A stretch of DNA of 64,000 nt from Spiroplasma gladiatoris (GTDB taxonomy: Bacteria > Bacillota_I > Bacilli_A > Mycoplasmatales > Mycoplasmataceae): NCBI RefSeq assembly GCF_004379335.1, contig NZ_CP038013.1, positions 930,001 through 994,000 of the forward strand, given 5' to 3'. Position 1 is the stretch's first letter; each line of letters starts with the position of its first letter. Made by a program: the position numbers and the translations under genes. Shown piece by piece: positions 1 to 64,000 of this stretch. The notes under the pieces are model-generated. The model made no database searches and had not been told where the DNA came from. It saw only the letters and a program-made list of their open reading frames with translations.

Positions 1-1238
1 CCTGATTTTTGTCCAGGTATTTGAATAAATGTTGAAGCATCAAAGCCCATTAAGCCTTTTGCTATAACTATTAATATTATTCATAATGTAAATGCAACAA
101 TTATTGAAGTTGAAATGATCATAAATAGTTTATAAACAAATGTTTCAATTACTTTGTATGTTCTTTTTTCAGTATAAGTTCTAACCAAAACTTTTAATTT
201 ATAAGGTTCATATGTATAAGAATTATGCAACTCATTAGATTTTTTTACTTTTTCGCCTTTTTTTAATTTGATTTTTCTAGTTTTTCTATTATTCAAATTA
301 CCAATTGCAATAATCAATAAATTAATTATTATAACTAAGAAAAATAATACTAATCCAATTGCATACAAAGCAGATTCATGAGTATTTCCATGGTTTTCTA
401 ACATTTCTAAACCAATTGTTCCCGCTAATGTTCTAATTGAAGAAAATAGAAACCCTGAAAAACCATCTGAAAAGTTTAAACCTTTTGATGAGTTACCAGC
501 TATTAGTATCACAGCCATAGTTTCTCCAATAATTCTAGCAACCCCTGTAATGATGGCTGTAATTATTTTTGGCATAGCACTAACTAAAACAACTTTGTAT
601 GTAGTTCTTTCTTTTGTCATCCCTAAACCTAGTGAGGCAAATCTATAACTATCTGGAACAGCTTCTAAAGCGTTAACTGATAAACTGATCATTGTTGGTA
701 GAGCCATAAATGCAAGAGTGAAACTTGCAGTCATCATATTTCCACCAGTTGGAGCACCCATTTTAACAAATAAAGGTCCTATTTGATCTAAAGCAAATAA
801 ACCAAACACAACCGAAGGAATACCTGCTAATAACTGAACAACTGTAATTATTGTTCTTTTTAATCTCGCAGATAAATACTCAGTTATAAAAACTGAACTA
901 AAGATTGTTAAGGGAACAGCTATGATTAAAGATATTACAAGCATAACCATTGTAGATAAAATTATTTTTAATATACCATAACTACCTACACCATCTTTAT
1001 CAGGCGCTCAATTACTAGAGAATATAAATTTAAAAAATCCTACTGTGTGTAATGCTGGCACCGATTTATAAATTATAAACGAAACTAGTATTGCTAAAAT
1101 AACTAGTGTAAAGGTTGTAAAAATAATAATTGAAGATTTTGAGCAAACATCTGCTTTACTTTGTTTAATTTTAGGCATAGACTTTTTTAAATTAGCAATG
1201 ACTTGCGAATTTACATCTAAATTTTTATTTAATTTCAT
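1..1238 (-). CDS. pstCA: Phosphate ABC transporter permease, PstC-PstA fusion (partial)
   Basis: Membrane channel of the high-affinity phosphate importer. The start is the ATG at 1236-1238, giving MKLNKNLDVNSQ, a cytosolic tail of about 35 residues and a first helix. A PstC-type permease core follows, with LLAGIPSVVFGLFALDQ, the EAA-like stretch ASLGLGMTKERTTYKVVL and the helix region GVARIIGETMAVILIAG. After about 330 residues comes a charged linker, then a new hydrophobic segment (KLFMIISTSIIVAFTL) that looks like the start of a PstA half and runs off the left edge. UGA is read as Trp at several points. The start overlaps the end of pstS by 14 bp, so the two are translationally coupled. pstB is probably beyond the edge. 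Family identity is firm; the fusion is inferred because the second half is cut off. Confidence 0.85.
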
Positions 1239-2376
1239 AATCTACCTTTCTGATTATAAAGTTTGGCACTAGTCCTTCTTCAACAAAGTTTTTACGATAA
1301 GGATTTGTATCATCTTCTCCAATCATTGCTGAAAAAAAATCAATTAATAAATTTAGATTTTTGTAGTGTATATTAAATATTGCAATAAAAGGTCTTTTGA
1401 ATCCGTAAGTTGCTTTTATAAACTGTTCATTTGTAACATCAGTTTTTTCAAATGAATTTGTTGCTTTATTTAATTTCATGCCATACTCTCAATCATCGTT
1501 TCCTAAATCTGCTGGATTACCTAATTTGGTATTTTTAACACCAGCAACTTTAACACCCGATTCTTTAGTAATTTGTTTTACAAAAGCATAAGAAATATAA
1601 CCAATTGCAGTTTGCGATTTTTGAACATTTTCAAACATAGCTCCATTTGAGTTAACAACATTTGAATATTCCATACTTTTTATTCCTGTTAAATCTCCAA
1701 ATGCACTTCTAGTTCCAGAACCATCTTCTCTTGTAAAGCTTACGATTTTTGTGCTTGAATTAGGAACATTTTCTTGACCTACTTCTTTTGCTAATTCTTC
1801 TCATGTGTAATTATTACTATAAATTTTTCCTAATGAAGTATTTGCAAAATCTTTTTTATCTAATGAAAAATTAATTTTGTTTGCAGAATCATCAGTTAAT
1901 CAATCTGGTTTTTTATAAATTATTGCTATTGCATCTAATGCAAATTCAAATGCTAAATAACTTTTGTTTTTACTTGTGTTTTTGTTTTCATTTTTAATTT
2001 CTGTAATTTTATCAATAAATTTTTGTTTTTCTGTTAATGAAAATGTATAACCTTCTTTTTCGTTTTCTCCGCTATGGACTTTAACAAACTGGTTATCTCC
2101 TGTTAAAGTTGTATTACTAACATCTTTAGAAATAAATCCAGCACCATACATACCTTTTTCTACTCCTCCAACACCTGCTTGACTACCTGTTGAGTTATAG
2201 ATAAAGTCTTTCTTTTCATTTTCTAAAAAATCCTTAGTGTAAGATTGCATAAAAGTATTGACACTTGTGCTTCCTCCTAAAACAACATGATTTTGATTCG
2301 CAGAAACAGATCATGCTCATAACCCTGTAATTAAAGCGATAATAATTACAAAGAGGATGCTTATTTTTTTGCTCAT
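1225..2376 (-). CDS. pstS: Phosphate-binding protein PstS
   Basis: Extracellular phosphate receptor of the Pst importer, 383 aa. The start MSKKISILFVIIIIALITG gives one N-terminal hydrophobic segment (residues 5-25), and AAGGAG lies just upstream. There is no cysteine where a lipobox would end (GLWAWSVSANQN), so it is probably anchored by an uncleaved helix or secreted, unlike the lipoprotein form common in Gram-positives. PstS hallmarks are GGSTSVN near residue 35, STGSQAGVGGV, and FTREDGSGTRSAF, which carries the phosphate-binding residues. Internal UGA codons encode Trp. It starts 27 nt after smc and its 3' end overlaps pstCA. Phosphate import is secure; the anchoring mode is inference. 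Confidence 0.92.
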
Positions 2377-2403
2377 TTTTTTTCTCCTTGACAAGTTTGC
2401 CTA

Positions 2404-5355
2404 TTAATTTGTATTACTTAATTGTTTGGCTTCTATCAATTTTATTTGTACTAATTTAGTAATTCCTTTTTGTTGCATAGTTGCTCCAAATAAAACATCA
2501 CAGTTTTCCATTGTCCCCATTCTGTGAGTAACAATCATAAATTGGGTATTTGAAGTAAATGTTTTTATATACTTAGCAAATCTTTCAACATTAGCAATAT
2601 CTAAAGGAGCTTCAACCTCATCTAATATTACTAAAGGAATTGGTTTTACTTTTAATATCGAAAACAATACAGCTAGCGCAACTAGCGACTTTTCACCTCC
2701 TGAAAGTAAATTTAAGTTTATAATTTTTTTACCTGGTGGTGAAATTTTTATATCAATTCCTGTAGTTAAAATATCTTCTGGATTTGTATAAACTATTTGA
2801 GCAGTTCCTCCTCCAAATAAAGTTGAAAAAGTAACTGGTAATGCACTGTTTGCATCTTTTACTATATTTTTAAATTGGATTGTCATTTGTTCATCCATTT
2901 CATTAATAGCATCTTTTAAGTTATTAATTGAATCATTAATATCATTTGATTGTTCAACATAAGTTTGATATCTTTCGTTTTCAGCTTCAAATTCTTCAAT
3001 AGAGTCAAAATTAATATTTCCTAATGAGTTTATTTCACTTCTTAATTGCTTAATTTTTTCTCTTGTTTTAGTTTCATCTTCAACGTTGGCTTCATTAGTT
3101 TCTAAGGCTGCTTCAAAAGTTAAATTATAATTTTCAGACAATCTCTCAACAGCTGTTTCTTTTTTATGAACTATTAAAGTGTGGTCAGAGTTTATTTTTT
3201 GATAATTGTCTTTATACGCTGAAAGCAGCTTTCGTTCTTCTTCTAATGATTCATTTAAAACATTTTGTTTTTCTATTGCTTTTTCTTTTAAATTTCTAAT
3301 TACATTTAATTTTTGCTGAACTTCTTCTTTTTTAGTTTCATAATCTAAAATTTGTTTAGACATAGAAATAATTTGTTCGTCTAATGATTGGAATTGTTGT
3401 TCGTCATTATCTAAATCTTTTCCAGTAAGAACACGATATTCATCTTTTATTTCTAACAATTGCTTTTCTAATTGTTCTTTAGTTTTATTTGACGCTCCAT
3501 ATGAAGTTTGAATCTCCGCTTGTTCTTCTCTTAGTTTTTCAATTTCATTATTTATAAAATTAATTTTTTGATTTTTATTATTTTCTTGATTTTCAAGTTC
3601 TAATTTTTTTTCTTCATAACTTTTTATCTTTGTATTATCTGTTAATTGAGTATTTTTAACTTTTCTGCTTCCCCCAACAACAGCTCCGTGGGGTAAAATT
3701 CTTTGCCCATCAAGAGTTACAATGTTATATTTAAATTTTATAGTTTTTGCTGTTTCTATAGCATTATCATAATTCTCAACAACTATGTAATTTGCTAATA
3801 AGTAATCTAAAATTATTTGATACTTTTTTTCTATTTTTATTAATTGATTTGCAAAACCTACAAAACCATCTAAGTTTTGAACAGCAAACCTAATATCGTT
3901 AGGTAAATACGATGCAGTTAAGTTATCTAGTGGTAAAAATGTTGCATACCCAGCATTATTTTTTTTCAAAAATTCTATTGCTATTTTAACATCATTTGAA
4001 TTTTTAGCAACAATATTTTGTGTAGCATTTTGCATCACACTTGCAATTGCTGTTTCAAATTTTTGATCAACATTTATTAATTCTTGAACAGTTCCAATGA
4101 TTCCTGGTAATACTTTTTTATTTTCTATTATATTTTTTACACCTTCAAATAAACCTTCTAAAGAGTTTTTTCTTTGAATGATAGTTTCTAAAAATGATTC
4201 AACTTTTGCAATTTCTTTTCTCAATACTTCTGCTTCTTTGTTTAAAAAATATCTATTTTTACTATGTTCATCTAAACTTTCTCGTTTAGAGATTTTTTCA
4301 ACTAAAAGTTTTGCTAATTTTTGTTCCTCAGATTTTAGTTTATCTTCGAGTTGTTTTGCTTTAGATTTTAAATCACTTATTTTAAATTCTTTATCGTCAA
4401 TTTCAGATGTTCTTTTTTTAGATTCCAAATTTACTTTTGCAACTTTTAGATTACCAATATTTTCAACAATACTTTCAAATTCTTTATTCAATAATGATAT
4501 CTCTTTATCATTTTCAAAAGCCTTTGAAGATATTTGTTTATTTTGTTCTGATCGAATTGAAATGTTTTTTTCTAAATCTTTAATAAGATTTTTTAGTTCA
4601 AACTTTTGATTTGTTAATTCTTTCGCTCTTTGTTTATATAATTGAATATCTTTTACAAGCACTGCAACTTCAATACTTTTTAATTCATTAAACTTATTTT
4701 GATATTCTTTTGCTTTAATTGATTGTCTCTTTAAAGTCGGTAGTTTTCTTTCAATTTCATTAATTATGTCATTGATTCTATCTAAATTATCTTGTGTTCT
4801 AGAAAGTTTTCTAACAGCATCTTCTTTTCTTTTTTTATAAACTGCAACACCTGCTGCTTCATCGAATAGTCTTCTTCTTTGTTCTGGACTAGATTCTACA
4901 AAATTAGAAATTGATCCTTGTGAAATTATTGCTAAGCTTGATTTAGTCAATCCTGTTTCTAAAGCAACTTCTTGGACATCTTTTAATCTTACTTGTGAGT
5001 TATTTATATAATATTCAGATTCTCTTGTTGTTAAAAAATACTTTCGTGTTATTGATACTTCATTATAATCTAAGGTTTTAAACGCTCTAGAACTGTTATC
5101 AAAAACAAGAGTAACTTCTGCCATGTTCAATCCTTTACGATCAGAACTCCCAGAAAAAACAATATCTTCCATTGAATCTCCACGTAGTGATTTAGAAGAT
5201 TGCTCTCCTAAAGCTCACATAATTGCATCGGTAATATTTGATTTACCTGAACCATTTGGTCCTACAATTCCAGTCATTGCAAAATCATAGTTAATAACTA
5301 CGGGTTCTGCAAACGACTTGAAACCAAAAGCTTCAATTCTTTTCAAAAATATCAT
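2404..5355 (-). CDS. smc: Chromosome segregation ATPase SMC
   Basis: Structural maintenance of chromosomes protein, the core of condensin, 983 aa; this is shorter than Bacillus SMC, as is usual in mollicutes. The start is ATG 5353-5355 (MIFLKRIEAFGFKSF) with an upstream GGAG. Walker A GPNGSGKS is at residues 32-39. Long coiled coils flank a hinge that begins around residue 345 (GIIGTVQELI, later DGQRILPHGAVVGGS). The ABC signature LLSGGEKSLVALAVLF is near residue 880 and Walker B LVILDEVEAPLD near 910, followed by the switch His in IVTHRMGTM. A UGA Trp lies in AIMWALGEQ. In many relatives smc directly follows rnc; here a membrane-protein gene and a terminator intervene, and pstS follows. Confidence 0.97.
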
Positions 5356-5465
5356 TTTGTATCTCCTGTTTTGTATATAGCAATCCTATATAATCTAACT
5401 TACATTTGTATTATATATAGTTTTTTATAAAAAACATTTATTTTTTTAAAATATTGAAATTATAA

Positions 5466-5491
5466 ATAAAAAAAACTTCTTAAGAAGTTTT
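5466..5491 (-). terminator. Terminator of the rnc-side transcription unit
   Basis: Perfect 20-bp palindrome AAAACTTCTTAAGAAGTTTT at 5472-5491, folding into an 8-bp stem with a TTAA loop. On the minus strand it is followed by a T-rich run. It overlaps the stop codon of the 601-aa membrane protein and separates it from smc. Confidence 0.85.
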
Positions 5492-7295
5492 AACTTATAT
5501 CTAATTTTCTAAATCTATATATTGATAAAAACATCAGTACTACCCCAATAAATAAAATTAAAGAAATAAAGTATGAAGGGTCAAAATATTTATTATAAGT
5601 GTCTTTAGCAACTTTATTTGATGAATCCATGTCTAAACTATATAAAACGTAAGGTAAAAACATGTTTTCTTGTTTTTTTGAATTTATATATGAATCATTA
5701 TATGGTTCAAATCATATATCATCATTATAAAATCCTGAATATTTTGTATAGAAACTTCAAGTTCCATAAAATGGGTTTATTGGGTTTATCACTTTTAAAG
5801 TATTACTTACTTTTTGAAATTTTAAAAGCTCTGAATCGTTTTGTAACCCTAACTCTGTTGCGCTGTAAAATATTGCAGTATACTTACTAAAGTATTTTTC
5901 TAATATTCTTGCTGTGTATAACATTGGTTGATAAAAATTACTATCAATCATTGCTGTAAGTTTGCCATCAATTTTATCTTGATCTCTTGAAAACGTTAAA
6001 GTTTCATTACTTGTCGGAGGAGAATAAGAGTCATCAACAGCATATCTGTACATTGATACAACATCTTCTTTTGTTAATTCAACAACTTCTTCTTTTGACT
6101 CAATAATTGCAGTAACTGTACTTTTATAATTATTGTCACTAGATAAATATAAATAATTTTCAAAAACTGTTGCTTGTTGTTTTTTCATATTAATTAGTTT
6201 TTCTTCAAGTTCTGTACAAAGATTTAAAAAATCATTTAATATCAATTTTTTATCATTATCAATTGATTCACTATCAATCATTTCTTGAATTTTTTCTTTT
6301 GATTTAAATTTACTTTGCAAATGTATATTTGCAGTAGCTTGAACTTGAGATCATTTATTTTTATTATTTGCAGCTTTTGGAGCTTTAAAAATATTTCCAG
6401 TATAAGTAATGACTTGACTATCTAGATTCTCATCTATTACATCTAATTCTGATTTTCAAAAGTTATTGTATAATTCTGCAAACATTTTGCTATCAGTTGA
6501 AGTGTCAGAAAGATATTTTGTAATCGAAGAGTGAGTTCCACTATAATCAGTTAAGTAATTATTAATTGCTTTAGATAAATATTTGTATTTTATTGTGCCG
6601 TTGTTTGTGTTTTTTTGAAGATCAAAAGCTTCATACATATCTTTTACATTAGTTATCATATTATTAGTTGGAGTAATTTTTGTAGTCTCATTACTTGTTC
6701 AAATTAGTTTTGCAGGTATGTTTGCAATAAATGATAATGACATTAGTAAAGTTGAAATAATTAACATTGGTTGTGAGCCCAAAAATAATATTAAAAATAT
6801 AATGAAATTTGTTAATGAAACAATAGCTAAAATTGAATACGCTAAGAATATACTAGTTTTTTTTAAAACAAAACTTGTAATTTCAAAGCCATTAACAAAA
6901 AAATACATAACATTAAAAATTATAAATGCAAAAAAAACTGAAATAAGTATTGTAATCATAATTGTAATGTATTCAGCTCAAAAAAACTTTGATCGCGAAA
7001 TATGGTTTGATAAAGTTATAAATATTGTTTTATCATCTAGCTTTCTTACAAAAAAGAAGCTTAAAATCCTAATTATTAATAAGAAAATAAAAACATTGAC
7101 AAATATTATTACATAAAAATCAAATAACTGATTCATCATTTGTCCAGAGCTTACTAATGAAAAAACAATAGACACTGCAAGACTAAAAAAATTTGCCAAT
7201 AATATAAAAATTAAAAATGTTTTTTCAAAAAATAAAATTTTGAATGAAAATTTTATTAAAGAAAAAAGAGAAATGTTGTTTAAATTCTTTTTCAT
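5490..7295 (-). CDS. Large membrane protein, ABC-2 permease-like architecture
   Basis: Unrecognised 601-aa protein. About five hydrophobic helices occupy residues 25-195. A polar region of roughly 365 residues follows, rich in Asn, Ser and Lys and predicted to be outside the cell, with repeated Glu/Lys segments. One C-terminal helix (residues 575-597, YFISLILFIGVVLMFLSIY) and a short basic tail end it. The layout resembles mollicute ABC-2/FtsX-type permease subunits, but I see no diagnostic motif. UGA is read as Trp several times. The start ATG at 7293-7295 has GGTGG upstream. It lies between rnc and smc and ends in a terminator. The ABC ATPase at 9342-10352 is a possible partner, but it is divergent and separated by rnc and plsX, so that is only a guess. 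Confidence 0.75.
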
Positions 7296-7364
7296 AATCC
7301 ACCTATATATCTTATATTATAACATACTTTTATAAATAAATTTTTAGATAGTCTCTTTAAATAT

Positions 7365-8057
7365 CTATTTAATATTTTTGACTGTTTTAATTTTTGAAAG
7401 AGCATTTTTTGCAGCTTGTTGTTCTGCTTGTTTTTTATTAAAACCTTCTCCAATGCCATAAATCATTCCATCTAAAATACAATTAACTGTAAATAGAATT
7501 TTATTTTCATGTATTTTTTCTTGGTTAGCAATTATATAGCTTAAATCACTTCTTTTGTCGATTTGAATTAGTTCTTGTAACTCAGATTTAAAGTCTCGAA
7601 TTGAATCTAAAAAATTATTAAGATTATTTTTATTAAAAATTGTTTGATTTAATCAATTATTTAATGCATCATTTCCTAAATCTAAATAAATAGCTGCTGT
7701 TACTGACTCATAAACATCTGCTAAAATTGTATCTTTTTCATAACCTTTAGCTTCATGCTCTCCGATTCCAAGTCTAATATAATTACCTAGTCCGATTGCT
7801 CTTGATAACTTAGCCAAAGTTTCTTGCCTTACTATAGAACTTCTATATTTAGTTAGAATACCTTCATTTGATTTTGGATAGTTTTTAAATAAATACTCAC
7901 TTACTTTTTGTTGTAAAATAGCATCCCCTAAAAATTCTAGTCTTTGATAATTTTTTGCTCGCCTATTTTCATTAGAGTATGAATTATGTGTTAAAGCTTC
8001 TGCATATAAATCACTGTTGATTTGTTTAATTCCGATCTTTGCAAAAAATGATTTCAC
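7365..8057 (-). CDS. rnc: Ribonuclease III
   Basis: Double-strand RNA endonuclease that processes rRNA precursors and structured mRNA, 230 aa. The start is GTG at 8055-8057 (read MKSFFAKIGIKQ), overlapping the plsX stop by one base (TAGTG). The RNase III signature RLEFLGDAIL is near residue 40, with the second acidic site DVYESVTAAIYLD near 115. A C-terminal dsRNA-binding domain runs from about residue 150 and ends in KKQAEQQAAKNALSKI. Length and domain order are normal. plsX-rnc adjacency is common in Firmicutes, supporting co-transcription. Confidence 0.96.
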
Positions 8058-9064
8058 TATTTAATATTTAATGATGTTTTTAAATTACTAATAACATCAT
8101 TTTTTATTGCGTTATATGTCATTTTTAATGTTGCGTAGAATGAAATTACATCACTAGATCCATGTGATTTGAAAGCAATTTTGTCAACTCCTAACACAAT
8201 TGCACCTGCATGGTTTTTATAATCAAACTTTGCTTTAACTTCATTAAATGCTTTTTTTAATCTTAAAGCAGCTAATTTTCTAAATAAGGTTTTTGTGATC
8301 GCTTGCTTTATTTCAAATAATAAATTTTTTGCCATACCTTCTGCCGCTTTTAAAGTCATATTACCAGTATAACCATCCGTAACAACAACATCAACAAAAC
8401 CTGAAGTTACATATCTAGATTCAATATTTCCATAAAAGTTAATTTGTGAGTTATTTTTTAACAATTCATAAGTTTTCTTATGAACTTCTGTTCCTTTCGA
8501 AGGTTCTTCGCCAATATTTAATAATGCAATTTTTGGTTCCTTAACTTTTAAAATTGATTTTGAATAAGCATTTGCCATTAATGCAAATTTTTCTAAATCT
8601 TCAGGATCAGATTCCAAATTAGCACCAACATCTAACAACAAAGTTACTTTATCTTTTATTAAAGTTGGAATGACAGGCATAAAAGCAGGTCTTTCAATAC
8701 TTTCTAATCTTTTAATTATAAAAATACACCCTGCGATAAATGGAGCAGTAGCTCCACCTGTTGTTATCGCATCTGCTTTGCCATCTCTAACTAGTTCTAA
8801 TGCTTTCACCATTGAAGAATCTTTTTTTCTTCTAATATCAATTATGCCATCTGTCATTTCAATAATTTCTTTACAATCTAAAAAATCTACTTGCTCAATA
8901 TTATATTTTTTATTTTTTAATGCATTTTTTATTAAATCTTCTTTTCCTACAAAAATTATTTTTAAGTCTTTTTGCTCGCCTAAAAGTTTAATAGCAGCAT
9001 CAACTGCTGGAATTAAACCATTATCCGAACCCATAACATCAAATGCTATTTTTTTATAATTCAT
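8057..9064 (-). CDS. plsX: Phosphate acyltransferase PlsX
   Basis: Makes acyl-phosphate for the first acylation of glycerol-3-phosphate in phospholipid synthesis; peripheral membrane enzyme, 335 aa. I chose ATG 9062-9064 (MNYKKIAFDVMGSDNG) because AAGGAGGT lies five bases upstream and this matches the family start; an in-frame ATG 12 codons upstream lacks such a site. Motifs include AFDVMGSDNG, TGGATAPF, LLDVGANLESDPE, ALLNIGEEPSKGTE and VVTDGYTGNMTLKAAEG. It is the first gene of the plsX-rnc pair, with its promoter in the 277-bp divergent region 9065-9341. Confidence 0.96.
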   Translation of the reverse strand: MNYKKIAFDVMGSDNGLIPAVDAAIKLLGEQKDLKIIFVGKEDLIKNALKNKKYNIEQVDFLDCKEIIEMTDGIIDIRRKKDSSMVKALELVRDGKADAITTGGATAPFIAGCIFIIKRLESIERPAFMPVIPTLIKDKVTLLLDVGANLESDPEDLEKFALMANAYSKSILKVKEPKIALLNIGEEPSKGTEVHKKTYELLKNNSQINFYGNIESRYVTSGFVDVVVTDGYTGNMTLKAAEGMAKNLLFEIKQAITKTLFRKLAALRLKKAFNEVKAKFDYKNHAGAIVLGVDKIAFKSHGSSDVISFYATLKMTYNAIKNDVISNLKTSLNIK

Positions 9065-9341
9065 AAATACCTCCTTAAAAATTATATATGAATTTTTCAA
9101 GTGTTTATTTTTATAAAAACATTTTTACATTTTAAAAATAATATTTTTTATTTTTATTTTTATTTTTTTTAAAGTAAAATTTCATTATTAAGAGGTCTAA
9201 TTTAGTATTTATAGTATATTTTTTCAATATATAGCAAAGAAACATTACATTTTTTTGTTATTAAATATTTTTGCTCATAATTACTAGAAATAAAGGGGTT
9301 TTTAGTGTAAAATAAATTTAATTAAATTGAGGTGTTTTTTT
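9065..9341. other. Divergent intergenic region between plsX and an ABC ATPase gene
   Basis: 277 bp of almost pure A/T with long T tracts (for example 9121-9180). It must hold the promoters for plsX (minus) and the ABC ATPase gene (plus). I could not assign a convincing -35/-10 pair to either gene because A/T-rich hexamers are everywhere. No reading frame or hairpin stands out. Confidence 0.5.
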
Positions 9342-10352
9342 TTGAAAGATTATGTAATAGAATTTAAAAATTATGAAAAAAAATTTAAAAAAGGAAAGAT
9401 AGGACCATTAGATTTTAATATTGAAAAAGGAAAGATAACAGCTATTTTAGGGTCAAGCGGTAGTGGTAAGTCTGTTGCTATTAAAACTATGATTGGTGCA
9501 ATTTCAAAGTTTTCTGGGGAAGTAAAAGTTTGTGGGTACTCAAAAAAGAAAAGAAATGCTCATTTAGCAAATAAATTTATAAGCTTTTATACACAAATGG
9601 ATTTTTCTCTTTATGAAATGAATGTTGTTACATATTTAAAAAATATGAGCATTGTCTTAGGAATAAAAAGTTCTCAAAGAGATGAAATAATCGATTATTG
9701 ATTAGAATTTTTTGATTTAAAAAAAGATAAAGATAAACAAATTAAAAACTTTTCATGAGGAATGCAAAATAGATTGAGTTTAATTATTTGCGCTATGAAA
9801 AACTCAGATATATTTGTTTTAGATGAACCAGGAGCGAATTTAGATTCAGCTTGACGTAACAAACTAAAAAACTTGCTAATAGATTACAAGAAAAAAGGAA
9901 AAACAATTTTATTTACTTCTCATAATATTGATGAAGTAAATGACTTAATTGATTATTATGTAATTCTTGGTGAAAACGGGAATCAAATGTTTAAAGGGTC
10001 AAAAGAAGAATTAGACTTATATTCTAAATACAAACTTTACTTTTGTGAAGATTTTGATTATGAAGGTTTAAAAACGTTTTTAAACAGCAAAAACATTAAG
10101 GTCTTTAAACATGATAAAATTGAAAACTCTATTGTTTTTGCAACAAGATCAACAAAAGAAATCAATTGAGTATTCTTATATTTGATTAAAGAGACAAGTC
10201 CTGTGCAAAACTTAGTCAGATTACCAATTAATATGAACTCAATTTACAAAGCTATTGAGGGTAAAGACACTATAAAAAAAGTAGAAACAAAAGATAGCAA
10301 TAAAGTAGAAAAAGAAAGATTTTTAAACAAGAAAGAGATAGTTAAAAACTAA
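9342..10352 (+). CDS. ABC transporter ATP-binding protein
   Basis: ATPase subunit of an ABC transporter, 336 aa. I chose TTG 9342 because TTGAGGTG lies just upstream; TTG 9327 in frame has no ribosome-binding site. The nucleotide-binding domain covers residues 1-215, with Walker A GSSGSGKS near residue 38, signature FSWGMQNRL (a variant of LSGGQ, with a UGA Trp), Walker B IFVLDEPG and switch His in FTSHNIDEV. The last 120 residues form an extension of the type seen in drug/lipid exporter ATPases, ending in a Lys-rich tail. The downstream gene is not a permease, so the partner is unknown; the divergent membrane protein at 5490-7295 is one candidate. Confidence 0.9.
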
Positions 10353-10383
10353 TAATGAAGTTTTTAATATAGGTGGGAGTATT

Positions 10384-11259
10384 ATGTATTACATTTTATG
10401 AGTCAGAAATAATTTATTTTATGTTCTAGATCAAAACAGAATATTGTATGGAATGTACAATGATTATCAAAAAGCATTAATAGTTTGTCAACAATTAAAT
10501 AGAGGATATAATCCAATTGGAATAAACTCACAACCTATCACTTATCAATATCCCAATAATAACTTTTATAGACAAATGTCAATTAATTCGCCAATGCTTC
10601 CTTATAATTATAATCAACAAGTTCAAAATTATAATCAAATGGTTATGCCAACTCAATACGGAGTTGTTCAACCTTATGATAATCAAATGATTAAAAATCA
10701 ATTACCTATAAATAACAACTTAGGTCAAGCACCTATAGCTTATCAAGAAAGTATAAATTTTCAACCGAATTATTCTAACCAAGTGGCAAATGACATTAGC
10801 TATGGTACAAATAATTATTTAGAAGAACCTATTGTTCAAAACTCTAACCTTAATTCCGTTCAACAAGCAAATCCAGTTCAACAAGCAAATCCAGTTCAAC
10901 AAGCAACTCCAGTTCAACAAGCAACTCCAGTTCAACAAGCAACTCCAGTTCAACAAGCAACTCCAGTTCAACAAGCAACTCCTGTTCAACAAGCAACTCC
11001 TGTTCAGCATTCAGATTCAGAAACTGTTCAAGCGCAATATACAGTTCAAAAAGAAGTAAGCGATGAGCAAAATCTTCAAAATAATAATGAAAATGAAGAA
11101 TGATACATTGACTCAAGTAAAATCAAAAACTTTATTGATAAATTCTCAAATGAAGATTTTGATTCAGCATCAGAAGATCAAGAAGTTGTTGAGTTAGATA
11201 ATAAAAACGAAAAAAGTCTTTCAAGAAAAGAAAAAAGAAAACTAAAAAAAGAAAACTAA
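10384..11259 (+). CDS. Asn/Gln-rich protein with eight VQQA(N/T)P repeats
   Basis: Unrecognised 291-aa protein. The start ATG 10384 has AGGTGGG upstream. The first 40 residues (MYYILWVRNNLFYVLDQNRI) look folded or membrane-associated. Residues 41-155 are dominated by Asn, Gln, Tyr and Pro. Eight 6-residue repeats lie at about residues 159-206, then an acidic stretch, a short DSSKIKNFIDKFSNEDF segment and a very basic end (SRKEKRKLKKEN). Most of it is likely disordered. It follows the ABC ATPase by 31 nt and ends at a terminator shared with the convergent cysteine-rich gene. A scaffold or nucleic-acid-binding role is possible, but nothing in the sequence proves it. Confidence 0.8.
10858..11001 (+). 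repeat. Eight tandem copies of an 18-bp in-frame repeat
   Basis: Unit gttcaacaagcaactcca, encoding VQQATP (VQQANP in copies 1-2). Copies are almost identical, differing at the A/C of codon 5 and the last base. A degenerate ninth unit (VQHSDS) follows. Because 18 is a multiple of three, gain or loss of a copy would change protein length but not frame. Other frames of the array also stay open, which creates spurious reading frames on both strands. Confidence 0.97.
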
Positions 11260-11265
11260 AATATT

Positions 11266-11303
11266 AAAAAATCTGATCGTTTTTAAAAATGATCAGATTT
11301 TTT
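11266..11303. terminator. Bidirectional terminator between convergent genes
   Basis: Inverted repeat AAATCTGATC / GATCAGATTT with an A/T-rich 12-nt loop, flanked by A and T runs on either side. It serves the repeat-protein gene on the plus strand and the cysteine-rich gene on the minus strand, whose stop lies inside the 3' T tract. Confidence 0.9.
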
Positions 11304-11517
11304 ATTTATCGTACTTAGCTTTATTTTCTTGTTGTCTCGCACTTCCTTCAGAACAACAAGGACATTTTTTTTCTAAACACACTTGGCAACTTATACATTT
11401 CAAACAACTTTTACATCCATGAAACGAACCCGAACAAACTCTACAAGTGTAGCAATTATGAGCTCCTCCAGGACAACAAGCATCTGTTGATGATGAATTT
11501 TGCTTTGGTAAAGGCAT
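11302..11517 (-). CDS. Small cysteine-ladder protein (13 Cys in 71 aa)
   Basis: Unrecognised 71-aa protein with a strong AAGGAGGG site seven bases before its ATG. Cysteines are at residues 14, 15, 22, 25, 28, 35, 38, 41, 44, 47, 52, 54 and 55. The core CKSCLKCISCQVC is a run of five cysteines each three residues apart, preceded by CYTCRVC and followed by CPCC; two histidines (20, 33) lie nearby. There is no signal peptide and the tail is charged. This looks like a metal-binding or multi-zinc protein, possibly also redox-active; I cannot match it to a family. It begins 40 nt after the FtsX-like permease gene and is probably co-transcribed with it. Confidence 0.82.
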   Translation of the reverse strand: MPLPKQNSSSTDACCPGGAHNCYTCRVCSGSFHGCKSCLKCISCQVCLEKKCPCCSEGSARQQENKAKYDK

Positions 11518-11557
11518 TTAAATCCCTCCTTAAATTATGTAATAATTATATCAAAAA

Positions 11558-14500
11558 TTAATTAACCAAATAAGTTAGTGGTTGTTTTTTTATTTGTCAC
11601 ATCGCAGCTAATCAGCCAATTAACATGATTCCTCCAATTGCAATAAATGAAACAAAAGGAATATAAACTAAAATTGGTAAAGAAATTAAAACTTGAAGTT
11701 TGTTTCAAATTACAATTTTTACAATTCACCACATTAATCAAGACATACCGTACGCACCAAAGAACGTAATTAGTGATCCTGTTAAGTACCGACCCATCAC
11801 CATTCAGTTAACTTGAATATCTTTATAACCCATCGACCTCATAATCGTTATTATATTAATGGCATCTGTTACGACAATATTCATAATAACTATTAATAAT
11901 ATAACTAATAATAAAATATCAATTAATATATACATTAACATCGTATTTGACATTTCTGCCATTATGGCATTAATAGCTGCTTTTAAAAGTGGAAGTACAA
12001 CTAAGCTCATGTTTAAAGAACTTGCACTTAAAGCATATACCATCTTATCATCTGCGTCTTTAACAAATTTACTTATAAATGTTTTGATTGGTTCAAGTAT
12101 TGCGTTTGGAATTTGAATATTGTTACTTTTTAAAATACTTTCAAAATTTTTAAAATAAATATCTAAAGAAGGTCCTATCCATTCTTTTGCATTAACTCCA
12201 GATGAAGTTAAGACTGTTGTAGTTGTGAGTTTATTTTCTAAGTTTAACTGAGATTGTTGTAATTTTTTTAAGTCAAAATCTCCCTCTAAACTTTTATTAA
12301 TACTATATTTTTTATTAAAGAATTGCTCATCGTTTGGTATTAATTCATCTCCAAATCTTTTAAGTAAATAATTGTAATCTACAAATATATTTTGTGACAT
12401 ATTATCTGCAGAAACAATTCCTACAATATTTGCTTTTAATCCAATTGTCCCTTCCCTACCAAGTTGAAGGTCAAATGTATCTCCTACTGAAAGATTTAGA
12501 ATTTTTGCAATTCTTTGCGAAACTAATACATTAGTATTAATCTCATTATCGTATCTTAATAATTCTAGCTGATTGTCTCCAATATCATTTATATTAAATA
12601 TAGTTCTAGGATTTCCAAATTTACCAGTGGTATCAATAGCTATTACGTTAGTATTATCAATATCAATATTTTGGTTATTTGTTACATAAGAACTAATTCC
12701 ATATGCTAATAAATCTGTACTTGAATTAAATAACACAGTATTTGAAGCTATAAATTGTTCATTAGTTTTATCATTAGAATTAAAATCTTTAATAGCAAAT
12801 TCAGATATTCAACTTTTTAAAATTGTATTTAAATACTTATCTACTTCATTAACCTGAGTTTGGTCGTCATCTGTTCCATTTTGATTTCAAGATCCAGAGT
12901 TAACTTTACCACCTAAATAGTTTTTTAAAATATTTTGACGATATCCTTCAACATTATTACAATCACTATAACCAGTTTCTGTTGATACACATATATATTT
13001 AGCAACATCACTTAGTTTTACAGCATTATTTAAGTTTTCGTCTTTATTTTTAATGTGATAAAGATTGTTATCACTATCGCTTCACTTAGATACATTATCA
13101 AATAAGTTTTTTGCAGCCATTTTTTTTTCATCTAAACTTGTTTTTTGATCTAAAATTTTATTTAAATTTAATAACATATTATTCATTGCATTTTCGAATT
13201 GATTATCAGAAAGTTGGTCCAAAGGATAAGTTAAAGAAATAATGTTGTAAAAAATTGGCACTATTCTTTTGTAACTATCTAGAACCATTTCATCGATTTT
13301 TGCTTTGTTATTTGTTCTTAATATTGATATTTTTTCCATTAAAATTGATATTTGATCATATTTATTAAAATATTTTTTTCCTTCTTTTTCAATGAAATCT
13401 TCTACACTTCCAGCTTCATTATAATCAACATAATTTATTTTTGGTGTATTTGAACTATTGTCAACTACAATTTTATCTTTAATAGCTAATTTAGAGTTTC
13501 TTCAATAATTATAAATATGATTCGTGTCCTTTGTATAAATATTAAAAGCTCCATTTATCATATTATTGATTATTGGTAATGCTCTCATTTGAATTGTAAA
13601 TAAAAACGAGCTAAAACCTATTAAAATCATTATTAAAATAAATTTACCTTTACCAAAGCTTATAAAGTTTTCTTGCATTCGATAGGAAAAACCTAAATCC
13701 TTTTTTTTCAAAAAGTATAATAATAGTCGATTAAATGCAAAATAAATTAAAGTTATAGGCACAGTTATATAAATTGCAATAGAAAGTCATTTGTAATTTT
13801 TTTGTTTTGGAGCATTGTTCATTAAGTCTAAAGCACCCTCATTTAGATAAGAATATATAACAAAATATGAAACTAATGCAAAGATTAATGGAATAATAAA
13901 AATTAAAACAACTAAAAAGATTGGATTTGTGTAAATTTGTTGATAGTCAAAAATTACAATATTTGCATATACTTCACTTGCAGCTTTTATTTGAAAAGGT
14001 ATTGATAAAATATAGCCAAATATAATAGCAACAAACATCGTCATAAAGGTTTTTATACTAAATATTCAAGTTAACTCTCTTGTTTTATAACCAAGGGATT
14101 TAAAAACTCCTAGTTGTTTTCTTGTATTGTTAATTTCTTTTTTTAATACAAAAGTTATAAAAAAGAAAGCTAAGAATAATAAAATCCCTCCAATAATACT
14201 AAATATTCAAGTCATAATTTTTAGATTTGTTAATTTATCTATTTGCTCATGTTTTCCCATTGCTTTAAATGGAGTAATACCAGCAGATATCATTCCTTCA
14301 AAATTTATAGTTGGATCTGATACGATATAAGAATTCATATTATATTTAGAATTTTTTACCATTCTATCTTGGTCGATAGAAGCACTATTTGGCAACATAA
14401 AATTCTCACCTAAAAAGTTATTTGAAAATAAAACTTCTTCATTAAAAAATGACTTATCTACATAGATTTGAGAATAGTTATTAGTAGAATCTAAATAGCT

Positions 14501-15526
14501 TTCATGGCTTGGGGTTAATGCTGAATACTTATTTGCAATACCAATAATCCTAAAGTTTAAAGAGATTTTGCTATTAGCTTTTGTTGGATAACTTACTGAA
14601 AATGTATCCCCTATTTTTAAGTTATTTGACTTTAAAAATAAATCATTTACAAACGCTTCAATTTCACCACTATCTTTTGTAACTTCTTCTAAAATTGTTT
14701 TAGTTGATTTTTGAATAACTAAATTATTTAAATTAGCATCTTTTTGACTAGTTAACAATGAGTTATAACTTTCAATAGAGTAAGTGTGGTTTACATTTCC
14801 TACTGCTGATTTTGTATATAACTTTTGAAATACATTATAGTTTAAATCCTGTTCTTTTTGATTAATGATACTTAATATTTTATTTGTGATATATGATTGA
14901 ATATTTCTCGAACTATTAAAGAGTGCCATTTCTTCAAAGACTTCTGATTTGAAGACATTGGCAAATTTAATTGTTGTATTACCTTCATCGTCAACAACAT
15001 ACGAGTGTTCTTTTGAATTTTGATTTTTTTTGTCAGGTTCTACTTTTACTTTGTACTCGTAATCTTTTCCACCTCTTGAAAGGTAATAACAAAAGTTATA
15101 AATTATATCTGCTTTAAATTGCAAAGCGGCATTTTCATCTACTTTTTTAATTTTATTTGAATGTTCTACTCAATTGTTTACATAATCATCAATTAACTCA
15201 TGTGCTTCATTTGTAAATCACCCAAAACCATCAGTATATTGTTTTGTAATTTTAACAGTTTCTTGTTCGTAATTTATTTTGTAAGGATTACCTTTATACA
15301 AAACATCATCCATAAAATTAGGATTATATCTAAACTTATATTGCATTTGAGTATCTCATTGATTTGTATTATTTTTAATGCTTTGTGCTTTTAAAGAAAG
15401 TTGCAAAGGAGTTGCTAACATACCCATAACTATCATTGTAAAGATAGACAAAAAAAGAATTGTCCCTAGGGTTTCAACTCAAGATTTTATAAAAAGTTTT
15501 AGATAAGATTTGAATATATTTCTCAT
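11558..15526 (-). CDS. Giant FtsX/MacB-like ABC permease
   Basis: 1322-aa membrane protein with a duplicated FtsX layout. An N-terminal helix (residues ~12-35) is followed by a ~400-residue external domain. A block of four helices spans about residues 438-600, including LGVFKSLGYKTRELTWIF, the typical FtsX loop. Another helix (~628-647) and a second external domain of ~540 residues follow. The final four helices (~1195-1315) contain the matching loop IMRSMGYKDIQVNWM. Such proteins pair with a LolD/MacB-type ATPase to move lipoproteins, lipids or peptides, or act mechanically on the envelope. No ATPase gene is adjacent. Many UGA Trp codons are present. Start ATG 15524-15526 has AAAGGAA upstream. 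Confidence 0.88.
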
Positions 15527-15591
15527 ACATTTCCTTTATAATTTAATTATATATAAAAAATAATAAATAAGTGTTTAAATTAAGGGGAATT

Positions 15592-16092
15592 ATGGATTTT
15601 GCGTTATTATTTGAAGTAGTATTTGATATTTTATTTTTTATTAACTTTAGAAGTTATGCAAAAAGTGGGTTGTCAAATTATATAATAGATAAAAAAATTT
15701 TTAGACACTACTTAATATGAGGTTTAATAGAATTTATAATAATTTTAATTTTTTTAATATGTGCTGTGTTATTTATAACCTTAAAATTAGGAAGCGATTA
15801 TGTCACAAGCTTTTATATTTATATTGGGGTTTTTAGCTTTTTTGCTTTACTTTTAGAAATTAAACAAGCTAGTTTTTCAATTAATTTAGTAATTTTAAGC
15901 AAAGAACTAAACAAAGTTTATAAGATAAAATTTAAAAATATTATTTATGTAATTTTAATTATTTTACTACCAATTATAGGATATTTTATCAATATAATTT
16001 ATTACAATATTTTAAAAAAAATAGCTATAGAAAGCGGTTACTCTTTTGAAAAATATTTGAAAAATAAGAAAAGTAATGACAAACTTGTATAA
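15592..16092 (+). CDS. Small membrane protein of unknown function
   Basis: 166-aa protein with AAGGGGA upstream of ATG 15592. Four hydrophobic stretches are visible: an N-terminal one near residues 3-18, then IWGLIEFIIILIFLICAVLF, YIGVFSFFALLLE, and IYVILIILLPIIGYFINIIYY, followed by a basic tail (YLKNKKSNDKLV). One Trp is UGA-encoded. It sits alone between the divergent FtsX-like gene and rpmB. I do not recognise a family. Confidence 0.7.
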
Positions 16093-16168
16093 AATCAATA
16101 ATTATTTATAAATCTATTGTTTTTAAACTATAAATGATATATTATATTCTAGTCCGAGGTGAAAAATT

Positions 16169-16369
16169 ATGGCAAGAAAAGACGACTTAACTAATAAAGG
16201 ACCATTATCTGGAAGTTCAAGATCACATGCTATGAACTCAAATAAGAGAAAATGGAATTTGAATTTACAAAAAGTTCAAGTAATGGATGAAAACGGAAAA
16301 GTAATGACTTTGAAAGTATCTGCAAGAACCTTAAGAACTTTAAAAAAACATAATCAATTAGTTAAATAA
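16169..16369 (+). CDS. rpmB: Ribosomal protein bL28
   Basis: Large-subunit ribosomal protein, 66 aa. It begins [23 protein letters not shown], matching the family pattern of a Gly-Pro turn followed by a SHAMN/SHSNN motif, and ends in a basic helix ([17 protein letters not shown]). The RBS GAGGTGA precedes ATG 16169. The Zn cysteines of some L28 proteins are absent. As in Bacillus, it neighbours yloU/fakA, but here on the opposite strand. Confidence 0.97.
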
Positions 16370-16399
16370 TAAGATCCTTTATAATATTGGATCTTTTTA
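16370..16399 (+). terminator. rpmB terminator
   Basis: Stem AAGATCC / GGATCTT with an 11-nt loop followed by TTTTT, starting one base after the rpmB stop codon. Confidence 0.9.
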
Positions 16400-16407
16400 T
16401 TTGCTCA

Positions 16408-16434
16408 AATAAAAAAGAGCTAAAAGCTCTAAAA
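16408..16434 (-). terminator. fakA terminator
   Basis: Inverted repeat AGAGC-TAAAA-GCTCT with a six-T run on the minus strand, three bases downstream of the fakA stop. It forms a back-to-back pair with the rpmB terminator. Confidence 0.85.
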
Positions 16435-16437
16435 TTA

Positions 16438-18087
16438 TTATTCTATTCCTATAATAAACGAATAGACTTCTTGTCCTCCATCAACCACTTCATATTCAAC
16501 ATCAAAATTTTCATCAAGTAATTTTCTTAAATCATTAACATCTTTAAAAGTAGCATCAACTCCTGTAAATATAGTTATTATTTCAGTTTTTGAAGATATA
16601 TATTTTGCTAAAACCTTAGTAAATAGATCAATTAGCTTATCAGCTGACATGATTACTTTTTTGTCAACTGTAATCATAAATTGACCTTCTTTTACAACAA
16701 CTCCATCAATTGTTGCATCTCTTGCTGCTTTGTTAATTGATACTGATGTTACATTTTTTAATGATTTTACGATATTTGATTCATTTTTCTTAATTGATTC
16801 TTCTGGATCTAAACTTAAATAACCAGTCATTCCTTGTGGAATAGTTTTTGTATCCAAAACAACAACTTTTGATAGCTTTTCAACTTCTTTTGCTTGTTTT
16901 GCAGCAAGTAAAACATTACTATCATTTGGGAAAATGTATACAACTTCTGAATCAACTGCTTCAATTGCTTTTAAAAAGTCATTGGTTGAAGGATTCATTT
17001 TAGAACCTCCATCAATCACATAATCAATATTTAATTCTTCTTTGAAGTACTTTGCCATTCCTCTTGAACGAACAACAGCAATGGTTGCATATTTTTTTGA
17101 TAATGTTCTTTGTTTTTGTGCAGCTTCGCTTGCACCACTTCCACCTTCAGATTCTGTTTTAACTTGATGTTCTGCTTGAATGGTCATATTTTCTACTTTA
17201 ATAGTTTTAAATTCTCCATATTGTTGCAAGTAAGTTAAAACTTGTCCCGGCATAAGTGCATGGGTGTGTATTTTCATAATATCTTCATCAATAACAACAA
17301 CAATTGATGAGTTACCATATTGTTCTAATTGAGATCTTATTGGATCTACTTTTAATTTATTTGTTCAGTCACTATTTAGCATAACAATAGTTTCAGTACA
17401 ATATCCAAATTCATCTTCAATATTTAAATCTAAATTTCCACCATTATTTTCTTCTAACTTTTTCAATTTTTGAACCGGTTTAAAGTTAACAGCATAGTGT
17501 TGAACTCCTTCTAAAAATTTTACAAGTCCATATCCACCACTATCAACAACTCCAACCTCTTTTAAAGCTGGCAATAAATTCGGTGTGTTTTCTAAAGATT
17601 TATTAGCTACTTCAATGGTTTGTTCTCAAAATGTTTTAACATCAATTGAATTATCATTGATTGAATTTACAAATTCACTTGTTTCACGAACAACTGTTAA
17701 CATTGTTCCTTCTACTGGTTTCATAACAGCTGCATAGGCAACTTCTTTAGCGTTTGTAAATGCTTCTTTTCAAGTGTTAATATTTAAAGTATCGCTGTTT
17801 TTCATTGCATTTGAAAAACCTTTAATGATTTGAGAAAAAATAACTCCAGAGTTTCCTCTAGCTCCCATTATTAATCCTCTTGCAAACTTTGCCATTAATG
17901 CTCCGATACTATCAAATTTTTCTTTTTCTATTTCGGCTAATCCATTGGTACAAGTTAAATTCATATTAGTTCCAGTATCTCCATCTGGTACTGGGAAAAC
18001 ATTTAACTTGTCAATGTGTGGGTAATTATTATATAAATTATTAACTCCACTAGTGATCATGCCTTTTAAAATTTCTACATCTTTCAT
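16438..18087 (-). CDS. fakA: Fatty acid kinase FakA (YloV/DAK2 family)
   Basis: Phosphorylates FakB-bound fatty acids so that exogenous fatty acids can enter phospholipids via PlsX/PlsY; 549 aa. The N-terminal DhaL-type kinase domain (residues 1-200) has LNVFPVPDGDTGTNM, whose aspartates bind Mg-ATP, and GLIMGARGNSGVIFSQ. The middle and C-terminal regions (from about residue 270) are FakA-like, with KIHTHALMPGQVLTY and a DegV-related end. AAGGTGAT precedes ATG 18085-18087. It follows the Asp23-family gene by 87 nt, the yloU-yloV order of Bacillus. The role fits a mollicute that scavenges host fatty acids. Confidence 0.94.
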
Positions 18088-18174
18088 AGTATTATCACCT
18101 TCTAGTATTTTTTTGTTTTTTTTATAGATAATAAAAAAATTGCAAATAAATTTGCCAGTTATATTAAATTGAAG

Positions 18175-18486
18175 TTACAAGATTTCTAGATCATCTATTG
18201 CAACATCAACCATATAATTTCGCACAAATTGGTTTTGTTTTTCCAACTCATACTTTACACGCGTTTGAATTTCACTAACAACTTCTCTTATATTTACACC
18301 ATTTATTAAAATAATATGAATCTTTATTCTTATCACTTCTGCTGCAGAAGAAATTTCTACAGCTTGACTAATATCATTTGTTTTTATATCTTGGTCTAAC
18401 TTCGCACTGCTGTTTGCAAAAGAAATTACACCAGGAACTGTAACAATAATATCTTTGATTACATCAAAAATAAGTTGATCAACCAC
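18175..18486 (-). CDS. yloU: Asp23/Gls24 family protein (YloU)
   Basis: 103-aa member of the Asp23/Gls24 (DUF322) family, a small cytosolic alpha/beta protein of unclear function usually next to fakA. I chose GTG 18484-18486 because GGAGGT sits six bases upstream; an ATG six codons earlier would place that site inside the gene and has no ribosome-binding site of its own. Family-like segments are VPGVISFAN, VIRIKIHIILINGVNIREVVSEIQTRVKYELE and VDVAIDDLEIL. Identity rests on both sequence pattern and the yloU-fakA order. Confidence 0.88.
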   Translation of the reverse strand: MVDQLIFDVIKDIIVTVPGVISFANSSAKLDQDIKTNDISQAVEISSAAEVIRIKIHIILINGVNIREVVSEIQTRVKYELEKQNQFVRNYMVDVAIDDLEIL

Positions 18487-18653
18487 TAAGATACCTCCAA
18501 ACATGATTTGTAAATATAAAGTAGCTAGATGAAAATTTCAAACTAGTACAAAAATATTTTATCATTAACTAATAATAATAAAAAGTCTTTATTTAAGATT
18601 TTTTATGAATAAATATTTTTTATTTTTAAAATTGTAATAATTTTATATTTATT

Positions 18654-18682
18654 TTGGCAAAGTTCATTATTTTGTTTATAAT
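18654..18682 (+). promoter_or_regulatory. Promoter of tRNA-Leu
   Basis: -35 TTGGCA at 18654-18659 (5 of 6 consensus), a 17-bp spacer, and a perfect -10 TATAAT at 18677-18682, ending 10 nt before the tRNA. This is the clearest promoter in the window. Confidence 0.85.
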
Positions 18683-18692
18683 TATCAAGTAT

Positions 18693-18777
18693 GCCCTCTT
18701 GGCGGAATTGGTAGACGCAGCAGACTCAAAATCTGCCGAGTAAAATCGTATCGGTTCGACTCCGATAGAGGGCACCA
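18693..18777 (+). tRNA. trnL(caa): tRNA-Leu (anticodon CAA)
   Basis: Acceptor arms GCCCTCT and AGAGGGC pair perfectly, with discriminator A and encoded CCA. The anticodon stem GCAGA/TCTGC encloses loop CTCAAAA, so the anticodon is CAA, reading UUG. A long variable arm and T loop GGTTCGACTCC are present, as expected for class II tRNA. It is an isolated single tRNA on the plus strand between two minus-strand operons. Confidence 0.97.
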
Positions 18778-18805
18778 TTATTAAAAACAAGTTATCAAAA
18801 TGATA

Positions 18806-18842
18806 TTAAAAAATCTCCTATTTAAAAAAAGGAGATTTTTTA
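18806..18842. terminator. Bidirectional terminator between tRNA-Leu and thiN
   Basis: Stem AAAAATCTCC / GGAGATTTTT with a 12-nt loop and T runs on both strands. It ends the plus-strand tRNA transcript and the minus-strand rlmN-thiN operon. Confidence 0.88.
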
Positions 18843-18845
18843 TAC

Positions 18846-19463
18846 TTATTTATTGAAAATTATTAAAATTGACTTATCTGTTTTTATAATTGCATCTTGA
18901 TTGTTTAAAAAACAATTTGAATATGCTCTAGTCGAATAAGGTAATAACATTAAATCTTCAACTTCATATTTTAAACCTTTTATTGTAATTGATGTTTGAT
19001 GAATAGGAAATAATGTTATGTAAGTGTAGTCTTGATATTTTTCAAATTCAATTTTATTCTCTCCTTTTTGTAAACAAAACATAAATGAGCTTTCATTAAA
19101 CACTTTAACTCTTTCTTTTGTACAAAACTCAATTAAACTTAAGTTCATATCAACTCTTTTAGTTGGTTTTACTAACATTAATATTTCTGTTGCTCCAAGT
19201 TCATATGCTTTTTGAATAGCTTCTTTTCCATCTAAATAATCTTTTTCGTTATTTAATTGAATAAAATCTTCTGAGTTATTTTTAATTAATTCAAGTTCTT
19301 CGTTTAAAACATGATCAAAATCACTTATGGCAATATCAACTTTAAAACCTTTATTAATAATATCCAAACAACCTCTTTCAACTCCGATCAATCAATGAGT
19401 TTTAGAATAATAAGTTAAATTAATATTATTTTCACAAGCTATAATTAAAAATTTAGTTTTCAA
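18846..19463 (-). CDS. thiN: Thiamine pyrophosphokinase
   Basis: Converts thiamine and ATP to thiamine diphosphate, 205 aa. The start is TTG 19461-19463 (KTKFLIIACENNINLTYY), overlapping the end of rpe by 11 bp; GGGTGAGAG upstream serves as the binding site. Motifs are IGVERGCLDIINKGFKVDIAISDFDHV, corresponding to the family's DGG...PD.AIGDFDS, then DYLDGKEAIQKAYELGATEIL and a beta-sandwich C-terminus. The usual DGG is ERG and DFDS is DFDH, so it is a diverged copy, but position after rpe matches Bacillus yloS (thiN). Moderately high certainty. Confidence 0.85.
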
Positions 19464-20130
19464 TTTCTCTCACCCTTTTAATTAATTCTTCATCAGATAA
19501 ATTGTCAACAAGATAACTACCAGCAACCAAAATATCTGCTCCTGCATTTTTTGCAATCATAAAGGTTGTTTGATTTATGCCACCATCAACTTGAACGTTA
19601 TATTTATAATTATTTTTTTGTTTTAAAGCTTTTAAAGCTTTTATTTTTTCTAAGCTATTGTCAATAAATTTTTGACCTCCAAAACCAGGATAAACACTCA
19701 TAATTAAAATATTATCTAATTCGCTATAATATTTTTTTATTGAATCTATACTTGTATTTGGATTTAAAGCAAGTGATGCTCTAATTTGATTTTGTTGACA
19801 AACTTTTATAAACTCTTTAACTTGTTCGCAATTAATAGCTTCAATATGTAATGTAATTTGTTTGACATTTTCTAAAATAAAAGGTTTTAAATATTGTTCC
19901 ACAGACATATTTTTAATTTCAACCATTAAATGCAAATCCATATTAAAGTTAAATTTATTTGTAATGTCTTTCAAGATTTTAGGTCCAAAACTTAAATTTG
20001 GAACAAAATGATAATCCATAACATCATAATGAATTCATTCAATATTAGCTTTTTGAAATTTTTTTAGTTGAGTCTCTAAATTTAAAAAATCAGCTGTTAA
20101 TATACTGGGTGCTACAATAGTTTTTTTCAT
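19453..20130 (-). CDS. rpe: Ribulose-phosphate 3-epimerase
   Basis: Interconverts ribulose-5-phosphate and xylulose-5-phosphate in the pentose phosphate pathway, feeding ribose for nucleotides; 225 aa TIM barrel. It starts MKKTIVAPSILTADFLNLE, contains a UGA-encoded Trp in IEWIHYDVMDYHFVPNLSFGP (metal-binding His and Asp), DLHLMVE, LIMSVYPGFGGQKFI, and VQVDGGIN. The ATG overlaps the rsgA stop by one base (TAATG), so the two are coupled. Confidence 0.97.
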
Positions 20131-21026
20131 TAATTTTTCTTCTTTCTTTCTAAATCTAAAATTTCATTTTGCATTTTTAGATAGTCTTCATAGATAAATA
20201 ATGGAAACTCTTTATTTTCTACAAGTTTTTTTATAGCACATCCAGGAGTCTCTCTAAAATGTAAACAATTATTAAATTTACAATCATTAATATGTTTTGC
20301 AAAAAAAGCATAACTTTGAGCTAATTCGCTTTGCTCGATTGATTTAAAGTTAAATGATGAGAAACCTGGTGTATCTCCTATTAAAGCTTTTTTATAAATG
20401 AATAATTCATTTTTAGTAGTTGTGTGTTTCCCTCTGTTTAAAGCTTTAGAAATTTCTTGAGTTTTCTCAAGTGCTGTTGGAATAATGTGATTTAAAGTTG
20501 TAGATTTACCAGCACCAGTTTGACCAGTGAATACAGAAACTTTTGATTCTAATATTTTTAAAAAGGCTTTTCATTCTTTATTTGTTTCAACCATATTGTT
20601 TATTAAAAAAATTTCATAACCTATTTTTTTGTAATCGTTTGCTATTTCTCATACTTTACTATCTTTTTTCAATAAATCTACTTTTGTAAAAGCTAAAACA
20701 GGTTTTATATTAACAAATTCAATAAAAGCTAAATATTTATTTAAAGTAAATGAGTTAAAATCTGGTTCTTTTACAGATGTAATAATTACTACTTGATCTA
20801 CGTTTGCTATTCTTGGTCGATATAATTCGTTTGTTCTTTTTTTTATTTCTAAAATTGATCCTTTTAAATTAGTTTCGTCTAAAATTTCAAATCGCACATA
20901 ATCACCAGTTATAGGACTTTGTTTTTGGTGTCTTAATTTCCCTATCGTTTTACATTCATATAATTTATTTTCAAAATAAACATATGCATACTCACTTATT
21001 ATTTTTAAAATTATTCCTACTAACAT
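20130..21026 (-). CDS. rsgA: Ribosome small-subunit GTPase RsgA
   Basis: Circularly permuted GTPase for late maturation of the 30S subunit, 298 aa. An N-terminal OB fold (residues 1-70) contains SPITGDYVRFE. G motifs appear in permuted order: TKVD (G4) near 115, GQTGAGKST (G1) near 175, and IGDTPGFSSF (G3) near 215. A C-terminal zinc site follows in HINDCKFNNCLHFRETPGCAIKKLVE. It begins two bases after prkC and overlaps rpe. The prpC-prkC-rsgA-rpe-thiN order is as in Bacillus. Confidence 0.97.
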
Positions 21027-21028
21027 AA

Positions 21029-22042
21029 TTATATTAAAATAACAACCAAAAATAGAGCAATAAGAATAATAAGAATAATAGATATACCAACAAAAAAAGT
21101 TGTTTTATTAATTAAAGGTAACTTATCATATACTGAACCAATATTTATTTTACGATCTTTTTTTTCATCACTTAAAATTGTTTTTATATGATAATTATAA
21201 GGTTTTGGAGCATCACTTACTTTTATTTTTTGCAAATCATTATAAACATCTTTTGTAGAAGAATATCTATTTTCAGGATTTTTTTCAATCATTTTTAAAA
21301 TGATGTTTTCCAAACTTTGAGGAATTGTAGGGTTAACTAGTCTTGGAGGTACTGGTTTATTTTTTACTTGTTTTCTTGCAATTTGATGAGCATCTTTTCC
21401 AGGAAAAGCAGCCACTCCAGTTGCACACTCGTATAACATTAATCCTAGTGAATATATATCACTTTCTGGAGTTGCTCTTTTTTTCATAATTACTTCAGGA
21501 GACATATATCTTGGTGTACCAATTGTTTTTGTTTCTTCTTTTGTATAACCTTCCATTATTGAGATTCCAAAGTCACCTAACTTAACTTCTCCTGCTTTTG
21601 TTAATAAAACATTATCTGGTTTAATATCTCTATGAATGATTTTTAATCTATGAGCTTCATATAGAGCTAAACAAAGTTTTCCAAAGTAATATTTAAGTTC
21701 ACTTAATGTCATTGCCCCTAAATAATTAAATTTATCTTTTAAAGTTCCGCCTTCAACACATTCTAAAACTATATATCACTCATCATGTTGTTGAATAACA
21801 TCAAAAAGCTTTATAACATTAGGGTTTTCTCCTAATTTTGCAAAAGCTTCTTTTTCTATTTCAAATCTTTCTTGACCAATTTCTGGTTCTTTAATTTTTT
21901 GAGTATTAATAATTTTTATAGCTACAGTTGTATTTGTAAAAATATCGATTGCTTTTACAACTGAAGCCATACCGCCAGACCCTAAGTTACTAATAACTTT
22001 ATAACGGTCTGCTAAAAATTGTCCTTCTAAAATATCGCTCAT
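21029..22042 (-). CDS. prkC: Ser/Thr protein kinase PrkC-like, no PASTA domains
   Basis: Hanks-type kinase, 337 aa. The glycine loop is LGSGGMASV (residues 20-28), the ATP lysine lies in TTVAIKIIN, the catalytic loop is IHRDIKPDN, then the DFG motif GDFGIS and an APE-like MSPEV. The domain ends near residue 265. A juxtamembrane segment and one C-terminal helix (FVGISIILIILIALFLVVILI) follow, and the protein ends there. Bacillus PrkC continues with extracellular PASTA repeats that bind cell-wall fragments; a wall-less mollicute would not need them. Its partner phosphatase gene lies 52 nt upstream. Confidence 0.95.
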
Positions 22043-22094
22043 GTTTAGTGCCCTTCTTAAAAATAATTATACAACAAAAAAAGCAAAGTAAATA

Positions 22095-22853
22095 TTACTC
22101 TGCTTCAATAATCAAAATGGAAAGATTGTCTGTTGATACATTATCTTTTGCATCTTCAATAATCTCTAACCCTTTTTCTTTTAATTTCATTTTCTTATTT
22201 GCTAAAACAGCTGCTACTAAATCTTCATCAATATAATCATGAATACCATCAGTTGTTAAAATATATGTTCCTTCTGGTATTTCGATAAAATAAGTATCAA
22301 TTTTTAAAGTCTTTTGAGGACCTAAAGCACTTGTTAAAACTTTTCAAAAAGTCACATCGTTTGCTCTTTCATAAAGTCCTGACATTTGTATGTCTCTTCT
22401 TTCTGCTTCTGGAGTTGAGTTTCATAGATTTTGATCTAATGTTATTTGAAATAACTTATCATCAACAAGTTTGTATGTTCTAGAATCTCCAATGTTAACA
22501 ACAAAACCCCCAAGTTCTGTAAATAATATTGCAGTTAAAGTTGTGCCCATATCTTTTGTTGTGAAATTATCATTTGAATATTCCACCATTTCATTAACAA
22601 TTTCACCAATACAGTTTCTCAATCATCTGTTCACAGTTTTTTGATTTTCACCTTTAAAACTATGGTTATTAAATAACTCCATAAACTTTTCAACTGCCAT
22701 TTTTGATGCTATTTCTCCGTGAGCATGACCACCCATACCATCACAAACAATGCCAAATGCATCTCCATCTTTATTAATAGCAAAATCTAAGTAATCTTGA
22801 TTTGATTTTCTATAATTACCAACATCAGTTAGCTTGGCATGTTTAAATTTCAT
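22095..22853 (-). CDS. prpC: PP2C-type protein phosphatase
   Basis: Mn/Mg-dependent Ser/Thr phosphatase that reverses PrkC phosphorylation, 252 aa. Motifs in order: TDVGNYRKSNQD, VCDGMGGHAHGEIAS (metal-binding Asp and Gly), MGTTLTAILF, VVNIGDSRTYKL, ILTTDGIHDYI and VSTDNLSILII. The start overlaps the end of rlmN by 11 bp. UGA Trp codons are present. Paired kinase and phosphatase genes are the norm in Firmicutes. Confidence 0.96.
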
Positions 22854-23916
22854 TTTTGATTACTCCTTCTCGTTTTGCTCTTAACTGTCCGCAAGCAGCA
22901 TCAATGTCTGCTCCAAATTCTTTTCTAACTATTGCATTAATACCTTCTTTTTTTAATACCTTGAAGAATTCATCAACTTTTTTAGATTTTTTGTATGGAT
23001 TTTCTTCAACTTCATTGTAAGGAATTAGATTAACATAACCATTAATGCCTCTAATTAATTTAGCTAATTCTAAAGCATGTTCACGTCTATCATTAACATC
23101 ATCAATTAAAATATACTCAAAAGTTATTCTTCTGTTAGTCATTTGAATATAATATTTTACAGCTTCTATTAGTTTTTCAATTGGGAATGCTTTATTAATA
23201 GGCATCATTGAATTTCTAATTTCATTATTTGAAGCATGTAAAGAAATTGCTAAATTAATTTGAGTTTTCATATTAGCAAATTCTATTATTTTTGGTACAA
23301 CTCCACATGTTGATAAAGTTATATGTCTTGCTCCTATTTGAAAACCCTTAGGTTCATTAATGATATCTATAAATTTCATAACATTATTAAAATTATCAAA
23401 TGGTTCGCCAATTCCCATTACAACAATATGACTAACTCTTGCTCTAGGACTTTCTAAATCATCTTTATACTTTTCTTTTAATAAGCAATTCATTGTAAAA
23501 ATTTGTCTAACTATCTCATCTGTTTCTAAATTTCTTTCAGTTTTGATTAGGCCAGAAGCACAAAATTTACAAGCCATTTTACATCCAACTTGAGTTGTAA
23601 CACAAACTGACTGTCCATACTTTTGGGGCATCAAAACAGTTTCAATTGTTCTTTTGTCATCAAGCATAAACAAAATTTTAATTGTTCCATCTTTTGATTC
23701 TTTAATAACTAAACTTGATAAAGGTTTTGCTTCAAAGTTTTGTACTAAAAAATCTCTTAAAGATTTACTCAAATTAGTCATGTTATTAAAATCTGTTTCT
23801 AATTTAACATAAATTCAATCAAATATTTGTTGTGCTGAAAACTTATTAAAATTATTATTTATTAAAATTTCTTGTAAGTCTTTTATTGAATATTTAAAAA
23901 TACTATTTTTTTCCAT
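22843..23916 (-). CDS. rlmN: 23S rRNA/tRNA m2A methyltransferase RlmN
   Basis: Radical-SAM enzyme that methylates A2503 of 23S rRNA and A37 of some tRNAs, 357 aa. I took ATG 23914-23916 (MEKNSIFKYSIKDLQEIL) as the start, with GGAG upstream. The Fe-S motif is CKMACKFC (CX3CX2C). Other hallmarks are GIGEPFDNFNNV, HITLSTCGVVP, ISLHASNNEIRNSMMPIN, and the C-terminal cysteine in DAACGQLRA. First gene of the rlmN-prpC-prkC-rsgA-rpe-thiN operon. Confidence 0.97.
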
Positions 23917-23979
23917 ATATATAACTCCAATAGAGATTTTAACATATTTATTGTTTTAATTTATTATGGATATTTGCAA

Positions 23980-26517
23980 TTATTTTTTTATTCTTTTTTT
24001 TATGATTAAACAAATCGCTACTAAAAGTATAATCACTCCAGGAACAACAATAGAAGGAATTAATATTTTTTTAATATCTGTTTTTTCTTCCTTAGTTTTT
24101 TTATTTGTCTCATCATTAGATTCTTTAGGTTCATCTTTGTTGCTTTCTGTTTCATTTGGATTATCTTGGTCTTGATTTTTATAAACAAACTTTATAGGTT
24201 CATTTCTACCTGTTCTTGTGAAAAGATTTAAACGTGTTAAAATATTTTTATTTAGGTTAACAATAAGTTTGTTATTTTCTTTTTTATATGTTGTTTTAAT
24301 TTGAGAAAGATCTACATAGTATTTGTTTAAGTCAATTGTATAAGTTTTTAAATCATCAGCTTCAATTTCTTGGACTGGTGAGTTTTTAAATTTATCAAAT
24401 GTGTAGAAATCATAATATCATTTTTTACTTTGATAGTTAATAGTGGCTTTTACTTTTTTTTCTACTTCTGAACGATAATAAATTTTTCCTTTACTATAAA
24501 CTAAATCACTATCATCTACATTAACAATAACTTTACTTAAATCAATTTTATCAACATTATAAAAACCAACATCTAATGATTCGCTTGAATTACTAATAAA
24601 AAAATTATTTATAAAAAACTCTTCAATATCTTGTGCTAAACAATTTATAGTTACTTCAATTTGAATTTTCAAGTTATCAGATATAAATTTAAATTTAAAA
24701 GAACCTGATTCTTTTGCGTAGACACTAAAGTTTTTTCCTTCAACTTTAACTTCAATTTCTTTATTTAAATTTATTACAGTTACTTTGTCTTCTGAGTGAA
24801 GTTTGTCAAATACATATTCATTTAAAGAACCTTTATAAACATCATATTCTTTTTTATTTAATTCAAATCCATAGTCTGAATTTGACATATCAACTTCTAA
24901 TGTTGTTGGCAATAATGAGTTACTTGCATAAAAAGTAACTTTTTCTAACTTATCACTTTTTGCTTTAATTAAATATTTATTTTTGTCATATTTAATAACT
25001 TCTACTCCAGATGTGTTTTTAAAATAAATATTTTTTAATTCATTTGCATTTTCTATATAAATAACTTTTTCATCTCCATGTGATAATTGAATAAAATTAT
25101 CACTTAAAATAATATTTTTGAATTCAATTTCATTATCAGAGACTGGACTTTCTTTTAAAGTTTTTAATACTGTTGAGTTTTTTGAAACGTGGAATCTTGT
25201 GTATTTAACTTCATCAAAGCTATTTATTTTTGTATTTTTACCATTAGATGTACAATAAGAGTTATAACTAACACTTAAATCATATAGTTTTTCATTATCT
25301 TTATTTTTTATAATGAACGGGAGTGTAGATACTCCAATACCTTCTTTATTAATAATTGATTTTAGTTTTATTTCCTCAGGACTGTTTTTAATTAATTTAC
25401 TTTTAAACGTAGTAAAGTCAAAATTATAACCATTTTCTAACAAATGCTTTAAGCTAGTCATTGAACGCTCATAATCACTAAAAAAAGAAAATAAGCGCAT
25501 AGCATTGTATCCATTAATCTGATCAACAATAGTTATTTTAACCATCCGATTGTCACTTTTTCTTCTTAAAAATAAATTAACTCGTTGAAACTCTTTAAAA
25601 TTAGCACCTGTGTCTATGTAAGAATAGTCGACAAAATTATAATTATAGTATTTATAATATTTGCCAAGTTTTCCACCCTTGTGTTCTCAGTTTAAATATA
25701 CTTTTTGATTAGAAAATCACCCTTCTTCTAAATTTCATAAATCATATTCATTAATATCTGCTTTTATATCTTTATCGCTTGTTATAAACCTTAGTTTTAA
25801 AGTTTCTAAAAATAGAGAGCTTAATAATGGATCTAGAAATTTAGTTCCATTATTAACCGCACTTATTTCTCTTTCGTATTTATAAGTTCCCGAAATAGTT
25901 AGTCCTTTTTTTTCTTTTGATTCTCTAGTGACAGTTAAGTTTATTGAGTATTGAGTATATTGAAAAACATAATCGTTAAATAAAGAAGCTTCATATAAAA
26001 CATTTTTATATACTTGTTGTTTTTTTAAATCAACATCAAATGTGTAATCCTTATTTGCTAATGCTATATCTTCTATATCTATAACTCCATTGCTATCTGC
26101 ATATTTTGTTATAGATATAAATTCTGAACTTAATTCCGAGAACTCAAAATAAGGTTCTAAACTATTAACACCTAAATCACTTAAAGAAATAAAGACATTA
26201 AAATCTCGTTTGGCGTAATAAGTATTACCATCAAAGTTAATCTCGTTATCTTCTTTAAGTCTACTATTGTTATATATACTTGTTACAAGTTGTTTTGGTT
26301 TTACAATAATTTCTTTTTCATAAGTACCATTTTGTAATTTTGTTTCCTTATTTTTATAAGTATGATCATATTTATAACGTTTATCGTTACTTACTATTGA
26401 ATTAATATTATTAGTAGTTGATAAGTTTTTATCTTTTTTATTTGATGTAAACCCAAAAGCGAGTGATGCACCAAAAAACATTACTAAAGTAATTACTAAT
26501 CTTTTAAGTTTTTTCAT
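23980..26517 (-). CDS. Large surface-anchored protein of unknown function
   Basis: 845-aa protein with a strong AGGGAGGA site before its ATG. It has an N-terminal Sec-type signal (KRLVITLVMFFGASLAFGF, residues 5-23) without a lipobox cysteine, a long Asn/Lys/Ser/Tyr-rich extracellular region, an acidic linker (ETESNKDEPKESNDETNKKT), one C-terminal helix (SIVVPGVIILLVAICLII) and the basic anchor KKRIKK. This is the layout of a cell-surface protein held by its C-terminus. Segments such as EVDMSNSDYGFELNKKEYDV hint at Ig-like beta domains, but I recognise no family. It sits between rsmB and rlmN, which are adjacent in Bacillus, and has its own transcription unit, bounded upstream by the rsmB terminator. 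Confidence 0.82.
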
Positions 26518-26573
26518 ATTTCCTCCCTTAAATAAAATCGAAGAAAAAATTATAAATATGTCGTTAAATTATA

Positions 26574-26604
26574 AAAAAATGAAAAGAATAACTTTTCATT
26601 TTTT
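26574..26604 (-). terminator. Terminator of the gmk-rsmB unit
   Basis: AATGAAAAG-AATAA-CTTTTCATT hairpin with A runs before and T runs after on the minus strand, six bases beyond the rsmB stop codon. Confidence 0.88.
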
Positions 26605-26610
26605 ACATAT

Positions 26611-27858
26611 CTATTTTTTTAACTTTGCTATATAAAACCCGTTGTTGTTTCCTTCGAATCCAAAAAATTGTTGTTGATATTCTAAATTTATATCAGGATA
26701 ACTGCGAAGTAATTTTTCAATTTGATTTTGATTTTCTTTTTTATTAATTGTACAAGTTGAATAAACTAGAATACCTTTTTTATCTAAACTTTCAACCGCT
26801 TTTTTTAGTAAGTCGTATTGTAAGTCGTAAAGTTCTTGCATTTCTTGGTCACTATATTTTTTTAATTTTATTTCAGGTTTTCTTTTAAAAACTCCAAATC
26901 CCGAACAAGGTGCATCAAGCAAAATTCTATTATAAGTCTTATTAATATTTAAGGCACTCGTGAAGTTTAAATTTACATTACTAATTTGCAGTCTTTTTAA
27001 ATTTTGATTAATGATTTTTTCTTTACTTTTATTTATTTCATAACCATCTACTAGATTATTTTTATTTATAAATGTTGCTATATAAGTTAATTTACCCCCA
27101 GGAGCACAACACATATCAAGGACTTTAGAGTTTTTTTTAACTTCTAATAATTCAACTGCAAGAATACTTGTCTCATCTTGAATAAAAATTAGTCCTTGTT
27201 CAAACTCTTTTGTTTTAATTATATTTTTATTTGTTAAATATCCATTATTTACAATATTCGATTTTTGCAAATCTCATTCTTGCATGTATTTTTTTTCAAA
27301 TTCTTTTTGAGTTATTAATTTTAAATTAACTCGAAATGAAAAATTACATTGTTCATTTGAAATATTGACAATTTTATTAGCAACTTCTGTAGAATAATCT
27401 TTTTGAATTTGTTTATACAATCAAAAAGGAAAACCCATTTCTAAAGGTGTGATGTTTTGTTTATTTTTAATATTTACTTCTCATAGTTTTGTATCTTGTA
27501 ATTTTTTGCTGACAACATTTACTAACCCTGATAAATTGGAGTTAATTTTTTTGGTTAACTCTACTGCTTCATTTGTTACAGAATAAATTGATGTTTTTAA
27601 AAATTTAATTTGATATAAATTCATTCATAAAAGAACTTGAATTTTATAGTCTGTTTTTAAAGGATTAATAATTTTATTAACTACATATTCTAAATATATT
27701 TTGTATTGAATTGTTCCGTATACTAATTTATAAATAAAAGCTATGTCAGAACTTGACATAGCTTTTGATTTTGAAAGTTCATTTAACATTTTATTTGCAT
27801 GTTTTTGCTCTTTAATTACTTTATATAAAATGTTAAGCGCTTGTTCTCTTGAATTCAT
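26611..27858 (-). CDS. rsmB: 16S rRNA m5C967 methyltransferase RsmB
   Basis: SAM-dependent cytosine-5 methyltransferase, 415 aa. An N-terminal NusB-like domain (MNSREQALNILYKVIKEQKHAN) precedes the catalytic domain, which has LDMCCAPGGKLTYIATF (SAM loop), LLDAPCSGFGVFKRKPEI (PC motif) and GILVYSTCTINKKENQNQI (TC motif with the nucleophilic cysteine). The ATG overlaps the stop of the gmk frame by one base (TAATG). Several Trp codons are UGA. Confidence 0.96.
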
Positions 27859-28742
27859 TATTGAAATGCATTTTGTTCAATACTAAAGAAATTTACATCA
27901 ATCATTAAATGTTCCATTATTGATTCAATAAAGTCGCGATTTTCCAAAATTAATAATTCTTCATTCGCTAAGACATGTGCATAGATTTTATTTGTTAAAA
28001 GATCTACTAAATAATTTTTAAAATCAAAACCTTCTGGGATTTTAATTGTATTAATTCTTTCCACATTTTCTCTTCAATTATCTACAAAGAACATATAGTT
28101 TTCTTTTACTACGTTATTAACTTCATTTCTTAAAAGATTAAATTTACTTTGATTTTTAGAAATTAATAATGTACCTTCTTTTGTTAAAACGTCTTTTACT
28201 TTTGCAACAGCATTATCAACATTATCAATTTCAATAACATATTGATATTTGTGTTTCAAAGGAATTTCTAACAATGCTTTGTCTAATCTTTTTTTAATAA
28301 TTTCTTCTTTTTCTGTACCTCTTCTTCTTAATCTTTGTTCTAAAGATTTTAAGCTTGGAGGCATCAAGAAAATAGAAACTAAGTTTTCTGGTTTTTCCTT
28401 TTTAAGAACTTGGGTTGCACCAATTACTTCAATTTCTAAAATTACATTTTCTCCATGATTAATTTTGTCATAAACAGTTTTTCTTGGTGTTCCGTAATAA
28501 TTGCCAATAAATTCTGCGTATTCAATTAATTCATCATGTTGAATCGCATCTTTAAAAGTTTCTTTGTCAACAAAAAAATAGTCAACTCCATCAATTTCGC
28601 CTGGTCGAGCTGGTCTTGTTGTCATTGAAACCGATTGAACCAAATTAAGACTTTTATCTTTTCTTAATTCCTTGTTAATTGTACCTTTCCCAACACCTGA
28701 AGGCCCAGAAAGAATAATAATTTTACCTTTTTTGTTTTCCAT
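27858..28742 (-). CDS. gmk: Guanylate kinase with a C-terminal extension
   Basis: Phosphorylates GMP to GDP. The kinase domain (residues 1-~205) has P-loop LSGPSGVGKGT, SMTTRPARPGEIDGVDYFFV (GMP site), GNYYGTP and the lid RLRRRGTEKEEI. With UGA as Trp the frame runs on past residue 222 for another 72 codons (WRENVERINTIKIPEGFDF) to a TAA at 27858, giving 294 aa against the usual ~205. The tail contains PEGFDFKNYLVDLLTNKIYAHV and resembles no domain I know. If the UGA were a stop, the tail could instead start at GTG 28064 as a 68-aa protein, but the code in this window argues for one polypeptide. rpoZ usually follows gmk in Bacillus; none is visible here. Confidence 0.88.
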
Positions 28743-28745
28743 AAA

Positions 28746-29312
28746 TTACCAACTTTCTTTTTCAAGTCTTAATACATATAGGTTTTTGGTTTTATATTTT
28801 TTAAATTTTAGTAAAGCAAAGTAGTCAAAAGAACTTTCATCTAATTGACTACCTACTTCAATAATTAATATACCATAATTATTCAATATGTTTGAGTGTT
28901 TTAGGTAGTTTAAGGTATTGTAATAATATTCTAATTGCTCATAAGGAGGATCTAAATAAATTAAATCAACTTTGATATTGTTAATATTTAAATACTTTAA
29001 ATAACTCAAATAATCATTATTTGATAGTTGATAAAAATTTTGTTCAATATTTTTTAAATTTGTTTTTATAACTTCTAGTGCTGGTTTATATAAATCGTTA
29101 ATGTATGCAAAACCAATCCCTCTGCTTAAACCTTCGACACTTAAAGCGCCACTTCCAGCAAATAAATCCAAACTTATTTTGTTTTCAAATATAAAATAAT
29201 TATTTAAAATATTAAACATATCCTCTTTAAATCTTGAAGTAGTTGGTCTTGTATTTTTCCCTTCAAGACTAATCAATACTCTTCCACGATACTTTCCACT
29301 AATAACTTTCAT
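28746..29312 (-). CDS. rsmD: 16S rRNA m2G966 methyltransferase RsmD
   Basis: SAM-dependent guanine-N2 methyltransferase, 188 aa. Starts MKVISGKYRGRVLISLEGKN with TRPTTSRFKEDMFNIL, the family N-terminal signature. The SAM loop is SLDLFAGSGALSVEGLSRG and the catalytic motif LIYLDPPYEQ. It ends three bases before gmk and is the first gene of the rsmD-gmk-rsmB unit; def is divergent on the other side. Confidence 0.95.
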   Translation of the reverse strand: MKVISGKYRGRVLISLEGKNTRPTTSRFKEDMFNILNNYFIFENKISLDLFAGSGALSVEGLSRGIGFAYINDLYKPALEVIKTNLKNIEQNFYQLSNNDYLSYLKYLNINNIKVDLIYLDPPYEQLEYYYNTLNYLKHSNILNNYGILIIEVGSQLDESSFDYFALLKFKKYKTKNLYVLRLEKESW

Positions 29313-29391
29313 TTTTCTACCTATTTTCTTATATATTTAATATATCAAAAAAACTATTAAATAAGTTATAATCTATAAATGAGGTGGCAAA

Positions 29392-30000
29392 ATGAAACTA
29401 GATTTAAAAAAGGATTTGTTACAAGATCAAATTCCAACAAATAAATGACTTTGTAAAGATACACAACCAGAAATCATTAGAGCAATGAGTTATGATGTTG
29501 AATTACCTTTAAATAAAGAAACTGAATTAGTAATGAAAAAGTTAATTGATTTTGTTAGATATTCTCAAGATCCAAATTTAAATGTTAAAGGCTCAGAAGA
29601 CCATTTAAGACCAGCTGTTGGGCTTGCAGCGCCACAAATTGGAAGTAACATTAATATGTTTTTTACTCGTTTTGAGTGAGATGAAGAAAATAATGACATT
29701 GAAGAGTTTGCAATGGTAAATCCAAAAATTATTGCAAAGAGTGAACAAATTGGTTATTTAAAAGGAGGCGAAGGTTGTTTGAGTGTTGATAGCGACCATC
29801 CAGGTAATGTGCCAAGAAGTTATAAAATAAAAATAAGTGGTTATGATTGACTGACAAATAAAAATTTAGAATTAACTTTAAGGGGTTATCAAGCAATTGT
29901 TTTTCAACATGAAATTGAACATAATCAAGGAAAACTTTATTATGATCGAATCAACAAAGAAGAACCACAAAAAATTGAAGAAAATTGAATAGAGTTATAA
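29392..30000 (+). CDS. def: Peptide deformylase
   Basis: Removes the formyl group from nascent proteins, 202 aa. Motif 1 is VGLAAPQIGS, motif 2 GGEGCLSVDS (metal-binding Cys) and motif 3 VFQHEIEHNQGKL (HEXXH). An N-terminal extension and the insert SEDHLRPAVG are typical of Gram-positive type 2 enzymes. GAGGTGG precedes ATG 29392. UGA Trp occurs in TNKWLCKD and elsewhere. In Bacillus def lies inside the rsmB cluster; here it is divergent from rsmD. Confidence 0.96.
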
Positions 30001-30013
30001 ACTCTTTTTTTTA
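29991..30013 (+). terminator. def terminator overlapping the stop codon
   Basis: AGAGTT-ATA-AACTCT followed by about ten T. The TAA stop of def is in the loop/stem, and the 3' ends of two convergent genes overlap here by six bases. Lacks a T run on the minus strand, so it works for def only. Confidence 0.7.
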
Positions 30014-30441
30014 TGTTTATTAATATATTGTTTATACTTATAGATTAAAATAGCCTTATCTTTAATAATAAAAGTAATTAAAAATGAGCCAAAAAGCGGT
30101 ATTAGCATAATTTTTTTTGATAAATTTTCTAGTTGTAAATCTGCTATTTTATCAAGTGTATCTAGACACATATAATTGATTAAATAATTATTTATAAATA
30201 AGTTTAGAGAGAAAATAAATATTGGCACACATAGAGTCAAAAATAAGACTCCAAGATGATTTTTTTTATAAGGAATTGAATTACTAAAATAAAAATATAA
30301 AAAGTAGATAACCACTAAAATAGTGGAGATTTTTAAAACGAAGTTGAATAATGATAAAACTATTAATACACTTGGTTTTGCATTATATAATTTTGTTGAA
30401 AAATTATTTTTATCATGTTTTTTGTATTTGCTTTTGTACAT
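29995..30441 (-). CDS. Small membrane protein of unknown function
   Basis: 148-aa protein with a basic N-terminal tail (MYKSKYKKHDKNN) and about four helices (residues 25-53, 63-85, 110-125 and neighbouring), ending in a Lys-rich tail (YKQYINKHKKKSL). Both ends are positively charged and thus probably cytosolic. Its stop overlaps the end of def convergently. I recognise no family; it may be specific to the lineage. Confidence 0.68.
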   Translation of the reverse strand: MYKSKYKKHDKNNFSTKLYNAKPSVLIVLSLFNFVLKISTILVVIYFLYFYFSNSIPYKKNHLGVLFLTLCVPIFIFSLNLFINNYLINYMCLDTLDKIADLQLENLSKKIMLIPLFGSFLITFIIKDKAILIYKYKQYINKHKKKSL

Positions 30442-30569
30442 ATCCTTTTTACCTTCTTTGTAATTATTATATATCTATATGTTTTATCAATAAAAAAATA
30501 ATTTTATCTTAAAATTTATGCAGTTATTTAAAGGTATATAATTATTTTACAAGGATGTGATAATAAATA

Positions 30570-32000
30570 ATGAAAAAGCTATTAAATATATCGGGATCTT
30601 TGAGCATAGCATCAGTAGTTTCAATAACTGCAATTAGCTGTGATTAATCAAAAAAGGAAAATGAAGATAGCAGAATTGATTAAATTCAACAAAACTTGAT
30701 GAGTTTGGTTTTTTTTCAACAAGTAATGAAATTGAGTATATTAAAAAAAATATTATAAAAGCATATAAAGATAAAATGGATTTAATTTTAGTAGAAAATA
30801 CTGATGTTGAATTTTTTGACTATGAAGCACCATCTTTAAAAAATGATGGTTCTATATCTATTAAATCCTTAGTTTCAAGCAAAAAGGTGAAAGGTGAAAG
30901 ATTGTTTTTTTTATCTAAATCTTATATAGGTAAAATTAATTTAGATGAAATGCCTAATAAAATACTATTTCATCATGAAAACACTTATGAATCAGCTGAA
31001 CAAAAAGCTACTTTGGAAATTAGAGAATATTTAAACAATATGAATTATAGTTTAAATGAGCTGTTTAAGTTTAGTGATTATGAAATGGCTCAAAAAATCA
31101 AGGTAGGACATATTAAAGCAGAATCGGTTGGCTATGGTAATACATTTGGTAAAGTAGATTTAGAAATTGTTTTTAATCACATAAAAGATGAATGAATAGA
31201 TTTATATGCTTTTGATAAAAAATTAATTGATGTAAATAATAACGATGAAAAACCAGTTGTTGAAGCCGCTTTAAAAACCATTAAAGGTGAAAAAAGCGAT
31301 TTAGTTTTACAAGAAAATATCGATTATACTTACAAATTTTATCAAGCAACAAAAGACAAATCAGGTACAGTTATAATAACTTCCCTGTCAAATTCTAAAA
31401 AAATTAAATCAAAAGCTGTATTTTCTAACACATTTTATGATAAAAGAATAAATTTAAGTTCATTAGAAAATAGAGATATTAAACCAGAACAAAACAATCT
31501 AGAATAAGTTGTAATTCATATAAATGCACTTATAAAAACATTAGATAATCGCGTAGTAGAAAATATAGATTATCAAATACATAAAGAAAGTTATCGTTCA
31601 CCAACTAGCAATGGTATAAAAACACAAAAAAGAGTTAAAGCTTTAAAAAAATAGTTTATATTTAACAGGCAATGTAAATTTAAATATTTGCTATAGTGGT
31701 ACACTTGCTTCATTTGAAGTTGATCAAAATAATAAATTAAACAACTACCTACTGATGTAAAAGTAAATTTCAACAACAGTTTGTTATAGAAATCAAAAAT
31801 GGAGATAACATTACAAACTTAGGTTAGTTTTTTAAAGATTCATCAAGCCATTTTTAGAACAGCCAATTGAAATCTCACAAAGTGAAGGTAATAGAAATAA
31901 ATTTATTCTTAAATACAAAGGTTTAAAACTAGGAGTATCTAATTTTGAATTGATTTATGGCAATATACGCTGCAAAACAAAAATAAACGTAGTTGAATAA
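30570..32000 (+). pseudogene. Decayed lipoprotein gene
   Basis: Starts with a perfect mollicute lipoprotein signal, MKKLLNISGSLSIASVVSIT then AISCD, but hits TAA one codon after the lipobox region. Coding continues in another frame from about 30671 (QNWLNSTKLDEFGFFSTSNE), which stays open to TAA 31505-31507. The same frame continues after that stop (VVIHINALIKTLDNRVVENIDY) until TAG near 31653. Further fragments in other frames end at 32000 (ISQSEGNRNKFILKYKGLKL). At least one frameshift, several nonsense codons and further shifts mark it as dead. Remnants show a repeated domain, with ENIDY occurring twice at matching places, like the tandem repeat domains of mollicute surface lipoproteins. 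The open stretch 30776-31507 might still be transcribed but has no signal peptide. Confidence 0.82.
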
Positions 32001-32013
32001 AGAAAGGAAATGT

Positions 32014-32733
32014 ATGAAAATAATAGAAATAAATAATTTAACTAAAAAGTTCAAACAAAAAGTTATTTTAGAAGATATTTCTTTACAAATCGAACAAGGA
32101 GAAGCTGTTGCGATATTAGGAAGAAATGGTGCTGGTAAAACAACACTAATTGAAATGATTGCTCAATCATCAAAACCTTCTAAAGGAAGTATAAAAATAA
32201 ATATTGAAGGTAATTTAAAACAAGAAATAGGAATACAATTTCAAGAAGGTAATTGACCAAGTGGTTTGTGCGCAAAAGATGTAATCGAATTTTACGTATC
32301 TGTTTTTCCAAATTTCTCTATTGAAAAGTTTAATGAATTAAATAAAATTTTTGAAGTTAAAGACTTTTATAAAACACCTTTAAATCGATTGAGTGGTGGT
32401 CAAAAACAAAGATTTAATGCATTACTTTCAATTATTAACGATCCTAAAATTATAATTCTTGATGAGCTAACAACAGGATTAGATATGGAATTACAATTTA
32501 AAATACTTAATTTCTTTAAAGAAGTAGTTAAAAATAATAAAACTTTACTAATAGTTTCTCATCATCCTGAAGAAATTGAAGCTTTATGTAAAAGAGTAAT
32601 TGTTATTGATAACAAAAAAGTTTTATTAGATAGTAGTGTTGAAGATATAAAAAATAAATATAAAACAGTTAGAGAACTAATGGAGTTATTTTACAAAGGA
32701 GGTCTAGATGAAAACAACCAAAACAAAAAATAG
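32014..32733 (+). CDS. ABC-2 exporter ATP-binding protein
   Basis: ATPase subunit, 239 aa. I chose ATG 32014 (MKIIEINNLTKKF) with AGAAAGGA upstream. Walker A is LGRNGAGKTTL near residue 36, the Q-loop IQFQEGNW contains a UGA Trp, the signature is RLSGGQKQRF, Walker B IIILDELTTGLD and the switch His lies in VSHHPEEIE. This is the DrrA/CcmA type that drives export of drugs, lipids or peptides. The permease start overlaps its 3' end by 26 bp, so the pair forms one transporter. Substrate cannot be told. Confidence 0.93.
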
Positions 32734-33577
32734 TTTTAATTTAAAAAATAAGTCAAAAATTGCTTTTCAGCTTTTTAGATTAATTTCTAAATCATTTTAT
32801 AAAAACTTTAGAGGCCCAATTTTTACATATGTTGTTCCTGTGTTTTTTACTATAATTTTTTATTATTTATTTTCTAGTGATTTAGTTGTTAATAAAGGGA
32901 GTGCAATTTTAGGTTATGTAGTATTGCCATGTTTAACAACAATCATAAATTTATCTGGATCAATTGTGGAATGAAAAAACTCAATATTTTTAAAACGAAT
33001 GGAAACTACAGGAATAAGTAGAAAAACTTTTATTCTTACAATTTGATTATTTTATTTTTTAGTTGGGTTTTCTGGGGTTTGTCTAGAACTAATAATTGGA
33101 TTAATAATTGGTGGTAATGATGTGATTGAACTATATAAAAATATGAATTGAGGTTTTTTCATATTAGCAGTAAGTTTAATTTGTTTAATGTCAATTGGTT
33201 TAGCAACATTATTAGGTGGTAATTTAAATGATGAAGGTGCTAATCAAGGAATAGCTTTAATGATTTATTTTTTATGTATATTCTTTTCAGGAGTAATGTT
33301 AGACCCAAGACTTTATGAATCAACTACTGCATTAAGAATATTTACATACTTTATCCCTTTAAAATACCCAGTATTTTTACTACTATTTAGTCAGTATAGT
33401 GATGGTGATTGAAAAAATGCTGGATTTAATAATGGTATATGAGATAATAGGCAAAACCCTGAACCACTTTATCAAAATTTTACAAGTACATGACAACCAA
33501 TAGTTGGTGCAATATTAATAATTGGTTTATTATTTTTAATAAGCACTCTAACTTTTAAATGACATCGAAAAAACTAG
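32708..33577 (+). CDS. ABC-2 type exporter permease
   Basis: 289-aa membrane subunit with six helices: near residues 40-58, 68-86, 110-135, 155-175, 184-205 and 262-282. AAGGAGGT precedes ATG 32708, inside the ATPase gene. The pattern of a cytosolic N-terminus, a short loop after helix 2 (EWKNSIFLKRMETTGISRKTF) and a glycine-rich helix 5 is typical of ABC-2 permeases. UGA Trp codons are frequent. Transcription ends at the hairpin 33591-33622. Confidence 0.9.
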
Positions 33578-33590
33578 TTTAATTATTTTG

Positions 33591-33622
33591 AGTTGTTAGT
33601 TTATTGCTAACAGCTTTTTTTT
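33591..33622 (+). terminator. Terminator of the ABC-2 exporter unit
   Basis: Stem AGTTGTTAG / CTAACAGCT (one G-U pair) with a 7-nt loop and eight T, 13 bases after the permease stop. Confidence 0.88.
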
Positions 33623-33767
33623 ATTAAAATAAACTATATATTTAACATTATTTTTTGTTAAAATAAAAATAATGAAAATTCTTTTTAGTATATCAATTAA
33701 TTAAGTTTAATAAGTAATTAATATAAATTTTAATAATGAGTTTTCGTATATAGGAGAATGAAAGAAA

Positions 33768-35555
33768 ATGGACACCAAAAATAATAAGAGCATAACTATT
33801 GTTGCTGATTTAGAAGCAAAAATAGAAATAAAAAAGGTTAAAAGTAATCAAAATCCAATTAAAAAGAAGTTTGATCAAGCACCCCACCCTACTAAAGTAT
33901 TTGCTTTGGGTGGTTTAGAAGAAGTTGGAAAAAATACATATTGTGTAGAATATGATGATGAAATCATTATGCTTGATGCTGGAGTTAAATTTCCTGACGC
34001 AACCCAATTGGGAGTGAGTGCAGTTATTCCAGATTATAGTTATTTAGCAGAAAATAATAAAAAAATTAAAGGTTTGTTTATTACCCATGGACATGAAGAT
34101 CACATTGGAGGAATTCCTTACTTGTTACAACAAGTTGATATTCCAGTTATTTATGCGCCAGAATTAGCAGCAGCTTTAATTAGAGATAGAATAAAAGAAT
34201 ATAAATTGACTAACAAAACAGTTGTAAAAGAATATGTAGAAGATGATGTTTATCAAACAAAGCACATGACTATTCAATTTGCAGCAGTAAACCACTCAAT
34301 TCCAGATGCATTTGGGATTCACGTTACTACTCCAAACGGAGCAATTTTTTCAACAGGAGATTACAAATTCGATTGAACTCCTTTGGGGCATTCTGCAAAC
34401 ATTCAAAGATTGTCTAAATGAGGAAACGAAGGAATTGAATTGCTAATGTCTGATTCTACTAATGCAGAAATTGAAGGTTATACATTAGGTGAACGAAAAG
34501 TTATTCAAAACATTGATACACATTTTTTAAAAGCAAAAGGAAGAATTATTATTGCTTCATTTGCTTCAAACGTTCATAGAATTCAACATATTATTGAACT
34601 TGCAAATAAATACGGAAGAAGAATTGTTGTATTTGGAAGAAGTTTAGAAAGAATTATTAAAATTATTCGTCAAATGGGACATTTAAACATTAATGATAAA
34701 ATGTTTATTAAACAAAACGAAATTGATAATTATCCAAAAAATCAAATTATGATTTTGTGTACAGGAAGTCAAGGAGAGCCAATGGCTGCTTTATCTAGAA
34801 TTGCTAGACAAGAACATCCAGCAGTTAAATTGATTCCAGGAGATACAATTATTATGTCTTCTTCACCAATTCCAGGTAACAGAGCGGATGTTGAAAATGT
34901 TGTAAATAAACTTACAAAAATTGGAGCAACTGTAATCGAAAATAATGGTGAACAAAAAATTCATACTTCAGGACACGCTAGTCAAGAAGAACAAAAATTA
35001 CTATTTACTTTATTAAAACCAAAATACTTTATGCCAATGCACGGAGAGTTTCGGATGTTAAAAGTTCACGGTGAAACAGCTGTAAAAGTAAATGTAAAAC
35101 CTCAAAATGTTTTTGTGATTGCAAATGGTGATCAAATTTTAATGCAAAATGGGGTTGCTGAATTAGGCAAAAGAATTCCAGCAGAAGCGATCTTTATTGA
35201 TGGAAAAGATATGACTGGAAAAGCAAGTAATATTATTAGAGAAAGAAATATATTAAGTCGTGATGGGTTAATGGCAGTAATTATCTCTATTGACTCACAA
35301 GCAAACAAATTATTAGCACCTCCAAGAATTGTTTCTAGAGGAAGCTTTTATGTAAGAGATAGTGGAAATGTGATTGCAGAATCAATTAATATTGTCACTA
35401 ACGCGGTTTTAGGAGTTTTAAACTCTCCAAAACCTACTTTTGGTGCGATTAAATCAGCTGTAAAAGAAACTCTATCGCCTTTCATATTTAGATATAAAAG
35501 AAGAAATCCATTAATTATTCCAGTAATTTTAAATAAAAAAATGGATATTAAATAG
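33768..35555 (+). CDS. rnjA: Ribonuclease J
   Basis: Metallo-beta-lactamase-fold ribonuclease with 5'-exo and endonuclease activity for mRNA decay and rRNA processing, 595 aa. GGAG precedes ATG 33768. The catalytic motif THGHEDHIGG is at about residue 105, followed by the beta-CASP segment (FGRSLERIIKII, CTGSQGEPMAALSRI, HTSGHASQEEQ) and MPMHGEFRML. The N-terminus is about 35 residues longer than in Bacillus, Lys-rich and perhaps flexible. It could be rnjA or rnjB; I cannot decide from one copy. Confidence 0.95.
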
Positions 35556-35568
35556 AAAGAAAATAATA

Positions 35569-37113
35569 ATGAAAACAAAGAAGGAACAATTAAGTTTATT
35601 TAACTTAATATGAATAGGTTTTAGCTTTATTGCAGGAATAACCTATACAGCAAGTTTTTCAACAATATTAGCAAGCGAAACGGGTGTTGGAAATCACATC
35701 TATTGAATATTTTTAATAGAAGGATTTGTAGCATATATGTGTGCTTGGACATTTGCGAGACTTGTCCAAATCCACCCAGAAGCAAATGGTGGTGGAGCCC
35801 AATATGTAAGAACTGCATTTGGTAAGTTTTGAGGGCTTTTAATGGGGATGATAAATTATGCAGTAATCCCAGCAATAGCAGTTAATTTATTAGTAACAAT
35901 GGTTAGAGCAAATTTTGATAATTTAGCAGGTTTTGACTCACAAACAAACACATGAGGACTATGAGGTAGCTTTGGAAGTTTATATTTAGACTTGATAGCT
36001 TTTGGTTTATGCGGTTTAGCAACATCAATCTTATTTTTAGGTATGAGAAGATATCGTATTGCTTCAACTTGTATTGCATATATAACTTGAATAATAACTT
36101 TATTATTAGTAATATTTGGAATTGTTGGGGGAGCATTAAATTTAAATGCTGGTAACAACGGTTTAAAAACTTATGCATCTAAAATTAATGTAAGTAACTT
36201 TTCAAGTACATTTACAAGTATTTTCTTTGCGTTTTGCGGTTTAGAAATAGCAATAACTTCGGGTAAAAATATTAAAAATCGTCAAAGAAACGTACCAATT
36301 TCAATAATGGTAATAATGTTTGCATCAACTTTATTTTATATGTTATTTACTTTAATTGTAATGTTAGCTGTTTCTCCTGAACCATTCGGAGGAAACCCTA
36401 ATTTACAAATATTTAAAAGTTTAAATAATGATTTTATTAATACAGCTGGTCGAATAATAGTAATAATATGTACCCTACTAATGCGTTTTAATTCATCACT
36501 TCAAGTATCACTATTTGGAGGATCAACTTTAGAACCACTTGCAAAGCAAAAATTTATATCAAAAATATTTGCTAAAGAAAACAAAGAAAGTATCCCAGTT
36601 GCAGGAGTTCTTGCGAATTGTGTTGTATTTATAATTGCATGTATAATGTTTATTTTTATACCAGATATTGTTCAAGGAATAACTCAAAAACAAACTCCAT
36701 TTGATTATGCAACTTTAGCAAGTGTAGCTTCCATATTACTAATATCAATTTATATGATGATAATACCTGTTGCAATATATCAAGGAATCAAAAAAAATAT
36801 GAAGGTCAGAATATGAGAGTATATTGGATGAAGTATTACAATCGCTTTTCTAATATTTGTATTAGGCACATACTTCTATAATTTAATATTAGATTATACA
36901 AAATTATATGATAGTGGATCATTAGATATACAAAAATTATTTAAATGCACTTTCCAATTAATATATTTTGTTTCAGTAGTTCTAATTTCTGTAATTCTAT
37001 ATCACGTTTATCATAAAAAACAAATTAAAAAAGTTCAAAACAACCCTGAATTATTAGCAGAATTAAAAGAAAACGAAAAAGTATATACAATAATTAAAAA
37101 TGAAACCAAATAA
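35569..37113 (+). CDS. APC-superfamily amino-acid permease
   Basis: Secondary transporter, 514 aa with about 12 helices. It starts MKTKKEQLSLFNLIWIGFSF, where the first helix carries the GFSFIAGITYTASF pattern of the APC family. HPEANGGGAQYVRTAFGKFWG matches the conserved helix-3 segment, and SNFSSTFTSIFFAFCGLEIA corresponds to helix 6. The C-terminal tail is charged. It starts 13 nt after rnjA, so both may be co-transcribed. The substrate amino acid cannot be read from sequence. Confidence 0.9.
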
Positions 37114-37129
37114 ATTTTGGTTTTTTTTA
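37103..37129 (+). terminator. Terminator of rnjA-permease unit
   Basis: AAACCAAA-TAAA-TTTTGGTTT hairpin with a T8 run. The permease stop codon forms part of the loop. Confidence 0.88.
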
Positions 37130-37144
37130 TAGTTTAGTTATAAT
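37117..37144 (+). promoter_or_regulatory. Putative promoter of the secreted-protein gene
   Basis: -10 TATAAT at 37139-37144 with TTGGTT (3-4 of 6) 16 bases upstream at 37117-37122, overlapping the preceding terminator arm. The -10 is good, the -35 weak. Confidence 0.4.
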
Positions 37145-37171
37145 ATAGATAATTGAAAGTTGGTGTTTTTG

Positions 37172-38482
37172 ATGAAAAAGTTAATATCTTCTTTAGGAGT
37201 AATTGCATTAAGTAGTGCCACAATTATTCCTGTTGTTTATAATTATGCAAATAACTCTAACACTAATCAAAACGAATCTGATGATAATGTATTAGAAAAT
37301 AACAATAAAATAAAAGGTGTGTTTATGGCTAATGAATTTAGTTATGAAGTGTCGCTTTTAAACAATAATAGTAATTTAACAATTAATGATATTAAAGAAC
37401 AATTAGAAGAAAAAAAATCAATTGATATAGAATTAAGTACAGAAAGTTTACAAAAATGCATTGATAATATTTATAGTTATATTGAAAAAGAAAATATTGG
37501 TGAAGCGGGAGAAAAGTTTTCAAAAGCAATAGTTTCACAAATTACATCACCACAAAATTTAGATGTATATAACATTAATAACGCTTCAAAAGTTACAGGA
37601 GAAAAAGAAGGAACTTTACCTGAAAACTATGTTTATCGAAATGCAAATAAATACTTAAATCCAGATGCATTTTCTAAAGTAATAAGTGGTAAATACAAAA
37701 AAATAAATAGTTCAGAAAAGGTTGTTGAAGTCTTGTCTCAAACTTTAAATATTGAACATGACACTTATGAAGACAATAAAGATGAGTATAACTTTTCGAT
37801 TTATGCAAAGTTTAAGGTATATGATGAACTTGATGGACAAAAGTTTAATTACTATTATTTAAAAATGTCTTCTTTCCCTACTTATTATTCATTCAAAAAT
37901 ATTAAAGATTTTTTAGGGACATTTAAAAATACATTTTATTGTATCTTTAATATGATTCTAGATATTGAAGGTACAGATAAAAACCCAGGTTCTGGTATTT
38001 ATGGCCTTGGTTATTATGAATCGAGTATGCTTGGTAGCGGTTGAGTTGTTAATGATATTGCAGACGCTACAAACGGTTATGATTCAGATGGTAGTTATAA
38101 TGTTGATAAATTAGCTGCAAACTCGGTTGGAGTTAGATTAAGACAACGACTAATCGTATATATTTTTACTAAAAGAGGTTATGGCGATATTGAAAAACTA
38201 AATTTAACTTATAAAGATATTGATGAAATTACATTTTATGAAGCAAATTTAATTGATTCATCTAGTGGATACGCGGTTGGAAATAAGTTCGATGGCGAAC
38301 AAAGATTAATATACAAAAATATACCTTATTATTATATGAAAGTTAAAATGAAAGATAGAGCACTCAATGAATATAATGTTTTAACAAAAAATGCTCAGAA
38401 ATGAAGAACTGATGATAACAAAATTGTTGAAGATTATGATCCAAACGATGAAACTCCATATGATTATTATAAAGATAAATAA
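37172..38482 (+). CDS. Secreted or surface protein of unknown function
   Basis: 436-aa protein. I chose ATG 37172 because MKKLISSLGVIALSSATIIP is a clear signal sequence; earlier non-ATG starts only add four residues. No cysteine follows the signal, so it is not a lipoprotein despite the lipoprotein-like start. The mature part is polar, rich in Asn, Asp, Tyr and Lys, with only one moderately hydrophobic stretch (FYCIFNMILDIEG). One UGA Trp lies in GSGWVVND. It is transcribed alone and followed by a terminator. I find no similarity to a known family. Confidence 0.75.
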
Positions 38483-38512
38483 AACTCTAAATTTTAACTT
38501 AGAGTTTTTTTT
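38481..38512 (+). terminator. Terminator of the secreted-protein gene
   Basis: AAACTCTAA / TTAGAGTTT stem with an 8-nt loop and T8, directly after the stop. Confidence 0.88.
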
Positions 38513-38556
38513 GTTAATAATAAGTGTATTATTAAGAATATGGAGGGAGGGATAAA

Positions 38557-39447
38557 ATGTTTAACAGTATAAGATCAATAAAAACATTTACAATTATTGG
38601 TGCTGTTTTTGGAATTATTGTTACATTGGTTGGGATGTTTTTCCTACTATTTGATGTTCTTAAAGACCTAGATTTAGCAATTATTTTTGCTTCGTTAGTT
38701 GTGTTTTTTGGTTCATTAACAATTGGTTTTAGTATTTATATAATTGTTTTTGCTTCAAGAACTGACGATGAAACTTTTGCTAATAATCGATTTATTTTAA
38801 TGTTATTTTCATTAAGTGTTGGAGGGTTACTAACTCCTTATCTTTTAATGAAATTACCAAATACAAATGTAACAACAACAATTCAACCAAGAGTTGCTAT
38901 TTCAAAAGGTTATGGCACTTCATTTTTTGCAAGTGGACTAGCAACCTTAGCTACTTTTTTTGCACTTACTTTAACTAGCGAGACTGGTTTGGAAGCTGCA
39001 TTAACAGGAACTAATAAATATGCATACATTGCAATAGTTGCTGTATCTGGTGTTGCTTTTCTATGAGGTTTAATTAATGTAATTACTTTTTTTGGAAAAC
39101 AAGTAGATGAAAATTTTGAAAAAGAAGGAAACACTCATAATTGAATGATGGTAATTTCGACAATAAATTTAATTATTGGTACTATCACATTAATTTGAAT
39201 CATAATAAACTCAGTTTTATCAATAATTGCTGCAATTATGGACTTATTTGACAGAAGAAGAGGTTTTTTAATGGCAATCCTAAATGGAGCCTTAATTGCT
39301 TTAAGAATTGCTATGTATTGTTTCATAATATATACTGCTTCTCAATGTATTAAAGGTATATGAAGCAAAAAAGGATATACTTATGGAAATTATCAAAATT
39401 TAACTTCAAGACAACAAGAATTTAATAATTCTAGAGAAAGAGGTTAA
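38557..39447 (+). CDS. Multi-helix membrane protein of unknown function
   Basis: 296-aa protein; GGAGGGAGG precedes ATG 38557. Hydrophobic segments lie near residues 12-32, 40-66, 80-96, 126-146, 155-175, 192-222 and 243-263, suggesting about seven helices. The C-terminus (KKGYTYGNYQNLTSRQQEF) is polar. No motif of a known transporter is visible. It is bracketed by terminators, so it is a single-gene unit. Confidence 0.72.
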
Positions 39448-39448
39448 T

Positions 39449-39477
39449 AAAAAAACGCCAATAAATGGCGTTTTTTT
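39449..39477. terminator. Terminator between convergent membrane-protein genes
   Basis: AAAAAACGCCA-ATAAA-TGGCGTTTTTTT, a strong symmetrical hairpin with T runs on both strands. Confidence 0.92.
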
Positions 39478-39482
39478 ATTAC

Positions 39483-40187
39483 TTATATTAATGTGTTTGT
39501 TGTTAAAGGAATTAAACTTTCTAGAATAAATATAAATTTAATCTTTTTATAGTCTTCTTTTTCAATAGTTGGTTTAATGAAATTATCAATATATTTATTA
39601 AATTTAATAAATATATTTACTCATCAAAATCAAGCTACAAACATTAATATAAAACCAATTACTATCATTAAAACATAAACCTCACCAATAAAATAAGATT
39701 GATAACCTGGAGAAATAAAATTTGCTACAATGTTTGTTAAAACAATAATTGCAATCCCAAAACTAAAAAGAAAGTTACAATAAATAGATTTACTATATAT
39801 ACTTGTTTTTGTATCTTTTTCATTTGCTAAATTAGCAACATCACTTGTAATTTTTTTAAGTGATTTAGTTGAATCAGAATCATCATATTTTTGTGCTAAG
39901 TGTAACTCATTATTTTTAAAATCATAATTAAAATTTGAGTTATATCTTTTTTTTGCTCCAAATATAACTTTTGATTTTTCATATCCCAATGAAATCATTG
40001 CTTTTTCAAATACATTTAAACTTTTTGTTTTTTTAGTTTTAGATGCTAAACTGATTGTTTTTAAAATAAAAATTAATAAGCAAAGTCCAATTGCTATTAA
40101 AGCAAAGCAAAGTCCAATTATTACAATAATTTTACATCACATTGGTATGAAACCTAATTGATCATTTCAAATTCCTGGTATTGACAT
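39483..40187 (-). CDS. Membrane protein of unknown function
   Basis: 234-aa protein. Two ATGs lie two codons apart; I prefer 40187 because AAAGG is about seven bases upstream, while it abuts the other (40193). The first helix (KIIVIIGLCFALIAIGLCLLIFIL) is followed by a ~100-residue cytosolic segment with many Lys and Asp. Two more helices near FLFSFGIAIIVLTNIVANFI and YVLMIVIGFILMFVAWFWWV precede a polar tail. It follows the 268-aa gene with 19 nt between, in a two-gene operon. Confidence 0.7.
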
Positions 40188-40206
40188 TTTCATCCCTTTT
40201 CTTTCC

Positions 40207-41013
40207 TTAGTAAATAAATTTTATTAAACTACTCATATTTATATTATCACTTATATCATAAATACTTTTTGTTATTAGTATATTTTCTTCTAATAAAAAT
40301 GCTCTAAAAAGAAATTCTTTAACAAAATCTGTTGATAATTTTGTTTTATAATTTAAAACTATTGTATTTTTTCGATCTTTATAACTTATTAAAATATTAT
40401 TTTTATTTAAATAAAAAATGTTTTTAAAATTATTTGAACTATCTAACTTTTCTAAAAAATTTAACTCGAAGTCTGTTAGTCAAACGTTCATGTTTATATC
40501 TAAAACCACAAAGTTTTTTTCAAATGCTATTAAACTTATAATTTCTTTTTTAAAAGTTTTAACGATATTTAAATTTTCATCTAAAAAAAATACTTCCTCA
40601 TTTTTTTTAGCAATCAAAAAATCATAGTTATAATTTAAAATTTGAAACTCTTTTGGTTCATTCAAATTAATGTTTTTTGTATATACTTTTTTATCAATTA
40701 TAAAACTAATATATTCATTATTTTTAAACAAAAAATAATTTTGAATGTAATATTCTTCTTTTTTTATAAATTCAATTTCACTACTTGATAAAAGGACTGC
40801 ATTATTGTTATTTTCAATTAATGGATTAGCTAAAAAATATCTCCCTAAATCATTTTTATTTTTTAAGTTTTCTAGAACAATCTTTTTTGAAATCTTGTAC
40901 AAGCTAGAATATTTTGTATTAAAAATTGCATCTGTAAAATAAATATATTCTTTATCATTAAATACATTAGTGATTCACCCAGAATTATCTATACTTCTTA
41001 TTTGTCTTTTCAT
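40207..41013 (-). CDS. Hypothetical beta-rich protein
   Basis: 268-aa soluble protein with GGAG before ATG 41011-41013. It begins MKRQIRSIDNSGWITNVFND. Segments alternate short hydrophobic strands with charged turns (EYIYFTDAIFN, SLYKISKK, EVFFLDENLNIVKTF, FVVLDINMNVWLTDFEL), which suggests a beta-propeller-like fold, but this is only an impression from periodicity. No signal peptide. It is the first gene of the operon with the 234-aa membrane protein. Confidence 0.65.
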
Positions 41014-41131
41014 TTTATCTCCATTTATAAGTATAAACAAAAAGCAATAGTGTTTTAAAAAAACTTCATAAATATTTAAATATAAAAACTTTTTTAGTTA
41101 AAATAAAAATATAAAGAAATGAGGATACAAA

Positions 41132-41542
41132 ATGGATAAAAAGCTTGAAACAAATATTTTAAATAACATTAATAAAGAAAAATTAAATGTAATAATTGAA
41201 AAGTATGAAAAAATTAAAAGTTATGAATATTTAAAAGATCAATGCTATGTCGTTTTTAAAAACGGAAAAATTGACTCTTCTTTAAGAAGAGAATTATTTG
41301 ATGATTGTAAAATCATTAATAACTATTTTAAAGATAATTTAAACGATGATATTTTAATAAATGATAACTTTATAAATCTTTGTCATGGAAGGATTAAAGA
41401 TATTCCTAGTGTCGAAGATTTTACAATAGATGAAATAAAATTAAATAATCTAATACAAATGATTAATGAATCAATTAATGACAAATATCATAAAAATAGC
41501 AGGGAGTTTTTACAAAATCAAAATATGGAAATTGATGGTTAA
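41132..41542 (+). CDS. Hypothetical 136-aa protein
   Basis: Soluble protein, strongly helical and charged (KLNVIIEKYEKIKSYEYLK, DDCKIINNYFKDNLNDDIL). GAGGA lies upstream of ATG 41132. It has no signal peptide, membrane segment or recognised motif. It is alone between a divergent operon and the convergent pgk gene, with a perfect palindromic terminator just after it. Confidence 0.65.
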   Translation: MDKKLETNILNNINKEKLNVIIEKYEKIKSYEYLKDQCYVVFKNGKIDSSLRRELFDDCKIINNYFKDNLNDDILINDNFINLCHGRIKDIPSVEDFTIDEIKLNNLIQMINESINDKYHKNSREFLQNQNMEIDG

Positions 41543-41580
41543 AATAAAAATGTTTCACTTAGTGAAACATTTTTATTTTT
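41542..41580. terminator. Bidirectional terminator before pgk
   Basis: AAAAATGTTTCACT-T-AGTGAAACATTTTT: perfect 14-bp inverted repeat around a single base (effective stem about 12). T runs occur on both strands. Shared by the 136-aa gene and pgk. Confidence 0.93.
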
Positions 41581-41582
41581 TA

Positions 41583-42779
41583 TTAAGCATTTTGGATAGC
41601 TTCTACTCCAGGTAAAACTTTTCCTTCCATATATTCAAGAGAAGCTCCCCCTCCTGTAGAAATATGAGTGAATTTTTCTGCAAAACCATTTTGAATAGCA
41701 GCAGCAGCAGAGTCTCCTCCACCAATTAAAGTAAATGCGTTATCTAAATTAGCAATCGCTTCACAAACTGCAACTGTTCCTTTTTTATAATGTTCGAATT
41801 CAAATACTCCCATAGGTCCATTTCAAGCAACTGTTTTTGCACCTTTTAATGTATCTTCAAATAATTTAATAGAATCAGGTCCAATGTCCAATCCCATAAC
41901 ATCATCTGGTAAATCAACACCTGAAAATGTTGGAGTTACATCTTTAAATTCTGTTGCATTAGCTGAATCGATTGGTAAAATAATCTTTCCATTTGATTTT
42001 TCCATATATTGTTTTGCTAATTCAACTTTATCTTCTTCACATAAAGATTTACCAATATTGTGCCCTAAAGCTTTAAAGAATGTATAAGCCATTCCTCCAC
42101 CAATTATAATTTTGTCAGCTTTTTCTAATAAATTATCGATTACTCCAATTTTGTCTGAAACTTTTGCTCCACCAATTATAGCTACGAATGGGTGTTCTGG
42201 TGCATCTACACCTTTTGCCAACATTTCTAATTCTTTTTGAACTAAAAATCCAACACAACTTTCAGCGATATTTGAAGCTATTCCAACATTTGATGCATGT
42301 GCACGGTGAGCTGTACCAAATGCATCGTTTACAAATACATCTCCTAAACTCGCTCAGTATTTACCTAACTCTGCATTATTTTTTGATTCAAATTTTACTA
42401 CTTCTCCGTCTTTTACGTCTTCAAATCTAGTATTTTCAAATAATAAAATTTCTCCACTATTTAAGTTTTTAATAGCACTTTCTAGTTTTTCACCTCTAGT
42501 TTGTCCTATAAATGTAACTTTTTGACCAGCAATTTCTTCTAATCTTTTAGCAACTGGTGCTAAAGATTTTTTAGCTTTATCTTCTTCTGCTTTAATTCTA
42601 CTTAAGTGTGAAAATAAAACAACTTTTGATCCTTGTTCTACTAAATGTTTAATAGTTGGCATTGCTGCTTTAATACGGTTATCATCTCCAATAACTCCAT
42701 CTTTTATTGGTACGTTAAAATCTACTCTAACTAAAACTGTTTTATCAGCAACTTTAACATCTTTTAATGTTTTTTTCAT
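41583..42779 (-). CDS. pgk: Phosphoglycerate kinase
   Basis: Glycolytic enzyme that makes ATP from 1,3-bisphosphoglycerate, 398 aa. N-terminal [22 protein letters not shown] and [11 protein letters not shown] bind the substrate; [40 protein letters not shown] and [12 protein letters not shown] are standard. A UGA Trp is at GKYWASLGD and [17 protein letters not shown] precedes the ATG. Single-gene unit with its own likely promoter and terminator. Confidence 0.98.
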
Positions 42780-42807
42780 ATTTCAATAATCTCCTTACTT
42801 ATTTATT

Positions 42808-42837
42808 ATTATAATATTTATTTTTGATTATTTACAA
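42808..42837 (-). promoter_or_regulatory. Putative pgk promoter
   Basis: On the minus strand TTGTAA (4 of 6 to the -35 consensus, 42832-42837), an 18-bp spacer and TATAAT (42808-42813), 28 bases before the pgk ATG. It overlaps the 3' end of the DUF4065 gene. Confidence 0.5.
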
Positions 42838-43318
42838 TAAAGTCAATATAGCAAAAAAAGTTATTTGGATTTTCATTGTGAAATTTAAAAATATCATTGT
42901 CTTTGATTTTAATATTTTTATTTGGTCTATATAACTTTTTTCAAGGTGTTTGTTCATGACAAATTTGTACAATATCTCATGAATTTAAATTTAGCATAAA
43001 ACTAACAATTAATGATGCTACATTATATTCGCTATAATCGTAGTTAATCTTGTCTAGATTTACATCAAAAAGTAGCGGGATATTTTGGTCTTTATATTTT
43101 GTTTGTTCTTTCCATAATTCATAAATTACAGGTCCTCATCTTCAAGTTTCAAAATCTATATTTGCTATAGGTTTTTTAAAAATTAAAAAGTAGGCATAAA
43201 CAATATAAATTATTTTTTGAATTTGTATTTGAGTTATTTTGAACTTTTGATTTATATTTTGTTTTGCTAATAAATTAATGACAAAATTAATATAGTCTTT
43301 TTTAGAATAAAAAAACAT
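42818..43318 (-). CDS. Panacea (DUF4065/SocA-like) domain protein
   Basis: 166-aa protein. I chose ATG 43316-43318 (MFFYSKKDYINFVINLLAKQ) because GGGGAG is seven bases upstream; in-frame ATGs further up would put that site inside the gene. The pattern matches the Panacea/DUF4065 family: helical start, KITQIQIQKIIYIVYAYFLIFKKP, then NIDFETWRWGPVIYELWKE, which fits the family's F.AW.YGPV...Y motif, and a C-terminal HEQTPWKKLYRP. Family members include SocA, a proteolytic adaptor and antitoxin, and many phage- or toxin-linked antitoxins. No toxin gene is adjacent here. Family assignment is by motif only; the biological role is open. Confidence 0.7.
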
Positions 43319-43379
43319 ATTATCACTCCCCATTAATATAATCGTAGTGAAAATATGTTTTATGCACAATTGTTTAATA

Positions 43380-44429
<1,050 letters not shown>

Positions 44430-44512
44430 CTATTGCTAAAAAACCACGATTATAAAATAACTTTTTTTTCCATAATTTTATTTTAAAATCTTACTGAATG
44501 GAAATAATTCCA

Positions 44513-45415
44513 TTAACTTCTTTGATTTTTTCCAACAACTAAAATATCATCGCATAATCCTTTAATTCTTTCAACTATTCTTTTAGCTCTTGTACTCTTA
44601 ATTTTTTGGGTTAAATTATTGCTACTATTTTTAGTACTAGTATAATATTTTTTTAAATCATCTAAAGATAAGTTTGATGTAAAAAAAGTTAATTTATTAT
44701 TTTCTAATCTTGTATTTAACAAACCAAATAATAGTTCATCCCTACTTCACTCAGTAACAGGTTCAGAACCAATATCGTCTAATATTAAAACATCTACGTT
44801 AGTACATAAGTCTAAAAATTTATTGTAATCATTATTTATATAATTATTAAATGTTTCTTTCACAACTTTAATTAACCTGTTCATTGTAACAACAACAACT
44901 TTTTGATCATTATTAGCAAAACTGTTTGCGATTAGTTTCATCATATAAGTTTTACCAACTCCAGGTTCGCCATATAAATATATACCTTTAACGTTTGACT
45001 TATCGCTTACAAATATCTTTTGAACTGCAGTTATAAAAATATTTATTGATGGGTTATATTCTTCTGGATTTAGACTTACATAATCACTTATTTTTTTTGT
45101 AATCTTAAATTTATCATATTCAGTAAATAGTATATTTTCTTTTATTTTATAATCTGTATTTTCATACTTTCAATGAACACAATTTTCGCTAACCGTGTAC
45201 AATTGTTTATTTTTGTATTCTAATTTTAATTGTATACCTTTAATTAATTGTTTGCACTCTTCTAAAGGACCTGGTTTATTGCATTTTATAAATTGTTCTA
45301 TAAATCTTTTAATAACAAGATAACTATCTTCTAAAGTTTTATCATCCAATTTATATTTTTTAATAAAACTTTTAAGTTTTGGGTTGTTTTTTAGTTCTTC
45401 TACACGACTTGTCAT
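44513..45415 (-). CDS. dnaI: Helicase loader DnaI
   Basis: AAA+ ATPase that loads the replicative helicase, 300 aa. The start is ATG 45413-45415 (MTSRVEELKNNPKLKSF) overlapping the dnaB stop (TAATG), with GAGGAA seven bases upstream. The N-terminal part (1-~135) is the helicase-binding region and keeps some cysteines (NKPGPLEECK, NCVHWKY). Walker A YLYGEPGVGKTYMM is near residue 148, Walker B VLILDDIGSE near 213, with a sensor-1 Asn in FFTSNLSL. dnaB-dnaI pairing is the Firmicute standard. Confidence 0.94.
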
Positions 45416-46680
45416 TAATAATTTCCTCATAAATTAGGGTCAGGTTTTATATTTTCGTCAAACTCCATAGTATAACCGCTATCTTCGTTATATTCTTCAT
45501 CCCTATTATCTAATACGTTATTTTCTTTAATATATTTTCCTAAATCTTTTTTGCTTACTTTACTTTTTTTATTTGCTAGTTTTAAATAATCCATAGCTTC
45601 TTTGGCATTTGAAATATCTCTTTCATTAAAAGTTTTGGCTATTTTTAGTATATAATTTTTTACAATTTTTGATTCATTTTTTAAATAAGAATATTCTAAA
45701 AGACAATTTATAACACCATCTCTTAACTTATACTCTCTTCTTAATGATCTAATTAGTTCTAAAAATACTAAATCTAAACAGTCAACGTTCATTAATAGCT
45801 CTAAAAAGTGAATTGGATCAATAGTTTCCATTTCTTTAATTTTAGCATTAGTTTTAGTTTTTTTATTTAATTCTGGATCAAAATCTAATGATGCTGTATC
45901 TTCATGAACTAAATATTTTGAAGATATAATTATATAAAATTTTTCAATATCTAAATCTACTTCTTGTTCGTCATAAGCCTTTATTAAAGCATCAATAATA
46001 GTCTCTTCTGTTAAATTATATGATAAATAAACTTCTTCAATTACATTTTTTAATTTTTCATTTTCCTTAGAAACACAAATGTTTTTATTTTGAAGATTTT
46101 TAAATATACTTTCAAAATCTAATCCTTCCAATAATACATTAGTTTTTTTAGGTCGAGTTTGTATTTTTGAATAAACTTCTTCTTTTAAGTTTTTATTAAA
46201 TTCTTCAAAAACTTCTAAAAACTTTGATGAAGTATTTTTATAATCACTTTCGTTTGCACAATTATCTTCTTTAAACATTAATTGTGCAATTTCATAATTT
46301 TTTTTTCCAATTTTTTCTAAAAGAGCAGAGTTAAACAAACTATACTCAAAAAACTGTTTTGGTTCTAATGGGGGGTAAATATTAAAAATTTTAGCTTCAT
46401 TAATTTTACTTTGTAATGTAACCACTAACCCCATTGCTTCTAATTTTTTAATAGCTCAACTTAATTGATCTGAACTTAGCATTGATAACTTTATTAATCT
46501 ATCTTCATTATAAAATTCTTGCTTTTGAAGTTGTTTTATAACTTCTGCTTCATTAATTAGTAATTTATAAATAGCTAAGCTTTTTAAACCAATAATTGGT
46601 TGATATAAATAAGTTAGGACTTTATCATCTAAAATGTCTATCCTATTTTTTAAAAAAACTTTATATTCAAATTTTCTCAT
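45415..46680 (-). CDS. dnaB: Replication initiation/restart protein DnaB (Firmicute type)
   Basis: DnaD/DnaB-family primosomal protein that helps load helicase at origin and restart sites, 421 aa. I chose ATG 46678-46680 (MRKFEYKVFLKNRIDILDDK). Winged-helix segment near residues 30-95 (LTYLYQPIIGLKSLAIYKLL), and DnaD-like C-terminal part with IDALIKAYDEQEVDLDIEKFYIII. With UGA as Trp the frame passes a UGA and ends LWGNY at 45415, which makes a TAATG overlap with dnaI. Acidic C-terminus. Assignment relies on synteny as much as on sequence. Confidence 0.85.
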
Positions 46681-46766
46681 AACAGTCCTATCCTCCACTA
46701 TTGATATTATTTAAATTAAAGAAAAATTAAATAGATTTGATAACTTTTAATAACTATGAATAATAA

Positions 46767-46824
46767 TGTGAATAACTCGAAAGAAAAACTAGTATGAATA
46801 CTAGCTTTTTAAGAGTTATCCACT
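46767..46824. promoter_or_regulatory. Two DnaA-box-like sites flanking a nested hairpin
   Basis: On the minus strand TTATTCACA (46767-46775) matches the TTWTNCACA consensus exactly; on the plus strand TTATCCACT (46816-46824) misses only the last base. They lie in opposite orientation around the terminator hairpin, upstream of dnaB. Such sites could bind DnaA, but AT-rich sequence yields chance matches. Confidence 0.35.
46771..46819 (-). terminator. mutM terminator with nested stem
   Basis: Inner stem CTAGTA-TGAA-TACTAG flanked by A5 and T5. An outer arm AATAACTC / GAGTTAT could extend it. It follows the mutM stop on the minus strand and precedes dnaB. Confidence 0.75.
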
Positions 46825-46831
46825 TATAAAA

Positions 46832-47659
46832 TTAATATTGACAAGTTTTACAATAATAAGTTCCTCTTCCATTCACTTTTAATTTTATAATTTCATTGCC
46901 ACATTCATAACATTTTTTACCTTTTCTGGTATGGACTTTTAGCTCGTTTTGAAATTTTCCATCAATTCCTTGTTCTGGTTGATAACTATCAATTGTGGTT
47001 CCCCCAAGTTCAATTGATTTTTTTAAAATCTTTTTAGAAGATTCTATGATTCTTTGATAGTCCTTTGGTTTTAAAAAATTACCTGTAATTAAAGGACTTA
47101 TTTTTGCATCAAATAAAATTTCATCTGCGTATATGTTACCAATTCCAGCAATAATTGTTTGATCTAAAAGCATTGTTTTTATATGTCTTGTACTTTTTGA
47201 CATTTTTTCATATAAATAGTTGCTATTTGCTTCTAATACGAAAGGTTCAGGTCCTAATTTTTTAATAGGATTATTGCTTTTATAATCATTTAAATCTTGC
47301 AAATCAAAAGTACCAAATTTTCTAGTATCATGATAATTTAAAATTTTATTATTTGATAAATGAAACGTTGCTAAAACATGTTTTTTATCATAAACTTCGT
47401 TTTTATCATATAAAAATCATTTACCTTCCATTCTTAAATGGCTAATCAACACTTTATCTTCTAAAACAAAAATTATATACTTTGCAATTCTTTGAATATC
47501 GCTAATTTTTCTATTTTCAATTTGTTTTTGAAAATCTAATACGCTAATATTTGTTTTAATAATTTTAGGATAAAATATCTCAACTTTATTAATTATTAAG
47601 TTTAAAACTCGTTTTTTTAAAGATTTTACAACAGTTTCTACTTCAGGCAGTTCTGGCAT
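46832..47659 (-). CDS. mutM: Formamidopyrimidine-DNA glycosylase
   Basis: Base-excision repair enzyme for oxidised purines (8-oxoG), 275 aa. Catalytic N-terminus PELPEVETVV with the essential Pro1 and Glu2 after Met removal, HLRMEGKWFLY, then the helix-two-turn-helix DQTIIAGIGNIYADEILFDA. The zinc finger at the end is CYECGNEIIKLKVNGRGTYYCKTCQ. It lies 13 nt after polA, a conserved Firmicute pair. Confidence 0.97.
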
Positions 47660-47672
47660 ATAATCACCTCTC

Positions 47673-50372
47673 TTATTTTAACTCATACCAAGTATGGCCA
47701 ACTCCATCATTAACTTCTAATTTAACAAGGCTTTTTCTATTCTTTTTAGCAATACTTAAAAGTTTATCATAAGCATTAATCATTGCTTCTCTTACTAAAT
47801 TCTTAACTTCTTCAACCGCATCTTCTTTTACAACTAAAATAACTTCATCGTGAATCTGAGCTACTAATTTAGCTTGGTAATTATTTGTATTTAATATTTT
47901 AAAAATATCAATCATTGCAACTTTTAAAATATCTGCAGCTGTTCCTTGAATTGGGGCATTAATTGCCGCTCTTTTTCCAAACTCTCTGATCATATGATTA
48001 GAACTTTGTAACTCATAAACATATCTTCTTCGATTAGCCATTGTTTCTACAAAGCTATTTTTTTGACACTCTTCAAGTATTTTATCTTTATATTCTTGTA
48101 CCTTGGGAAAAGTTTTGTTATAGGCACTTATATACTCTTCGGCTTCATATTGAGAAATTTTTAAGTCTTTTGCAAGTCCAAATTTTGTTAATCCATAAAG
48201 AATACCAAAATTAAATACTTTTGCAACTCTTCTTTGGTCGCTTGAAACTTTTTCATCAGAACTTAAGCCAAAAATATTTCTTGCTGCAAGTTCATGAATG
48301 TCTTGATCATTTTTATAAGCTTCAATCAATGTTTGTTCGTTAGCAACGTCTGCTAAAACTCTTAGTTCAATTTGAGAATAGTCAAAACTTAAAAAAGTGT
48401 GACCTGGTTGAGAAATAAATATTTTTCTAACCTTTCTTTGTTCTTCGTCTCGTATCGAAATATTTTGTAGGTTTGGGTCTGTTGAACTTAGCCTACCAGT
48501 GTTTGTTGTTGTTTGATTAAAAATTGAGTGAACTTTGTTTTGATTATTAATATATTTTTCAAATCCTTTTAAATATGTAGAATATAATTTTGAATACTTT
48601 CTAATCTCTAAAACCTTTTCAATAATTTTATGATTACCCAGTAACCCTTCTAGAGTTTCTCTATCTGTACTACCCTTGTTTAAATTTCTCAAATTTAGTT
48701 TTGAAAATAATAATTCTTTTAATTGTTTTGGGCTACTGTAATTAATAGGTTCAATATCTTCTTCTTTTAATATATCGTTAGCTTCATTTTCTAAACGATT
48801 TAATAATTCTAAAATATTGTTGGTTTGTTTTTCTAATTCTTCTCTATTTATTAATACTCCTTCATATTCCATATCTAATAGCACATAACTAAATGGTAGT
48901 TCAATTTCTTGATATAAATCATATTGATTTGTTTCTTTTAACAACTCAATTATTTTTTCATGTGTTTGTTTAATTAAATCTGATTTTCTTAACAAATAGT
49001 TAACTTTTTTGCTTTCTTCAACTGCTTTTGTTTTTTTAACACCCTTACCAAATATTTCATCAAACGTTTCAATTTCTAAAGAAGAATCAACTAAGTTAAT
49101 GTGTGATTCAAAATTTGATTTTACATTTGAGTTTAAAACATAACAAGCAATCATCATATCATAGATAAATTTATTAATATTTATCTCATATCCTAATTTT
49201 TTTAAAACGTATGCTGTTTTTTTAATATCATAAGTATAAAAATAATTTTCTAATAAAAACTTTTGCAGGTTGTTGTCAATATTTTTTTCTTGTCAATTAA
49301 AAATATTTACTTCTTGTTGATTTTCAAAATTGTAATAGAAGTTTCCTTTTTCATTTACAATACTCATTCCTATTACATCTGGATTATGATAGTTGTCATT
49401 TAAAACTTCTAAAAAAATAAAATTATTTTTATCACTATAAGAAGAATTTCAACTTGATACTTTTTGATAGTCTTTTGTTTGTTCTGCTGATTTTTCATTA
49501 TAAAATTCGTTTAAGTATTTTTTTACCAAAGAAACCATTTCGTACTTCATAAAAAAATCTTTTAAGTTATTAAAATCGATTTTTGTTTCTTTAAATTTAA
49601 AGTCTTCAAGAATAATTTCTTTATAAATTGTTGCTATTTCTTTTGATAGAAATGCATCTAGTTTTCCATCAATTAGCTTTTGTTTTTTTACTCCTGAAAC
49701 TTTATCGATATTTGCATAAATTTCTTCTAAGTTTTTAAATTGTTGTAGTAATTCTTTAGCGGTTTTTTCTCCTATTCCAGCAACACCTTTAATATTATCT
49801 GAAGAGTCTCCTCTTAAACCTTTATAATCAATTACTTGTTCTGGTAAAATTCCTCATTTTTCAAATAACTTTTCTCTATTATAAGTTGTAAGATCGCTTG
49901 TTCCTATTTGAGGAGCTATAACAAAAACATTATCAGAAATTAATTGATACATATCTTGATCACTTGTTAAAATATCGATTTCATATTCATAACTATTATT
50001 GATCATATGAGCAATTGATCCAATTATGTCATCTGCTTCATAACCTTCAAGCTCAAATCAATCAATATTTGCATTGCTTAGAAACTCTCTAACAATAGGA
50101 AACTGTTCAATTAGTTCTGGTGGAGTTTGTTTTCTTCCAGCTTTATAAGTTTTTAATTTATCATGCCTGAATGTTTTTTTACCTTTATCAAAAGCTACTT
50201 TAATATCAAAATAATCGTTTTTTTGCACAATGTTTAAAAGCATATTTATGAAAGAATAAACTGCATTAGTTGGCACACCACTTTTAGTTGTTAAATTTGC
50301 TCTTCCATAAGAACTGTAAAATGCTCTAAATATTAAAGCGTTTCCATCTACTAATAAAATTCTTTTTTTCAT
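47673..50372 (-). CDS. polA: DNA polymerase I
   Basis: Repair and Okazaki-fragment polymerase, 899 aa. The 5' nuclease domain (1-~290) has EGYEADDIIGSIAH, LTSDQDMYQ and GDSSDNIKGVAGIGEKTA. The middle region (~300-470) lacks the DxE exonuclease motif (FIFLEVLND instead of a D.E pattern), so no proofreading is expected. The polymerase domain has DYSQIELRVLA (residue ~664), RRVAKVFNFGILYG (~714) and QIHDEV (~840). Many UGA Trp codons. Starts 18 nt after dnaE. Confidence 0.97.
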
Positions 50373-50390
50373 AATTTCTTTTCCATTCTA

Positions 50391-53369
50391 TTAAAAAGTA
50401 TTCATAACCTCTAATAACAAAGCGCTCATTTTATTGTTATAAACTTGAGTTTTTACTTTTCAAATTGCTTTTTTTGATAATTCAATGTTTTGTTTTATTT
50501 TTTCATACAATGAAGCAAAAATTGTTACTCTAATTTCTCCTGTTTCATCACTAACATCAACAAAACTCATTTGTCCACCGTTTTTATCTGCTTTAGTTAC
50601 AATATTATCTATTGTAACTAATAAATCACATACAAGATTTTCTTTTTTTAGATTTGTTATATAAAACAAATTTTCTTTTTTTGCTAATTTATCTCTAATA
50701 ATTGTTAAAGGATGAGAACTAATATAAAAACCTAAATACTCTTTTTCATAATAGGCTAATTCGTCTGGTGAGTCTTTTCTGATTGGAATATCAATATTTT
50801 CTATTTCTTTTGTGTTCATAAAACTAATACTATTAGCTAATCCTTTAATATGTTTATAAAATTTAATCAAAGACTTTCTGGGTACATTATAACAATCAAA
50901 AGCACCTGTATAGACTAATGATTCATATTTTTGATCTGTAAGTCCGTTATCAAAAAGTTTCGCTAAGATTGTTATCAAATTATTAAATGCTATTTTATTA
51001 GTTTTATAAATAGTTTTTATTTTATTTAAAAAATCATTTCCTATTCCCTTGATAACTGTTAAAGGTATATTTATCCCATTCTTAGAAAAATAATATATTG
51101 TGTTTGGATTTTTTATACTTGGTCCATTAATTTTGTAGTTGTGTTTTTTTAACTCATTTAAATATTTTGAAGTTTTATTTTCGTTTCTTAAAACACTATT
51201 TAAAAGTGCGCAATAAAATTGTGCTGTATGATTAGTTTTTAAGTAAGCCATTCAGTATCCAATTAATGAATAAGCAATTGCATGAGATTTATTAAATCCA
51301 TACTCAGCAAATTTTTCAATATAATGTCAAAGTTCTTCTGCTTTATGTTGGTTATAATTGTTTTTTATAGCCGCACTTATAAAATCATTTTTAAATCGAT
51401 CCATTAATTTTGCGTCTTTTTTTCCCATAGCTCTTCTAACTATGTCTGCTTTTCCTAAACTAAAATTTGCAACTCGTTTTAAAATCTCCATAACTTGTTC
51501 TTGATAAACAATAATACCATAAGTAGGTTCAAGTATATCTTCAATATTGTTATCAATTATATAATTTTTTGTTTTTGAATTTTTTCTTTTGATGTAAGTA
51601 GGAATATTTTCTTTAGGTCCAGGTCTAAATAATGAACTTGTAATTGCAATTTCGTCAATTGAATTTACTTTCATTTTAACAAGAACATCTGTCATACCTT
51701 CAGATTCTAATTGAAATATTCCTGTAGTTTCTCCACTTTTTAATAAGTCAAAAGTGTTTTTATCGTTTAAATTAATTTTATTAAGATTAATTTTTTCTCC
51801 TTTAGATAATTTAACAGCTTCAATAACTTCTTGAATTATCGATAAATTTCTTAAACCTAAAATATCAGTTTTTATAAGTCCGATACTTTCTAAATAGTTC
51901 ATTGAATATTGTGTTTGTAAAATTCCATTAATACCAACTTTAGTTGGTACAATTTGTCAGATTTTTTCATCACAAAAAACAACTCCGGCTGCATGAGTTC
52001 CTGTTTGTCTTGGTAAACCAATAATTTTTCTAGTTACCTCAAAGATTTGAGGATATTTAGTTTCATATTTTTGTAATATTTTTGAGTCTTCTAAGGCTTT
52101 TTGTAAATCAATAACGTTTCTTTCGTTAACTTGTTTTGTCATATGATTAATATCATCAATATCAATTTCAAAAACTCTACCACAATCTCTTAATGCATTT
52201 TTTATTCCAATTGTTTGAAAAGTTGTAATTGTTGCAAAATGGTCTTTACCATATTTAGAATATAAATATTCTAAAATTTCTTCTCTTCGATCATCTTGAA
52301 AATCTATATCAATATCTGGCAAAGTAACTCTATCAATGTTTAAAAATCTTTCAAAAAGTAACCCGTACTGGATTGGATCTAATTTAGTAATTCCAAGCAA
52401 GTAAGAAACTAAACTACCTGCAGCAGATCCTCTTCCTGGACCCACTAAAATATTGTTTTGATTTGCAAAAGTTATCATATCACTTACTATTAAAAAATAA
52501 TCTTCAAACCCCATTTTGAAAATAACTTCTAATTCCATATCTAATCTCTTTTTATATATTTCATTATTTAATTTTAGTTGTTCTAAATTTTCAATGCAAA
52601 TCATTCTTAAATAATTATTTGAAGGCATATTTTTTGAGTTTGGATAAGTAAGAAAATGATTTTTATAATCATTAATAACATTTAATTCAACTTTTTTGAT
52701 AATTTTTTCAATATTATAATTATGTATTTTCAAATCAATATATTTTTCTAGATCTTTACTCGCTAAATAATAATTACTTTCTAAATCACTAATTTCTTGC
52801 AAAGTTTTTGCTTCACCAATTGCATTGATAACTTTATAAACAAAATAATCTTTTTCATAAAGATTATTAATGCGACTTGCAAAAACTCTATTTTCTTCTT
52901 TTACATACTGGTAATTATTTTTTGTAACTCCTAAATAAAAATTATCTTTAATTTTTGTTTTTAACGACTCAATATAATCACTTCTATTTTCAGCATTAGG
53001 ACTAAAAATTACAATTACATTTTCAAAATCTTGTTTAAAAATTTCTATTTCTAATTCTTCTATATTTTCTTTATCCATATTCAAAAGAAAAGAAGATAAG
53101 TAACTAATTACTTTATAACCCTTGTTATTTATTGCATAAAAGGTTATTAATCCATAAGTTAATAAAAAACAAACTCCAATTATTGGCTTAATATCGTTTT
53201 TTTTAGCTAAGTTTTCAAATTCTGCAGCTCCATACATTGAGTTTAATTCAGAATAAAACCCAACTTTTAAATTATTATTTTTTAAAAAGTCAATATAATC
53301 TTGAGGTTTTATTGTTGATTTTAAAAAATTGTAGCAAGAATGAATGTTAATTAAATTTGTATATTCCAT
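50391..53369 (-). CDS. dnaE: DNA polymerase III alpha subunit DnaE (short)
   Basis: Replicative polymerase of the DnaE class, 992 aa, likely working with a PolC elsewhere. AAAGAGG precedes ATG 53367-53369. The PHP domain at the N-terminus is decayed: INIHSCYNFL replaces the HxH metal motif and the TDHG motif is lost (GFYSELNSM). The catalytic palm has GPGRGSAAGSLVSYLLG and LPDIDIDFQDDRREEILEYL. Further conserved parts are GIFQLESEGM, FRPGPKENIPTY, ADIVRRAMGKK and FNKSHAIAYSLIGYWMAYLK. A C-terminal OB fold (VTIDNIVTKADKNGGQMSFV) ends the protein. The UGA codons are conserved Trp. Confidence 0.97.
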
Positions 53370-53410
53370 AAAAAAACCTCTTTAAACTATATTTATTTTA
53401 ACAAAATAAC

Positions 53411-53439
53411 AAAAAAAACCTTATTTTCTTATAAGGTTT
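53411..53439 (-). terminator. Terminator of the purine operon
   Basis: AAACCTTAT-TTTCTT-ATAAGGTTT followed on the minus strand by a T8 run, 12 bases after the purD stop. It separates the pur operon from dnaE. Confidence 0.9.
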
Positions 53440-53451
53440 GTTACATATATT

Positions 53452-54714
53452 TTATTTTCCTATGTCTTTTCTGTAATAAAAGTTTTCAAATTCACAACTT
53501 ATAACTTTTTTGTAAGCTTTTTTAACAGCCTCAGACATTTTTAGGTCTTGATTATAAACAAATAAAACTCTTCCACCATTACTGTTAAAAACATTATTTT
53601 CCTTATCAAATGTTGTTCCCATGTGAAATATATTACTATCAGCAAAAATGTTTTTATTTGTAAGTTTTAAGTTATTAATATGTGATTTTGGATATCCTTG
53701 ACTCGCAATGGTTATTCCAACAACATAATTTTTACTCCACAGAAGCTGACTAGTTTTATTTTCTATTAAGTTTAAAATAATTTCAATTAAATCACTTTCT
53801 AATGCAGGCATTAAAACTTCAGTTTCCGGATCTCCAAATCTACTATTAAATTCAATCACTTTAACTTGATTATCTTTTGTAAGTATTAATCCAGCATATA
53901 GAACACCTTTATAATAAATATTTTCTTGTTTTAAAGCTTCAATAGTTTTTTTTATAATTTCATTTTTACTATACTCAATAATTTCTTTTGTAACATAATC
54001 AACTGGTGTGTAGCATCCCATACCACCTGTGTTTTCCCCTAAATCATTATCATAAATTTTTTTATAATCTTTTGCAGGTTGTAAATAAATTATACTATCT
54101 CCATTAACTAAAGCTAAATGACTAAATTCTTTTCCTTCTAAAAACTCTTCAATTACAACACCTTGTTTGTCATTGTTAAAAATATTTTTTTCTAAAATAT
54201 TTTTAACAATGACAATTGATTCTTCTAAAGTTTTAGTAACAAAAACACCTTTACCACTTGCAAGTCCATCATTTTTAATAACAATTGGGAACTTATTATT
54301 ATATTTTAAATACTCTATCGCTTCATTAGCAGAAGTAGTTGAAAAAAAATTAGCAGTTGGTATTTTATATTTTTGCATTAAAGTTTTTGAAAAAATTTTA
54401 GAAGCTTCAATTTGAGATGCTTGTTTTGAAGGTCCAAAAATTTTTAACTCATGTTTTTCAAACAAATCAACTACACCATTTGCTAAAAAAGCCTCATCTC
54501 CAACAATTGTTAAATCTATACTATTGTGTAGAGCGAACTCTAAAATTGAGTTCATATTATTAAAATCTATATTATTTTCAACAATAGCACAATCTTTAAT
54601 ACCATCGTTGCCTGGGATTACAAATACTTGATTACAAAGTTTAGATTCTTTACATTTTCTAGCAAGAGCGTGTTCTCTTCCACCTTTTCCTAATATCAAA
54701 ATATTTTTTTTCAT
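53452..54714 (-). CDS. purD: Phosphoribosylamine-glycine ligase
   Basis: ATP-grasp enzyme making GAR from phosphoribosylamine and glycine (step 2 of purine synthesis), 420 aa. I chose ATG 54712-54714 (MKKNILILGKGGREHALARK). ATP-grasp motifs include IVIKNDGLASGKGVFV, VVIEEFLEGKEFSHLALVNG, DLGENTGGMGCYTPV and VIEFNSRFGDPETEVLMP. It starts one base after the purH stop and is the last gene of the operon. Confidence 0.98.
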   Translation of the reverse strand: MKKNILILGKGGREHALARKCKESKLCNQVFVIPGNDGIKDCAIVENNIDFNNMNSILEFALHNSIDLTIVGDEAFLANGVVDLFEKHELKIFGPSKQASQIEASKIFSKTLMQKYKIPTANFFSTTSANEAIEYLKYNNKFPIVIKNDGLASGKGVFVTKTLEESIVIVKNILEKNIFNNDKQGVVIEEFLEGKEFSHLALVNGDSIIYLQPAKDYKKIYDNDLGENTGGMGCYTPVDYVTKEIIEYSKNEIIKKTIEALKQENIYYKGVLYAGLILTKDNQVKVIEFNSRFGDPETEVLMPALESDLIEIILNLIENKTSQLLWSKNYVVGITIASQGYPKSHINNLKLTNKNIFADSNIFHMGTTFDKENNVFNSNGGRVLFVYNQDLKMSEAVKKAYKKVISCEFENFYYRKDIGK

Positions 54715-54715
54715 A

Positions 54716-56257
54716 TTAATGTTTAAAGTGTCTAACATTTGTAAATATCATCACTAGTCCTTTTTCATTAGCTAAGTCAATTGAATCTTGGTCTTTTAAA
54801 GAACCTCCCGGTTGAATTATTGCTTTAATTTTATATTGACTTGCAAGTTCAACAACATCGTTAAAGGGCAAAAATGCATCACTAGAAAGTATGGCATCAT
54901 TTGCTTTTGTTCCTGCTTGTTCTAAAGCAATTTTAGTAGAACCGATTCGATTCATTTGTCCAGGACCAACTCCAACAGTTTGAAGATTTTTTGTAATAGC
55001 AATTGCATTTGATTTTACGTGCTTAACTACACAAAATGCAAAATAAGCTTCTTCTAATTCTTTATCACTTAAATGATTATTAGTTACAGTTTTTCACTCA
55101 CTGGTTTTATGTTTAAAATTATCTTTTTGTTGAACAAGCACGCCTTGATCGATTGATACATATTGATATTTATTAATATTTAAATTTTTATTTAAAAAAT
55201 CTAGTTTTAATAAACGTAAATTTTTCTTTAGACTTAAGATTTCTAAAGCATCTTGATCAAAATCTTGTGCTATTATAATTTCTAAAAATATTTTACTTAG
55301 TTTTTCTGCAACTGCTTTGTTAATAATTTGATTTGTTGCAAGTATTCCTCCAAATATAGAAATCGAATCACTATCATACACTTTATCTCAAAGTTCTTCA
55401 ACACTACCTTTGATTGCAACTCCACATGGATTTAAATGTTTTATACCAACCATACAACTATAATCATTTAAATCTTTTACAATATTAATTGCACTATTTG
55501 CATCTAGTAAATTATTATATGAAAGTTGTTTACCATGTAATTGAGTTGCATTGCTCAAACTTATTTCTTCAAAGTAATTATCTTGATATCATGCAGCAAT
55601 TTGGTGAGGATTTTCTCCATATCTTAAATCTTCTTTTTTAGAATACGATAAAGTTATTTGTTCTGGTAAATGTGTATTTGAGCTTTTTGTAAATAAGTAG
55701 TTTGCAATTAGTGAGTCATAGCTTGAAGTATGAGCGAATGCTTTTTGTGCTAATCAAGTTTTTAATTCCTTGGTATCTTCATTTGATTTTAAAACATTTA
55801 TAACTTTTTGATAATCATTGATATCACATATTGTTATTACATCTTTGTAATTTTTAGCAGCAGCTCTTATTAAACTCACTCCTCCAATATCAATATTTTC
55901 AATTATATCTTCATGTGTATTTTGCATGTTTTTAACTGTTTTTAAAAAAGGATATAAGTCAATAGCAACTATATCGAAATAATTAATTTTATGTTCTTCC
56001 ACTTGTTTAATATGTTTTTCATTATTTCTAATAGATAAGATTCCTCCGTACAACATTGGATGAAGAGTTTTTACTCTACCATCTAAAATTTCTGGAAAGT
56101 TAGTTATATCTTCAACTTTGATAGCTTCAATTTTATTCTCTTTTAAATAATTATAAGTCCCCCCAGTTGTGATAATTTGATAACCTAGACTATTTAAATC
56201 TTTTGCAAACTCTAAGACATTGGTTTTGTCAAATACAGATATCAATGCATACTTCAT
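54716..56257 (-). CDS. purH: AICAR transformylase / IMP cyclohydrolase
   Basis: Bifunctional enzyme for the last two steps to IMP, 513 aa. The N-terminal cyclohydrolase (1-~195) has [50 protein letters not shown] and [12 protein letters not shown]. The transformylase part has [67 protein letters not shown] and the end [28 protein letters not shown] sits inside the purN end. The GVGPGQM and KHLNPCG motifs are those of functional enzymes. Confidence 0.98.
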
Positions 56258-56258
56258 T

Positions 56259-56831
56259 TTATATTTCTCCTTTAATTATTTTATTCATTATTTGTCAATA
56301 ATATTTGTGTTCTTGTTTTTGAATTCTTTTTTTTAAAGAATCATGTGTGTCTTTTTTAAAAACTCTCACTGCTTTTTGAAAAATGATTTCTCCTGCATCC
56401 ATTTCTATATTTACATAATGAATTGTAAATCCAGATAAATAAACTTTATAATCTAAAGCATATTGAATTGCATCTTTTCCTTTAAAACTTGGAAGTAGTG
56501 AGGGGTGTGTATTAATTATTTTGTTATTATATTCATCTAACAAAATGTTAGTAATCATTGTCATATATCCTGCTAAGAATATATAATCAATATTTTCTTT
56601 TTTTAGGGTCTTCAAAATGTCTCTTTCATATTCATTTTTATCTTCATAATCTTGTAGTAAAAAATTATAATTTTTAATATTATTAATTTTAGCTCTTGTT
56701 CTTGCATAACAATTTTGTTTATTAGTTATTAAAATTATTTTATCTACAATAAGTTTTTTTGTTTTAAATGCATCTATTATTGATTGAAAGTTGCTTCCAT
56801 CACCTGAAGCAAAAATAGCAATATTAGTCAT
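56259..56831 (-). CDS. purN: GAR transformylase PurN
   Basis: Folate-dependent formylation of GAR (step 3), 190 aa. N-terminal [18 protein letters not shown] binds the phosphate. The active site has [18 protein letters not shown], with catalytic Asn and His, and [16 protein letters not shown] with Asp. A UGA Trp follows YY near the end, and the frame closes with KIIKGEI at 56259. It overlaps purM by eight bases (ATGACTAA). Confidence 0.97.
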
Positions 56832-57870
56832 TTATTAACTCAATCTTTGTTTTGCTATTGTTTATAATTTCTCCAATAATATTTGCTTTGTAATCTTTAA
56901 ATCCATTAATAAAGTTTGCAATTTTTTTAGCTTCTTCATTATCAGCAATAATTATAAAACCAACACCCATATTAAAAACATTGTACATTTCATCTTCTGA
57001 AATATTTCCTAGTCTTTGCATTAGTTTAAAAATATTTTGACTTTTAATTTTTGTTTTGTTAATTTTTGCACTTAATCCATTTGGAATTACTCTAGGGATA
57101 TTTTCTATAAATCCACCTCCGGTTATGTTTGCCATTGCATTTATTTTAAAATTTTGATTTTGCAATTCACTAATTATGTCAACATAAATTTTTGTTGGTT
57201 TAAGTAATTCTGTTATTAAATTTGTTTCCAACTCTTCAAATTTATGATCATAGTTATAATTATGATCTTTAAAAAATATTTTTCTTACCAATGAATAACC
57301 ATTTGAATGTATTCCAGAAGAATTTATAGCAATTATTTTGTTATTTTCTTTTACATTTTTTTTATAATCAATTAGTTTATCTTTTTCAACAACTCCAGTT
57401 ATAAAGCCTGCTAAGTCATAATGATTTTTAATATACATATCTTTCATTTCCGCAGTTTCGCCACCCAACAAGGTACAGTTACTTTGAATACAACCATCAA
57501 CTATTCCTGTAATTATATCTGTAATAATTTCTAAATTTATTTTTTCTACTGCAATATAATCTAAAAAATATAAAGGTTTTGCTCCGAGTGTTAAAATATC
57601 ATTTACACACATTGCTACTAAATCAATTCCAATGGTTTTGTGTTGATTTGCCTCAATTGCTAATAATAATTTAGTCCCAACTCCATCAGTACCTGAAACT
57701 AAAACTGGTTTTTGATAATTTAAACTTGATAGGTCAAAAATACATCCAAAACTTCCAATATTATTTGAAAGCTTTGTATCAAACTTTTGAGCAACTATTT
57801 TTTTTATTCATTCAACAACTTCATAACCTTTATGAATGTCAACTCCTGATTTTTTATAATTATCACTCAT
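56824..57870 (-). CDS. purM: AIR synthetase PurM
   Basis: Closes the imidazole ring of AIR (step 5) with ATP, 348 aa. I chose ATG 57868-57870 (MSDNYKKSGVDIHKGYEVV), one base after the purF stop. Motifs are VLVSGTDGVGTKLLLA, IGIDLVAMCVNDILTLGAKPLYFLDY, CTLLGGETAEM, INSSGIHSNGYSLVRK and NITGGGFIENIPRVIP. A UGA Trp lies near residue 20. Its end overlaps purN. Confidence 0.98.
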
Positions 57871-57871
57871 T

Positions 57872-59251
57872 TTATTCTCCTTTGTTTAGATCATAAATAT
57901 CTACAGGATATTCTCCAGTGAAAATATCAAAACATCCTTGACCTGATTCAAATAATTTTTTTAAATTATCAATTGTTAAAAATTCTAAACTGTCACACCC
58001 AATATAATTTTTCATATCTTCTAAAGACATATTAGCAGCTAAAAGTTCTTTATAAGTAGAAATGTCAATTCCATAATAACTTGGAAATTTAATAGGAGGT
58101 GAAGCAATTTTTAAATGCACTTCTTTTGCCCCATTATCTTTTAAAAGTTTGACAATGTACTTTGAAGTTGTTCCTCTAACAATCGAATCATCAATTAAAA
58201 TAACTTTTTTATCTTTTACTACATCTTTTGTAACAGATAACTTTGTTCTTACACCAATTTCTCTTAACTCTTTTGTTGGTTGAATAAAAGTTCTTCCTGA
58301 ATATTTATTTTTTATAAGACCAATGTCAAAAGGTAAATTAGATTGTCTTGCATAACCAAGAGCAGCAGAAGTTGAAGAGTCAGGAACGCCAATTACAACA
58401 TCTCCTAAAATATTTTTTTGTTGTTGTGCTAGTAGTTCACCAGATTTAACTCTAAAATTATGTACATTAATATTATTTATAGTGCTACTTGGGTGTGCAA
58501 AGTAAATATATTCCATTGAACAAACTGTATTAAAATTATTTTTAGAAAAATAAAAACTTTCAATTCCTTTTTTACTTATTCTAACTATTTCTCCAGGATT
58601 AATATCTCTAATAAACTCTGAACCAGTTACATCAAAAGCATAAGTTTCAGAAGCAACAACATAACCTTCATTAAATTTTGCAATCGATAAAGGTCGCAAC
58701 CCGTTTCTGTCTCTAATTGCATACATTTCATCTTCAAATAATATCAAAAACGCAAATGCTCCATTAATTACATTTAATGAGCTTTTTATTTTTTCAAGTC
58801 TTGCCTTTTCTTTACTCTTTGTAATTAAATGCGCTAATACTTCTGAGTCACTTGTCGCTTGAAAAATACTTCCTTCTTTTTCAAGTTTATTTTTTATAAT
58901 ATGAGCATTAGTTAAATTTCCATTGTGAACTAGACCAAAACTATTTTTTTTTAAGTTAAAAAAGAAAGGTTGAACATTACAATCGATCGAGCCACCAGTT
59001 GTAGAGTAAAGAACATGTCCAATTGAACTTGTTGCGTTTCAATTTCGAAAATCTTTTAGTTGAAACTTTTTAGTGACTAATCCCATTCCTTTTTTTAAAA
59101 CAAATTTTTCATTTTGATCATAACCTAAAATTCCACAGCCTTCTTGTCCACGATGTTGTAAAGCATGCAATCCATAATAATTAATTAAAGCGGCATTATC
59201 AACATTAAAACAACCAAAGACTCCACACTTTTCTTTTAAACTTTCACTCAT
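57872..59251 (-). CDS. purF: Amidophosphoribosyltransferase PurF
   Basis: First committed step: PRPP plus glutamine to phosphoribosylamine, 459 aa. The start MSESLKEKCGVFGCFN implies an eight-residue propeptide removed to expose nucleophilic Cys9. The Ntn glutaminase domain has HALQHRGQEGCGIL, VLYSTTG and VHNGNLTN. The PRPP site is KKVILIDDSIVRGTTSKYI. VCSMEYIYFAHPSS keeps a cysteine near the Fe-S site of the Bacillus enzyme, but GCFDIFTGEYP lacks the second cysteine of its CxxC. Cluster binding is thus doubtful. Confidence 0.96.
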
Positions 59252-59252
59252 A

Positions 59253-59957
59253 TTAAATATTTAAGCTTTCTAATTTTTCTAAAATAATTAAATAAATTGC
59301 GGTAATATCTTCTAAATCTTCTCTGAAACAATCTTTATCTAATTTACGATTATTTTTATCTCAAAATCTACATGTATCAGGACTGATTTCATCTCCTAAA
59401 CAAATGTTATTATCAGCATCTAATCCTAATTCAATCTTAAAGTCAACTACTTTAATATCTACTTTTTTAAATAAATCTAAAAGTAACTTGTTTATTTTAT
59501 GCGTAATTTTTTTTATTTCATTAAGTTGTTCTTGTGATGATAAACCTAAAACTACACAATGATCATCATTAATTAAAGGATCACTAAACTCATCATTTTT
59601 ATAACATATTTCAAATATAGGTCTTTCAAAAACTGTAGCTTGTTCAATTCCTAATCTTTTTACAATACTACCTGCTGCGATATTTCTAATAATTATTTCA
59701 ATCCTAAACATCTCTAATTTTTTTACTAAAACATTTTGATCATCTAATACTTTTATTAAATGAGTATTGATTCCATTGTTTTTTAAATATTTAAAAATTA
59801 TATTTGATATTTTTGCTGTCAATACTCCTTTTGATTCATAAGTTGCTTTTTTTAAACTGTTAAAAGCTGTTACATCATTTTTAAAAAATATTTGTAGTTC
59901 GTTTTTACTTTCTGTACTATAACAAATTTTTGATTTACCTTCATATAATTTATTCAT
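59253..59957 (-). CDS. purC: SAICAR synthetase PurC
   Basis: Ligates aspartate to CAIR (step 7), 234 aa. Begins MNKLYEGKSKICYSTES; further motifs are [86 protein letters not shown]. A UGA Trp follows CRF, then the frame runs on to TAA 59253. Ends one base before purF (TAATATG). Starts one base after purL stops. Confidence 0.98.
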
Positions 59958-59958
59958 T

Positions 59959-62900
59959 TTATTTTTCTCCCTCGTTTGTTTTAAAAAAGTAGTTTAATGC
60001 GCTACTAAAAATATCTTGTTTTTTGTTACCATAAATATTTTTACAAATGTTGTTTCCAAATCTTTCACTATGTCCCATTTTTCCAAGAACTAATCCGTTT
60101 TTTGATACTATACCTTCAACATTGTAATAAGATCCGTTTGGATTATTTTTTTTATCAACATATTCAAAAGCAATTTGATTATCCTTTAATAGTTCTAAGT
60201 ATTTTGTCTCATTAATTACAAATCTTCCTTCCCCATGTGATACTGCAATATTGTTTACTTGATTTTTTTCCAAGTCTTGAGTTCAAGGGGAATTGTTATT
60301 AACAACTTTACAATTAACATAAGTTGCAATATGTCTATTAACATTATTTTTTATAAGAGATGGGTCTTCTTTAGTAATTGGATTAAGTTCATTGCTATTA
60401 AAAATTCCTGATTTTATTAAAGCTTGAAATCCGTTACATATTCCTAAAATAAGTTTTTTAGATTCTAAAAACTCTTTTAAAGATTTTTTTATTAAACCAT
60501 TTTTTAGTACACTAGCGATATATTTACCACTACCATCTGGTTCATCTCCTAAACTAAATCCACCCGGTATTACAAATATATGTGACTCTTTAATTTTTTT
60601 AGCTAAGTTATTTATAGATTTATTTAATTGTTCAGCATTTAAGTTGTTAAAAATAAATTCTTCACAATCTACATTTTTTCTTTTAAATGCCTTTTTAATA
60701 TCATATTCACAATTAGTTCCTGGAAATATTGCAATTAATACTTTTACTAAGTTTATTTTGTCTGGGTAATATTTTTTCTTTTCTGTTACTTCTTTTATAG
60801 TTGTTTGTAAAGGTTGAGGGTAATTTTTAGAACCATCATAATATAAATTTCTAATTGGATTTAAATAATTTTCTAAACACTTTTGCTTGTTAATAATTTT
60901 GTTATTAACAATAAATTGTGAACTTGTTTTTCCTAAATAAATTAAGTCTTGATAATTTAAATTTTGTTTTGTTTCAAAAATTATTGATCCATACATTGGG
61001 TTGTATAATTCTAACTCCGTGTTTATTTCGAATCCTAAATTGTTTCCAAAACTCATCTTAGCCAAAGCTTCTGCTATTCCTGCATGTTGAATTGCAAATG
61101 CAGATTGAACAAGTTCTTTTTCAATTAAGTTTGAGTAATATTCAAAATTTAGTTTCAATTTTTTAAAATCAGGATAACCATATTTATAATCTAATTTTAA
61201 TAAATAAATATTATTGTTTATATTTTTAAAATCTGAAGAAATAATTTTATTTGCATTACCTGTTGTTAAAGCAAAACTAACGAGAGTTGGAGGTACATTT
61301 AAATTTTCGTAAGTACCACTCATACTATCTTTTCCACCAATTGCTGGAATCTCAAGCTCTTTTTGTGCAATTAAAGCACCCAATAGAGCAACTAAAGGCT
61401 TACCTCATTTTAATTTATTTTCATTTAACTTTTCAAAATACTCTTGTAAAGTTAATTTAACTTTTTTAATATCTCCACCAACAGCAACAACCTTAGTCAC
61501 ACTCTCAATAATTGCTAACATTGATCCTAAAAAAATATTTTTTTCAAATATGTATGGATTATAACCATAACTCATTATTGTACATGTGTCTGTATTCTCT
61601 TTTATCGGTATTTTTTGACAACTCACTTGAGTTTCAGAAAGTTGATTAACTCCACCGAATGGAGCTAGTACTGTTGTACTTCCAATTGAGAAGTCAAACA
61701 TTTCAATCATTTGTTTTTGCGACATCACATTTAAGTCTAAAAACATTTTTTCAAAGCTTTCATATTTATTTTGATAAATATCAGATTTTAAATATTGATT
61801 ATCTATGTTAACTTCTATTTTATTTGTTACTCCACCTGTATCGATAAAATTTCTTTTAATATCTACAATTTTGTCTCCGTTAAATGTTACTTCAAATTTT
61901 TTTTCTTCAATAACTTCTCCTATTTTTATAGCTATAAGATTTTCATTTTGTGCTGATTCAATAAAATCGTTTAGATTTTGTTGTTCAATTACAACTACCA
62001 TTCTTTCTTGAGACTCTGATATTAAAATTTCTTTTCCGGTTAAACCTTTGTACTTTAAATGCACATTGTCTAAATTTAATTTAACACCATCAGCAAGTTC
62101 GCCAGCTCCAACTCCAATACCACCAGCTCCAAGATCATTAGATTTTTTTATAATTTTGGAAACTTTTGGTATAGAAAATAGTCTTTGTAATTTTCTTTCT
62201 TCCACAGGGTTTCCTTTTTGTACTTCACTATAAGAGTTTTGCATAGAGTTTTTATCATGATTTTTTGAAGAACCAGTAGCACCACCAATTCCGTCTTTAC
62301 CAGTTGCTCCTCCGACTAAAACTATTATGTCTCCTGGTTCAGGTTTTTTTCTAACTAAGTTTTCTAATTTACTTACTCCAACAACGGCACCTATTTCTAA
62401 TCTTTTTGCTTTATAGTTATTGTGATAAATTTCTTTTACTAAAGTTGTAGGCATTCCTATTTGATTACCGTAGCTAGAAAATCCTTCAGCAGCTGTTTTT
62501 GAAATTTTAGATTGAGCTAGTTTATTTGGTATAGTATTTTCAAAACTTTCTAAAATATCTCCAGCACCAGTTACCCTTATGCCTTGATAAACATATGCTC
62601 TTCCAGATAACGGGTCTCTTATCGCACCTCCTAGACAAGTTGAAGCTCCTCCAAATGGTTCAACTTCTGTTGGATGATTATGAGTCTCATTTTTAAATTG
62701 CACTATGCATGTGGATTTATTTACATCTACAATTATTGAAGCTGCATTTATTTCATCAGAAACTTCTATATCATTTACTAAACTATTTTTAACAAGATAC
62801 TTACCATAACTTGTTGCAATACTCATTAGTGTCAAGTTATTTTTTGTACTTATTTTTTTATAAAATTCTAATGCTTCTTCTATGTACACTTTTGTAAACA

Positions 62901-63615
62901 AGTTTATATCTTTGTTAAAATTAATTTTATTAATTATTGTTTCAAATGTTTTGTGTCTACAATGATCACTTCAGTATGTATCTAGTAAATATATTTCTGA
63001 ATCTGTTGCATATCTTTTTAGCTCTTTTGAAAAATAATTTGCTATAAATGTAAAATCTTTAAAACTCATTGCCAAGTTTAATTTTTCATACAATCTTTTT
63101 AGTTCTTCACTTGATTTATTAAAATCATAGTTCAAAATAACTTTATAGTTTTTATCTTTTTCATCAATTTTTGAAATATTATCTAAACTTACTTCATAAG
63201 ATTCAATTGGGTTTATTAAATACTTTTTGAATTTGTTTAGATTTATCTCACTTACATTTTTATCGAACACAAATAGTTTAAAAGTTTTTATTTTTATTTT
63301 TTTTGTTAAAAGTAAATTTGAGCACTCACTTGCACTTTCTTCTCTTTGGTTGAATTGACTATCAAATGTTTTAATTGCAAAGTATTTATTTTCGTTTAAA
63401 TCAATTTCATCAAATAAATCATCAATGTTAATTTCAGAAAGTATATTATTTTTTATGATGTCTATTTCTTTTTCACTTACTTCACATAGATCGTATACAT
63501 TAAAAACTTTTAAAAAATCAATGTTTATATTAAATACTTTTTCTAATTCATTAATTAAGTTTTTAGACTCAATATCAAATTCCTTTTTTTTAGATACGTA
63601 AATTCTTTTATTCAT
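59959..63615 (-). CDS. purL: Single-chain FGAM synthase PurL
   Basis: Makes FGAM from FGAR and glutamine (step 4), 1218 aa. One frame holds a PurS-like N-terminal part (1-~150), a linker with TYWSDHCRHKTFE (residue ~218, UGA Trp), two AIRS-type halves (THNHPTEVEPFGGASTCLGG, GAGGIGVGAGELADGVKL, IGGKDSMSGTYENLNVPPTL) and a class-I glutaminase end. The latter has IPGGFSLGDE, nucleophile Cys in ILGICNGFQALIKSG (~1060) and SHGEGRFV (~1127). Bacillus instead uses separate PurS, PurQ and PurL. The start overlaps the purK stop by eight bases. Confidence 0.97.
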
Positions 63616-64000
63616 TTTTATCCTCCAAGATTTTACTTGCTAAATTCAAATTTTTTAAAACCTCATTTTTATTTTTACTAAAAATGTTGATATGTCCCAT
63701 TTTTCTTTTTTCTACAACTTGATTTTTTTTATAATCATATTTATTGATTGTTGAATAGTTAAAATCTTTTTTGATATCTTCTCCTAAGAGATTTATCATT
63801 ACAGATTTATAAATGAGTTTTGGTTTAATAATTTTTCTATTTGTTATTGCAAGAATATGATTTCTAAACTGACTAACATTACAACCATCTATTGTGTAAT
63901 GACCAGTGTTATGAACTCTTGGAGCCATTTCATTGAAATAAAACTTTTTGTTTTTTACAAAAAATTCAAAAGCAACTGTTCCGACTATGTTTTCTTTTGT
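63608..64000 (-). CDS. purK: N5-CAIR synthetase PurK (C-terminal part)
   Basis: Carboxylates AIR with ATP and bicarbonate, ahead of PurE. Only the last 130 residues are in the window. They show FYFNEMAPRVHNTGHYTIDGC, the PurK hallmark where Glu and Asn bind Mg and ADP, and KMGHINIFSKN near the end. Its stop overlaps the purL start. The N-terminal ATP-grasp part is beyond the right edge. Confidence 0.95.
   Translation of the reverse strand, partial: TKENIVGTVAFEFFVKNKKFYFNEMAPRVHNTGHYTIDGCNVSQFRNHILAITNRKIIKPKLIYKSVMINLLGEDIKKDFNYSTINKYDYKKNQVVEKRKMGHINIFSKNKNEVLKNLNLASKILEDKNE

Follow-up and report, generated by a model that had tools for sequence, protein, structure and literature searches.

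A cysteine-rich gene and its expression signals

The window analysed here, the whole stretch of 64,000 nt from Spiroplasma gladiatoris, carries on its minus strand, at 11302-11517, a gene for a 71-aa cysteine-rich protein that we call Q. A sequence-only reading had singled out this gene, without giving its strand, as encoding 71 residues with 13 cysteines, an exact i,i+3 ladder across residues 35-47 and two exact CC pairs, a description that holds when the open reading frame is read residue by residue. The relevant features are:

8057-9064, minus strand: plsX, which lies next downstream of Q in most relatives
9327-11259, plus strand: a pair of genes (ABC ATPase, repeat protein) that separates Q from plsX and runs opposite to both
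10384-11259, plus strand: the repeat protein of that pair (291 aa), convergent to Q, with near-identical VQQATP-type repeats at about 10880-11010
11265-11304, no strand: bidirectional terminator-like palindrome, common to Q and the convergent gene ending at 11259
11302-11517, minus strand: Q (71 aa), with its ATG at 11517 and the end of its stop codon at 11302; no TGA codon is needed
11523-11531, minus strand: ribosome-binding site AAGGAGGGA, 5 nt before the ATG of Q
11545-11553, minus strand: extended -10 promoter-like element TGATATAAT, a consensus match inside the 40-nt gap upstream of Q
11558-15526, minus strand: FtsX-like permease (1322 aa, Pfam FtsX match), directly upstream of Q

As had been proposed, a permease gene precedes Q, the gap from its stop to the start of Q being 40 nt, and Q has both a strong ribosome-binding site and a shared terminator. 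In this window the two plus-strand genes separate Q from plsX; in one other genome (G044, locus L041) the ABC ATPase and repeat-protein genes come after Q in the same orientation.

Our promoter scan of the window did not list TGATATAAT because no -35 element is present. Among orthologues, most members of g1 (the window's genus) have TATAAT about 25-45 nt upstream of their start codon, and several members of g8 (the Citri clade) have it inside the gap between ispG and Q, so that Q very probably has a promoter of its own. Copies of Q from both major clades are equipped with their own TATAAT and ribosome-binding site.

Q is a real and strongly conserved gene

Markov-1 shuffles of the window yield 0.03 ORFs of 40-150 aa with at least 9 Cys, and the highest count reached is 10 Cys. 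The real window contains two ORFs of this class: Q, with 13 Cys, and an artefact that runs antisense to the VQQATP-type repeat. The question is settled by homology, dozens of genomes giving relatives at E values from 1e-10 to 1e-38, and dN lies well below dS (dN/dS about 0.08-0.23 in well-diverged pairs; the few very close pairs hold too few changes to be judged in this way). Judged from these sequence comparisons, Q is a real gene, and the homologues, the dN/dS values, the TATAAT element and the ribosome-binding site together support the initial impression of a real gene with strong expression signals of its own. Within g1, identity to the window protein is 73-87% for Q, compared with 64-77% for PlsX, 58-71% for Rnc and 74-92% for L28; conservation of Q is comparable to that of ribosomal protein L28. 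Very small genomes, in other words, conserve Q about as strictly as they do a ribosomal protein.

Distribution

Of 60 genomes of the taxonomic family, 36 gave relatives of Q in whole-genome searches: 20/20 in g1, 13/14 in g8 and one each in g4, g5 and g6, with 7 of the 12 genera lacking Q. Extending the search by profile to the order (298 genomes) and the phylum (392) added a single genome, G073 from family f9, whose Q-like protein carries C47Y and G34R; a match in G186 (E 0.01, stops inside) was taken as chance. A scan of a species-genome collection returned Spiroplasma records only (S. phoeniceum, S. poulsonii and a Spiroplasma sp.), and a plasmid search one S. citri record. A phage origin was rejected, there being no match in phages or viral contigs. 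The profile search of relatives suggested by the sequence-only reading therefore does find homologues, but they do not make up an order-wide family, and on the genomes searched Q is essentially confined to spiroplasmas, which are wall-less and associated with insects and plants.

Additional long-form copies occur in G015, G021 and G073, in other, mobile-looking contexts among unrelated genes. Second long-form copies have as neighbour a 275-aa membrane protein at loci L031 and L053 and, at L048, a lipoprotein-like ORF containing an HELGH motif. Decay of Q is seen in the Citri clade (L072, L077, L083): a deletion in G020 has left just the last bases of the gene, G026 combines a frameshift with an IS-like insertion upstream, and G025 has a frameshift.

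Genomic context across relatives

Relatives in g4, g5 and g6 share the arrangement fakA-Q-plsX-rnc-smc, g4 having one more ORF between Q and plsX, and have no FtsX-like gene at this locus; in g1 the FtsX gene is placed between fakA and Q. The link to the FtsX-like gene, to which the sequence-only reading had drawn attention, is consequently weak: the pairing exists in g1 and is missing at the Q loci of g4, g5, g6 and g8, and we rejected it as a functional clue. The pairing is confined to g1 and is perhaps not ancestral.

In g8, Q lies downstream of ispG and away from plsX. In G015 and in the S. citri BLH-13 plasmid record, ispG and Q form a single 427-aa frame, joined by one A fewer in an A run, with the ribosome-binding site and ATG of Q still present. 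The joined frames are found at loci L049 and L107, and the plasmid record (NZ_CP047429.1, L107) also carries the fibril gene fib. We recognised no metal sensor or metal transporter gene beside Q and no sensor gene in about 28 neighbourhoods, a minority of the neighbours in these having been run through family models.

Cysteine and histidine anatomy

The window protein has cysteines at positions 14, 15, 22, 25, 28, 35, 38, 41, 44, 47, 52, 54 and 55, which include the ladder C35-38-41-44-47 and the CC pairs 14-15 and 54-55. Cysteine makes up 18% of the protein and about 29% of its conserved core, the 42 residues from 14 to 55, which has 12 Cys positions and H20 and follows the common pattern CCPxxxHxCxxCRxCxxxxxxCxSCxxCIxCxxCxxxxCxxC. 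Across 30 Q sequences C14, C15, H20, C22, C25, C28, C35, C41, C44 and C52 are invariant, while C38, C47 and C55 are each kept in 29. Four sequences have V or M in place of C54, and the one sequence with R at position 55 keeps C54. Since at least one of C54 and C55 is always present, one ligand of that pair appears to be enough and the constant set amounts to 12 Cys positions plus one His. Four residues that are not ligands are equally invariant (P16, R26, S37 and I42), and S29, G34 and K50 nearly so.

Outside the core, the long form (g1, g4, g5, g6) ends in a basic tail like GSxRQQENKxKYxK, which in the window protein reads GSARQQENKAKYDK; the short form of the Citri clade, at about 49 aa, lacks it. 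By eye, no signal peptide, membrane helix or export signal is recognisable. AlphaFold2 models of Q show short helical turns only, at low to middling confidence (pLDDT 70, and 67 for the short form, which is no better), so that they cannot be used to place a metal site.

The invariant Cys/His set makes it very likely that Q binds metal. One might instead propose that Q acts metal-free, as a thiol redox or persulfide buffer, in favour of which one can cite the high Cys content and the lack of a visible export signal. We consider this most improbable: position-by-position conservation of the cysteines, accompanied by an invariant histidine and invariant residues in the spacers, indicates a built metal site rather than bulk thiols.

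Association with IspG and iron-sulphur proteins

The arrangement in the Citri clade, where Q follows ispG and is joined to it in frame in G015 and S. citri BLH-13, invites the idea that Q is a taxon-specific helper supplying IspG (and IspH) with electrons or a cluster. We regard this accessory role as unlikely, yet by count the co-occurrence is strong. The same 39 of the 60 genomes have IspG and SufBD, and all of these but G025 (38 genomes) have IspH too; Q accompanies IspG and SufBD in 35 genomes and stands alone in just one, with four genomes having IspG and SufBD but not Q and 20 having neither. Flavodoxin was not found in 59 of the 60 genomes. G033 alone encodes one, of 147 aa, after an aspartyl-tRNA synthetase-like gene (L108). 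It also fits that frameshifts in Q occur in G025 and G026, two genomes whose ispH is missing or broken, although general genome decay may be the cause of both losses. Lastly, S. citri IspG failed to complement E. coli lacking ispG, carriers not having been co-expressed with it, and IspG was concluded to need taxon-specific electron carriers (PMC8896826).

Several observations argue against an accessory role. Placed on a PlsX+Rnc tree, the association between Q and the Fe-S genes comes down to about four changes and is not significant in an independent-pairs test; strong as the co-occurrence is by count, these changes are too few to support its significance. Of the 39 IspG genomes, 37, among them those of the Q-less g9 and G020, gave a small Fer4_13-like single-cluster ferredoxin (the matches fall below the family cut-off, with CxxCxxC...CP and all four Cys present in the loci read), which is the more likely donor; we accordingly lowered the case for Q as sole electron donor of IspG. 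Q is not needed for ispG to be retained, as g9 (three genomes) and G020 show. Conversely, G006 (85% complete) retains Q although SufBD, IspG and IspH were not found there, and G073 has it although IspG is lacking from all five f9 genomes. Moreover, Q has its own -10 element in several Citri-clade genomes, two other genes are equally faithful neighbours in that clade, and the fused frame retains the start of Q and may be incidental. That Q represents a new class of mini-metalloprotein, a spiroplasma-specific cluster or electron carrier for IspG that has become joined to the enzyme in S. citri, strikes us as a long shot. If true, it would explain the inactivity of S. citri IspG in E. coli, and if Q serves IspG at all, a missing part of the spiroplasma isoprenoid route would have been found and the published failure to complement accounted for.

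Q as a candidate metal-thiolate mini-protein

Our first choice, held tentatively, is that Q serves as a buffer or donor of metal, and we think it somewhat more probable that this metal is zinc than that Q holds an Fe-S cluster or copper. Q would then be a small cytosolic metal-thiolate protein, expressed from its own promoter and folding around its metal ions. In the 42-residue core, the 12 conserved Cys positions and one His would bind about three divalent ions, most likely zinc, with a basic helical tail added in the long form. As a soluble intracellular zinc buffer/donor, Q would keep zinc in thiolate clusters, to be handed to a conserved partner or docked on it. The share of cysteine in the core falls in the range of metallothioneins. 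Retention of Q in G006, where no SufBD, IspG or IspH was found, counts in favour of a metal-thiolate protein, as do the additional long-form copies in other contexts, one of them in another family (G073). Against a zinc buffer/donor stand the overlapping CxxCxxC triads of Q, a feature commoner among Fe-S sites than among zinc sites, and the fact that we recognised no metal sensor or transporter gene beside it.

Conservation beyond the ligands adds a further twist. A plain reservoir would not call for residues as conserved as P16, R26, S37 and I42 (and nearly S29, G34 and K50), which suggest a defined fold or a particular partner; the pure store or redox buffer envisaged by the sequence-only reading fits less well than it implied. 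Such residues would be expected if Q were a structural zinc adaptor, a zinc-knuckle mini-protein sitting on a fixed partner such as RNA, the ribosome or a complex of lipid synthesis or of the membrane in the vicinity of FakA/PlsX. Conservation at the level of L28, the basic tail of the long form and placement between fakA and plsX in g1, g4, g5 and g6 are all consistent with an adaptor. However, Pfam and PDB reveal no zinc-ribbon, RING or knuckle similarity, Q is denser in cysteine than usual structural zinc domains, and the Citri form lacks both the tail and the fakA/plsX context. We therefore doubt that Q is an adaptor, but both this and a role as Fe-S/IspG helper rank close behind the zinc buffer/donor.

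Comparison with known systems

The first impression that Q belongs to no known family is upheld by searches of Pfam, NCBIfam, PHROGs and PDB sequences and by Foldseek, which returned no relative. None of 30 Q members has a Pfam or usable NCBIfam match, PHROGs holds no relative, the PDB sequence search gave no metallothionein and no significant match, and Foldseek against the PDB found nothing related, low-confidence models making that fold comparison weak. The literature (titles and abstracts) yielded nothing relevant on a spiroplasma metallothionein or cysteine-rich protein. By these comparisons, Q is a strongly conserved, spiroplasma-restricted family that is unnamed in the libraries searched.

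Small zinc domains (LIM, nuclear-receptor, zinc ribbon) share paired CxxC ligands with Q, and the PDB search gave matches to such domains at chance level (E 0.4 to 7). None is significant, however, and Q is denser, with 12 Cys in 42 residues. Membership in a known zinc-ribbon family, named by the sequence-only reading as evidence against its view, was not found, nor was any zinc ribbon, LIM or RING match by model or by fold, the fold comparison being weak given the low-confidence models.

Bacterial ferredoxins (Fer4) have CxxCxxC triads like those of Q, which co-occurs by count with IspG/IspH and in S. citri is read in one frame with IspG, itself a [4Fe-4S] enzyme. Unlike them, Q lacks the CxxCxxC...CP layout and has no Fer4 match, and the genomes hold a separate Fer4_13-like ferredoxin.

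Bacterial metallothioneins are metal-regulated and often encoded next to an SmtB-type repressor, whereas no smtB-like regulator was recognised beside Q. Q also has no sequence match to them, its CxxC ladder and CC pairs are not a known metallothionein pattern, and it has invariant non-Cys residues and is restricted to spiroplasmas. In Pseudomonas, metallothionein genes are not accompanied by an SmtB-type repressor, and a bacterial metallothionein with Zn3Cys9His has been described (PMC7387436). Like SmtA, the Pseudomonas metallothioneins and MymT, Q is small and rich in cysteine (within the 15-35% typical of the group), has one or few His and carries no export signal, its cytosolic location being judged by eye. 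By analogy, Q would be predicted to bind several divalent ions in thiolate clusters, and, should it prove to be a store of the metallothionein type, it would represent a new kind for the Mollicutes.
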